Source: Psilocybe azurescens | Taxonomy: Eukaryota > Basidiomycota > Agaricomycetes > Agaricales > Agrocybaceae | NCBI GenBank assembly: GCA_023853785.1 | Contig: JAJIRX010000574.1 | Coordinates: 1-64,000, forward strand | Length of the DNA: 64,000 bases | Direction of reading: 5' to 3' | In this document: piece after piece, positions 1-64,000 of the stretch | Layout: each line of letters opens with the position of its first letter | Numbering within the stretch: the first letter of the stretch is position 1 | The notes under the pieces: generated by a model | Told to the model about the DNA's origin: nothing | The model's input: the letters and a program-made list of their open reading frames with translations, nothing else | Databases searched by the model: none | Program-made: the position numbers and the translations under genes

Positions 1-284
1 AATGGGGTCAAAATCGAAGGAGATAGTGGTGGACGTCTCCGTTCTACCACTGGGTGGTGAATTGGATATGTTGGTTTTTAGCACTTGACGGATCGTATTT
101 CGGTCAGCATAGAGAAGCAAGACATAGATTGTCAATCCATCTGACCTTGCTAAGGGTCTCTCTTGATGTCGTGCTTCGAGGCACAAACCACACGATAGGT
201 TTCTTTAAGAACGAAACTACGATTCGAAGCGAAATTGTTGGTGCTTTCTCTATAACTCTGGATTGTACTTTTCACTGCCTGATT
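1..284. other. window edge, no gene supported
   Basis: This stretch lies downstream of the CGI121 stop codon. Open frames are present on the plus strand, but they run antisense into the CGI121 last exon and look like shadows. No recognisable protein or RNA was seen. Confidence 0.4.
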
Positions 285-1063
285 TCATGCCATGACGTTT
301 TTCATAGCGACAGAGCTAATCACGATATTATCCACGATAGCCCTCTCTCTAACTGGATTATCTGCAGCTTCTTTTACAGCCACCTCGTTGTTTAATTTGT
401 AGTACTGTTACAAAGAATCAATGAAAAAGTTTAACCATCCACTAGCGAAAGTACTCACTTTTTTATAGATGCCCAATCAGTCACAATTTCTAGTTCAGAA
501 AATGGAACCAAGTCTCCGGAAACAATGTCTTTCATCTCTCTTGAACTATTGAAGGAGTAAGGTCGGGAGAATCGATCCGCACAAGTATGACATCGGAGTC
601 CTCGTTTGAAACTCCATAGCGTCGGATTGCCTCTGTGATCTAAATTTTCCAAGATCAACGTCAAATAAGAGTCAGATATGTGAAATCCCTACGTTATGTG
701 TAGGGTTCAAGATATACAAGATCTCTGAATGGACGGTCTTCGTTCGTAGGTCCTTTTTGCGACTCTGCCAATATTGCTTGTGTGAATGGCAAAAGGTGTA
801 ACTTGCTCGTGACCTGAGATGAAGGGTGATAAAATCGTCTCAGAGAAACGCAGAGGCACCATGAGAGAACTCGTGACAGACAAGACGAGCATTGATAAAC
901 GCAAAATTGACTGCTTCCCGCGCCTTTTCACCTAGTTCACCCTCAGTAGTTGAGGCTTCGATAATTCGTGACTTTATTGAGAGGAATTGGACACATTTCG
1001 GAAAAGCGCAATATGTACATTGGAGCATCTTGAGTCGAAGTGAGGGAATTGGAGGGATTCCAT
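285..1063 (-). CDS. CGI121: EKC/KEOPS complex subunit CGI121 (TPRKB homologue)
   Basis: CGI121 is the small KEOPS subunit that binds the kinase Bud32/PRPK and helps N6-threonylcarbamoyladenosine (t6A) formation on ANN-decoding tRNAs; KEOPS is also tied to telomere upkeep. It is recognised only after joining four exons. The N-terminus is MESLQFPHF, followed by VHIALFRNVSN, then REAVNFAFINARL. The family core LRTKTVHSEILYILNPTHN comes next, then ITEAIRRYGVSNEDSD. The C-terminus carries SGDLVPFSELE, DWASIKKYYKLNNEVAV and IVDNIVISSVAMKNVMA. GT-AG introns split NARL/VTSK, THN/ITE and IKK/YYK. Three single-base frameshifts (near 541, 754 and 977) are needed to read it through, all beside homopolymers. 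The start is the ATG at 1063, which gives the usual fungal N-terminus; an in-frame upstream exon starting at about 1211 is possible but unnecessary. The gene is divergent from ARP5. Confidence 0.82.
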
Positions 1064-1421
1064 CGAAAGTAGATGACTTGTCCGAGACAAGTTGCGCTGA
1101 TTACTGTTGGCGGAGTGTGGATTCGGCATCAGTTAGCAGTTTGCAATGGGCCTGGCTTACTTCCGACTTTCATAGCAAATCTATATACGATTCAAATACA
1201 TCGCTGGCAGCCATATATTAAGCTCTCATATCGATGGCACACTCATAATTAGTGCTCAAAAGGTTTTGCACTTTCTACACCTGCACGTTCACGTCGACTG
1301 ACTCCGAAATAGAACATCCATTCAACCAAACTCATCTGTCAAAGTTTACATACTCGGTACTCAACACTCATATAAGCCCGTAACCGAACCTTGAACTTGA
1401 ACCATTAAAGACTGTCGCGTT
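1064..1421. promoter_or_regulatory. divergent promoter region CGI121/ARP5
   Basis: A 358-bp gap lies between the start codons of two oppositely directed genes, so it must hold both promoters. No clear TATA box or named operator was recognised. Confidence 0.45.
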
Positions 1422-4400
1422 ATGGATTCCGAAACTGCACCTGCACCTAAAAGTATCGTCTATCTGCCGACAACTTATCAACCAAGCTTGCCACCCCCGC
1501 AGAGTCGTATGATAACCACCGAGATGCACATACGCCTATCGTCATAGACAATGGGTCGACCAACCTCCGATGGGGGTTTGGCACGTCATCGACCCGTATG
1601 CAGGTCCTAACGCGGTGGCCAAATACAAGGAGCGAAAGACGAACAAACCGCTGCTCTTATTCGGAGAAGGCATTGATTCGGAGAGTGGTGCCAGAGGGCA
1701 GACGAGGACACCTTGGGAGGGATGTGCTGCTGAATTTCGACGCATTGGTGAGTCCAACAATGCTGCTTGGACCTTTTCTGGATGTGGGACCTGATAGGTT
1801 CACTCTCGAGACGTAGGAAAATGCACTGGACTATGCCTTCATACAACTTGGCATCGACACGCCGACTGTGGATCACCCTGTCCTCATGACTGAGCGTCTA
1901 TGTAGCCCACTGCATTCTCGAGCGCGTAAGTCGCGCCGCATGCTATTCTGTTTTTTCTGAAAGCTTACCTGCGTTGCTTATGTAGTCACATCTGAACTCA
2001 TGTTCGAGCTCTACTCTGTACCATCCTTGGCATACTGTGTCGATGGTCTTATGTCCTTCTATCAAAATCATCTCCCTCCTCCCAACCAACCTTTCCAAGG
2101 CAATGGACTCGTTGTTTCATTCAACACGGCATCCACGTCAGTTATACCTATTCTCAGAGGAAAAGGCCTCTTGAGCCATGCCAAAAGGTAATAAATCTAT
2201 TTATTGTCAGTGATCACTCATTAATAGCAGAAAAGAATACCCTGGGGTGCTTCCCAATCATCCGAATACCTCCTCAAACTAATCCAACCTCAAATACCCA
2301 AACTTCCCTACAAGAGTGACCACCACCCAGACCAATGTTTGTGTTCCCTGTCTCCTTCCTATTCTGCGATCACTAACACACTCTTATCCAGTGGATGTTG
2401 CACAACTTCTGCGAAGTAGCGACTGATTTCCCGGTATCCTGCGTCAATTACAGGATCCATTGAAAATGCGCGAAGCAGAAGTTGTCGTCCAGTTCCCATT
2501 CACCCTGCCCGTAGTCGAGGAAAAGACTGAAGAAGAACTTGCTCGCATCTCAGAGAAGCGAAAGGAACAGGGCAGAAAGCTGCAAGAGATGGCTGCCAAA
2601 ACAAGAATGGAAAAGGTATAGTTAAATTTCTTAACACTCAGCCTGTCACAATTCAACGTTCGCCTCTTTGCAATTACAGCTCTTGCGCAAAGAGACCGAC
2701 CTTCAGTATCTCACAAACTTGAAGGAAAGCAAAGCCAGCGAAACCAAGAAAGAGTGGATGGTGAGTCGCTGACCGTTCCATTTCCAAGCCAGGGCATATC
2801 AATGAATTGTTTTTGCAGAGCAAACTACAAGCAGAAGGGCTTGATAGCGAAAGTGCATTAGACGAGGCTATCAAAAAGCTGGACGGCGATCTCAAAAAGT
2901 CACGAAAGAAGGAAGCAGGCGAAGCGGACGACATGCCTGTGAGTTTTATCTTGCTTTCAGTTCCATCGATTCAATTAATAGCCTTTTCGTCTACAGCAAG
3001 AAGAACCCTCATTCCCTCTTATCGACGTTCCCGATTCCGAAGTATGTTAGATGCACTCCTTGCGGGACATGAACTTAAATAACATGTTGGATTGCAGCTC
3101 AACGAAGAAAGCCTGAAAGAGAAGAAAAACAAAAACTTCTGAAAGCCGGATTCGAAGCTCGCGCGCGCGCCAGGAAAGAAAAGGAACGCGAACGGGAGGA
3201 AAAAGAGCGCGAGGAGAAGAAAGAGGAAGAGGGAGCGCAATATGGATTTGGGTGGATGGTCGAGAAAGATGAGACAGGAACAAGAGGTATAAATTCTAGC
3301 CAATCCTTTCCCTGCGTGCATAGATAGAACTGATGTCTTTCCTTCCAGGCTCTTATGGCAAAAATCAAAGATCGTGCTCGTAGGAAAGCGGCTTTGACTG
3401 ACCGAAAGAGTGCTGCTGCTCAGGCAAGGATGAAGAATATAGCATCGTTGGCTGCGGATGATCGCGTTCCCAAGGCCGAAGAAACGCAAAGGAAACGGAG
3501 GTACATAATCCACTGCTCTGTTTCAATTTTTTCTGCTAACATCTCACCATGGCTTTCACAGAGGGATCTATTCGGAGCTGATGATGCTGACTGGGCCATC
3601 TATCGTAAAATCGTACGTTACACGGCTCACAAAATACTCGTCAGCGTATTCATCTAACATTCTTCCTCAAATCGTTTTAGAACACGGCAGCGCCTTCCTC
3701 CGACGAGGAAGATGACCTGGCTCAACTGCAGCTCATCGAGCAGAAGCTGCTAACGTATGATCCTACATTCACGAACAAGAACACCCATGCCTCGATAACG
3801 ACCCAGCGATCAGCACTCATGTCCGCTTTTAGACCTTCATACGAAGAGGGGAATATCGAAGGTGCGTTTGTCTCCTACGCATCCATTTTTGTAGACATTT
3901 ATGAACTGAAGGATGTTATGCTAATAATTGGTGCAGGAAACACGCGGATCCATCTGAACACTGAAAGATGGAGAGTCTGCGAAGCGTACTTCTCTCCGGG
4001 CATGGCTGGCGTAGACTCTGCGGGTCTCACAGAGGTCATTCAGAACCTCATACCTTCCTTCATCTCATCCAGATCTCGGAATGAGCCTCTGGATTATCCC
4101 GCCGACCGAGCAGAGGTGATTCAGGTGTGTGATGTGTATCCTCCTCCGTTTATCAAACACGGTCTCAACGACATAAACTGTTTCTCCAGAATGTCTTCCT
4201 TACGGGATCTGCATGCCAATTCCCCGGACTGGTAGAGCGTTTGCAATCGACGTTGAGGTCCCTCTTACCACCGGACTCTCCTGTCAACATTGTTCGCGCT
4301 GCGGACCCTGCGTTGGATGCGTGGAAAGGCATGGCTTCTTTCAGTCGGACTGAGGAGTTTGGCAGGGTGGGTGTGACAAAGCAGGAGTATGAGGAGTACG

Positions 4401-4501
4401 GTGGAGAACGTATCAAGAAGTGGTGGGGCGGGAATTGGAATAATGCAATCCCATCCTCGGGAGCTGGCGACGACGACGACGATAAGATGCAGGTGGACTG
4501 A
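1422..4501 (+). CDS. ARP5: Actin-related protein 5 (INO80 complex)
   Basis: ARP5 is a nuclear actin-related protein. With IES6 it forms the INO80 module that grips the nucleosome and couples ATP hydrolysis to sliding. Visible parts in order: an ATP-fold start IVIDNGSTNLRWGF; DPYAGPNAVAKYKERKTNK; DYAFIQLGID with VLMTERLC; a block with YCVDGLMSFYQ, LVVSFNTASTSVIPI and IPWGASQSSEYLLKLIQ; the long charged ARP5-specific coiled coil at about 2500-3500; ALMAKIKDRARRKAALTDRK; FGADDADWAIYRKI; the actin-like C-terminal half WFSPGMAGVDSAGL-type (here YFSPGMAGVDSAGL); and a tail rich in Asp ending at 4501. At least eight short introns have normal GT-AG borders. Six frameshifts (near 1507, 1592, 1728, 2432, 3130 and 3230) break the frame, most as one missing base in a run. 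Pseudogenisation is the alternative, but intact splice sites and conserved residues argue against it. Confidence 0.93.
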
Positions 4502-4960
4502 TTTCAATTTTTCTTTCACCTCTTGAGTTTGTTACGTTACGTGTACGACACTTTTCTTTTCCTAAGTATATTGATGCCTCCCCTGATGAGTGTGCTGATC
4601 CCAATGTATTACAATCTGATAGAACCCTAAGTATGTTGGTAGAAAGATGGCTCGAAGAAAACGGTCCTCGATACAAGTGAATGAACAGGCTGTGGTTCAA
4701 CGACAAAGAGAATGTATATGCCACATGGAGGAAAAACTGGAGGATGCGTCATTGTACAAGTGAAAGAAGGGTGGGTAAGTACTATAATGGCGGAACGTTA
4801 CAAGCGTAGACACTCTGATATACATATCCATCCACAAACGCTCGTATTGCGGCTGGTAACATATTTTCCAAGAAGAAAAGAAAGGATGATACAACGACAA
4901 CAGCGACAGCATCAAGAGGTGTGATAGTGGAGGTGCCCAGACCCGGACCATCTGAAGTGT
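4502..4960. other. convergent 3' intergenic ARP5/SEC4
   Basis: A 459-bp gap separates the ARP5 and SEC4 stop codons, which face each other. It presumably holds both 3' UTRs and polyadenylation signals. The short open frames on either strand show no recognisable protein. Confidence 0.5.
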
Positions 4961-5891
<931 letters not shown>

Positions 5892-6883
5892 GATAAGCGA
5901 GGATAAAGTATCTGATGGTAGATGTTGTCGAGCGAACCCAAACAGACGACAAGGAGGACTGAAGATGGAGGATATGAGGGTTTGTAGTACAAGCTTAGAA
6001 GCTAGTTCGCTACCGCCAACACATAAGGACACGTGATCCCTCCATATCCGACTTGGTCGAAGTCACAAATTTCATAACAACGTGCCATCCGACCATCGAC
6101 CACGACCCACATAAATGTATTATACAGCTCTGCGTCCTTTTTCGCTATATCTGTGCTCTTTTTGCCATATTCCTCGTAATGCTTATAGTGCTGACGGGTT
6201 TTCAAATATCAGACAGTATGTATGGCATCTGAAACTTGAGTCAAGCAGCAGCATAAGCTGGAACACCCCTGCGCCGCATACATTCGTCCCCATTCCGGGG
6301 ATCTGGACTCAAACTCCAACTTCCGTCACCAGGTTATCTGTGTATTCCGCAGGATCTTCTTGGAGTGTGATTAATCAACTCATGCCTCTGGGACTACCGT
6401 CACATCAGTTGGTGTAATGAAACATTGCGGTCGGTCATTACTTTTAGCTTTTCACCGGCACACAGATAGAATGATGCCATCGCACCTCAAGCCGTATTCA
6501 TATTAATTGTATTGTTGGTCACAGGATGTCGTCCTTCTATAGATTAAGGTTCTTAACCGTGCGTTTCCCACATTGACCTCCGTATCGAGGACTCGACCCT
6601 TTAAAGAAAAACGATCCTACGACCCATAACACTATACTCATCTTCTTACTGCCTGAATCAGGTTTATGAACTTAAGAAACAGTATCCAACTCTCAAAAGC
6701 ACTATCCGGTTCAACGCAACTGTAAAAATGCTTTCAAGCTTATCGTAGGAAAGAATAGGCGCCCACATACCACGAACATGTGATGGCCTCGTTTGGCCGC
6801 AGCTGCTTCTTCTGGCTTCCACGGACAGCCTATAAAAGCCTCAGCTCCAAAAACGTTCCCCCATCACGACTTTCTCTACTGTC
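5892..6883. promoter_or_regulatory. long divergent intergenic region SEC4/helicase
   Basis: Nearly 1 kb separates two oppositely directed start codons. A TATA-like element lies at 6831. Open frames at 6002-6205 (-) and 6115-6417 (+) overlap each other, lack recognisable motifs, and I regard them as chance. Confidence 0.5.
6831..6838 (+). promoter_or_regulatory. TATA-like box of helicase gene
   Basis: TATAAAAG lies 53 bp upstream of the helicase ATG (6884), a spacing that fits a short fungal 5' UTR. This is a motif match only. Confidence 0.45.
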
Positions 6884-9800
6884 ATGAGCACATTTCACAA
6901 ATTTACCTACCGAGCAGGGTTATTTGATCCCGCAAACCTTATAACAGCGCAAAAAATCGACGAAGCACTGTACGAGTTCATCGCAGTCGTCAATGAAACG
7001 AACTACAGCCAAGTCCTCGAAGATTTACTTGACAAAAGCCACATCGTTGAGTTGATCATATCAGGTAAATTCTCTTTGCATTTCCTTCAATCCAAAATTG
7101 ATGTTTGTCGATTAGGAATAAGTGACGAAATCCCTCTCCAAGAATGGATCTTAGAAGGCTTTCCGTCCTCCGCCCAGTCTTTTGAAACTACGTTTGCTTG
7201 GAAGCTATTGTCGAAACTATCCGAATTTTTCCTGTTCCATTCATCTGTAGACCCTGTCTTGCGCAAGCACCACCAAACCGTGAAACTTGCTCCAGAGATC
7301 TTGCAGGCTCTTTTTGCCATGACCGTCTTGGGAAACGCACGTCCGGCTGGCTCCGACAATTCCAAGGTATCCAAGAAATCCAAAACAAAAAGTAGCCAGA
7401 AGGAAATGAAGCAAGCTAACAGAACCGCGCGCCGTTCCGTATCGAATGAAACCCCATTCATCTTCACCAACATCCCGATCCCACAAACTTCCTCGGACGC
7501 CATATCTTCTATCTCAATTTTCTTGGAAAGTTTGAAAGAAATTCTCAAGGTGTGTAGCACCTGTCTCGAATGCTTTCACGCACTGACAGACACATAGTTT
7601 TATTTAATCGAGATGCGAACAGAACATTTTTGTACCATCATCAAGGAGTCTTTCATTCCCCAAGAGCGTCCGATGGAACTGTACATCAATACTGCAGCGG
7701 TTGAAATTGTCGATGAATCTCCTCCAGCAGCTCCAACCACGGCAACAACGACAGCGATTGCATTCCCCATGATACAGCCCATGAAGTCGTGCGTCGTTCT
7801 CATCCGCAACGGACGCTCTTTCTAATCCCTTTGCAGAGCACTTTATTTTGATAGCCCGGAAGGGTTTGGAAAGTGGAGCATCCTCATTTCTTCAAGTGCG
7901 GATCGAGACCTCAGGCAACACCGCCGCAAGGCCAAGGCATCTTTTGATATTATCGTCAAGAAAATCAAGTACAGTATCATCAACTCACGCCATCATTGTC
8001 TCATTCTAATTCTACTATGTTGAATTTTCTCAGGGAGCTTTCGAACGGCCATTTTTCATTTGACAATCAGAAAAGATTGAATGGCCCTGGAACAGAAGTG
8101 CCCATATACGAGGCAAAACTGAGCGGTGATTTGCGGCTGGTCGTGCGTTACAAATTTAATTAAAGCATTTATATATGCTGATAATAGCATCACAGTACCA
8201 AGTCGACTGTGTTCCAGGCTACGACATTGAGGCAGCTTTACACTAGTGTGAAATATACGAACCTCTTTACTAAAGCTGATTATCAGACCGAAACTCAAGG
8301 TCGTCAATCACACCACTAATTCATAATTTCACTAACGCTTTTCAACCAGTTCTCCGAGTATATGGAATATATACACATGCGCACATGGACAGCCGTTTAT
8401 GGGACACCGTCTCTGCTCATCGTAGCAAGCGGGGAGGGGAATATAGGAGCAGGTGATATATAGCTTTCCCTGATTCCTCTTTCACTTCCACTGAGCGCCC
8501 TCGCAGATGTCTGCAACGTAAGAGGCAAGGCGGCGATGTCTTTCTGCCCATCTGTTTCTCTTCCCTGGAAGAAGTCGAAGAAGAATCTTTACGCGTCATT
8601 CCTGACTTACCTCCAGATGATAATAATCAAGTATGTGTATTTCATCTTCCTTTATATTCTTCAATGCCGCTATGTTTACACTCGAATAATTATAAAATAG
8701 CTGCACAAGATTCTGACGTACGCATTCATTAAATTCTCTTTCAACTTTCGTAGTTTCTGAACCAGCGATGTGGTTTAGGTTGGAGAAATATGTGACGTTG
8801 TCGAAGGTTAGTTTTTGGTATTATTAAAATTATCATTTTTTCTAATAGAACGGACAACCACAGGAGCTGCTTGACAGTAATACAGTTTCTGATTTACCCT
8901 CTATTCGACTAAGACTGAAGTGATGTTTAGGCATTGAAGACAACCGGGATGTTACGTTCCCTTTTGAAGTCTCGTAAGTCGTCACTTCGAAAGCCTAACT
9001 AAAATAGGTTGTTTATATTTCGTCTTGTAGGAAATACGAAAGGAAGATTATCGAGCATCCATTATCGTGCTACGTGCTGGGTCGAAGTGGAACTGGGTAC
9101 AATGCCTTTCTAAATGATATACGGTTAAGGCTGATCGTCCATTTTTTCTTCAATGAAACAGCAAAACAACAACCATGCTACACAAGATGTATCGCGTCCA
9201 AAAACAGTACCAAATGAATAGTGAGCACAGTGCGAAACCGAGACAGGTCTTCGTTACACAATCCCGGGTCCTCGCAGCGAAAGTGGAGGACCTTTTCGCC
9301 TCATACTTGGAATCCCTCGCCACTTCATCCCATAACGATACGAAGCACAGACCAACAGGTCGCGACAACGCCGAGACGGATGAAGACGACAGCATAGAGT
9401 GGAAGAATGACCTTCCGCAACGTTTCAGCGAACTTGAAGACAAGGACTTCCCGTTGTTCCTAACAGTCGACCGTGTATGTTGTCCATCTATTCTTTTTGG
9501 CGATAGTTTACTGAGTGATACGTGAAGCTTTATGCATTGATCGAAGCCGACATCAAGTTCTCCGAAAGAGATACCGGGTCTCATCCCAACTATTTTGAAA
9601 TAAGATTGCCGACAGGCCAACCTTCCATAGCAGCGAACGGAAAGCTCGTCACGTATGATCGATTCCTCGGAGAATATTGGCCTCATTTGACCCAGTCGTT
9701 GAAGAAAAACTTCAGTAAGCTTTTACCACATGAATGGTTCACTAGTAGCTTCTCTGAGTTTGGCAACAACTTCCAGATCCGTCCTTAGTTTTTAGCGAAA

Positions 9801-12800
9801 TCATGGGTGTTATACAAGGCTCTGAGGGGACAGTCACATCCCCCAATGGATGCCTCGATCGAAGAGCCTATGAAGAGCTTTCTGCAAGAACGCAACCTAC
9901 CTTTGCAGAACATCGTTCTGCTATTTACGGGCTTTTGAGTCTTATCGTAAACTTAAAAGCGAAAGGCGAGATTACGACGCACCAGACAGGTGAACATTAG
10001 TTTGAAGAGGAGAATGAAATTTATGATGCCAATTCTTTGTAATTAGAACGCACGATATACTCCGCGCCATCACTAAACGTCGAGGCATTCTGGGCCAAAC
10101 ATTTGATTTCCTGTATGTTTATGCAAGTTCTGTGCCTTTCCAATTGATTAAACTTGTTTTTTCAGTTACATTGATGAAACCCAGGACAACCTGCTTGTTG
10201 ATTCTTTAGGTGGGCGGTATTCATTCAATTGAAATATGTTTTTATATTCATGATTGCGGTTTAAGTGCTGCGACTGCTCTGTCGAAACACTAATGGATTG
10301 TTTTGGGCGGGTGATACTGCCCAGACTATTTCCGCAGGCAGTTCGTTTCGGTTTGACGATTTGACTGCATTCTTGTTCCAGTTTGAAGTGGGTTCTTGAA
10401 GCCTTTAGCTAGCACTTACTATTCAAGAAGACTGACTCCTCTCTGTAGGAGCAAAGGCGTCTTCGGGATGCATTGCCTCGTTCAGAAAAGCTCAAGAAAT
10501 CAAACAAACCAAAGAAGTTTCACCTCACAGTCAACTACAGATCGCATTCTGGAATTGTCAATTGTGCCCATTCCGTGATCGAGTTAATCTCAAAGTATTG
10601 GCCATACAGCATCGACCTTCTACCTCGAGAAAGAGGCAATACCGACGGCGTGAAACCGATTTTTTATCAAGACATTTACCCAGGCTTTATCAACGAGGTA
10701 CGTCGCACCCTCAGCACTGCTGACATCTATCGATGCCAACGCATTGTCGGGACAGGGCCATTTTTGTCCAAAAGCAGGGGCAGGTACGCGATTTAGTCCT
10801 TGACCCTCGTGTTATCTATCATTTCTCATGAGTACGAACAGCGTCGAAAAGATCGAACTGGGAGCTGATCAATGTAGGGTTTCGTAAATTTATCACGGTT
10901 TACAGAAATAAATTTCTTTTGATTAGGCATCCTTGTTCGCGATGACGCTGCAAAGCAACGACTGGAAGACGAAATTGGCAAGATAGGGATCATCATGTAA
11001 GTTTTTCGCACCATGCTCAACGTTACCATTTCACGCTAATGTCTTGTTCAAGCACTTTATACGACAGCAAAGGCCTAGAGTTCAACGACGTAGGATGACA
11101 GTCACTTCAAAGCCTCTCACTGATTATCTAATTCGTCCTTCTATTGATAGGTTTTCTTATATAACTTCTTCCATGATTCTGGAGTTGATGTCTCTCAATG
11201 GAGGGTGGTTCTAAATAACATCTCGATCGATGATTTGTTCCACCCAACATCTCAATCAGCTCCTAGATTTGATCCGACTCGTCATGCTGCAATTTGCTCT
11301 GAGGTATTCATTTTTATCACCACAAGAAGTATTTTATTTATTTCTTCTGTCCAGCTCAAATTTCTATATGTGGCTATCACACGTGCACGAAACAATTTAC
11401 GAATAGCGGACGAATCCTTAAAGGGAGAGCCGATGAGGGTGGGCCCATACTACTTGATCTATATAACTGACATTTACATACAACTTACCTAGGCGCTGTG
11501 GACAAACCGCGATCAAATTCGGAACTGTCACCCAAGTGACGACCTTTCTGACTTTGCCATACCCTCCAGCAAAGACGAATGGGCGAAGAGAGCCCTCGAT
11601 CTATCTCGCAATCAAAAGCATGCCCTCGCCAGGGATAGCTACGAGAAAGCGGAGAGGCCCCAAGAAGCCGCTTTGGAAAATGCTCGGTATCTACAGCAAC
11701 TTGCTGTAAGAACTCCGTTTGACTCCAGGAATCGCAAACGCGACGCCGCTTTCAAATCTGCCGCCAAAGCATTTTTGTCTTGCGCCCAAAATTCCCTGAG
11801 AATGAACACCAAGAGAAGCTGCTACCGATCTTCTGCAGAGTGCTTCGAGCAAGCTGGCGACGACCTGTCAGCTGCTGGAACCTATCGACTGGCAGAAGAT
11901 TTCACGAAAGCGTCCCGCCTCTTCCGAAAACTAGGAAAATTTGACGATGTGTATTCCATCATAATGAACCATGGCGAGAAGATTGAAGATATGGAATCTA
12001 TCCGAGATGTTGTCCGGCTCTACTACGTTAACCAGAAGGAATTCAGGTAAGTTAGACGACAAAACATATATATATATTATCTTCAAGTTGTCACTAATAT
12101 CTGTTCCTTCCATCGACAGCAAGGCCCACCAATTATTTGAAACCATCGACGAAGAAATCGAGTACCTCGAGGACCGAAATCTAGACATGGCTCAAGTGGA
12201 TTTGCTCCTCATTCACGGTAGAAAGGCTGAGGCGGCAAATCTTCACCTATCTGAGGGACGGGTTTTGGAAGCTGTTGACTTGTTCATTGAAGATGGCATG
12301 TATAACACTACTTCCTTACAACGGGCAGTGGTCTGTATTCTTCAGGGCTTATGGCAGAAGATGTTTGTTGGGGCCGTAGGTGCGGCAAGTACCGAAGTCA
12401 CGGACTACCTAATCCGCTTTGATGTCCTTGAAAAGGGTGCCATGACGCCCATGGATTTACTGGAGGTGTGTGTAAGACCTTCCTTACAGTCATCAAGGAC
12501 TATTCACAGTGCCTCTTATCAGTTTGAAATGTTCCAGGCAATCATTTCAGGAGAGATAAACAAACTTGGACTGCTTTCGGAATCCTTTCTCGGCGCTGGA
12601 AATACCGACGCTGCCTTTTTATGTCTTGACCATTACTTCGCGCAAATCCCATCTCTCGATGCCATGGATATTGTGGAGATGGCAACATCTTTGCGATTAT
12701 TCTTCAAGTACATACAGATGCTTCATCGTTTAACCCTCTTTGTGGACCCCAGTGCCGATTTGCGGGTGTTGAAACTTTTGGGATCACCAAGTCTGAAAAC

Positions 12801-15462
12801 GAGTTCTTCGTCCCCCGTAGCAGTCCTCTTTATCGTTTTGCATCCCAGCCGGCGGGTCCCAGTGGAATTATATGCGATCCCATTCACCTTTCGAAGGATA
12901 ATTTCGTCTCGGTCTATCAGGAATGTCTCAAGGAACGCCTCATGGATCGCGTAACGAGAGAAAACGATATATGTCGCAGATCACCTGCCCTTTATCCGCA
13001 TCCTCGCGTTGCACAGTCCAATGGAGAATTCACTGCCTTTACGTCTAGCGGTGCACAAATATCACTGAATGATAAGTGGTATCGAAACTGGCTCAGTGTC
13101 CATTTGCTGCAGATGTCCATCTACGATAGCATATCGCGCATCCAATTCCCTGCACAAATGAAATCTGAGAGAAGGCAAGTTCTTGCTCGTAATGAAAAAG
13201 TTCCATTTCTTATTTCTTTCATAGATTCTGGATCAAGAAGCTGCATGAAGTCTTGAACCCTCTTCATTGTTCACTAGGTTCGCCCTATCATATTGACTGT
13301 GATATGGTTGACATCAGTAAAGCACTTGCTGTCGTCGTTGACTGGGCACGTGCGATATCCTTCAATCTTAATCTCGATTGTTGGCCAGATTCATCCTTCT
13401 TGACATCTGTGATGCAAACCGCCGATCTTGCATTCATCTTTGACAAGAAGGAAGCATCAGTATACATGTATCGCTCAAGTTTTGTCACCTCATCGCTCAC
13501 ACCTTCGATCTTCAGAAGAAACGGTCAACACCTTCTGCAGGAGTTACTGGTGTCACTCAATGGAAAAGGCTCGTCTAGCCTCGTCATGGGCATTCTTTTC
13601 ATATGGTCGGTTTATTTCACCTGCGCTTTTTTTACCAAATTGTTTATTCTTATTACTGTTAGCCACGTGATGGAAAAAGCCATTCAAATTGACATCAATG
13701 TCTTCTTAAGTTTTATCGAGAAAATTTGCACTTTGCTTGTTGTTTACAATCGATTCCAGTGGCGCGGAGATTTACACAAGGTCATTCTTCCCCGCGGTTG
13801 GATCAACTGCGCTCTCCAGCATTTTGACCCTATTGAAGCTTCCAAACAAGACATTGCGCACCGATATTGGTTGCTGCTGAAGCCCCTCCATGCAATCGTA
13901 GCAGGGCTCTATTTTCATAGTGCCGGTAAGTTTATAATCTATCCAAAGCAAACGCTATTCGTTGTGACTTTTGGATGGAAGATCATTTGATGTTCGGCAA
14001 CGACATGCGCAGTGCTTCTTCCCAGGGATATGCAATTCGAGGTATATATATCTCTCGGATGTACGTGTGCTTTTCAAATTCAAAGGGGTTCGTACGTTAA
14101 TCTATAATTCTAAACACTAGATGTCGAGTTTTGGGCCTTCGTAAGTGATTTTATTTCCTTCCTGGTCATGAATTAATTTTGTACAGTGGGGACAAACATA
14201 CGCCCTATGCAGGCAGAAATTTTTACACTCCTCACCTCTCTGCGTCACGCTCCAAATCAAGGGTTTCCTCGCATTTATGGAAGGTGAGGGTAATTATATC
14301 ATGGGAACCCACGATGACGAGAACTTGAATTGATTACTTCGCAATTATATTAAGGCTGAAAGCTTCTATAATATTATGGTGGCCACACGCCGCTCTATGC
14401 AAGAGTCGAACCTCGACGAGATGGTGGAACTTCTTTTTCAGAGCGCCTCCAACATCCCGTTTATAACATTCAAGGGTTGCGCCGCATTGTCTATACCCAG
14501 CAAGAAGATATCCTTAGCCTCCTGAACACCCATTACCCCGATCTCCCCGATGCCTTGCTATCTGACCCCGATTCTGACAATAGTCGCTCAGTGATATTTG
14601 CGGGAATTGCGGAATCCAATGCCCTCGAAGTAGACGAAAAGCAGCTCCTGGACGAGGATGATCTAATGGACGACGAAGTCTTCGATGACGTCGATATGGT
14701 CGACCGAGAGTTTGTTCCGGAGGTCGATATTCCAGAAGATGTGCATGTTGGTCATTCGGACAGAGAAATAGCGGCTGCGTCTGTGATACAGAAATTTGGT
14801 TGCAAGGTGTTACAGAAAATATGCCTATCCAAGGAATCGAGCCTCGAAGGATCTATCTACCGATGGTTTATCCTTTGTTTAAGGAACATCCGCTCTCCCA
14901 TGACGAGCCACGCGTCTTCTCGCTATAACATGAGATACTTAGGATTTGTTCCGGCGCTTTTGGGCTGCCTAGACGGCGTCAATGATCTGGTTCTAAAGAA
15001 GAAGGCCGAGTTGAAAAGGCGACTTATATCTCGCTCTGGGCCACACGAGGAACTTGACGAAGTCAGTTGCGCCCTCAATCGCACCAGGTTAGTAGAATAG
15101 CGGGTGTGCGTCTCAATATTTACTAAATCATAATTCAGTTTCTTGACGAAAGCCATCAAAAACCATCGAAGCGTCCTGCATCCTGAGTCCGGTCTTCATC
15201 TTCGTCATGATCTGGGCGAACTCAAAGGCATACCCAATCAGCGTTGGATCTCATGTCTGATCTTCAATTGCCAGTGCAATTACCCAGTGAGATCAGACAG
15301 CAGCTTCATAGGATTTACAAGGGTATGTTACAGGAGGCTCAAGCTCCTAAGACGGCGAAGAAGGATAAAAGACCTGCTTTGAAATTGGACGACGGTACAG
15401 AATCCTATGTTTGCGATTGGGAGGAAGACTCAGAGATGGAGGATGAGATTTCTTCGGCATAA
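6884..15462 (+). CDS. Giant UvrD/Rep-like SF1 helicase with TPR region (TRANK1-like)
   Basis: This large multi-exon protein has a divided UvrD-type superfamily 1 helicase core. Motif I is GRSGTGKTT, split by an intron at about 9100-9165. Motif II is YIDETQDN (about 10170), motif III GDTAQTISAGSSFRF (about 10305), motif IV VNYRSHSGI (about 10530), motif V LYDSKGLEFNDV (about 11055) and motif VI VAITRARNNLRIA (about 11370). After the core come helical repeats, e.g. RSSAECFEQAGDDLSAAGTY and LFRKLGKFDDVYSI (11.6-12.3 kb). A long unassigned C-terminal half ends in an acidic tail at 15462. The layout matches the fungal TPR-and-ankyrin-repeat-containing protein 1-like helicases; substrate and pathway are unknown to me, and RNA or DNA are both possible. 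The ATG at 6884 is the first after the TATA-like box. Frameshifts lie near 9934, 14457 and 15240, each resolved by one extra base in a run. Confidence 0.88.
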
Positions 15463-16290
15463 ATGCAAAGCTTGGCCTTTTTTACACCATGGCCAATATA
15501 CTCTATTACAAAGGTTTGGATGGTATCTTTGTCAGCCACCTGTAACGTCTCGTAATGCCCTTCTAGTGTACATTTTATCTTCACCATATGATATGTTAAA
15601 AACTGTATTAACTATGAATTGCTCAGTATAAAGTGCTCGGGTACGATGCGGCACTAACCTCTTGTGGAAAAGGCATTACCAGGATTGTGAGTTGATTCCA
15701 GGACGGACAGTCGGATTCAATAAGCACGACGTAGGTCATACATATAATGTAATGACTCTGAGGACTCGGTGTCGGATTTATCGTATGACCATGAAGGCTG
15801 TAGACTGTTGTGGACTTGCTGTGGACATCCTTTCTTCGATTGCCGGTTATTCAAAGGTAAAGCGTTCTTTGGTAAGGTGACGTCAAAATTTGGTCAAAAT
15901 ATAGTGGCCTAAGAAGGATGTTATAGCCTTTTCTGAACTCAGTCTCTGTACGCGTCACTCCGAGATCAATGAATAGTTGACAAAACAACATTTCCAGGAC
16001 AGGATTTAGGCCCAATTTAGGCCTTCCCAACATACTAACTTGTTTTGATGACACCGAGGTAGCCAATAACTACGAACCTACGAACAGCACCCAGGACAAA
16101 GCTTACCGTCGATTCCTACGCTGGGGAGTCATGTAAGTAGGATCCCAAGAGCAGCCAGAGTTCATGGTGATAATTGTCTCGTTTAACCTTCTTCAATATG
16201 AGTATTTAAGTTCATTCGAGAACAGTATCTGTTGTGCATTTAGTACTAGGGAAGCGACACATGCTAACCATGGCTTGTATCATCCTCACA
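15463..16290. other. convergent intergenic helicase/MSH4
   Basis: An 828-bp gap lies between two facing stop codons. Several open frames of 60-75 codons occur on both strands (e.g. 15851-16066 minus), but none carries a motif or splice pattern I can defend. Confidence 0.45.
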
Positions 16291-19200
16291 TCAGCCTTGA
16301 AGAAAGGCCTTTGCAATGTCGGCCTGGAATCTTCCAATGTAAGTCAGTAGCTCTTGATCAGGCAGGGCAGAGTATTCGTAAGCCTGAGTTAGTTGTGTTC
16401 GCAACTTTAGCACTGAGATCAGAATGGCACAAGAAGGGCGATGATCAAATCAAGCAGAAAAAATATACCCTCAGCAGCGCCTTTCTTCTAATTGTGATTT
16501 TGTGGCTTTCACTAGATTCTTCATTCCGAGTTTGCAAAGCGGTAAGTTTCTCTGCAACTCGTTTGCTTTCGGCCAGAACATCTGAAGGAAGATCAGCCAG
16601 CCGCGCAAGTTCAATGCCTGATGTCGTCATGTCAGAGCACGGCCATAATGTGGAACAAAGTTAGGTCTCAACCGTAGTGGCTGAAATCCTCCGAAGCGCC
16701 GTCCATAATCCTGTTCATAAACAGCGATCAGTTCTTCTCCCGACAATTGAAGCTATGTTTATTTCTGACTTGTATTGGAACGTCATTCCGAAGTTTGTAG
16801 ATGAGGAACAACTGCGCTGTGTGTCTTATTTCATACGAATATCCTGCTGTTCAGCCTGGCTACACACCTGAACCGATAAATGGAGGCTGTGGGACAAAAT
16901 CACAGATCTGTCTTTTGAGTTGATCGTTGCGACGCACTTTATTACGCTGGGCTGTCTTGAAAGCGTCTTGGTGAGCTCCCCGAAATGACTACATGGATTA
17001 TGGGTTTGAAATGGAAAACCGAGTAAAAGATAGGAGATACGTGGCAAAAAGACAAAGGGCTAAATGATATTGAGCAAAGCGCCATCATCAGCTTCCCACG
17101 GAGGACTTGCCTTCAGGGCAATTAATCCTTCTGCAATGGCATGCGAGATTCCAACACCTTCTCTTGGTGAAGTCCCTCGTCCAAGCTCATCTACCAATAC
17201 TAACGATCTTGGAGTGGCCAGACCTGTGGGCGTTCTAGTTACACGCGAGCCTTACATCATTAGCCTTGGGAAGTACCCACCAAGGATCATCGCGGAAGAG
17301 GCCATCTCACTTGCAAAAGTACTCAAATTTTTCTCGAGATCATCTTCATTTGATAGACGGGATAAGAGGAAGTCATGGATCCTAAAGCGCAAGGAAGTCA
17401 ATCACCGAGGGTGCGAATATTGTCAAAAGTAGTAACAAACCGAAAACTCGCATATTCAGCAGGAACGAAGCATCCGCAAAGGGCCATGACAGTCAACATC
17501 CCTACCTGACGCAGATAAGTACTTTTACCTGATTTCTTAGTTAGCAAAACAAGATCGTAAACGATATCATGCATCTAGCCACCCGACATACTATAAGATT
17601 CAGAATTAGTACAACAGGGGCAACAACAACAATGATCAAGCGTACTTCGGCCCTTGGATGATTTGAAATGAAGAGGAGTTATCGCAGTAAACGTCATTTG
17701 GGACTAAGGTTCCTGCACTTTGTAGCGTCTCTAGGATAGGGTGTCGACCTGACTTGATTGCCAGAGTACCTGTAAACTCTGGTCGAACTGGACCAATGTC
17801 AGATTGACCTTTATGTAGAGAATTGATCGGCATAAACTATACCATAATTTCGCACTGTTGACAGATATTAGTAAAAGGTTGAGGAAGCCGCGTCAATTCA
17901 TACTGATGGAAGCATGCGCAAAAGACCACAACATATCAACGAGAGCAACCTACAATACCATTATCAGCGACATCAGTTGAAATCACAGTTTCCATTCCTT
18001 ACAGCTTCAGATGCTTTATATAAAGCTCCGACATCAGCCACAATCTCTGCCATAAGGTCTTGAATTATCCTGAACAATAATCAAGTTCAAATGAAAGTAA
18101 ATATGTAATGTAATCAAATGACTGGCGTACTTGTCACTGAGCATCAACGCCTCATCCAAAGCATCTTTCATTCGGGAATTCATTTTTTCTGAAACAAATT
18201 CAATTCGAGCGTTCTATCAAAGCACGAAACCGTTTGTCAAGACGTACCAGCTCCATACTAGAGAACACCCATCGTGCTTTCTTCATCGCAACATTAACGA
18301 AGCCTTTCGGCAACTCTCCTTCAAGGTCACTTTTCTTGAGAGCAAGTACAAACCCTGTATCCTGATAGATAAGCGTCAACGGCAAACCGTGTTCTTCCGA
18401 GAGGCTGCGGTTTAATTGATAGATATCCCCGATATTTTCTTTGTAAGTCTCTCGAGCAACGTCAAGTAAACGGTTGCAATTTGCTTTTACCGCGTAGACC
18501 CGGGCATTGAGAGCCGCTAGACCACCCTTTATACGGAATGTTAGTTTCAGGAAGAGAACATAGTCATTAGATAAACCTTCAATGGTGCCCCCTCTTCGTT
18601 AAGATGCAAAGATATCAACTTATCAATTTTGTCAATCCTTCCATCAGAAAGCATCTAAGAGAAACATGATCGGCAGGTATGCATTTGTTCAATTTATAAT
18701 AGAGAACTTACATCATAAACAATGCCCAGAAGTTGCGAATAGCACCCCTCTAGAGCCTTTCGAAGCAAGGGAATATTTTTAACGACATTCCGCAGGTTAA
18801 GGATTTGCGAGATCCGCTGAGACGCCGGTTTTGCGTTGGTCGATGCGCGGACCTCAGATGAAGCGAGCTAATACGCCAACTTAGCCATAGTTTATTGATT
18901 ACCAGCTTGTAGCACAAAGGCGTACCGCTACAATCAACTTGTCAAAGTCCATTTTGTTGAGGGTCTTCAACGCATCTCTGATATATGAGAAGCGGTCTTC
19001 GGCGTTGATCAATTCTGAAGTGCCAATCAAATTATCAGTACGTGGCTAGGGGTTACGCTTTATCAATGTACCATCGACAACATCCAAACGGGCGTCGATG
19101 GAGCTCTGGACTATTATAACCATCAAGTTGAGTACAGTAACTCTGTCAGAAAAACGCACCTGTGATGGGAGACAAGATATTAACCCGCAACAACCTGGAC

Positions 19201-20168
19201 GCCATCGGAGTATAGGTGTAGTTGAGCACACTTATATATATATATATGAATATATGCGCAAACACGAGGGGAAGTAACCCACCCAAAGAGAGAATGAGAC
19301 GATTTCTTATGAGTCATATTGCCGACGAGCTCGAGATTTCGAGCGGTATCAGGGTCTATCATCATAGTTCCCTCGACAGGAACATATTTGATTCGCAGTG
19401 ATGCAGCGGCAAACCGAGTGTTCAGCCTGCCTTCCGCGTATTTGAAGAGGGCGCATGCAGCAGATAAGGCATAATACCTGAAACTCATAGTCAATAAAAA
19501 GGTCACTTGTAACGGGTAGAGAAAATCATCACTTGTTAGAAACAGCAAGAACGGTTCCTGCGCGCTCATCATCTTCAACACATAGTTGGAGCACAAACTC
19601 GAGTCCTGCCACATCATTCAAAGGTAACTTTTCATAAATGCTGTCTTGATACTTACCACCTGCATCATTCCAATAGCGACGTCCCACAGATTCAATCTGA
19701 ATACCAGGGAATTCTTCCCGGATATATTCCACAAGCAATGACGTCGACGCAGACCTCTTCCCAGACGGCGCCAAAGCAGCATCCGCAGCAGACAAGAAAG
19801 TATCAGGAATAAGCACCAGACACGGATTGTGCACATGCATCTGATGTAGGGACTTGACATAAGTCTGACAGTCCGCGATCTGAATGCCACTGAGAATAGT
19901 GCATATATTCTAGAAAAAGGGGAAGAGATACCTGGACAAGCATAACTTTTCCTGTGTCTTTGTCCAGTGCGGCAATTCCGACTTCCCTTGAGACGCCGCG
20001 TCCCTCGAGAACAGCTACCACGTACGAGCCATCGTGTCTGACAGAAGCTGAGGTCTGAGGACGCGCTGTTGTTGGACGCGACTGTCCTGTCCATGGTCGA
20101 CTTTGATCTGCTGCTGAATGAGAATGTGACTTGCCAGTCCGGGGGCTGCTAGTTAATCTAGAAGACAT
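16291..20168 (-). CDS. MSH4: Meiotic MutS homologue MSH4
   Basis: MSH4 pairs with MSH5 as a clamp that stabilises recombination intermediates and promotes interfering meiotic crossovers; it lacks the mismatch-recognition domain I of other MutS proteins. The N-terminus is a Ser/Thr-rich tail, followed by [20 protein letters not shown] (connector-like start). Core and lever regions include [31 protein letters not shown] and [20 protein letters not shown], plus a clamp with [19 protein letters not shown]. The ATPase contains [19 protein letters not shown], Walker [14 protein letters not shown] (split by two introns around 17500-17620), then Walker [14 protein letters not shown] and [16 protein letters not shown]. 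It ends in the MutS C-terminal helices [19 protein letters not shown] and [19 protein letters not shown]. Start ATG at 20168, stop at 16291. Many short introns are present. It lies 248 bp downstream of VPS72 on the same strand. Confidence 0.93.
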
Positions 20169-20416
20169 GCTAGCCCACAAGGCTGTACGATAAATATACA
20201 AGGTAGCAAATGAAGTCCAACAGGGGTAGCGCGTCGATGTTTCTTATTTGGTGTCGAAGGGAGGGACAAACAAAGTCCCCTGAAGAGAGATCTCGACTTT
20301 TAGAAGTCAACAAATAGTATACAAGCAACAAGCTAGATACAATACAACAAATGGCCTTGAGAAGCGGGTTAACACAATCGGCGGTCCTGACAACGGAAAA
20401 GACATTACAATTATTA

Positions 20417-22426
20417 CTAAAGATTGGTCTCGTCCACCTCCATCCCATCCCCGCCCTCAGCGACGACGGCTTGATCTCCTTCCCCGCATCTTCTAAAGAA
20501 GGGCTTTCGCGATTCAAATAACACGCCAGTTCCGTATCCCAAACAAACTCATGATTCAAAAGGCCTGTAAGAACCTTATAAGAATACGCATCTGCATACG
20601 GAACCCCACTTCGAGGATCCAAATAATGCGCCTGTCTCCCAGTTATTGGACACAACTGTCTTGGTCGGGCTGTCAAAAATTCCATGATCAGTCGAAATTT
20701 TGAGTATTTTATCAAAACAAAATGATATTCACATAATGGACGGCCCTTGCCCACAAACACCTTGAGCTGGTCCCATTTAACATGGTCACCAAACATGGCT
20801 TGCATACTTTGCGCCCACGTCGGTTTGGGAGTCCCTTTTGCTGCGCCAATTCATGAACAACATAATTTTTCGTCACTGTTTCAAGCCGATATTCAGGTTC
20901 AGGAGGGGGAGGAGGCGGCAGCAGTGGTGGTTCAGCATTGCTTATCGGCGGCGGCTGGACGGGCTCTACAACAGGGTTTGGAGTGGGCAGAACTTGTAGT
21001 GGCGGCTGAGTATCGGGTTTGGCGGTAGTAGAAGTAGGAGGGGCGACAATACTCAAGGGGACGGCTGCGCCGTAGTTGGAGGCGGCCAGGTAGGAAAAGC
21101 AGAAACAGCAGGGTCCGGAACAGGTTGGTAATGCGAAAATGTCGTCGTTGTCGTCTGAGAATATGTAGAAGGTGTGCTATTTATTTGGATCTGTGGGGTT
21201 GATGCATTTGTGGATACTACAGTCATACCGGCTGTATATGAGTACGTGGTGGGCGTAAACAAATTTCCCGGTGGCCCGTAAACACTTCTGTATATGGTCG
21301 ACGAAGGAGCATATACCATGCCGGGGGCACTGGCAGTAGTCGATGCAACTTGTGCAGGAGTTGCAGTAGAAGCACCAGGGGCAGGGGCAGGTGTAGGAGC
21401 AGCTGGGGCAAAGACATGAGTAGTAAAAGCCGGGGCGGAGATGGGAGGAGCAGGTATAGGTACAGGTGGCGGCGGTATTTCGACTTTCACTTCTTCTTTC
21501 CGGCTTATCCAGCGAAGGAGCGGGCCCTCAACTGCAGTTCGCACCACTCTGGCACGTTTACGCTTTTCAGCTTCATTTTTGAGGTAGTCGCGATGGTCAA
21601 CAATGTTTCCTTCCTCAGTATCCAAAGCCAGTGCAATAAGCTCCCCCTGGGTATACGTCTTGTACTCCACTTTCGCTTTCTTGGGTTGTGCAGCCTAGTA
21701 CTTGGTTAGACCATAAAGCTATTTGGAAAATAGGACAAGTAATTCACTCTCTTTGCCTGGACTTGTTTTAGACGCGTCACTGTAGCAGACGTGTTTTGAA
21801 TGGTATGTTTCCTCTGACTCGTCCTTTTGTTTCCATCAGCATCGTCTTTCCTACTCTGTGCAACCACATAGCCACTTATGGCTGCACCCACCACAACGCG
21901 CTGCTTTAGCTTCACTCTGAGTTTCGGTTTTGGGACGGTTGTTAATTGAATATCGGGATTAAAGGTCGCCTTATTTTTGGCGTGAGCAGCAGCAGTGATC
22001 TTTTCCAGTCGAGTTCGCGCTGCCTATACATATTTGCGTTAGTGACATGGGGAGAGACTCCTTTGGCACGTACTTTCTTAACCATCCTTTCTTCGTTTAT
22101 CACTTCATTTTCACCAGCTTCATTAGCCTGCTTTTCCGCTTCCTCGTCTGTACTCTCAAAGTCAGAACCAAATATGTCTTCCTCATCTAAGGGGTTGTGC
22201 GCCTGGACTGTAAGATACTTGGAATAAAGACGACCATTATCAAGCATACCTTTATCATTCACGAAATCATTGTCGTCATCCAAATCCTTATTGGCATCAT
22301 CCAGTGCCATCTCAGCCAAAGCAGCCTCCATTCTGTCATACCAATGTCAGCATAGTTTAGAGAAATGCCTTATGCTACGCACCGATTTCCTGCTGTGCTC
22401 CTCTTCGACCTCCGCGTCACCAACAT
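20417..22426 (-). CDS. VPS72: SWR1 complex subunit VPS72/SWC2 (YL1)
   Basis: YL1/Swc2 is the H2A.Z-H2B-binding subunit of the SWR1 remodeller. The N-terminus TRRSKRSTAGNR with MEAALAEMALDD and the acidic block EEDIFGSDFESTDEEAEK form the H2A.Z-binding YL1 region. ARTRLEKITAAAHAKNKATF and VKLKQRVVVGAAISG come next, then KRARVVRTAVEGPLLRWISR. A long Pro/Ala/Thr-rich linker (21.0-21.5 kb) leads into the YL1 C-terminal domain: WDQLKVFVGKGRPLC, RPRQLCPITGRQAHYLDPRS and YKVLTGLLNHEFVW. The true end is the TAG at 20417 (tail MEVDETNL), reached through a frameshift in a C run at 20449-20452. Others lie near 20834 and 21057-21060; all are runs one base short. The start is the ATG at 22426, one intron upstream of MEAALAE. 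Confidence 0.9.
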
Positions 22427-22630
22427 TTCCGGGTTTTCGACTACGTCTCCCATTTCTTGAAAAGAATATGTTCGAAACTGGAATGAATGTACAAATGGCC
22501 ACAAGGGTGCCAACTGCGATCAAAAGGGAAATTGACACTCCGATACGCGCACCCGTCACGGTGTTCCGACGCTCCTCTTAGACACCGCTCTTATTGCATC
22601 GCCGAAGTTTATCACTGACCAGATCGTTCA
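22427..22630. promoter_or_regulatory. divergent promoter VPS72/MFS gene
   Basis: A gap of about 200 bp lies between the VPS72 start and the first possible ATG of the transporter. It would extend to about 430 bp if the transporter starts at 22857. No specific sites were recognised. Confidence 0.35.
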
Positions 22631-24441
22631 ATGCTTATGAAGAAGGGTCTGTTCGGGATATTTAATGAAAGCCGCAGTCAACCGCAGGCACTTCTATCGA
22701 GCGACAGCCTTGGGAATGACTCATCGTCCAAACTACAACCCTACAAGTATCCGCGAAAGGATGGAGATCACAAAGTTGTCATCTTTCTTATTCGCCTAAG
22801 AGTGACTACGCACGGTCGCCTACCTTTCTTGCTCCTCGCATCTAGAGTTACCAAGGATGGCATCCTCAGGTATCCTTCCAGCGACAGTCATCGATTACAC
22901 TGACCGAATACACGCCTCCAAAGAATCCACATACATTTCCAAGCTATCCGAGATAGGTGGTATTGTTGCGACTAGCCGTGATGTCTTCGTACGGCGTGTA
23001 GACTCCTCCAGAGACGAAGATATCGACACATTTCAGAACCCAGAATTGAAACTTCCTAGTTTGAGATCCCTGTTTGTTATCATTGGGGGAAACGCGGTAT
23101 TTCAAGTCAGTACCTTTGGGGCATCAAGCTGCTTTTCCTCATAGATAAATATAAATGTTGAACGCGTCAATACAGCTCTCTTTTTTCATCGTCGTGTCTT
23201 CTGCAAGTGTCTATGCAGAGCACCTTGGAGGGTCCGCTACATTCTCTGGTCTAACTATTGGTATCCCTACCATCTTTTCTGGATTTGCCTTGATATTTAT
23301 TACAAAATACGACGGAGGTATGCATTACATCCTACATATCTGAGTCCGCAGAGACTGATTCCAATTTGAAGGTCAATATGCCCAACCCTTGACTCTGGCA
23401 TATGCGTGCATGGTCCTAGGAAACATTCTCTACGCACTCGCATACCGCGCCAATTTTCTCTACCTCATCCTCATCGGTCGCATTGTATCAGGCTTTGGAT
23501 TCATCTCCTTCATGTACACCAAACGATACTGCTCCGACCCTCGCATCGTCGGTATTCGTAGACGCACCACTCTCGCCGGATTGCTGGTGATCGGACAAGC
23601 ATTTGGATTCTCTGCTGGGCCGTTCCTCGGTGGTTTACTCTACAAAGTTGGCTTCGGAAACCAGATATTCAATGGTGTCACTAGCCCTGGTTGGATAATG
23701 GCTGTCATCTGGTTGATGTTCTGGGGTCTAAGCAGCCTCATGTTCCAAGACGTTCCCCGTCAACAACCAGCCCAATCCATTGAACTATCAGACATTAACT
23801 CACCAGCTGAGCAAATCGAACCCCCACAAACCATCAGGTCTGCTCTCCGCGAGATAACGCCTGCGCAATGGGGCGTGATAGCTTGCATGTGCTACTACTC
23901 CATGACCTGTTTCTTTATCCTCGGCAGCTGGGAAGCTAACATTCCTGTCTTCACCGCCGAAGCCCTCAACTACTCACCCTACAACGCAGGAAACTTCATC
24001 GCCCTCGGCGGCCTCGTCTCCTTCCCTTTCCTTCTCCTCAACGTCTGGTACGCACGCCGCATCCAGGACCGCGTCATTCTCGCGGTAGGCACCTCTCTCG
24101 GCATGCTCGGGCTCATAATCATGCTCTGCATCCTCCAAACCTCCAAAGTCACCTTCGGCTCTCTCTTCATATGCTGGTTCCTCATAGCGCTGGGATTCAA
24201 CCTCGCCAGCACATGCACCCTGAGCCTGCTCTCCAAACAGCTCCCTGACACTTGGAATCGAAAAGTAAGTATGGCTATCCAATATAGCAACTATACTGGC
24301 CGTGTTACTGGCGCCATCCTTGGAGGAGCCGGTGTCAAAATGGGCATGACAAATTACATCGCCGTTCAGCTGAGCGTTGTTGGCCTCGGAGGCGTGATGT
24401 ACCTGACTTTGTGGAAGCAACTCAAGGCCAAAACAGGTTGA
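22631..24441 (+). CDS. Major facilitator superfamily transporter
   Basis: This is a multi-pass membrane transporter of unknown substrate. A hydrophilic N-terminal tail (ILPATVIDYTDRIHASKES region) precedes LFVIIGGNAVFQ, then LSFFIVVSSASVYAEHLGG, TFSGLTIGIPTIFSGFAL and LTLAYACMVLGNILYALAY. The MFS-type loop IGRIVSGFGFISFMYTKRYC comes next. A central hydrophilic loop rich in Pro/Glu (23760-23850) separates the two six-helix halves; the second half ends with GGAGVKMGMTNYIAVQLS. Introns end at about 23149 and 23371, with correct phase across FQ/LSFF and DGG/QYAQ. The last exon (23372-24441) is intact without a frameshift. The start is uncertain: ATG 22631 begins a Ser-rich exon, ATG 22857 begins MASSGILPATV. 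The overall look is of fungal MFS proteins related to lysosomal/vacuolar carriers, but I would not assign a substrate. Confidence 0.85.
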
Positions 24442-24689
24442 AGATTCGTTGAAGATCTTAAAATCTCTTGATACCCAACTAGTATATAGATTTATAGATG
24501 CCCTCGGTATTCTGCCTTGCCTACTAAAAATTGGATTCGACCGGGGTCAGAACAATTTGGGTTGTGTATTTGATGGCAGAATTGAAAATAGTTCAGTTAC
24601 CTTTCGAACTCCTATGTCTTTCCCAATCTTTCACCGTGCCACCACGAAGGATCAAAGAGCCAGCAGTTAATACCGCTGACCGTGTCGTA

Positions 24690-25167
24690 ATGGCCGAAGC
24701 ATCAGCTTTATTCACACCTTCCATTCGTGCTCCTTTCAATCCACGTCACTGCGGGAACTGTCTCGACGGGGCACTTTACGAAAGCACATTGGCAAAGCAA
24801 AAAGTTCGAGAAACGCAAACCATGAAACCCAAGAAAGAGCCGAACTGCAATCCAAAGCTTTGGGATGCCACTGTCTTTTGAAACGTACTGACAGTCAGGT
24901 CAAGAAGCTAATGACGCGTTTATCAGACTGTCAATGTGGAACAAACCTTAGTCTGGTCCGCAGGACTCAAGCACAAAAAATATCTGGCATTATCACGATA
25001 TTGGGAAACGACAGTGAATCACGCAACGGAAAGAACATCCACGGACCAAGATGATTCGTTTGAAGAAGGGGAAATTAATCTGACGAAGCGTTCAACGAAT
25101 ACAACTGTGCGTTTATCATGAATCTTTATACTACATTGATTGTCCTAATCAGCTAGAACGACGATAG
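24690..25167 (+). CDS. small hypothetical protein, coiled-coil-like
   Basis: No family was recognised. Starting at ATG 24690 the frame reads MAEASALFTPSIRAPFNP, with a CGNC pair. A helical, charged stretch follows (AELQSKALGCHCLLKRT, SQVKKLMTRLSD), then LVWSAGLKHKKYLALSRYW and an acidic DDSFEEGEINL. Two frame changes (about 24810 and 24925) are needed, as in neighbouring genes. A GT-AG intron from about 25110 to 25152 leads to a short final exon with a stop at 25167. The reading is supported only by continuity of protein-like sequence, so it may be a decayed gene. It is convergent with the next small gene, 50 bp apart. Confidence 0.4.
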
Positions 25168-25216
25168 GTCTGCTACCAAAGGCTCTTCAAAGATCTGGCC
25201 CATTCACCTGAAAGAC

Positions 25217-25775
25217 CTAATTTCTCTCGGAGCCGATAATTTTGTGCAAAGCATGATCCAATGGTACTGATTCGTTCCGATTGTTGTGGTTAAATCCATT
25301 CAGGACATACTTTGCTTTATTGGCTTGCTGCTGCTTCTGCTGCTGATACGGCGTGGGACTCACTGGTGCAGCTGTGGCTGTTTACTACTGAGTCTGAGCA
25401 ACTTGTTCGAAAGAATTTGATCTTATATTTTGACCGCATGTATTAAATTTTGGCTGTTTATGCATTTCTAACAGCATCTCATGATGACATATCGTCAACT
25501 TTCAACCGAAGTTCTATTGAATCTCAATACTCACGTTATTTCTTCTGATATCTGCCAAACTGACCGCTGGCATTCTCGTAATGTTACAAACAGCTGGGTA
25601 TCTGGATGGACCTCTGCCCCCTTGCGCCTGAACTTGCTCCACTGTTTGATTGAAGGTTAAGATGACATTAGCCTCCAGAGGTTGGAGACGAGGAAACAAG
25701 CATATTTAAGTTAGAAGATGGTTCTATTGTCGGTTAGCACTTGTAAAGCCCTTCTGGGCTCGGAGGATTCATCAT
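25217..25775 (-). CDS. small hypothetical Gln/Asn-rich protein
   Basis: No family was recognised. The start at 25775 reads MMNPPSPEGLYK, followed by an intron, then ANVILTFNQTVEQVQAQGG and AVCNITRMPAVSLADIRRNN ending in a clean GTGAGT donor. A later exon reads PTPYQQQKQQQANKAKYVL and ends with ALHKIIGSERN and a TAG at 25217. Two adjacent in-frame stops (TAG TAA) near 25385 must be removed by an unseen intron or mark decay. Total about 120 residues. Confidence rests on protein-like sequence and splice signals only. Confidence 0.38.
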
Positions 25776-25973
25776 GATAGAGCGATTTCAAGAGACTGTG
25801 AGATAACAATACTGACTTAGGTCTTTCTGTATCAAAGTTTCAGAAGACAAATCCAGCAGTATAATATAGCCCAGATATGTCCAGGCATCCTGTTACGAAC
25901 ACTCTTTTTCGTCGACTAATTCTTTTCTTTTCTTATGTAAATACTTTGATATACTTCGTCACATGATGAATAA
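25776..25973. other. host flank left of Gypsy insertion
   Basis: This is AT-rich sequence between the small minus-strand gene and the left LTR. It ends with the target duplication AATAA at 25969-25973 and one arm of a palindrome (25959-25967). Nothing else was seen. Confidence 0.6.
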
Positions 25974-26344
25974 TGTGACAGTAGTGACTATCGTGACTGC
26001 GGGAGTATCGATAGCTTCGTACTGACACACGGAATGTATATGGTAGTGAGGCTTAAGCACTGAATAGACAGGTATAAATGCTAGTTATTCACTGGGGGAT
26101 TGTATCTAGAACATGGCCTGTATTTATACTGTAGAATAGAGTCCTAAGACTATGTAAAAGGGTCTAGATAAAAGAGGTAATATTCAGGGTTATTGGTAAG
26201 GAATGGTTTCAGATGAAAAAGGGATAGTAAAGAATGGAGAGGTATAACTCGTGTATAGGTCGACGGAATGGAATGAAGTCGAAATTAAAAGATAAGATAA
26301 AGAGACAGATAATCAGTCAGTAAGGAAAGTACCGGATCGTCACA
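25974..26344 (-). repeat. 3' LTR of Gypsy element
   Basis: 371 bp, TGTGAC...GTCACA. By eye it is identical to the copy at 40943-41314 except for one A fewer in an A run near 26155. Confidence 0.96.
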
Positions 26345-26374
26345 TACGCCCTCCGGGTATTGTGGAGCAATGCC

Positions 26375-27367
26375 CTATAAATAAATGTCGAAATGTAGCC
26401 TAGAAGTTGATGTTGGAGGAAGGTCCTGCCGGAGAAGCATCCGCCATATTGAAGTCGGAATTGTTCTGTTGAAAAGATCGAGTGTTGCCGTTTTTGAATT
26501 TTTGAAAGGTTTTGCATCCGTCTTGCGGGAATGAGTACGTTCACGGAAATATTTGTCGGATCGTTTGCGACGAGAAGTTTCAGCTGATGCAGCAAGAAAG
26601 GTCATGTCTTGAAATAAGCGAGTGGGGGTCCGAGCCATGAAGCGAAGGGAGATGATGATGTTTAGGTTTGTTCGGCTTGGGGTAAGAGTCCGGGTGATGC
26701 TGTTTAGGAGTCGGGGTTTGAATAGATCGATAGACATCGGTTCACCGTGAGTGATGTAATGAGAGTTGTTCCAGACCGAGAAGCGGTGCGGTCCGATGGC
26801 ATAAGTATTGAACATTCGGGCGACGGATGGGTATCCATATGGGATGTGATCGAGCTCCTGAGTGTTGTTAGGAAGAGACCGAATTTTGCGATCGTAATTA
26901 CAGAAGGCGGACAGCATCTTGACAGGGATCGCTTGTTGTGCATCGAGCTTGGAAAATCCGACAGAGGGATTGAATATGACAAATTTTCCGGGGGCAATAC
27001 GACGAACGCCGGGGTGGTCGATTGTTGGCAGAGACGGATACTCGGTGATCGTGAAGTTGGTGAAGTCGACAGGTGGGATGTTGGCGGCGACTTGGGCATC
27101 GGAGGGTACGACGTTGGAGGGGGCGACAAGGGGTGATAACAAGTGGACTGAGTTTGAAGAAGAAATGACAGGTGAAGGGTTTTTAGTAAAATGTAAAGTA
27201 GAAAGAATAGAAGGGTTAGAAATAGAATGAGATTGATCTTGCGTACTATCAGAACCAAAAAGATAATCGACGTTGAGATTTTGGTCTGCGTCGGAAATAG
27301 AAATAAAAGAAGAATCATGGGAAGTATTTTGGGATAGAGAAATAGAAGGATCAGCGGTAGAAGACAT
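26375..27367 (-). CDS. third ORF of Gypsy element, unknown function
   Basis: This 330-residue ORF lies between the chromodomain end of pol and the 3' LTR, the position an envelope gene takes in retroviruses. It has no signal peptide or membrane segment that I can see, so it is not an obvious envelope. The first half is Ser/Asn-rich; the middle reads FTITEYPSLPTIDHPGVRRI, then APGKFVIFNPSVGFSKLDAQ and ELDHIPYGYPSVARMFNTYA, which look like a folded domain. After about residue 225 the sequence becomes basic and may be in a shifted frame. The ATG lies only 10 bp after the pol stop (27378), so it may be translated by reinitiation or from a spliced message. Confidence 0.75.
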   Translation of the reverse strand: MSSTADPSISLSQNTSHDSSFISISDADQNLNVDYLFGSDSTQDQSHSISNPSILSTLHFTKNPSPVISSSNSVHLLSPLVAPSNVVPSDAQVAANIPPVDFTNFTITEYPSLPTIDHPGVRRIAPGKFVIFNPSVGFSKLDAQQAIPVKMLSAFCNYDRKIRSLPNNTQELDHIPYGYPSVARMFNTYAIGPHRFSVWNNSHYITHGEPMSIDLFKPRLLNSITRTLTPSRTNLNIIISLRFMARTPTRLFQDMTFLAASAETSRRKRSDKYFRERTHSRKTDAKPFKNSKTATLDLFNRTIPTSIWRMLLRQDLPPTSTSRLHFDIYL

Positions 27368-27377
27368 GTTTCGAGAA

Positions 27378-30300
27378 TCAAAATTGAAAGGAGCGAGGGG
27401 ATATTTTGGTGATTATAGAGCGGATTCTGGGGAAGGTTTTATAGAATTTTGAGGGTTTGGCTGGTGCAGAAAATTCTAGATAGTTCAGAAAAATTTGAGG
27501 GTCGTCTGAAGGCGGCTTTCCGTGACCCTTAGGTAGCAATTCAATTTTTTCTACACCCTGGAGGTCAAGATAAACTTTAGGACTGGTAATTCAACAATGT
27601 TTTCGTAAGGTAGCCATGTAACATCGCCGGCTTTCCATTTTATTTCAAAATGGAGTCTAATCCTTTTCCGAAGTGCGATAGAATTTTATCTACAGCCCAT
27701 TCGGATTCAGGTTGTTCCCCACCACTTATTTGTTCGTCTAATCGGCCGGGAAGAGCCTATCATCGTTGGGGTAATGTATTCTGAGTAGTGATGCATGAAA
27801 CACATCATGTACACCTCGTTGTTTGAGGGAACTGGATAGTTCAAGTCTGTAAGACTGATTGCCAAAGTCTTTTAATATTTTGTATGGTCCAATATACTTA
27901 GGTACTAGCTTTCTAGCAAGTCCCCTAGGGAATGATATATTTTTTGTAGACAGATACACAAGATCTCCTTCACGGAAAGGGGAGATTTGTCTCTTTCGGT
28001 TAGCGTCCCTAGTCTGTTTAACACGCGCTGCAAGAATACTATCATGTGCGGACATGACGGCTAATTTCTTCTGTAATGCGAAGTTTCGAACTGAGGGGTA
28101 TTCAGTTTTGTTCGCCGAGTCCCAAATCATCGGCCGTGGCATTCTTCCATTGTTAAGAAAGAATGGAGCGTATCCGCTACTTTCAGATCTTGCCGAATTA
28201 ATCGCAAACTCGATTCCCGGTAATTTAGATACCCAATCTGTTTGCTTACTATTTACGCACTGCCGCAGCATTTGATTTATTGTTCGATTAGCACGTTCCG
28301 TTGATCCGTCTGTCTGAGGGTGGTACGCGCTCGACATTTTTAATTGTGATCCGATTAATTTATGTAAGTGTGTCCAAAAGATGCTAGTAAACCAGACATC
28401 GCGATCACTGATAATGTTCCTAGGTAATCCATGTAATTTATAGACGTGTTCAAACACAAGTTCTGCAACTTGGCGGGCAGTATAATCTGTCCTACTGGGT
28501 ATCAGATGTACCATGCCTGTTAGTAGACAAATTACTACAGTGATTGCGTCGAAGGCACCATCGCGATTTTTTGATTCCGGGAGGGGTCCGATAAAATCGA
28601 TCCCGATTGACTCCCATGGGGCATTAGGTACCGGAAGTGGGTTCAATAATCCGTAAGGCTTCTGATTACTAGGCTTGCTCCTCTTGCATGTGGAGCATGT
28701 GTCACAGTAGGATTTAGTGTCTGATACTAGATCTTTCCACCAGACTTGATTCCTAAGATAATCTACTGTTTTTGAAGTGCCCAGGTGTGCTAACAGAGAA
28801 TGTGCTTCTGATATTATTATTTCTCTGATGCTTCTGCCTTTCACAAAGATTTTGGGTATGCATAGCAGCTTTATTCCTTTGTCTCTAAGGAACAGTAGCC
28901 CCTTATCTTCTTCAAAATTTCTAAATTCTTTGGGTTCCTTAAAAATTTTACTGAAGAATTGATCTTCATTGTACCTATTACGGATTTCCGTTATGATGTC
29001 AAATCCATTCACTGTTGACGATGCTAAGTCCACCAAGCTTGGCGGCACTTCTCGGTTCTCGCCGATGTCAAGTGGGGCTGATACCTCCGCGTTTTCATCT
29101 CCTTTGGGCAAATTCGTGACTTCCGATTTAGGTAAGTCTGACGAGATTGTCTTCTTCAGTGGAGGGATTCTAATCATTATCTTTTCAGTGGTAGGTTTTG
29201 CCATTTTCTTTGTTTTTGTACCACTCCCGCCCTCCTTTCGCTCTACAGGGGCCTGAGGACGAAATGGTCACGCATTCGGGCCGCCGAACTCACGTAGAAG
29301 TTTCAGGTCTGCCGGATTCAGCAGGTAGATCTTTTTGTTGTTCCGTTTTCGCTGGCCGCACGCGCTTCGATACCCGCTAGGATGGGCATTGCGCCCTCCG
29401 TTACGCCCACGTCCTCGTCTACTACATCGTGGTACGAGTACTCGCTGCGTGCTCGCACTGTTCCAGGTGAGTCATTGGAATATATTCTTGAGAGTGCGTC
29501 TGCTACAACGTTGTCTGTGCCAGGGACGTACAATACTTCAAATTCAAATGAAGATATCTTCTCAATCCAGCGGGCTTGTCTTCCGGACAAATTCTTTTGG
29601 TTTAGTAGGTGTATTAACCCTTTATGATCAGTTACCCATTTGAATTTGACTCCTTGCAGTATGTCTCGATGTCGCGAACATGGTTTCTATGCCCGCAAAC
29701 ATCTCTATTTCGTGAGTAGGGTAATTCTGCTGTGCTGAATTTAGTTTTGCTGAGTAAAATGCGGCTATTTTTGCCGTTTTCCAGTCGTTTCCTTGGCTAA
29801 CAAGCCCAGAAATGCCCGTCGCTGGCATCCGTCTGTCACCATCCAGACAGTCGGTGCGTCTTTCGCATAGTTCAGAGGTGTGCGACGATGTTCCCGTGCG
29901 TTTCCGACTAGACGTTTGACATCTTCGAAAGCCCTTTGTTCAGTATACGTCCATCGAAGGGAACCGTATCACCAGTGAGTGATGTCAATATTCCCATTGG
30001 TATTCTAACACCGGGAACGTCGTCCGCTAGGTACCCTACGGCCGCCCCAAGAAACCTCTCAATAGGTCACGATTTGTCGGCACCTTCCAATTTACAACGG
30101 AATCGACTTTATCTCCGTCCATTCGGATCCCGTTATCATCGATTATTCGCCCTAAAACTTTCAATTCGGGTTGAAGAAACCGAAGTTTACTTTTACTAAG
30201 GTACAGTTTCTCTCTTTTCAAAATGTCTAACACAATTTTTACATGTTTTATGTGTTCTTCAAGCGAATTTGAATAGATCAGGATGTCGTCTAGATAGACA

Positions 30301-31433
30301 TCCATGAATCTTCTCCGATGTAGGGGGGAGAACAAATGGTTCATTAATGTTTGGTAAGTGGCTGGAGCATTGCAGTCTCCTTGTTGCACTACCAGACTAA
30401 CCATATTTCCGTCAGGTGTAGTTACGCCGGTCCTGTGTACGTGAGTCGGTTCAATTCGTGATTTGTTCGTATGCTGACTTTCCGTCCAACGAAGATTTGA
30501 ATTTGTGGCGGGCGACTCTTCGCAGAATTCCTTCGATGTCGGGCAACGGTGATGTTAATTTGTGTGTATTTTTATTACGTTCACGGAGGTCGAACACGGT
30601 GCGTAGTTCTGGCGGTTCGTTCGCTTTTCGAGGCTTTGGTATTAACAACATAGGGACAGTATTCCCTGACGACGTGATTTTCCATCGTCCAGATCTTAGG
30701 TACGCATCATGCTTTTTCTGCCCACTGAGCGCGGAACGCTTCTGGGCATCGAGAGGGACGCCACGGATATGTCTTGTTCTCATCTATCAAAGGTATGGTA
30801 TGGTTTATAGTTCTGAGGGTGGTAGTTCCGTCTCGCTGACGTCTTTGCACAGGGGTTCAGCGTGATTTGCGAAGCGTCTCTCTGGCGTTCTCGATGTCAT
30901 AGTGTACTGGTGCTACAGCGTGTATCATTGGTTTGGTGTCTGCACCTGCTTTCATTGGCAGAGGTATGTCACTTCCTATTATTACTCGAGCAGGGTTTAA
31001 CCCGATACAAACTGAATGCTCGTATAGGAATGGAGTCCCTAGTATCAGGTCATAATGACTTATATTAGCTATATCGAAGGTACGGTTGTTTTTGATATTC
31101 TGATACTCGAACTTAACGATGGTCGACGCATTCACCTTAGAACGCGAACCCTGCACTGCCAGTTGCAAGGTAATTGGTTGTTCAAACTTGTTTTGTTTTA
31201 CTTTAAGCTGATCTGCGAGTGTTGTAGACATGAAATCTCCTAACGATCCCGAAGTCGATAAGTGCCCGAACGGGCTGATCGTTAATTTTTAGCTTCACAA
31301 TAACGGGTTTAGGTAAGTACCGACGCTTATCCTTTAGTGCTGCTGCATTTCTCTGCAGTCCAGGATACGATTTTCGATCGACCTGGACGCCGCACAAGCG
31401 ACATGTATTGTATAGTGGAAAGTTCTTCCACAT
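27378..31433 (-). CDS. pol: Gypsy pol: protease, RT, RNase H, integrase, chromodomain
   Basis: The retroviral-type polyprotein of the element. Protease: VKLKINDQPVRALID then a G-S-L-G run; the active-site triplet reads DFG only because of a frame change near 31256, and one base fewer gives D-S-G. Reverse transcriptase: LRTVFDLRERNKNTHKLTSP, YEQI, QQGDCNAPATYQTLMNHLFS and the catalytic box FMDVYLDDILIYS (about 30290). RNase H: ATGISGLVSQGNDWKTAKIA and HEIEMFAGIET, then YVPGTDNVVADALSRIYSND (about 29500). Integrase: HHCC-type start HSLLAHLGTSKTVDYLR with CDTCSTCKRSK, then the DDE core (IDFIGPLPESKNRDG, ISDRDVWFTS, HPQTDGSTERANRTINQML). The tail has GVHDVFHASLLRIHYPNDD and a chromodomain-like EWAVDKILSHFG with WKAGDVTWLPYENI. 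Frameshifts occur near 27577, 29700 and 30400. Confidence 0.93.
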
Positions 31434-34400
31434 CGTAATCGATACCTTTGGTATGTTTCCGTTTTCTAGATCCCAATAAACGATTTACTAATCCTTTAAT
31501 TTTAGACCATGTGCTTTTGGACGTTGGTACTTCCGATTCAATGGATTCACGCCTTTGTAACTCATATGCGGCGATCTGTGTTTCGTACCAGCTACACACA
31601 TCGAAATTCTTATTGTTTTCAAGGTGAGTTACTGACAATTGCCATTCAATGTCTCGATGTAAGTCTCTCACATCCAGTTTCTTAGGATTGACACTGTTTT
31701 TATTGACTCGGAAATGACCCTCTTCGAGTGGGTCATGATTCAGGTCATCTACTAATGGTGCGTAGTTATTTAATACTGATTCCACATACTTTTCTAATGG
31801 TGTTCCGATAAGTGTTTCGTGAATCGGTTGGGGTTTCAGCCACTCATTGGCTGTCTCGCAAGGGCTTAGGTCATCTAATTCGATGGCACACTGAGCTGCA
31901 TACCAGTGTCCGACGGAGAATTGGTCGTATCGTAGTCTAGACACGTGTAGGTACGATTCGATCCATCTTTTCTTATCGTAGATAATGTATCGGCTGTCGT
32001 CGCCCTTTTCAATATCAAATCTTGATTCTGACTTTATCCATCTTAGTTCATCGTCGCCTGGATACGGCGCACAATTATTGAGAATACGATGAAGTCGTGC
32101 AGCATATGGATCGATCGGTTCATTATTTCCATTTTCTAGTAGGTTCTGAAGTATGGGTTCATATTTATCTGTATCTTCATGGTCTAGGTTGTTGTTCTCC
32201 ATGCTTGTTTCATACATGGAATGTTTTATGTAGTTTTCATTATATAACTGATTTCTTTCCAGTCTTTTGGTGTACCAGTCAACCAGGTTCAGTTGTGGGT
32301 TTTCTAATAGTGATTTTCGAATGTATGTATTTAATTCCAGATCCATATCTTCTATGCAGTATAGTTCGGTACCATCTATAGGGTATATTGAGAAGCGTGC
32401 ATCATCTTCTGTTCGAGGATTGATGGACGGATAGTTGGTTTGAATGCCGTCCCTTAATAGATATATCGGTATCTCCGTGAATGGCTGTCCAAACGGCCAC
32501 CAATTCTTTTGTGATGGGCGAGGTGGAGAGCTCTCGCCCTCCGTTTTGAGTACCATCCTCGGATGTCAAATCTCGAATTTTCGAGATAACTCTTAGGTAT
32601 GTTGATCCTAAAGTTGGTAAGTTCATCCTTAATATGATACATATTCCTTTTGTGGCTTGATTTAATCACTGTAAACCGACCATGTGGCATGTCTATTGAA
32701 TTACCGTAATACTCGTCACCAGGGTACGGTCCTAGCACGTTAAGTAAATAAGATGTGTTCATTATGAACGTGTCCCCTAACGAATTTCGGGGGATAGCAT
32801 CGTATTTCGTTGATCCAAGGGGATCGGCGTTCTCAAAACTGATAGCCCCCAGCGGCATATCTTCTAGTACCTCAACAAATTCACCCGAGGAATCGGACTT
32901 AGTGTCTTCTTCCTGTACAGGTTCTAAATTAAAAGTTGACATTCCAGGTGGCTTACTGCCACTGTGCTTGACTGTGCTTGCTTGTGGGCAATTACGGGAC
33001 ATGTGTCCCTGCTCATTACACCGGAAGCAACGTCCGTTGGCTAGACGTTCAGCCTTTTCCTTTTCGGATAGAGTATTCTTATTATTAAACTCCTTCCTAT
33101 TGTTTTTACCAAACTTGGGGCGATTGGTGCCTTCCCGACTAAAGGATTTACTTCTGTCTTTAGAATAGCGTGATTTATTATTGTATTCGTTGTTTGTTTT
33201 ATGTGATTCTGCATTGTAATTATTTCGAGATCGTGAGTGATCTCGGCGCTTATCTGTGCGCCCCTTGTGTTCACGCGAGGACGATGATTGTTGTCGATCC
33301 TTATTAGGACGTCCGACGCTTTCGGAAATCTCTATGATTTCTGCTTGACTGACAACTTCCTCCCATGTGGAGGAGTCGGGATGTAGGCCGTCGCGCCATA
33401 GTCCACGTTGTATGTAGTCTGCTGCGCCCGTTCCAAAAGCGACTTACTAGGTCACTCTCGGTCATCGATCCAAGAAGATTAAATTGTTCTTCAAGGTAAT
33501 ATATATATTCACTGACCCTTCTGTTGCCTTGGGTAGCATGTTCAAACTTTCTCCTTATTTTTGTCTAAAATCAATGGGGAAACAGTAATTGAATAGTCCA
33601 TTATAAAATGTATTTATGGACATTGTTTCTTCTTGTGTAGCAGCTTTTTGCAAGTAGTAATCATAAGCCTTGCCTTCTAGGAAATAAGATAGGGCAAGAA
33701 TTCGGCGCTTCTTTTGAATCCACTATCTTCTAGGTAAGCTTTACTTTCTTTAACGAAACGATGGTAAGCACGCGGTTCCGCACGACCATCGTATGGGTTC
33801 GGTTTGAAAGCTTTCCTGCAGAGGTATGTTTAGATTTAGTGCGCTTCTTAGTGCGCTTTCTCCTTTGGATTTCCTTTTAGACTCATCCGAGGATGAGGAA
33901 TCACTCGACTCGTCATCCGAACGTTCAGACTTATCTGAATTTGAACTGTCAGATGGTTCATTGCTCGAGTCCGAAGACGAGCTAGTTGTCGACGGATCGT
34001 ATTCCGATGAACTCGAGGGGCTAGGCTCTTTTCTGTCCTTCTTAATATGTTTCTTAGGTCAGCGCTTTTTAAGGCTGTTCCCAGAAATGATTTAGGATTA
34101 ATGTGAGCCACTGGTCTGGCTGAAATGGGCAGCGGACCATTCCTCAATCGAGCTCGATTCGCCGTGTGGTCGAACCTAATGCCTGGAGCCATAGATATAC
34201 TTTCACTAATTATTTGTGTAGCTGGAGTAGCAGACACAATGTTATTATCTTTGGACTTCTTAGCTTTCTTGGCGTCCCTGAACGCCTTCTTTTGAGCCTT
34301 AGGGTTCAATTCCTCATTAGGAATTCCAGCATTGCCCCATTCTCGGGGATCAATGGTTTTCCCTTTATTTTTTGATGTCCCTTCACCGAGAGACTGGGAT

Positions 34401-34517
34401 CGTTCTCGGCGAACTTTCTTATTTCGGCGGGTGATCCGCTCTTTCTCTTCCTTAGTCAGAGATTTCTCGGCTTCTTTGATGACCGAGTCTATTTCGGGTG
34501 AGCTTACAATTGCTCTT
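31434..34517 (-). CDS. gag: Gypsy gag, C-terminal part (capsid, zinc knuckle, linker)
   Basis: This is the part of gag left of the nested transposon. It opens at the insertion with RAIVSSPEIDSVIKEAEKSL and a Lys/Arg-rich region (RRNKKVRRERSQSLG). The capsid-like segment around 33.4-33.8 kb includes KPNPYDGRAEPRAYHRFVKE, LSYFLEGKAYDYYLQKAATQ and RKFEHATQGNRRVSEYIYYL. A CCHC zinc knuckle CFRCNEQGHMSRNC lies at about 33030-32990. A long linker of about 500 residues, rich in Tyr/Asn/Asp, joins it to the protease. Frame changes occur at several points (e.g. near 33450 and 33720). Confidence 0.85.
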
Positions 34518-34525
34518 TTCTTATT
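34518..34525. repeat. 8-bp target duplication, left copy
   Basis: TTCTTATT directly before the element end CAAGGGG; an identical copy lies at 40362-40369. Confidence 0.93.
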
Positions 34526-37500
34526 CAAGGGGTGACTGTAAGTAGCCACGTGATATAGGGTTGGTAGGTAGGTTGGTAGGTGCCTCTTTCTTAATAAAAA
34601 AGACCAGTCACGTTTTTATCACGTTACTATATTTATATGTCATGATTTGGCTGACATTGCAGAGGACGCATCGTGAATTATATCTCCGTTGGTCCAACAA
34701 TGAAGGTCGGTTGCAATGTAAATTACACTGACACACTGATGGGCCATTGCACCTGACTCAGTGTGCCATGGATTATTCTGTATGTTGTAGATTACTGTAG
34801 AAAATCTAACGTGACTTTTGTTCACTTATTTTACTCCCCACTTCATTATCTTAAATCTCTGAAAATACTTGACTATAATGTCGGCCTCTGGCCCACTCTC
34901 AAATACTCCATCCGATAAACCCTCTTATGTCATGCCAACAAAAGTTGGCGCCCGACGGCAGAGTGGAATGTCCGCTCTGCCACGTTCTAATCAAGGTTGG
35001 CACTGGAGGCCTCACCAATCTTGAAGCACGGCACATAAATACCGATAAATGCAAGAAGACACAGCTGAAGAACAAAGAGAATCAGAAGATTGCTGATCAG
35101 AAGGCACAAAGATGAGCATACTTTACATCTGGTGCAAAGAAAATTCCCCCAACTGTTCATGTGCCCTCTCGTATTCAATCTACGCCGTTGCATGCTTCAT
35201 CCTCTATGATACAAGCCAATGCAAACCTATCCAATCAACTCATTACAACTCCTACCACACCTTCATCTCTATTATCACCTTGCCCTCTCGCTATAAGCTG
35301 CCTAAAGAAGCTGTTAGACCAAATCACTATATTGGAAGAAGACCCTACTATTCAAGAGGCTGGCAGTGACCATCCTCTCGCAATTTTTGCTGGAGACCCC
35401 AGAGGATCAGTTGTAGAAGGAGAGGATGCCTGGGAGAAGTGGGATGGGCCACTGAACTCAATTCTTCAGCAAGATGCGGTTAACCTAAGGAAGTTAGTTG
35501 TGCGAGGAGATAAAGGACTTCGAGGCTTTTATCAGTTCATGATTTACCTTGTTAAGGAACATGGAATCCAAGGGTGTTTGATTGAGAACAAGATCAATCG
35601 CATACTGAATGCAATAAACGAAGTGTAAGCTGTCTTTAACTCAGTACATAACACATTTTAAGTGCTTACCTTTGCTTTAGCTCGCCTGCCAGTAGCGCAA
35701 ATCCTTTTCCAAATGTCCTAGCTTATATCGATGTTGATGCACCTCAAAATACCTTACCACTTCCCCCAATGCTAAACAAATCTATTGAGATCGATGTCTT
35801 TCAGCCTGATCCCTCTACGTCTTTGACATCAACTGGTGTAGTGGTCACACAGTGCATAAGAGATTCATCGCAGGTCAAGGGAGATATACCTTGTGTTGGG
35901 TACTACATCAAATTACCTCCCGGAAAATCAGCACATAGCGCATATCCGTTTGGTCTTCATGACAAAATTGGAGATCCGTGGGACTACAGTGTTAGTGGCG
36001 GCAAGCTTACATTGCGTGCACGAGGATGCTTGCAGGCTTCATCAAACACACCTGCAGTTTGTCGAGAATGTGCAATGCTTGAGCACAACCCACACGTTGT
36101 TGGTATTCTGGACCGAATGAAGGACGGCGTGCATCTGAACGCTCCATTTGCATATCATGGTGTTGGAGGGTTGATTAAAATTGCAAGAGAGAAATCAAAT
36201 CGGATTGTTTCCCTACGCTTACGGAAGCTTAACGATGCTAGGAAGATATTATCGAAGTCTGGTGCATTGGATAGTCATAAAGAGTGGCTTATGGCTGTAG
36301 GGAGTGGAAGTGTTGAGCGTGTTGAGCGGCTTGTAAAAGAGCAATTTCGCAAAGAAGTGGTATACGTGCCCTTATCAAGATGCACAACGATGCAGCAGGA
36401 GCCGTGTATCGCACTCGTACATTTTCCGAGGAGGACATACACAGAGGCCTACTTCTATGGAGGTTAGGAGGTGCTCGTGTCGCTGAAATTTCCTTCAAGT
36501 CACTTGCCTTGCCATCGTTACGGACACTCCGTCGAAGCTCTGTTATGCCTCCTCTCACAGCCTCACCTGGTCATCCCACGGTCCCTGAAATTGAGGCAAA
36601 TACCAGAGCATCAATGAAAATGATCAAGGACCTTGTGAAGTTGTCAAAAGTCGTCCACCAGGTTCTGGCATTTGATGAAGCAAAGACTGATGAAAGACCA
36701 CGGTGGGATGATCGAACGAACCAGATCATTGGTTTATGTCGCGAGCACGCATCATCTGCTAGTCTCACTTTCACGTCGAAGCAGGAAGCAGACTATCTCT
36801 ATGAGAAAATAGTTGATGGAAGTGTTCATCTTGCCACTAACGTAAGATCATTTATTTTTAAATTGTTTAATCTTATCTAATTCAAACTTTGAATATTAGT
36901 GCACAATTGGTGCCATTGGTATTATGAGCAGTGAGCACCGTCTATACAATGCTCTTCCGGTTCTTATATCTGGACAGTGTGGTCGTGAATCAGGAAGTGA
37001 ACATGCTACAGTTCTAAGCAATGTGATTGAAGCTTCCAAAGTCTCAAACTTACGGACTATTTGCCTTGCCTCTGACGGCAAATCACGGCGAGGACAGGCA
37101 TTTGCTATCTTAACATTCAAACACAAGCTCAAAGAATCTTCCCCAATTTATCCTCTCCTCTCAGGGCTTCGCTTTATGAATCTTGAGGTGGGTGAAGATG
37201 ACTTGACTTGTGACAAGGACTACAAGCATGTTTTCAAACGACTTCGTAATTTGCTTCTTCGCATCCGTGGATTAAAAATACATGGAATTCACATCCTACC
37301 ATCTGTAATCCGCTCGCACCTTCTGCAAAACAATGTTCCCCTCTCGCACGTTAAAAACATTCTGAAGCCAGAAGATAAACAGGATGTGAAGCTTGCCTAT
37401 GATCTATTCGCGAGAGGTATCTCGTCTCCCTTCCCTTCTTGGAACAGATATTCGAGGCCCAGGATTCCAAGACACCCGGGAAGCATTTCGAACACTAGGC

Positions 37501-40361
37501 ATCTTCTTCCAGAACATTATTTTACCTTATATATGCATCGATCTCTCCCTTACCGAGCAGCTGATATATCTCAGTACTGCGGCACATATTCTCCTTGCAA
37601 TGGCACACGAAGACCTTGCCGGAACATTCTTAATGCCAACACAATTATACATCGATCTGATGATTATGATTAAGAATGTATACTTCTGTGTTGCAAAGAC
37701 ACAAATAGACGATCCGACAGGGCGATTTTATCTTATACTCTTGGGAACAGATCGACTTGAGGAGCTGTTTGGAATTGTTCGGACAATGGTTGGGACTGAC
37801 TCAAGTGTCGATGTCCACCAGCTTGCTCTCCGACTAGTGGGGACCACTGAAGTATCAAGCATTCTGGCACAACACCCTGAATGGGATCGTGCCCCCGACG
37901 TCTCAAGCTTCCAACATTATCCAAAGACGGCCTCGAGATCTTCAAAGAAGTTGACCACATTAAGCCATCATCCTGGAGAGGCAATCTTGACGTTGACAAG
38001 GTCAATCTCCAGACATGCTGGATGGTTGGACGTGCATCAATTAAACACACAATCCCTCGTCTTGACCCAGGTTTTGCAAAAAATTGAAGCTCAGAAACTT
38101 GACTCGTCGCTTGATATGCTTCAACCATTTGGCAAGCATATTGTCAATTCAAATCGCGAACAAGATGACTATGATGATACAGCTGAGGATTTTGAAGACG
38201 GAAACTTGGAAGCAAGCCCTGCTGCTACGCAAGACTGTACCCGAGCAGTATTTACAGACTTGGAAGATCTGGCAGGAGAGGATGAGCCGGTTGACAGATA
38301 CGATCCGTGCTTCAAGTATGAAGGGAAGCAGATTTTCAAAGCTCGCTATCTCAAGGAATTGTTCAGATCATTCAAGGATCCCGGTTCTCGAGATCGTCTC
38401 AAACGCTACGCTAATATTCCACGATATGCAATCAAAAACTTGCAATCCGGTGATGTTATTCAATCGGATGCCGAGAATTCTCATACACCTTCGATAAAAC
38501 TGGATTCCCGATAGCTACCCTTATGAAATGCGAAGGACGTCTATTTGTGTGTATTGGAGAGGTTATCGAATTGACTTTCGATTCAAAATCCCTTGACCAC
38601 ATACCGATTCATCGCCTCTCAGAACCATCAACTTTTATTCAGTTCCAGCTTCTATATTTGATTCCATCTACTGTTGAGGATGACAGCGAGCTCAAGAATG
38701 ACTGGCGTTGGTCAAATAAGCGTGGATCATCTCATCGAATTCCAGGACATCTTGTTGAGTCAGTTAACCCAGATATTTCAACCCAGAAAGCTGGGAACCC
38801 ATACTATCTTTTGATAGCCAGAGTCTTCAAGCAATTGGATCAATTCTTTTGAATGTCTCACTCGAGAAGACAGTAAAAGCATTCCTGAGACTAGGCAGTC
38901 TCTTTGCTTTCCTATCGTGAATCCACAGGTTTGTTCGCTTTACTCAACGGTCTAGTTTATAATACTAACCAATCATTGTGAAGGGAAAGCCTGTTTTGTT
39001 TGCGAGGACGAGGAGAAAGAAGACGAATTATTATCGAAGAAACAGTGTCCTTATTGCCTTGTCACCCTTCCAAAATCTGGACAGAAAGTACTGCAGCACA
39101 TGGCCGCCCACATTCATTATGATCCTGCAGTACAAAAGTCAAAGGAGCCATGCGGGCTCTGTCTACAGTATGACCAATGCACTATATACCTAATGAAAGG
39201 AAAGGGTGCAAATGCATCGCCAAAGATAGACAAAAAAGCTCAAAATGCACTGGCCTAATCGACTTTAACTACACGACTGCTGCGACTTCCACCGCTGCAA
39301 GCCCATGCTCAAACGTTCCCTTGAAATGCCCACTATGTCCATCGTCTTCAACAGCAGTCTGGCGCTATAATCTGTGTATACATATCCAGTCCTCACATCC
39401 TTACGCAGATCTTTTGGGACCACGAGCCCTTGTGGAAGATTACGAACACAGAGAAAAAGACTGTTAAAGGAGGTTTGGGACACACGTTTAGAAGCCAAAA
39501 ACACGAACACGTACCTCAAAGAATACTCAAGGTGCACCTCTTATTATCTCGGAAGCCCACAGCTCTCGACTAACGTTGAGGTAAGCCTTATGTGATTATC
39601 ACTATGAGTCTGGACTCATAATAACATTGCCTTCTATCAGGAATGAGACCGACAAACTTAAAGAATTGTCTGAATCAGATAAGTCAGAATCCGAAGATTC
39701 AGATGGGAACTTTGAACCTCAAGAGGATCACGATAACCTCCAGGACATCAGTGCTAATGTCGCACCTATCCAAACAGATTCTCGCCATGTGATAGAGCCT
39801 GAAAATGCGCAACTAATTACCCACACCCCGATGATTCCGATAGATGCTACTGTTGGAGCTAATGTCAGCCAATCCGAAGATGCAGAGATGATTTCACATA
39901 CTCGCAAACGAAGGGCACCTACCACAATCTACGACTGTATTTGTGGGGAAGTTATCTCTTCGGATGAGACCTCAAAACCAGACTTGGTGATTGAATGTCA
40001 GCAACGAGGTTGCTAAACAAAATGGGTCAGTAAATAGCTGTTCCCTCACTGGCATTAAATTACTCACTTGTTTTTTGTAGTTCCACCTTGCTTGTGCAGA
40101 TCTTGAGTATGTGATACCTAGATGGAAATGTAAGTCATGCGAGCCTCGAAAGATAAAGAAACGCAAAGGAATGGTGTAGTAATAGGTAGATACAACAGTT
40201 GTACAACAAGTCGACGACGATACACTCGGTACAATGACTAATAGGGTAATAAATTGAGACAACGTGACTTTCACGTGCCTTAGGTAGGTAGGTTAGTGGT
40301 ATTGAGAGTGTTAAAAAAAAATCGACCCCATGTCTGATTTTTTTTTAGTGTCACCCCCTTG
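34526..40361 (+). mobile_element. undescribed DNA transposon with zinc-finger/PHD ORF, nested in gag
   Basis: The element is 5836 bp. Left end: CAAGGGGTGACTGTAAGTAG. Right end read inward: CAAGGGGGTGACACTAAAAA. The shared inverted terminus is therefore CAAGGGG(G)TGAC, 11-12 bp. Perfect 8-bp duplications flank it. Gag reading resumes across it (N-terminus at 40370-40720, remainder from 34517), which proves insertion into an existing Gypsy element. Both ends carry a CACGTGA word and GGTAGGTAGGTT-like tracts just inside. It encodes one large plus-strand gene. An 8-bp duplication is known for hAT, P and KDZ superfamilies. Confidence 0.93.
34878..40179 (+). CDS. transposase candidate: C2HC finger, RNase-H-like motifs, C2H2 and PHD fingers
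   Basis: This is the only long gene of the nested element. The N-terminus has MSASGPLSNTPSDKPSYV, then a BED/C2HC-like finger with DGRVECPLCHVLI and HINTDKCKK. The middle part has CVGYYIKLPPGKSAHSAYPF, VCRECAMLEHNPHVVGILDR and a conserved WRLGGARVAEISFKSLALPS. Three acidic motifs fit a D-D-E triad: LAFDEAKTDERPRWDD (D at 36674), ICLASDGKSRRGQA (D at 37074) and LLGTDRLEELFGIVRTM (E at 37759). The C-terminal part has GKSCFVC-type pairs read here as VCED and CPYC with HMAAH, a C2H2 finger CPLCPSSSTAVWRYNL, and a PHD finger built from YDCICGE, CQQRGC and FHLACAD with WKCKSC. At least three introns and several frameshifts (near 34955, 37405, 37900 and 38990) are present. The family is common as an unnamed multi-copy protein in mushroom genomes, to my knowledge without an assigned transposase domain. 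Confidence 0.8.
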
Positions 40362-40369
40362 TTCTTATT
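40362..40369. repeat. 8-bp target duplication, right copy
   Basis: TTCTTATT immediately after the right end CCCCCTTG; identical to 34518-34525. Confidence 0.93.
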
Positions 40370-40720
40370 AGCATGCTTTTTAAATTCTTTAATAGAATTC
40401 TTACGGCGAGAGCTCTTGCTCTGCACGGTGGTCCATGGACCCTGACCATCATTCTCATCAGAAGAAGAGGTGTAATTATTATCTATTTCCATAGTATTAT
40501 CAACTACTGGAAGCCCAAGGGTGTCATCGCGAATAAAATTGTTCTCTTCTGATGCCTGATGATAAACAGGAGGCGGAGAATCAATCTCCTTCTCTTCATC
40601 AACGGAAGGAGAAGGGGGTCTCGATGCCACGACGTCACTGTAAGTGCGCCCTGGGTGTGTGAACATCGGCTGCGTCCGAATCGAGGTTCGGAAAGACTGG
40701 GGATGGCGACCGTTGGTCAT
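40370..40720 (-). CDS. gag: Gypsy gag, N-terminal part cut by insertion
   Basis: The ATG at 40720 starts MTNGRHPQSFRTSIRTQPMF, followed by HPGRTYSDVVASRPPSPSVD and GPWTTVQSKSSRRKNSIKEF, a typical N-terminus of basidiomycete Gypsy gag. Reading is broken at the 8-bp duplication and continues at 34517. An in-frame extension upstream to 40822 exists but lacks similarity I know. Confidence 0.85.
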
Positions 40721-40942
40721 CCGGATCAACAGCGGGAACGGGAACGAAGGGTATACCTGGGAGTCATAGTTTTTAGTTAATAAAATTTTTGAATGTTTAC
40801 GTACTGGTTTTATAAATTGCAAAGGGGAAGGGTTGGCTGTCTTGAAGTGGAGGGCTCTGGTTGATCAGACCGGAGTGTACCAAACGTCGAAGACGGCGGG
40901 GGAGAGTAGAGAGATAAAAAGTAGAGGGTACTGTCAAAAATA

Positions 40943-41314
40943 TGTGACAGTAGTGACTATCGTGACTGCGGGAGTATCGATAGCTTCGTACTGACACACG
41001 GAATGTATATGGTAGTGAGGCTTAAGCACTGAATAGACAGGTATAAATGCTAGTTATTCACTGGGGGATTGTATCTAGAACATGGCCTGTATTTATACTG
41101 TAGAATAGAGTCCTAAGACTATGTAAAAAGGGTCTAGATAAAAGAGGTAATATTCAGGGTTATTGGTAAGGAATGGTTTCAGATGAAAAAGGGATAGTAA
41201 AGAATGGAGAGGTATAACTCGTGTATAGGTCGACGGAATGGAATGAAGTCGAAATTAAAAGATAAGATAAAGAGACAGATAATCAGTCAGTAAGGAAAGT
41301 ACCGGATCGTCACA
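40943..41314 (-). repeat. 5' LTR of Gypsy element
   Basis: 372 bp, TGTGAC...GTCACA. It is followed by the duplication AATAA at 41315-41319 and is near-identical to 25974-26344. Confidence 0.96.
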
Positions 41315-41626
41315 AATAAAATCATGTGATTGTCTCTTTCATGACTCACTCTTGCGTTCTGACTCACATCCTGATTAGGTATCAGACTCTGACTCATATC
41401 AATACTGTTATGACTCATTCCTTCATTGACTCACTTATGACTCACATTGTAATAATTAGTTGTAGATACTCAAACACTTAAATAGCCAGTAGATACAATG
41501 ATTGTTCTTTAGCTAGTTCTTCAGAATCATATCTCTACTTTACTTGATAAACGCTTTGGAACACTTTTAGTTCTTGATTACTTGACTGTCAACTTATCTC
41601 ACACATGTCAGCTAGATATGTACCAT
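41315..41626. promoter_or_regulatory. host flank with six TGACTCA sites
   Basis: The original right flank of the Gypsy insertion. Within 41342-41444 the heptamer TGACTCA occurs six times on the same strand (starts near 41342, 41360, 41390, 41411, 41427 and 41438). TGACTCA is the Gcn4/AP-1 bZIP consensus. No gene follows directly; a TE insertion now occupies the downstream side. Confidence 0.5.
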
Positions 41627-42355
41627 TGTAACATACCATATGGTAGAAAGGACAATTACAGTGTTGCATATCATATGGGCTCAGTAATTCCTCTGAGCTG
41701 CTGAATATTATATATCCCTAAATGGGAATCTACACTGTATCATAAGATATGATTCAGTAATTACATTGAGGGTGCCATGTCTGGCTGGTTGGCTGGGGTA
41801 TATTGCCTGCACTGCCCCCTTTCCCAAGCCCGCCCTGGAGTTCGGAAATAATTCCCGCTGTCAGAAACTTTTTCTTTTGGTCAAATGGAATTGCTGCGCA
41901 GCAAAAAATTGACAGAATTTGTACCAAATGGTGTGGTAGGTACGGAAATCGAAGTTTGCCTGTCCGGTCCCGCCCCAATGCCGCCTCCGAACATAATGTG
42001 ACCTTCTTGAATATCAGGTATGCAGGGATGCATATGCATAACAAACATCCATGGTGTAGCAGTTTGTGTCTAGAATGGCAGTGCGTACTCCTGGGTTTCG
42101 ACTCCTGCAATTAGTTATTTTTGGTGCAGGTGTCGGTATCAATTCTGTCCGGGTCTGACATGAGATGAGCAAAAGGAAAGAGACTAGCCATTATTGAAAC
42201 TGTTCGTGTAGTGGTATTGCACAGATTTTAAGATATGACGTCCAGGGTTCGAAATGGGTCACTTTTTCTCTTTTATGGTGCAGCATTGCAGCATAGAATG
42301 TAGAGGTGCTGACCCAGTGCCGACCCAGTGTGCTTAGTGCGTAATTTAGACGTCA

Positions 42356-42515
42356 CCGACCCGGTGCCCACCAATGCAGGTATCCCGACCTGTTCTATTT
42401 CGTTATTCTGTACAAATTCTGGATTGGAACATGTGCCGACCCGGTGCCTACTCGTTCAGCTATCCCGACCTGTTTTATTTTGTTATTGTGGACCAATTCT
42501 TAGGAAACCATTGCA
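42356..42515. repeat. two 80-bp direct repeats near left end of KDZ block
   Basis: Copies start at 42356 and 42436. Each opens CCGACCCGGTGCC and contains TATCCCGACCTGTT followed by TTATT and ATTCT. They are diverged but clearly aligned at an 80-bp period, and the region has no coding signal. Confidence 0.7.
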
Positions 42516-42687
42516 ATAACTGTATTGTCCAAAAAGTATATACATATAACCACAATACAGTAAACTATGCAAACCATTCATCATCCATGTCCACAAAGTC
42601 TTCAGGCCAATACACTTTTTTTGAGAGCCTTCATCAGCAAATCCTGATTTTTGTGCTAAAAATAGCACAAAACGATGCTACCGAGTA

Positions 42688-42705
42688 CTATGTAGTACTA
42701 CATAG
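42688..42705. repeat. perfect 18-bp palindrome
   Basis: CTATGTAGTACTACATAG equals its own reverse complement. Further copies of CATGTAGTGCTAG-like and TACATAG words follow within 80 bp. Confidence 0.7.
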
Positions 42706-42756
42706 CATGCCCTAGTGTCATAGCAAAGGTCCCCCTCTACATAGTGCCATGTAGTG

Positions 42757-44930
42757 CTAGCTAGCATCCCAAGGTTTGCTGATGTTGCTTTTGGGGACCG
42801 GCCACACCTTCAGACGAATTGGGAGGAAGCGAATAAGGATATAGACTGCGATGGGCAGGGCCTTCATCGTCATCGGATACCATATTGGAAAAGACGGGGC
42901 GGGTCGGGGGACAGGAGGGGCTCGGATATAATGCCGGCACATCCAAAGCGGGGGCGGACGTGGGGAGCGAAGCGGGGCTGAGGGTGGATTGGGCTCATCA
43001 TCAGATGACATATTGGCCAGTGCAGTACGAGCACAAAGATGGGTGTCCGTCAGGGGGAGAATGGCTCATCATCAGACATGTTGTCCAATACTACGCGAGC
43101 ATGGGAACGGATCAGAGACGGAGATAAAGCCGGGGCCAGGGCCGGAATATCCAAAGCGGGGCAGGCATAAGGGCAAGCAGGGACCGAGGGGGATTGGGCT
43201 CATCATCATCAGATGACATATTGGCCAATGCAGTACGAGCACGAGAGTGGAAGTCTACCGGGGAGAGAATGGCTTGTCGTCATCAGACATGTTGTCCAAT
43301 GCGACGTGAGCATGGGAATGGATAAGAGACGGAGATAGGGCCGGTGCTGGTGCTGGGACATCCAAGGCAGGGGCGAGCATAAGGGCGAGCAGGGATCGAG
43401 GGGGATTGGGCTCTTCATCATCAGGCGACATATTGGCCAATGCGGTACGAGCACGAGAGCGGGAGTCCATTGGGGGGAGAATGGCTTGTCGTCACCAGAC
43501 ATGTTGTCCAATGCTACGCAAGCATGGGAGCCGGATGAGAGACGGGATAGGGCCAGCACCGGTGCCAGGACATCCAAGGCGGGGCAGGTGTGAGGACAAG
43601 CGGGGACCGAGGGGGGATTGGGCGCATCATCATCAGACGACATATTGGCCAATGCGGTGCGAGCACGAGAGCGGGAGTCTGCTGGATGAGAGAATGCCAC
43701 GTCGTCATCAGACATGTTGTCCAATGCGACGCGAGCACGGGAAGGAACAACAGACGGTGATAGGGCCGGTGCCAGTGCCGGGACATCTAAAGCGGGGCAG
43801 GTGTGGGATTGCATATTGTTTATCAATGAAATGATCTCTACTTCATCATCATCGGACATGTTGGCCAAGGTGGCCCGTGAAAGACTGTGTGATGTAGGGG
43901 CGCAGACACAATTTGGATCTCGTCATCGCCGGACATGTTGACGAGGGCGGCGACTGGGGGCCGCGGACGTTTGTCATGGAGATAATTTCGACCTCATCGT
44001 CATCGGACATGTTGCAGAGGGCCATCTGAGCCAGACTCATTGTGTCTGGAACCGGAGCGGTAATCGGCACATGTCCCATCATATCATCGTCGGACACATT
44101 GCCGACAGTTGCCCGGGCAGTTTCCCGCATGTGGATACTGGAATGAGTGGACGCACATTGTTCTACAGGTGTTCATGATATCAGTAACTTTGTTTGGGAA
44201 CAGACAAAATAACACCACACCAGTTCCTACTGTAATCCCTCGGATTGGGAATCATTCTCATCAATATTTCTGTCTTCCAACTCGATGCCATACCTGGTGT
44301 GAATCTCCGCCTGCTGAGATTGTCCAAGGCCGAAAACGTCTTCTCGAAGTCAGGCTTTCACCCCACGTCCAATGTGAGCAGTCCGGGAGAGGTATTGCCT
44401 CTGCCATGCCCGATTCTGTATCCCTTGCTGGTACGTTTTGCGGTTTCCTTCAGCACGGGCGGCCTCGTGCAGTTCATAGAATCCTGCAACACGGCATTCA
44501 CAGAGTGAGCTTTCTGTCTCTGCAAGAAGTAGCAGCTCCCTGTTATGCCAAACGGCATTGACATTCATTTGATACAAATCGACAGCCATTTTTTGATATA
44601 TGTCACACATGGGACAATCTGGGGCGGCACCGGGAACGGAGCGGGAATCTTGGGTACGGCAATAAGATCTATGCTTGGCATAGGGGGTGGAGTAGGTGAA
44701 GGAGGCCGGAATTGGGGGCTGTCGTCGCCTGGGGCCGCTGTCCTCGGTAGGACCAATTTTAGTTGTTCGCGATGGAATGACAGGGCAGCATTGAGCTTTT
44801 TGTCGTCAAGTGTTGTCGACGCTGCGTTGTTATTCCACCAATCGTACTTGTACTCGCGACACAGTGCGGTTTGTTTGATCAGATCGGGTGCTCGCAGCCA
44901 GGATGGCAATAAGCCTAGAATCGATAGGAA
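42757..44930 (-). CDS. KDZ-block accessory protein with acidic MSDDD repeats
   Basis: No known family. The N-terminal part (about 44930-44350) reads SWLRAPDLIKQTALCREYKY, a Pro-rich PPSPTPPPMPSIDLI, then DIYQKMAVDLYQMNVNAVWH and CRVAGFYELHEAARAEGNRK, which look folded and conserved. The rest is a tandem array in which segments like ALDNMSDDD recur about a dozen times, separated by Pro/Ala-rich spacers such as PALDVPALAPALSPS. Two copies continue as DEVEIIS, an acidic patch followed by a hydrophobic core. Several frame changes occur, and the exact start and end are uncertain. It lies directly downstream of the KDZ transposase gene in the same orientation. Confidence 0.5.
42990..44110. repeat. 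coding minisatellite, about 211-bp period
   Basis: GACATATTGGCCA-type units start near 43010, 43218, 43429 and 43641. GACATGTTGTCCA-type units start near 43079, 43289, 43500 and 43712, so the period is about 206-212 bp with two related half-units. Shorter, more diverged units continue to about 44100. Confidence 0.8.
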
Positions 44931-45388
44931 GCGGCAATTGACTGGATGACAATTGACAGAGAGATACAGCTAAAGAACGCAGGAATGACAGGGAGTGTCA
45001 AAAGCCAATCCCATGGCAGCTGCAATGCCAACATATTGTAAGAAAAATCTCTGCATAGCAAGGTATACATGTTGAGTGATATATTTGAATCAACAAACAT
45101 GCACACTTATGGACTCTTTAAGGAGGCATGTTTGCATCCAATCTTGATGCCGATTCTCAGCTTCCGTCATTTTCAACAAAGCCGTATGAAGTCGTAGAAT
45201 CCCCATATGCAATGCACCTCAAAACATCGCGAGTGACAACTGTCATCCGTGCCATTCTGCAGGCTAAAGGGATTGAAAGGTCAGATGGTGTTGTTCTTAG
45301 ACATGACTAGTAGGCCTGATTACTGAGAGTGGGTGGTTGAAAATAAGATAGGTGGTTGAAAAACAAGATAGTTCTCATCAAATTTTGG

Positions 45389-48300
45389 CTACATTGATTT
45401 ATAATTAGGGTTTGATCGTTGATATGATTGGTCAGCAATTATTGCCAATTGATGCCACAAGTCGGACTGCCGGTGTGCATATGCAACAAGTCCAGGTCAC
45501 ATTAAAGCTGGATGCCGACCCGGTCCCGTTGCCATTGATTTCCACCACCGGCTTTTGTTTATGAAATACGCCACAGTCCACTGCATCTCATATGAAACAA
45601 GCGTCTTCTCTTCATCCCACCTTTTAAACTGTGCTCTTGAGCGAAGCCAATGAACACGTTTAACTACCACTAATTAGAATGGCATAACAAAATGTGGAGC
45701 AAGCGACATACATTCAAGAATGGTCACAGGATCCATTTCTTCTTCCATGCTCAGGTCGCCTTCATCTTCCCCGGAATTCGGCACAGCACCGGGATCGGCA
45801 TTTTCGCCGCGCATTCAAGGCAAAAGGCGTTGGCTCACAGAATGCCATATCCAGGACAGTCAAGTGTAGTGGAGCCAGCAAGGTTTGGATTCAAAATCAT
45901 GGTACTTCCACGAACATCCTCTTTCTTTAGGACACGTAGTTTTTGTAGAGTGATATTGTCCGCACCCAGCTGGATTAACCAGGCGTGACAATGAGTATAC
46001 ACCTGGGAATGAAAAGATATTTTGTGGTTGGCTGCTTTGATTGTAGTCCGGGCCCGAGTCCGGACCCCTTTGTTCGGGGCATCTCTGTATACACTCAAAT
46101 ACAAGAAGGACTTCTCTGCAATGAGCTCGCCGGATTTGATCCAAATGACCGGTAGCCTGTTTGATTCGTGCTTCGAGTTCAGCGTTATTGTATCTATCAC
46201 TGCAATTACCGTTAGATAGTAGACATAGCAAGTGTAGGTGAATGTCATCGTTGAGTTCACCGGCAACAGGTCGGGTCGGGATATCATCCCTGTCTTCCCA
46301 AATATCCAAGGGCTGGTCCGGTACAATAACACTTTGACTGGATATCTGAAGAACACCTGCAAGGCCTTGCAGGTGAGCGAGCTGTGTCATCTCTGCGGCC
46401 AGTTCTTCTCTTAATTTGTTCATTTTATCCCTATTGTCAATGTGATCCTCGTTAATCAGACGCCGTGTCCTAATTCGAATATCCAACCTTAAGCTGTGTC
46501 AATTGATTGGTAACTACAAAGGAAATGAATATTGACTCACTGTTTTTCTTCCACTAGCAGCGCAAATTCCAACCAAGATTCAACAACGGACTGGGGACAG
46601 ACTGGGACAGACTGAGTCTCGGCAGAAATGTCCCTTCCGTCCCCCGATTTCGGCCAGACATTTGGCAGCATATACATCCATGACTTTCGGATTATCCAGC
46701 CACTCAGCCTCTGCATTCTCAATTTGTCTTGTCCACATGTCGACTGTGTCTGGCCCAGCTGCGGCACTGACTTTCAAAAGCAGCTATGGAACCTTTCTCT
46801 GTGTAGGTCGGCTTCTACAAATCATTTGGAAAAATACTTCCAAATTCCCAGAGCCTTTTATGATTTGAATCGCAGGCATGATCATTGAGAAGCTCTGCAC
46901 GATGCGCAAGCGTTGCTGTCCGGGCAGCCCGAGAGATTGGATTCAAGTTCGACCAAAGTGATTCCAATATTTCACTGCAAACAGTTGCCGTGCCCGGGAT
47001 GAACGTGGGGCGTAACAGAAAAAACATTCATCTTTGTGGGCATGAACGTGAAACATACCAATTGCCCGGTCAAGCTGTAGTCCGGGCAGAAGTAAATGTC
47101 TGATCCGTTGCAGAAGATAAATGAAATATTGACATATAATATCATATATCACCATTGCTCCTTGGTTCGGGTGAACCAGAGTGGAAGCGAGAGCCATTAA
47201 AAAGGAAAAATCCACGTTTTTTGCTGTTCGCCCTTTAAAAGATCGGCCATAGAGTTAGGGGCAAAGCATCCATGTCGAGCACATGCAAATGCCACAATGC
47301 CGGTAATGTTGCAGGCCGACGATGCAATCAGGGTGTTCTTGATAGCCTTGAATGTATTCTCACAAGGTGTGCCCTGTGGAAAACTTTTAGTCGGGGCGGG
47401 ATCGGGACGGCATAGGCTCGGGACAGGGCACTCACAGTTAATTATTCTATTGCATGTTTCAGGAATGAATCATATTCAGCACGCAGCGGAATCATGCCTC
47501 CTCCTTCTGACAGCCATATATCCTGCGACAGCTTTTCTGTCCGAACATGATCTGCCTTGAAATTTCCATCGGCAACAAATATTTGTTTATACACCCAGCG
47601 ATTTGGGTCGTCTTTCCAATTGTCCGGCAAGTTAACCCCGACCTGGGGGCATGCTGGGCAGTAGTTTGCAAGTTCACCTTTGCAAACTTCAGTAGCTTGT
47701 TTACTGTTGTGGCCAGCAAATCCTGCCCACTTAAGTTTCTTCATCCATCACCACAAACATGTCATACGGCGAAATTTGTTGTATAAATTGATGACACTGG
47801 ACGGAGCAATCTGTTACAACTTCAAGCTTATATTCACGTGCGTGGATAAAGCCAACAGTCAAGTAGTCAAGAACAGTGAGTTCCAAGCGGTGTCAAGTAA
47901 GAGGAGGTTAGATTCTCAAGAACTAGCTAAAGAATACAGTGGATCCTTCCTGGTATAAATACTATGAACCGCACAGCAAGTTGAAACGAGTTTGAATGTT
48001 CATCAGCAGATGTATATAAGAATAGAGGAAACAGATCAAGTGTTCATCGAAAGATGTATCATAAAAGATAGAAGTGAAAGTCCATCAAAGATATGATGGA
48101 GTTTTGTAGATATGATGGAAAGCAAAGTTCATCAGAACATACGATGATGTATCAATGATGTGACGGATGACAAAGAAAAGGGAAAAGAAAAGAAAAGAAA
48201 AGAAAAGACTTGTTGTAACAATCACATGATGTTGTCCATCATGTGACAGGAAGGTTTTATATACGAAAAGGAAAAGAAAAAGGAAAAGCAAAAGAAAATA

Positions 48301-49647
48301 AAGTGTCCATAACACAATCGGGTTGGTTATCCGGCGCAATAGATTGTAAATTTGATAAGCCGATGCCTTGAGTTCCAAATTTGAGAGACGGAAGAAGTCA
48401 AGCATTTGAGCTGAGAACAACGTGCAGACGTGGTAGAAGCTCGTCGGTACCAATCTGCTTGCCATTAGGTCAAGCGGCAGAATGTTTGCGCCCCGGCATG
48501 AACAAGAAACCATAGCCAAGTGGTGAAGGTCGTTAGTGTGAACAACACAAACATACGAGTTATTCAGACCATCAGCAGTGGGAATGCTTTCGGTAAAGGC
48601 TGTTGTCATATCGGCATCACTGACATGTAGTGCTTCGAGATAGTTAGGAATAAACTGCACATCGGCATCGGCATTTGTGACTTCTGTCGCGTCGTCGGGC
48701 TCCTCATCCGACACTGTTTTGTCTTGTACTCGCGTCCGAATTGTTTTGCAATGACTGCATGTAGTGATCGAACTCTTGGTCGTTCCAGCTATAGTCTGCT
48801 GGTGGTGGTTCACTCTCCCATTCTTGCTGGTGAGTACCAGTACTATTTGCATTGTTTGATGCCGATGCTGATGCCGGTCCGGATGCCGATACCGGTTCCT
48901 TGCTCTCAAATCCTGCACCCTGTTGCTGGAGTTCTACCTGCTCCCGCTCATCTTTGGGCCGCTCAATGGATTCTAAATATCTTCTCTGAAATTCGAGAGC
49001 TGCACAGAGAGGATTGCCGTTGTGATGGGGTATTAGTAGGTAATTTCCAACTTCCCAAAGCTCGGCTTTGCGGAAATGGGAACCTGTCCACCGTTGAATT
49101 CTGTGCATAGGATTGTCTTGGTGTGTCTCACGCATGCAAGATCTACATAGCATTGTAGGCATACTGCAGTCCTGACAACGCCATACGGCCCGGAGCTTTG
49201 AAGCACAATGAATGCACTCAGAAAGCTCAGGTCGGAGTGATTCCCGGCTGAGCAATGCCCCCAGTAAATCATTTACTCTTTCGACAAACTGCAATATATA
49301 ATCTCGTTGTGTCTTTTATTTGATCAGAGCATGAATTAAATGAATGTATATAAACCAGTCTGACCTTCCGTGTTTTTGGTTCTAGAACAGAGTCATCCAC
49401 ATCCAAGTCCATGTTGTGAAATGGATTGTCTTTGTTCTCTGGAACCATGTCAATTGGTGCTGAAGGCCCAGCAGTAGGTTCTGTCGCTTCACATTCAAGT
49501 GCAACTGCATACTTTTTGTCTTGACTCACCCATTCCGTGTGACAGTTTTCCTTGTTTCATATGTAATAGCGGCAGCGGCCTCAACATCACCTTCACGCAA
49601 TATATTTCTGCGTGCCTCGTTCTTGTTTTTGTCGTTGAGAGGGCATT
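45389..49647 (-). CDS. KDZ (Kyakuja-Dileera-Zisupton) family transposase
   Basis: This is the DDE-type transposase of basidiomycete KDZ elements. Order from the N-terminus: a leader with AAAAITYETRKTVTRNG; a CxC2-like cysteine cluster with ECIHCASKLRAVWRCQDC, MLCRSCMRETH and MHRIQRWTG (49300-49080); VVHTNDLHHLAMVSCSCRGA and LLRRIT before an intron-rich AT stretch. Then comes the catalytic core KWAGFAGHN, ANYCPACPQVGVNLPDNWKD and VADGNFKADHV (first Asp), VIYDIICQYFIYLLQRI (second Asp) with FHVHAHKDECFFCYAP, and EILESLWSNLNPIS (Glu). The C-terminal helices include LNRIR-type repeats, RVHWLRSRAQFKRWDEEKTL, SYEMQWTVAYFINKSRWW and a final HRQSDLWHQLAIIADQS ending at 45389. Many frameshifts occur, e.g. 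near 45505, 46950 and 48720. The start is tentative (ATG at 49647). A GAAAA tract lies in an intron. Confidence 0.9.
48171..48208. repeat. GAAAA simple repeat
   Basis: About seven copies of a GAAAA-type pentamer lie inside the intron-rich part of the KDZ gene, followed at 48265-48300 by related AAAGGAAAAG words. Confidence 0.8.
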
Positions 49648-49833
49648 GTGAGAGAGAGAAATCTGTTGTAAAATTGCATATGAAAATTTACCATATATAA
49701 CCGCATGATGGGTTATCAGGATCTAGACAATATCCGGTACTCTATTTGAAATAATATCTTGAAAATTTTCATCTGATTACAGCTTCCCTACAGACCTCTC
49801 TGTCGATTTGCGTACCACCCAGTTATTGCAAAT
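49648..49833. promoter_or_regulatory. bidirectional promoter of KDZ block
   Basis: Only 186 bp separate the start of the KDZ transposase (-) from the start of the partner gene (+). Both promoters must lie here, including a GAGAGAGA tract at 49650 and an AT-rich centre. Confidence 0.5.
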
Positions 49834-52748
49834 ATGGATGCTGCAACTATTGAACATCCTCCTACCCCAACAAACATATCTTCCAATCAGGGGGACCCCA
49901 AGGATGTGAACGACGATATCGGTCCAATACCAAATCCTGTCACTCCCAATGTCCTTGTCCGCCCAGATCGCCGTCAAGTAGTGTATAACATGGAAGAGCG
50001 GAAAGTGCTTGATGCCCATAAAGAAAGGTATCTCACATCAAAATCGGTGGAGGAACGTAAAAGTGTGGCAATGACATACATTCTGCCCGCTATATTTCAG
50101 TACTGGGATAGCATAGGCCAGGATATTGGAGACTCACAAACACAAACAAAAGTACATCAAGCTTTTGTTTTATTCCGAAAGTTAAAGTTTAAATGTTCTA
50201 AAAATACATTTGGGCGCCTGTTTGGTACTGTCAACATTATATAGAAGCTAGTTGCTTGGATGCAAAACACATGGCGTGGAACTAAAGTTGTAGAAACTGT
50301 AATTTTTGGGGGTGCCAATGAAAAGGACTGAAGTTTTATGGCGCACACGCAAGAACGATGTTTTTGCAGAGATCGCAAGTCTAATGGGACTTGATTCTGC
50401 ATCCACTCAAACACCTAATTGGTTTGACTTTCGTATGAAAGCCCTGGGAAACATATTACAACGCATGTCAGCATTACAGCGGGAACAATTAGACAGACAA
50501 GGTTCAGAGATTGTGTCCGCAGAAAATCAAGACAATGACAGAAAACAACAGTCAGTAACATCCTTCTATGTGGGCCGGCTGAATCAAAGTGTCAAACAGG
50601 CTCGCCAAAAAAATGCCATTTCACAGTTCTCAAAACACGCAAAAAGGTCACTGGAACGAGATGGGGGTCTTATCCCTATCATTTGTGGCGTACACAGACT
50701 CGTCAGGCAAGCTTGTCGTCCAAGTGTAAGCAAATTTCTCCAATTTCCGACCAGCTCCCAAGCCCAGCACCGGCATTCTTTGTTCTTATCAAAGTTTTAT
50801 AGCCTTGATCAGATGGCTGAACTTATGGAGGTCGATGCCCCTCTATTTGAAAGTCAGTATAGGCCTCAGGTACATCAAATGAAGCTCTATGTCATGGAAT
50901 ATATAAACAAAATCAAGAAGATCTTGAATCCCGGACCGACGTCATTGGCGCCAAACGGCACCAGCAATGATGTCCAGAACCTTACTCTGCAATTCGACCA
51001 GAACAGATTCCCAATCCTGCCTCAGGGATTGGACACAAAATCAGGCAACCTGCCTGTCAAGAAAGAACTTGATGAGATGATTCAGAAATATTTTGCGAAA
51101 CATTACAGTGCGTCTACCTGATGGTCCGGCCAGCATTTCTAATCTGAAAATTCAAATAGAGCTAGCAACAAATGGTCGAAGCAAACATGTCCCGTACAAA
51201 CAACTGCAGGAAAATCAGGAACGGTTTATACTTCTGGAATATCTCCCCACGGATTTGCTATCAAAGACCCTCACGACCTGACATTGCCTAACTTAATATC
51301 ACTTATAGACCACATTTTGGGGAGACAGGAAACACATCCCATAAGCCATGTGTTTCGCTTCTCTATTGTCAATGCCAAACAAAAAGGTTATGAACCCATC
51401 CGGACACATTATCTGGATGACAGTCAGCAAGAAGAGTCCGGCGCCCGATGCCGATGCCGATGCAAGTCCGTCTGCTGCAGGCTCACAAAAACCAAAACCT
51501 TCCACACAAAAAAGGCAAACGCAAGGCTCAGAATACGGATGGGCAAAATGTTTTCAGGATCGGAGATGGCCTCTTACAAATGAGTCCCGCTCCGCAGTCC
51601 GAGCCAGACATACCGGCACACATACCCCCTCGCTGCCGATAAAGGCAAAGAGAAAGCCATTGGACTAGATCCAGATGTTGTGGATCATGGTGAACAATGG
51701 GATCTGGACCTTATGGGTGTTCCACCCACATTCTTTCATCTACCAGAGGTTAGTCCGGCCAACGACATCCACGGTGGGCATAAACACCTGAATCCATGGG
51801 ACTGGGGAACAAATGTGGAACCTTATCATGAATTAAGTTACAATGCTTGCCAAACAGTTTCAGATCCTTTCACCGCTGGGCCATCCAATGCCGAAATACC
51901 TTTAGGACCATTGAATGCCAATCCCGACGACAGACTTGATAACATGGCATATATCAGAAATTTCAGTGACAGCCAAAACATGTTTTACAACAGTCAGACA
52001 GTGTTTGGTAACGAAAACTCCAACCTCTACTGACTTCAGAACACACAGGGACATGCCTTCATGTCGAATTTAAATGACAATAGCGACGGCATTTTGAACC
52101 CCATTGCCGCCCCCTTTCCCGTCCCGGACTATGATGAACAACACGCTGGTGGTACATGGTTCTGACAATGTCAATTCACCATTAATGTACATTGAGTCGC
52201 ATATTAAACCCCCAAGAACTAAAAGAAAGTCAAGAATTGTGGTCCCTATTCCATCATCATCCGTTGTCACAGAAGTTCCGGCTTCCCAACTTTGTCGACG
52301 ATATAGCAGAGCCAATGATCAGGGGCGGGCTCCGGTGCCGGCGCCGTATCTCAAATCACTACACGACTTGACCAGAAAGAACTATGTCTCAGCACTGAAG
52401 ACTCAATTGCTATCCCTGCTAACATAAAAGCCAGACCATCCACTGGGACAGAACGCAGCGCTGAACACTTGATTGGTATGCCTGCTTACATGGAAGCCAG
52501 ATCATTGATCAAGGTGGAACCTGGTGCCGGTGCCGGTATCGTGTCTCATATCTCCAGGAGTGAAACATTGCATGCCATGGGATCTACCTCTCGCGGCTGG
52601 TCTCAACACCGAAGACACTATAGCTTTGCCTGCTGTCAGTACAAAGAGGGCAGTCCGGACTTTGGACACGTTGGCATTACTTGAATCCGAGTCCGATAGA
52701 CTACGGGTCAGTGGCCCGCGTAAACGCATACATAGGATCAGGGAATAG
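49834..52748 (+). CDS. KDZ-linked partner protein, unknown function
   Basis: The ATG at 49834 opens MDAATIEHPPTPTNISSN; VLVRPDRRQVVYNMEERKVL follows, then YILPAIFQYWDSIGQDIG, an intron, and WMQNTWRGTKVVETVIFGG. After a frameshift in a G run (50308-50312) it reads KRTEVLWRTRKNDVFAEIAS, GLDSA, ALGNILQRMSALQREQLDRQ, and then LYVMEYINKIKKILNPG with FPILPQGLD. Later parts are Ser/Pro-rich and low in similarity, ending at 52748 with GPRKRIHRIRE. I know similar unnamed proteins beside KDZ transposases in mushroom genomes, but no domain is assigned. The divergent pairing with the transposase suggests a co-expressed accessory factor. The C-terminal boundary is uncertain because of repeated frame changes after 51120. 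Confidence 0.6.
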
Positions 52749-52914
52749 TGTCACATCTCCTGTAGAGACAAGAAAACATAGAGACAAGAAAACATAGTTA
52801 TATTTTACAGATATAAACTCCTACTATGTATATTATAACAAACAAAAACCTGTGCGAAACTACACTGGAGCATATGTTACAACCAAAAAAAAACACGCCA
52901 GCAATTTTATCTGA

Positions 52915-55589
52915 CTACTTGGCGTCCATGTCGTCCCCGCTGTTGTGGTCAACCAAGGTGCTTCGGTGACTGAGAGGGCTCACAGGTGTGGGCCTCCTCA
53001 TAATCACCACCACTGTTTGGGAATTGCCAGTTGATGTCGACGGGGCAGAATCGGCGCCAGAGCGGGAAGCAAGTGGCGGCCAGGAACAGTAGCCCTCGGA
53101 GCTGGACGTCACTATTGGAAGCGATGGCTGCGATCCGACCGATGATTGTGCTGGGGTGCTGTGCTCTCTCGCGAGGGGGCAACTTTGGCTGCTGGTTGTC
53201 ATCTGTTTGCATTTCGTCAAAGCCTGTGAATGTCGTTTCTGGCGGGGGACCTTCCTGTTGCCCCATGTCAACATCCTCAATTGCTGAAGCGGGCACTGTA
53301 GCGGGACCTGGATTGTAGCACCAAATGACGGCGCCAGTGACATTGTGATAAATACAGCCGTGACTTGGACAGTTGGGATCAAACTTACGATGAAGGTACA
53401 TGTCTGGGATTAATGCAGGACAGACGGATTCCTCGCGGAACTGATGATGGAATGTCCGTTCGCGAAAGTGATGGGAGGCAAAGGAACAACTGGCATGGAC
53501 TCCGGCAGCGGTAATGGTGGCGTGTGCGGTTGGTCCAACACACAGTTCCAATGCTGTTGGGTGAGTCATAGTATCGGGCATGATTTGCATAGAGGGGGGG
53601 AAGACTTTGAGGCTCGACTGTTTCCGCGACTGTTTCCGATGGCGGAGTAGTGACAAGTGGTGAATGTGGATGCTGGTCAATGACAGTTGTTGCTGCACTG
53701 CTGGAATTTACTCCAGACCCAGAATTGGCAGCACTTAAAGTGGTGGCCATCCGAGCTGAAGGCACTTGTCTCTGTAGCCTGGCTACAAGACCCTCCAGCT
53801 CTGCGACAGCGTTGCAGAGGTCCCCAATTTTGTTGTCAAACTTTTGAATGACATCTGCATTTTTACGGACTTGCTCCCGGGCCTTGTCCGTTGCCTTTTG
53901 TGGCGGGCCACCTCCTCCTCCAACTTCTCAATGCGATCTTCAAGCTGCGGCACAATGTTGTCCAAAGCCCTCCAGTGCTCAATGTCTTCTGCAGTGATAT
54001 CTAAGAATACTTTAGCTTTTTGATTTCCATACAAACAAGGGAATAACTTACCTGCCAAGGCCGTGTTGAAAGCGATCCTGGACACTCCATCCATCCTTGC
54101 TCTCTTTGTGGCCGGCATTTCTGCCGCCCCCTTCCCTCCGCTTGCATTGCGTTCCCTTCCCCTTCCCCTTCCCCTTCCCTTGTCCTTCTTCCCATCATTT
54201 TTGAGTCCCGTCTGACATGCTGTATGAGTTAGGGCACAGTAAAAGCACGACCCACCACTCTTACAACCTTCTACCTGCATGCAGTCCAGTTTTCTCTTCT
54301 TGCATTGCAGGCACATCACCACGTAGGCACAATTGGAGCGTTTGGGGGTGGGCGCGTTGGCCGGTCCGCCGCCGTGCTGCACAGTCTCCAGGATCCAGGT
54401 AGCACCTTTGTGACATGAGGATTGTCGTCGTCCTCGTCGTCCTCATCCTCGTTGTTTTCACTGGGGTCATTGCCTTTGTCATCCTCACCCTCAGCATCGT
54501 CGTCTTCATCTTCCTCCTCCATTGGCTTGATGGACCTTTTGCACTTTTTCCCGGTGCTGCGCTCTGATGCCGGCTTCGTATTCCCCAAAAGAATATCATG
54601 GCCGGAGTCCGGCGCCATTGTGCATTTCCTTGTCCTCTCCCACTGAATGAAGCACCTGCGATGCCCTTTTGACGTTCGGCGTGATCGTCATCCTGGACAG
54701 CTCAATGGAGGGAGGATGGATTCGTTGGAGAGCTGTTGGGCAGAGTGGGGAAGCTATGTGACAGAAAGTGTGTGATGACGCTGGTTCAGGCATATCAAAT
54801 ATTTGCAATGCTAGTAGGTGATGGCGCATACCAGTGGACAAGGCCGGGATGTTACCCCAGACTTGCATAGTCTTTGATTTTGGCCAGGGCTTTGACCCCG
54901 AGGCTTTCTGCGGCCCCTTTGATCCTGAGGCCTCCTGTGGCCCTGGCCTCGTTGCTTTGGATTTGATTGGGTTGGTATTGGGCTGCATTACCTGAGCCAC
55001 GCAGGGCAAACCGGGACTGGGATCAGGACGGCAGATGCCCCTGCCATCTCGCCCCCGCTCCTTCTTTCCGTACCCACACCGTGTCCGACACCCGCTCTCG
55101 CTGCGCTCCTATTCTTCTCGACTCTTGTTCCTCCTTGAACCACCTCCCGTGACTGGCTTGTGCCCTCTTTTGTTTCTCGCCCTCCATACCGCCTCCTGCA
55201 CTCTCTGCTGCGTATCCAGTTTCTGCATGTTGTTGTTCCTTGGGTTTGGCACGATTTTTGTACTTTGCCTCAAATTGGGCAGGGTTGAAATTGGGGTTTG
55301 CGTGTATACTATAGTATTTGTACACAGGGGTCCAGAAGAACAGGTGGCGGTGGGCTTCAATTGTCTCCTTGAACAGGCCGTCCTCCTCAACAATCAAAAC
55401 ATTTCTCTATATCTTTAGTCAGAATATTTTTATCATCAACACGGCAAATGCACTTACCAAACTTGCCTTCTGTGCCTTAAAAACCTCCAGGATATTGCCG
55501 TTTTCGCACCTTTCTGGATCAAGTTTTCAAGATGCAACATACAGCCAACAAGAGCATCAGAATTTCGCGAAGATCGTGTTGTTGGACAT
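52915..55589 (-). CDS. KDZ-block Zn2Cys6-like protein with coiled coil
   Basis: The N-terminal exons (55589-55020) contain LFKETIEAHRHLFFWTPVYK and NPNFNPAQFEAKYKN, then a Lys/Ser-rich basic part. A strongly acidic run of Asp/Glu (54580-54420) follows. Next is a cysteine cluster, CLQCKKRKLDCMQ with CKSGGSCFYCALTHTAC (about 54320-54210). Its spacing C-x2-C-x6-C-x11-C-x2-C-x6-C is that of Gal4-type binuclear zinc clusters. Then come Lys/Gly/Arg repeats (GRGRGRGRERN) and a coiled coil VPQLEDRIEKLEEEVARHKR, as in Gal4-type dimers. The C-terminal third is Pro/Ser/Thr-rich. At least three frameshifts are present. Tail end 52915 and start 55589 are best guesses. It is probably a DNA-binding regulator carried by the element. 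Confidence 0.6.
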
Positions 55590-55816
55590 GTTTTGCTTTG
55601 AAAGTAGTAAGCTAGTAAGTGGGAGGCGGGTTTTGGATGCGAAAGTTGGCGGATCGGCACAGGGAGGTTTCGGTAATTGAAGGGCGCAAAAAATGCAATG
55701 ATGGTAAACATCAACCTGCCATCAATATGCCAAATAGGTATCAATACTGCAGCCACAAACACGTTGTAGCCCCTAAACACTCAGTGTTCGAATCGCTGAC
55801 TTGCTTTTGAACCACC

Positions 55817-56632
55817 ATGCCTAATCCTGAGACACATACATCTGCAGTCCCAGAGGGCTATGCTCTGATCCCTCAGTCAGCACAAAGGAAAGATGGATAC
55901 CTTGTCCTGTAATTCATACTTCCCGATCTCCTCCTGTCCCTTCAGGCACATCATGAGAAAAGAAACATGGAGACGACTATAGCAGAACGCAAAGTAAGTG
56001 CATTTGTATTAAACATGATCTTGCCCCTAGAGCTGCTCCAATGCCGGCTCCGTTCCGACGTTTGTGGTAACATATAATCCGGCTCCCGGTCCGGCCATAC
56101 TCCGCTTCTTTGTCCGATGCTAATGTATATATATTTTGTTTCATCAGAGCTCTCAGGTGCTTAATTGGCCGTTCATTGAAATTGCAGAGGAACACATCAA
56201 GGTTCCACCAAATCCTGTAAGTCCAAAATCTGTATTTGATCGGCATTGTCCTAACGTTTATAAGGATTTGAGCAATGAGGAATGCCTCAATATTCATGCC
56301 GAAGTCATTGCAACCACAACCCGGCTCGGAGCCTCCTACAAGGATGCAGCAAATTGCCTGCATCTGGCTGAAGTCACAAAGTTGAAAGCCGTGGATCTTC
56401 ACAAAAAGGTCTTGCTAATGAGTCAGAGTGCATGCAAAATGCTCTAATCGAATTTGAAAGAAAATATCAGGATAATGTGCATACCGACATGAGTGCAGTG
56501 GCCGGGGATGTCGGTATTGGAGGATCGGACACAGCACGGTCTGGCCAGAACGCAACTGGTGCTCCGGAATGCGATAATTCGGGCAAAGGCAAGAGCAAGG
56601 GCAAAGGCAAGGCCCGGATGGTCTACGAATAG
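55817..56632 (+). CDS. small KDZ-block protein, unknown function
   Basis: The ATG at 55817 reads MPNPETHTSAVPEGYALIPQ, a short 42-nt GT-AG intron (about 55905-55946) removes an in-frame stop, then HHEKRNMETTIAERK ends at a GTAAGT donor near 55992. The next exon runs SSQVLNWPFIEIAEEHIKVP, CPNVYKDLSNEECLNIHAEV and RLGASYKDAANCLHLAEVTK. After a frame change near 56430 it reads ALIEFERKYQDNVHTDM and a Gly/Lys-rich tail GKGKSKGKGKARMVYE ending at 56632. About 190 residues. No family known to me; helical and basic at the end. Confidence 0.55.
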
Positions 56633-57551
56633 TTAAATATTCTTTCTATCTGTTTTTATGTATAAAAATACATCTCATACAAGGAGAATACCACTCAATG
56701 GAACTCAGGTGCTTCGAAGCCCAAGAGATTTGCAATGCTGCTGTGCCGGAATTGGGTCGGACACGGCATTTGTACTGACTTTCCGTTTGCTTTAATTCTA
56801 CCACACACTGCCTTCATTCAGGACAGTAGTGAGATATTCATGTCTGGTCCGTGCTCAAGAATTTTGTTTGAAGCACCTGAGCATGAATGACAAAGATGAC
56901 TCTCATTTTTGCCTTAGCGCAAACGGGTATTTTGAAACATACAGGACAAGAATGCCGTGTCTGCCCCGCGCCCATGGATACAAATGGGCATTTTCAAACC
57001 ATGCGGGAAGTGAAAAATGCTATGCAATAAATGAGATTGTTAATGTCCACTCGTGTCCTGGTCCCGTGCTGTCCCGCGCCCGTCCCAACCCGTTGACATG
57101 AATTCTTCCTCCTTTAATTTTTGTCTTACAGACTATGGAATATCAGTCATTCTCAGGTGTTACACATGCAAGTAAACATTTCGGGTCGGACATGGGCCAG
57201 AACACTCATTTCGGACATGGGTCAGAGAGGCAATTTTACTACTTTTGACCGAATGGGAGACAGAACAAGTATAATTTCATGCATTTTGTAAATTTAGTGC
57301 AATCCATCCTAAAATGGGACATAAAATGAGAAAGCCGACGTCCGACCCGGTCCTGACCCGGTCCTGACCTGACCAGCGGAATGTGCAAACCATCCAATCC
57401 TTTCATGTGAGGGATAAATGGGGCATGTATCTATCAAGTGGTCAGATTGCCTCCATTCACTGGCCCATACAATATGGTACAGTGTGGATTACCATTTAAA
57501 GATAGGGCACATTCAGCGGCTCAAAGGAATTATTGAATCCATATGAAATGC
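56633..57551. other. right flank of KDZ block
   Basis: No gene is supported. It holds copies of TCGGACATGGG (57187 and 57211 areas) and GACCCGGTCCTGACCCGG (about 57345), resembling the CCGG words at the left side. The ORF at 56829-57101 lacks a recognisable protein. Confidence 0.45.
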
Positions 57552-57558
57552 TACATTG

Positions 57559-59270
57559 TAACTGTACTTTGTATCATATACTATACTACAGTGTAACATC
57601 AGTATGTGCACATGTGAATATAAGTCTGAAGTCATAATAAAGAACTAGCTCATCTACAAATCTTGCTCACTATCCAGCAGACAAGACCTCCAAACCCTGA
57701 AACAAAAAACAGCACCACCAAAAAGCAGAATAGCTGCTACCAACAGCTTAAACAAAGGATCTCCAGAAAGAAGACATTGGCCACAAACCCCAAACCCATC
57801 TGGACAAAGTACTGAAGGAATTGAATCCAACAACAACAAAGAACCACCAACATCACTATTTGACCTATTATCAACACTGGTGATAAATCAGGAAGACAAC
57901 AATATGGTTGAAACCAATGGAACCAAAAAAAAGAAATTGACATCAACAAGCCAACCACATTTAATGGAGACAGAACCAAGGTCAAAGCATTCCTGCAAGA
58001 ATGTTATGTTTACCTTGACATAAATTCGGACACCTACAACACTGAGAAGAAAAAGATAGCCTTCATTCTATCTTTTTGCAACAAAAAAGAAGCCAAACTA
58101 TGGAAAAAACAGTACTTGACCTCTAAAACCAAAGAAAACAAAACCATTGAATGGGACACCTTCAGAACATTCTTAGACAAGTTCAATGAAGTCTTCACAC
58201 CAGTGGATGAGACCAGATCAGCAATGAACAAAATCTATAGACTTCGACAGACACCTGAAGTAGAGGTGGAAACCATTATCACCAAGTTCAAACTATTGGT
58301 TGGACAAGCAAATCTAGGAATGGAAACAGACTCAGACCATGCTCATCTTATAGGCCTATTCCAAAAGGTTCTCTTACCTTCACTCACCAACAAAATCATG
58401 CACTCTGATGATTTCCCAAGAACAATCCAAGGATGGTACAAAAAGCGATACAGTTTGACACCAACTTTAGGCTGGCTCAAACCTTTAGAGATGAAACCAA
58501 AACCAGGAGAAAGATAGTACAATGGAACAACTATCCAAGAAACACCAGAGACTCTAGCACCTCCAACAAAATGGACACCAACACTATGACAGCAGAGGAA
58601 CAAACTGAATTAATCAAGAAAGGTGCCTGTTTCAGGTGCAGACAACAAGGGCATCTATCTCGAGATTGCCCACAAAAGGACCAATGAATCAGAACAGAAA
58701 CCAGGGACAACAGAACAAAAAATGGACCCCAAAGGAACTCCATGCCCATATTAGGAGCCTAAATAATGATGAAAGAGATGAGCTCACCAATCTTATGGTC
58801 AAGATGGGATTCAAAGAAAACAAGGGTTTTTAAAGAATAGAAATGGGATGATGTTGGTCTCTCCTTATATGAACATACAATCTGTACTTATGGCAACAAT
58901 TGAGAATAAAACCATACTTCTTCCAGTTTCATTTTCCATGAAGAAATAAAATAGTTCACAAATCATCAAAGCCTCTGCACTTCTAGACTCAGGAGTGGGA
59001 GGAAAATTCATTGACCAAAACTATGTATGAAAACTCAGACTGGAAACCCAACCTCTGGAAAAGTTAATCCAAGTCTATAACATGGACAGAACCCCAAACA
59101 AAAGAGGACCATTTCATCATTTATAAATCTAGACCTGAAAATCTGAAACCAAAGTCATAACCTTGCTGAACTCAGCATGTTCACTTTAAAGCTTAGTCAA
59201 TTTTTGGTCAATTCTTATTCAGCTGCTGCCAGAAGCCTCATAAGCAGGCAACCACCTGAAGTATAGAAAT
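57559..59270 (+). mobile_element. truncated Ty3/Gypsy remnant (gag and protease start)
   Basis: An LTR-like end with AATAAA (57639) and ATCTACA (about 57656) precedes a gag gene. Downstream of gag, ASALLDSGVGGKFIDQNYV is an aspartic protease start with D-S-G, then stops accumulate and no reverse transcriptase follows. The left half of the LTR may be the sequence TGTAACATACC at 41627-41769, split off by the KDZ insertion. Confidence 0.75.
57930..58687 (+). pseudogene. gag: gag of truncated Gypsy remnant
   Basis: This is a capsid-type protein: INKPTTFNGDRTKVKAFLQE, CYVYLDINSDTYNTEKKKIA, WDTFRTFLDKFNEVFTPVDE and YRLRQTPEVEVETIITKFKL. A CCHC knuckle CFRCRQQGHLSRDC follows near 58635. Frame changes occur in the A run at about 57935 and near 58440. 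A short downstream ORF (58636-58833) reads KWTPKELHAHIRSLNNDERD, typical of this gag type. Pol is missing beyond the protease start, so it is not autonomous. Confidence 0.8.
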
Positions 59271-59450
59271 AATGTTTTAAAAGGGAAGAAAAATATTCCG
59301 CCAATTGAAAGAATAAAAACAACTGAACTGAGAAAACAAAAAAATGATCAAGTAATGTACAGCATTAAAGCATCTCCCTTCCATCCGCCCAAGTACTACA
59401 AGCCGCCACGCAGCAGGCACCAATTATCGAGTTATCGAAATACCGATAAC
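59271..59450. other. gap between TE remnant and VPS35
   Basis: AT-rich sequence with no gene; it presumably holds the VPS35 3' UTR and the decayed end of the Gypsy remnant. Confidence 0.5.
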
Positions 59451-62400
59451 CTATCGCGAGATGCCCATCTTCAAAAGCGCGCCAACGACATCGACCTCGT
59501 CCCAGCGCGAGTCCACGGCACCCGTACCTTCAGACGCCGCATATTTCCTCCGTTGGATATAAAAAAGGGTATTTCGGAAGTGTTTCGTGATCATTTCCGG
59601 TGTTTGGATACCTTCGATGAGACCGGGAGGCGCGCGCTGTGATGGATGGACATCGGGAGAAGAGATGTTGTCGATACTTGACGTGATGAGTTCGACGAGA
59701 CTGTTTACGAATTTAGGAGCGACCTGGAGGGGACTGTTTAGAAGGGGATATATGTTGAGAAAGAAAATGCAATCTTACGGCTGGGGCCCCGCGGTCAAGG
59801 TAGTACAGATACTGATCGAGGGCATCACAGTAGAGCTGAACGGTAACAATCTCTTCAATCGCCGAGTTGGCGATCCGCAGAGATTTCTGAAGACATTCAA
59901 GTACGCGTTTGCTGTCTTGGTGGGGGTACTAGCAGAATATCAAATCAGTGTTGATGCGCGCGCGAGAGCAACCAAGGTACTCACTGCCTTCGCTGTCGTT
60001 TCTCCGTCTTCCTTTGCCGTAGCCGGTTTCTCAGAAACGACAGGTTTTTCAGCAGGCTCAGCCTCTCCATCCGCAGGCGATTGTACTTCTTGCCACCACA
60101 GATGACTAGCCAGACCAACAGCAGTAGCCTGATGACTTTTCTTCAACAGCTTCGCACCATGCAATGCCGCCTTGGTGATAAGAGTATCGAAGTTGTCGAC
60201 ATTGAACACTTTCGCGCCAGCCAAAGTACCAATTATCAGCGTAATAGCCTGCAGCTGAGAGCGCGACTCTGAGATGCTATCTTCATAAACGCTGAATGCT
60301 TGCACGTAAAAGTCGTATGCAAGATCTTCAAAACCGCATTCATCGGCAATTTGTGCAGCCAGGAGGAACAACCGCAGGGCAATATTAGGTGCATCCACAG
60401 TGGTGGCGAGGATCGAGGTGAGTTGACGGATAAATTTCAAGATGGTTGAGACTTTAGTTTCCCAGTCGACCTCCTAGATAAACCGAAATGAGATGAAAAA
60501 TAGAAAATAGCAGGAACCAGAAAACCGTACGTCATGTTCCCGATTCTTATACCGTCTGCAGAGTTTGATGGATGATGTAATCAGAGCAGGGAATGTGAAC
60601 CTCATCCGTTCTCCACCCATGTCGAAGTGTTTGCGAGCAATTTGAAGCAACTTTGAGTTTTTATCAGCGTCCACAAAGAATACGAAAAGACGATCTCACT
60701 AACTTCGAATTGAATGTCCAGTGATTCTGCACGGAACAGATGCACCATTCTTGCAACCCATCCTTGCTCTTCCGCTAGCTCCTCCCTCTCCATGAAGTAC
60801 GGTCCCTGCCTTCTTACATCCCGTGAGGTAGGTATCTGGCCATTGGGAGCAGACGACGGTCCTGAGTCGGTCTGATCTTTTATAAGAACATGGCACAACT
60901 CCAGCACACCGTCAACATCCTCCGGCGTCTCAATGATTGTTTCGTTCTTGAGAACCGATGACACGATAGAGTGGGCAATAGATCGACGGGTGGTGAAGAG
61001 TTGCTTTGTCAGTAGGGGAACGTAGTTGGGAATGGCGAGCAGTGTGAGCACAGATTGATACGAGTTGATAGGCGCGACAAGCAATGATGCAAGATTCGCT
61101 GTCGTTTGTTGGGTGTTTAATTCAGGGCTATCGACCGATCAGTATCATTGAGTGATTAAAAATACGGTTGCAACATACTTGTCTGCATACTCCTTAATTT
61201 TATCAGCAGCAAATCCGAGTACTTGGTCAACGTATTCCAGTCTGTCAGGGTAGCAGCTTAACGACAAATTGGTCAAGGACACGAAAAGCGCTGTAATATC
61301 CTGTATTGAGAGATCCGGACGAGCCTAAGACAAGACAAGATCTTGAGTAAGCTAAAAATGATGTAACCAGAATACGCGACACACCTTGATGAGTTCAACA
61401 ACCTGCTTCCAGAACACTTCGAATAACTGCACATCCTCCGGCACTCCACGGAATTTACGGACAGGTGTTCCCTCCTTATCCTTGCCTTTACCAACATTCT
61501 CTTCAACTGTAGGGGTCTCTGCCACAGGAGACTTGGGCGACTCAAAAACGGTGGACGCGGTGGCTGGTGTAGGAGGCGAACCCCAGGCATCTATTTCGGA
61601 AGTTGTTGAAGTCGGCGAGCTCGCGCGATATGCACCGTTTTCACGAGCTTTAGCCTTCTGTAACTTGACCTTCTCGGCGAGACGTCGCGCAGCAGCTTCT
61701 TCTTGACGCTTTGTCTCCTCCGGGTCTTCATTCTCCGCTTCACGCGCAGCATAGGATGCTAAACGGTCGATGAGGGCGATGACAATCTGCTTGATGTTGA
61801 CTTTAGGATGTAATTGAGCAGTCGCGGAAAGGAAAGGTCCGAGCGTGTGTAGGTGGAATTCATCGGTAAAAACCTATTTGAAGAAGCTTAGATAGCCTTT
61901 TCAAAATATGCAAAAATACTGACCTGGATGACGACCTCCATAAGGTATTCCTGGGCAATGATATCTTTACAGTTCACAACCTGCTCCAGGATGCTGGGGA
62001 GGATAGTCTTCTGATACATCTCCAGATCCACACCGTCTAACTGACTCAACCTGACAAGATTGGTACCAACAAGAATACGAAGTTCCCGACGCTCCATTTC
62101 TCGCTTCTCGCGATCCCTAGAATGTCCTTGATGCTGAAGCCGTACCCATAGTTTGTTCATTTCAATGAAGTTGGTCAGGACGAAAGAAATGGAGTCTTGC
62201 AGGTTTCCAGCCGGTCTTTGGACAACTTTAAAAACATAGAACATTGAATCATGGTTGGAAACACGCACCCTGGCTCAAGTCCCACTGGGAGATGATCCCT
62301 CGTCTGGCCGCTCAGATAGTGTCGAAGGAACAGTCCACGGATGGGGTGCAGAACTCCACGCGACATTTCCATCATATCCTTCATAATTTCCTTCACGGGT

Positions 62401-62873
62401 GCGTCTGGGATTGACATATAGACCGAACCGACGGTAATCATAAGATACAGACGCGGAATGATATTGCCCGCGTATTGGACCAGTTCGTAAAGGTCTGCCA
62501 GGTGGTGTCGCGACTGCGTATGCGCCTCATACAAGTAGTTCGATAGATGTCGCAGAGCGTCGAATACGGCCATATCTGTACGTAGTATTGTGAAATAGGG
62601 ATGACGACCCGCAGCGACCCTAACTCACATAGCTCGTAATACTGCTTTGGAGATAGAGACGAGGTCCGAAGTTCTGCAAGCATCAAGCTCGCACTCTTCA
62701 AAGCGTCCATAAGTTGGTCCAGTTCCTGCCATTAATTACGGGCCATAAGCATCACGAGATTTGTTCAGCAATTTGGGACTGACTAGGTGTCTCTTCATTT
62801 GCTGAACTTGGATTTTGACTGTGTTGAGGGCCTCGCTAAGTAGCTTGCCCTCCTCCATTACCGGAGAAGCCAT
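59451..62873 (-). CDS. VPS35: Retromer subunit VPS35
   Basis: VPS35 is the alpha-solenoid scaffold of retromer, which sorts cargo from endosomes to the Golgi and plasma membrane. Start ATG at 62873. The N-terminus has [20 protein letters not shown] and the VPS26-side motif [16 protein letters not shown], then [20 protein letters not shown], which contains the family signature [27 protein letters not shown] comes next, then [20 protein letters not shown] and [11 protein letters not shown] fungal-specific acidic/Ser linker lies at 61.4-61.7 kb. The VPS29-binding C-terminal half includes [29 protein letters not shown] and [20 protein letters not shown] with [16 protein letters not shown]. The tail reads [20 protein letters not shown] and ends with LLKMGISR. 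About eight short introns are present and no frameshift was found, in contrast to most genes here. Confidence 0.95.
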
Positions 62874-63378
62874 TGTTGTGGTTGTGGTCGCCAGCGCGGA
62901 CGAAACCCTGTTAACAGGCGGGATATTACTGGTGTGGGTGTCGAGGGATACAACTTGTCACTCAGTGCGCACGAATCCTGTTTGGCTGCGCTTTGGTCTA
63001 TCATTTGTCAGCAATATTTCCCGTCACTGCTTAGCAAACGTGTTATCGGGGCTGGTTGGACGGGCGCCTCCGCAAAGCTACATGTATATGGTCTCGACCA
63101 ACTATCTCAGCCAGTCTTTTTATGCATATTATCAGATCCGACGGTACTGAAGTCCACTGTCATTCTGTCTTCAGCATCTGTATTGTAATACAATCTAAAT
63201 TCAATATACACAAACTCGAGAGAGAAAACAGACCACAGGCGAAAAAAAAATAAATGACGGTTGAAGAATAACGAAGGGTATATAGGACAATGCCACACCG
63301 TACAACAACACTAAAATGAAAAAGAAAGAATTCTACAGAATGGGGCATATCTTCCACGAAGCTCAACAACCACTGGCA
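62874..63378. promoter_or_regulatory. intergenic region upstream of VPS35
   Basis: 505 bp lie between the VPS35 start and the stop of the next minus-strand gene. It should contain the VPS35 promoter and the other gene's 3' UTR. Overlapping open frames on both strands have no recognisable motifs. Confidence 0.45.
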
Positions 63379-64000
63379 TTATCTCCCATGTAGCACGCCG
63401 TTCAACCCGAGCAACGACGATGGTGTCTGTGCCTGCGCTCGGGGATGCGACCTCCTTCCTGACCCGCTCTCGCTCTCTCCACCTCGGCCCGCATGACGCG
63501 ACCCCGAATGTGTGGAACCTCGCAAGTCACTGGAAGCATGAAGCCAAAATCCCGACGGACTCAGCGGCGACGACGCTGAAGGATCTGAAGACGACGACGA
63601 GGTGACCGGCCGGAACGTGGGCGAGGTGCTGATCTGCAAAAGCAGAGACGCAGCCGACTCGTCTTCCGGTGTTCTTACGCTCGAGGTGCCGCTCGTGCTA
63701 GCGCCGTTGGCATCGGTCATCTTGGAGGTAGAACGGGCGCCGGATTTGTTGCTGTCACTGCTACTGGCACTAGCACTGGAACTGGAATTAGTCGATGAGC
63801 TGACCATGGCGGCAGTAGCGACTGGGCCAAGGTTCAGCAGTGGCGGAATCGTGGACGAGCGGACTGGATCAAAGTGGGTCGATGAGGGTGGTGATGGGAG
63901 ATATGACATTGGAGTGGATAAAGGACCTACGCCGACTGGAGACGTCGACGAATGCGAGCGCGCACGGGAATTGACTGTCGGGAAAAGCTGCGGGTCTATC
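63379..64000 (-). CDS. C-terminal part of a Ser-rich protein, runs off window
   Basis: The frame is open from the window end (64000) to a stop at 63379, about 207 codons. It is low-complexity and rich in Ser, Thr, Pro and Ala, with SYLPSPPSSTHFDPVRSS, then STNSSSSASASSSDSNKSGA and a C-terminus PSSLLGLNGVLHGR. Such tails are common at the ends of fungal transcription regulators and kinases, but no domain lies inside the window and the family cannot be named. Confidence 0.7.
   Translation of the reverse strand, partial: IDPQLFPTVNSRARSHSSTSPVGVGPLSTPMSYLPSPPSSTHFDPVRSSTIPPLLNLGPVATAAMVSSSTNSSSSASASSSDSNKSGARSTSKMTDANGASTSGTSSVRTPEDESAASLLLQISTSPTFRPVTSSSSSDPSASSPLSPSGFWLHASSDLRGSTHSGSRHAGRGGESESGSGRRSHPRAQAQTPSSLLGLNGVLHGR

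Follow-up and report, generated by a model that had tools for sequence, protein, structure and literature searches.

The window, the whole 64,000-nucleotide stretch of Psilocybe azurescens DNA that was analyzed, carries a mobile element of 5,836 bp at 34526..40361 on the plus strand. Its outline is as follows.

34526..40361, plus strand: whole transposon, delimited by its ends and duplication and by a second copy with other flanks (C483:39124-44960)
34518..34525, no strand: left target duplication TTCTTATT, exact over 8 bp
40362..40369, no strand: right target duplication TTCTTATT, exact over 8 bp
34526..34536, plus strand: left inverted end CAAGGGGTGAC
40350..40361, minus strand: right inverted end GTCACCCCCTTG

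An earlier note, made from the letters of the DNA, had proposed a transposon with these coordinates, an exact 8-bp duplication and inverted ends, and all three were confirmed at 34526-40361, with TTCTTATT on both sides. The left end reads CAAGGGGTGAC and the right end is the inverse of CAAGGGGGTGAC, one G apart; the G run varies by one base between ends and between copies. Taken alone, the end motif is weak evidence, because CAAGGGGTGAC occurs 30 times in the genome searched (70.4 Mb, 937 contigs) and its reversed control 24 times. The window gave no match in an Rfam scan, and none by tblastn against plasmids.

The host site is a Ty3/gypsy-type retrotransposon on the minus strand (27738-34549 and 40280-40822), recognizable from a reverse transcriptase piece at 30036-30404 (Pfam) and from integrase zinc-binding and Tf2-1-like SH3 segments at 27738-29204. 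When the flanks were joined in silico with a single TTCTTATT, one open reading frame of 132 residues spanned the site. The proposal that an interrupted gag rejoins across the element thus stands as far as the frame is concerned, while "gag" is a name given by position only, the ORF beside the element (33848-34549) having no Pfam match. A search for empty sites, suggested in the earlier note, returned five other retrotransposon copies that lack the element, with 81-83% identity to the joined 400 bases across positions 5-400; in the two of the five that were inspected, the 8 target bases have diverged. The joined flank also matches 40 further stretches of the genome, some of which are pieces of one place.

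A genome search for full-length copies, likewise proposed beforehand, found one at C483:39124-44960, with ends of the same type, 99.6% identity over 5,847 columns and a different exact duplication of its own, GATGTATA. It was the sole match in a comparison extended 1.5 kb into each flank, and the flanks are unrelated. Between the two copies there are 11 substitutions and 13 gap openings; since many of these gaps are a single base, some of the frame breaks described below could be assembly errors. A diverged element of 5,964 bp on C542 has the duplication TGTTCAAT and ends of the form CAAGGGG(G)TGCCGGGATC and encodes the same protein family. Two elements with ends of the window type (C484 type) are shorter: 706 bp on C236, with the duplication GTTATTCC, and 3,536 bp on C884, with the duplication ACCAACCC. 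The elements on C542, C884 and C236 were found by a scan that required near-matching duplications, and the same pairs were also listed by end patterns alone.

Twenty further inward-facing end pairs were picked by eye from the end-pattern listings before their flanks were read, and 17 of them have exact 8-bp duplications by script. Overall, exact duplications flank 22/25 end pairs versus 0/380 mispaired flanks, among which the best case has two mismatches (both counts by script). The pairs lacking an exact duplication include C153 (two mismatches) and C438 (five mismatches); that of C270a is exact only when the right end is read as a variant. By end type, the C484 type accounts for 5 of the 22 exact pairs and the C542 type for 13, while the remaining 4 form a third type, CAAGGGG(G)TACC. 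Sixteen are short (about 0.47-0.80 kb), and the others measure 2.75 kb (C878), 3.5 kb (C884), 5.8-6.0 kb (n = 3) and 9.0 kb (C510). With a second copy in unrelated flanks that has its own duplication, and with 22/25 set against 0/380, we conclude that the insertion is not a product of chance.

Several of these loci have features of their own. At C510:210521-219546 the exact duplication ATTAAAAT surrounds 9.0 kb; close to the right end of this interval is a match to the N-terminal exon whose orientation is not the expected one, and the element may be rearranged or nested. The four third-type elements, all short and with exact 8-bp duplications, are at C92:121321-121805, C680:71717-72195, C834:14146-14615 and C875:16848-17316; among the elements found, no protein-bearing partner was assigned to this end type. 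Two short elements of the C542 type stand about 65 bases apart at C470:797760-799316, each with an exact duplication. For the other refuting condition in the earlier note, copies of the protein that lack such ends, fragments at C157, C698 and C471 are relevant, as convincing ends were not found in the parts inspected around them. C809 and C716 have one end each, for which no partner end was found.

Exon-like matches to a relative, P0039 (residues 14-1286), span most of the element, in order and changing frames, and we therefore read them as one spliced, frame-broken gene. The description of a single long gene holds in this sense, that is, only after introns and one-base frame breaks are allowed. 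The parts of the gene that could be assigned are the following.

34966..35052, plus strand: BED-like zinc finger (C-x2-C ... H-x5-C), predicted DNA-binding part, from the sequence pattern
36668..36712, plus strand: first catalytic aspartate motif AFDEAKTDERPRWDD (aligned with P D230), from the alignment
37065..37094, plus strand: second catalytic aspartate motif LASDGKSRRG (aligned with P D303), from the alignment
37209..37250, plus strand: D-x2-H motif after strand 5, CDKDYKHVFKRLRN (aligned with P D339/H342), from the alignment
37744..37794, plus strand: catalytic glutamate motif GTDRLEELFGIVRTMVG (aligned with P D528 and E531), from the alignment
39040..39120, plus strand: C2H2-like zinc-finger stretch, from the sequence, unscored by Pfam
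39321..39398, plus strand: second C2H2-like zinc-finger stretch, from the sequence; Pfam finds C2H2 weakly in relative P0047 (E 0.2)
39924..40013, plus strand: PHD-like finger, first half (C-x-C ... C-x4-C), from the sequence pattern
40081..40152, plus strand: PHD-like finger, second half (H-x2-C ... C-x2-C), past a predicted intron, from the sequence pattern

Pfam scans of the ORF pieces in the window gave no informative family for the element. Protein searches returned 38 relatives with a 249-aa piece as the query and 189 with a read-through query, of which 120 were listed, the candidates being limited to those sharing exact words. These 120 are named hypothetical, uncharacterized or predicted protein, with some PHD-type zinc finger domain-containing proteins and one retrotransposon gag domain; the names, given in shortened form, do not include "transposase". 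The organisms listed include Galerina, Pleurotus, Auricularia, Laccaria, Mycena and Lactarius, which with the others we take to be Agaricomycetes, several of them being represented by more than one entry. When part of the core is compared between the C484 and C542 lineages, codon positions 1, 2 and 3 differ in 73, 48 and 116 of 167 cases, respectively, as would be expected if the protein is under constraint. The suggestion that an unnamed protein family is linked to mobility was borne out by C484/C483 and C542, which carry the protein, CAAGGGG-type ends and exact 8-bp duplications. The window copy itself, frame-broken as assembled, is probably inactive.

The core of the family aligns with transposases of the P superfamily in profile-profile comparison. 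A structure was predicted for relative P0082, which is 39% identical over 92% of the query, rather than for the window copy, and its best match is the P transposase (6p5a, 6pe2), with 6p5a aligned over residues 445-915. RAG and Transib are the next structural matches, with a score much lower than that of P; chains missing from the fold-search list are uninformative. At the columns of P D230, D303 and E531, the DDE triad is present as D in 87/88, D in 94/96 and E in 92/95 of the rows with a letter, and the E531 column has K in 3/95. The pair D705-x2-H708 (D in 95/96 rows, H in 96/96) directly follows the strand 701-704 in the model, and [C/D](2)H after strand 5 is described as a signature of the P superfamily in the sections consulted of PMC8230255. 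Moreover, the model has a mainly helical insertion between strand 5 (701-704) and helix 4 (878-891). A further conserved stretch follows the catalytic core at window positions 38502-38852 (Q49, D67-W68, P90 and L109 of alignment A3).

No P-type Pfam model exceeded its cut-off in 12 relatives, PF21787 appearing below the cut-off in 8/12 and being absent from 4/12, and none did so genome-wide, where the best rows have E values of 0.296 and 0.601. We regard this failure as a mark of sensitivity rather than as a defining trait. When the family profile was run against PDB sequences, it did not find the P structure and gave chance matches only, so the link to P rests on profile-profile and fold comparison.

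The earlier note had called the gene a zinc-finger/PHD ORF. The fingers are present, and the label undersells a protein in which they are joined to a core that aligns with the P superfamily. The BED-like pattern occurs in the first 130 residues of 47/120 listed relatives versus 6/2,400 shuffles, and Pfam zf-BED reports it in 1/12 relatives (E 0.2). THAP has no row in the Pfam scans of the 12 relatives, and the BED-like finger stands in its place. The PHD-like pattern occurs in 9/31 relatives of at least 1,550 aa versus 0/620 shuffles, and relative P0091 matches PF23011 (E 2.3e-5), slightly under the curated cut-off. Relatives without the BED-like or PHD-like pattern may be truncated, mis-modeled or missed by a strict pattern.

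According to PMC7776569, P is the only transposase to use GTP as a cofactor, and eight contacts are named there (K385, K400, V401, S409, F443, D444, N447 and D528). In the family, V401 and D528 are retained, and the F443 column holds F or L; the columns of K385, K400, S409, D444 and N447 (5/8) are replaced, mostly by G, D, K/R, Y/R and H, in an alignment that is less certain within the insertion than in the core. The K400 column has D in 91/94 rows. From these residues, we predict that GTP use is altered or absent in the family.

Taken together, 34526-40361 is very probably a DNA transposon whose sole gene encodes a predicted P-superfamily transposase. This protein would cut the element out at the CAAGGGG ends and insert it again with a stagger of 8 bp. 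The gene product is likely the enzyme that moves the element, given its predicted distant relationship to the P-element transposase of the fruit fly; the element would then likely be an autonomous P-superfamily transposon, of which the window copy is frame-broken as assembled. Judged by its aligned catalytic signature, the family goes with the P superfamily. Drosophila-type P elements are characterized by a GTP requirement and a 17-nt staggered cleavage, and the family appears not to be a member of that group, because most of the GTP contacts are replaced and THAP is missing. More tentatively, it is possible that the family represents a large unrecognized branch of P in mushroom-forming fungi, its transposase filed as hypothetical proteins, with BED in place of THAP, a PHD finger that reads chromatin, and GTP abandoned.

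The lineage may already have been catalogued, for example with the rust elements P-1_MLP and P-1_PSt or among unpublished Repbase entries, which we consider somewhat unlikely. In 2011, P-superfamily elements that make 8-bp duplications were described from rust fungi, Puccinia and Melampsora, having been previously unknown in any Dikarya according to the sections consulted of PMC3164196. Since the superfamily was thus known in rust fungi, we take the element to be a variant rather than a new kind. However, no rust name appears among the 120 of 189 relatives listed, in a search limited to candidates sharing exact words. No report of this lineage was found in the literature searched, Repbase and Dfam lying outside that search, and fungal P elements were met in PMC3164196 only, with none found in the parts consulted of PMC12730594, PMC8290104, PMC6416283, PMC5791352 and PMC9017028. 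In PMC5791352, as far as consulted, the P superfamily is called mostly restricted to Drosophila. "Undescribed", the term first used for the element, therefore holds for the lineage in that literature, but fungal P-superfamily elements with 8-bp duplications have been known since 2011 (PMC3164196, in part).

That the family is instead a separate superfamily, sister to P, with the RNase H core and the insertion shared by older descent, is unlikely, although its weight is raised because no P-type Pfam model passes in the genome, as in the 12 relatives, and because most GTP contacts are replaced. The missing THAP, the larger protein and the position of RAG and Transib as the next structural matches point the same way.

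Both hAT and KDZ transposons make 8-bp duplications and have end bases resembling CAAGGGG, and the hAT duplication follows the pattern nTnnnnAn. The ends could accordingly have been cut by a hAT or KDZ transposase from elsewhere, with the window gene as passenger cargo. The duplications and ends do look like those of hAT/KDZ, position 2 is T in 14/22 duplications, 7/22 fit nTnnnnAn, and KDZ is abundant in the genome, with at least 170 matches. None of the KDZ matches listed genome-wide lies inside these elements, however, so the cargo arrangement that the earlier note had held against its own reading was not encountered, and the KDZ domain PF18758 has no row in the Pfam scans of the 12 relatives. 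In view of the fold, the KDZ scan and both of the diverged elements, we judge this explanation very unlikely. An ordinary immobile host gene between chance repeats, for which PHD and zinc fingers of the kind seen in chromatin proteins and the absence of a transposase name among the listed relatives could be cited, has a negligible probability: against it stand a second copy that has a duplication of its own, the retrotransposon frame that rejoins and the transposase-like core.

For the P-superfamily transposon, a mechanism can be proposed whose observed basis lies in the insertion footprints, the conservation of the family and the predicted fold. Binding of the ends, which in P falls to the THAP and helix-turn-helix domains, would be done by the BED-like finger and the helical N-terminal part, and the transposase would pair the bound ends. 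The acidic triad, two aspartates and a glutamate (FDE, SDG, TDRLE), would hold two metal ions, with cleavage and strand transfer proceeding as in P, and insertion with an 8-bp staggered cut would give the 8-bp duplication. The helical insertion, at the position of the GTP-binding domain of P, probably has a different mode of GTP binding or none. By reading chromatin, the PHD finger may guide integration or regulation, and the transposase of the family would act in trans on the short elements.

If this is correct, a common unnamed protein family of Agaricomycetes acquires a function, and a P-type transposase is placed far from the animal forms studied to date. A P fold with most GTP contacts replaced makes it testable whether GTP is a trait of the whole superfamily or of one branch. 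The numerous short derivatives that have clean duplications, together with the near-identical copies, provide material from which a fungal transposition system could be built.

Among known systems, Transib and RAG1 make 5-bp duplications, and their structural score is far below that of P. The rust-fungus elements (Repbase P-1_PSt, P-1_MLP and P-2_MLP), known by description, share the P superfamily, 8-bp duplications and Basidiomycota hosts (PMC3164196, in part). THAP9 and the zebrafish P-like elements share 8-bp duplications, short (13-bp) inverted ends and, in zebrafish, internally deleted relatives (PMC7776569, in part), as well as the same triad and D-x2-H (PMC8230255, in part); they differ by their THAP domain, which the sections consulted of PMC7776569 call animal-restricted. 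With the Drosophila P element (6p5a, 6pe2), the best structural match, the window element shares 8-bp duplications, the DDE triad, D-x2-H after strand 5 and the helical insertion between strand 5 and helix 4. In contrast to P, it has a BED-like finger instead of THAP, additional C2H2 and PHD fingers, ends of 11-12 bp instead of 31 bp, about twice the 2.9-kb length, and five of the eight GTP contacts replaced.
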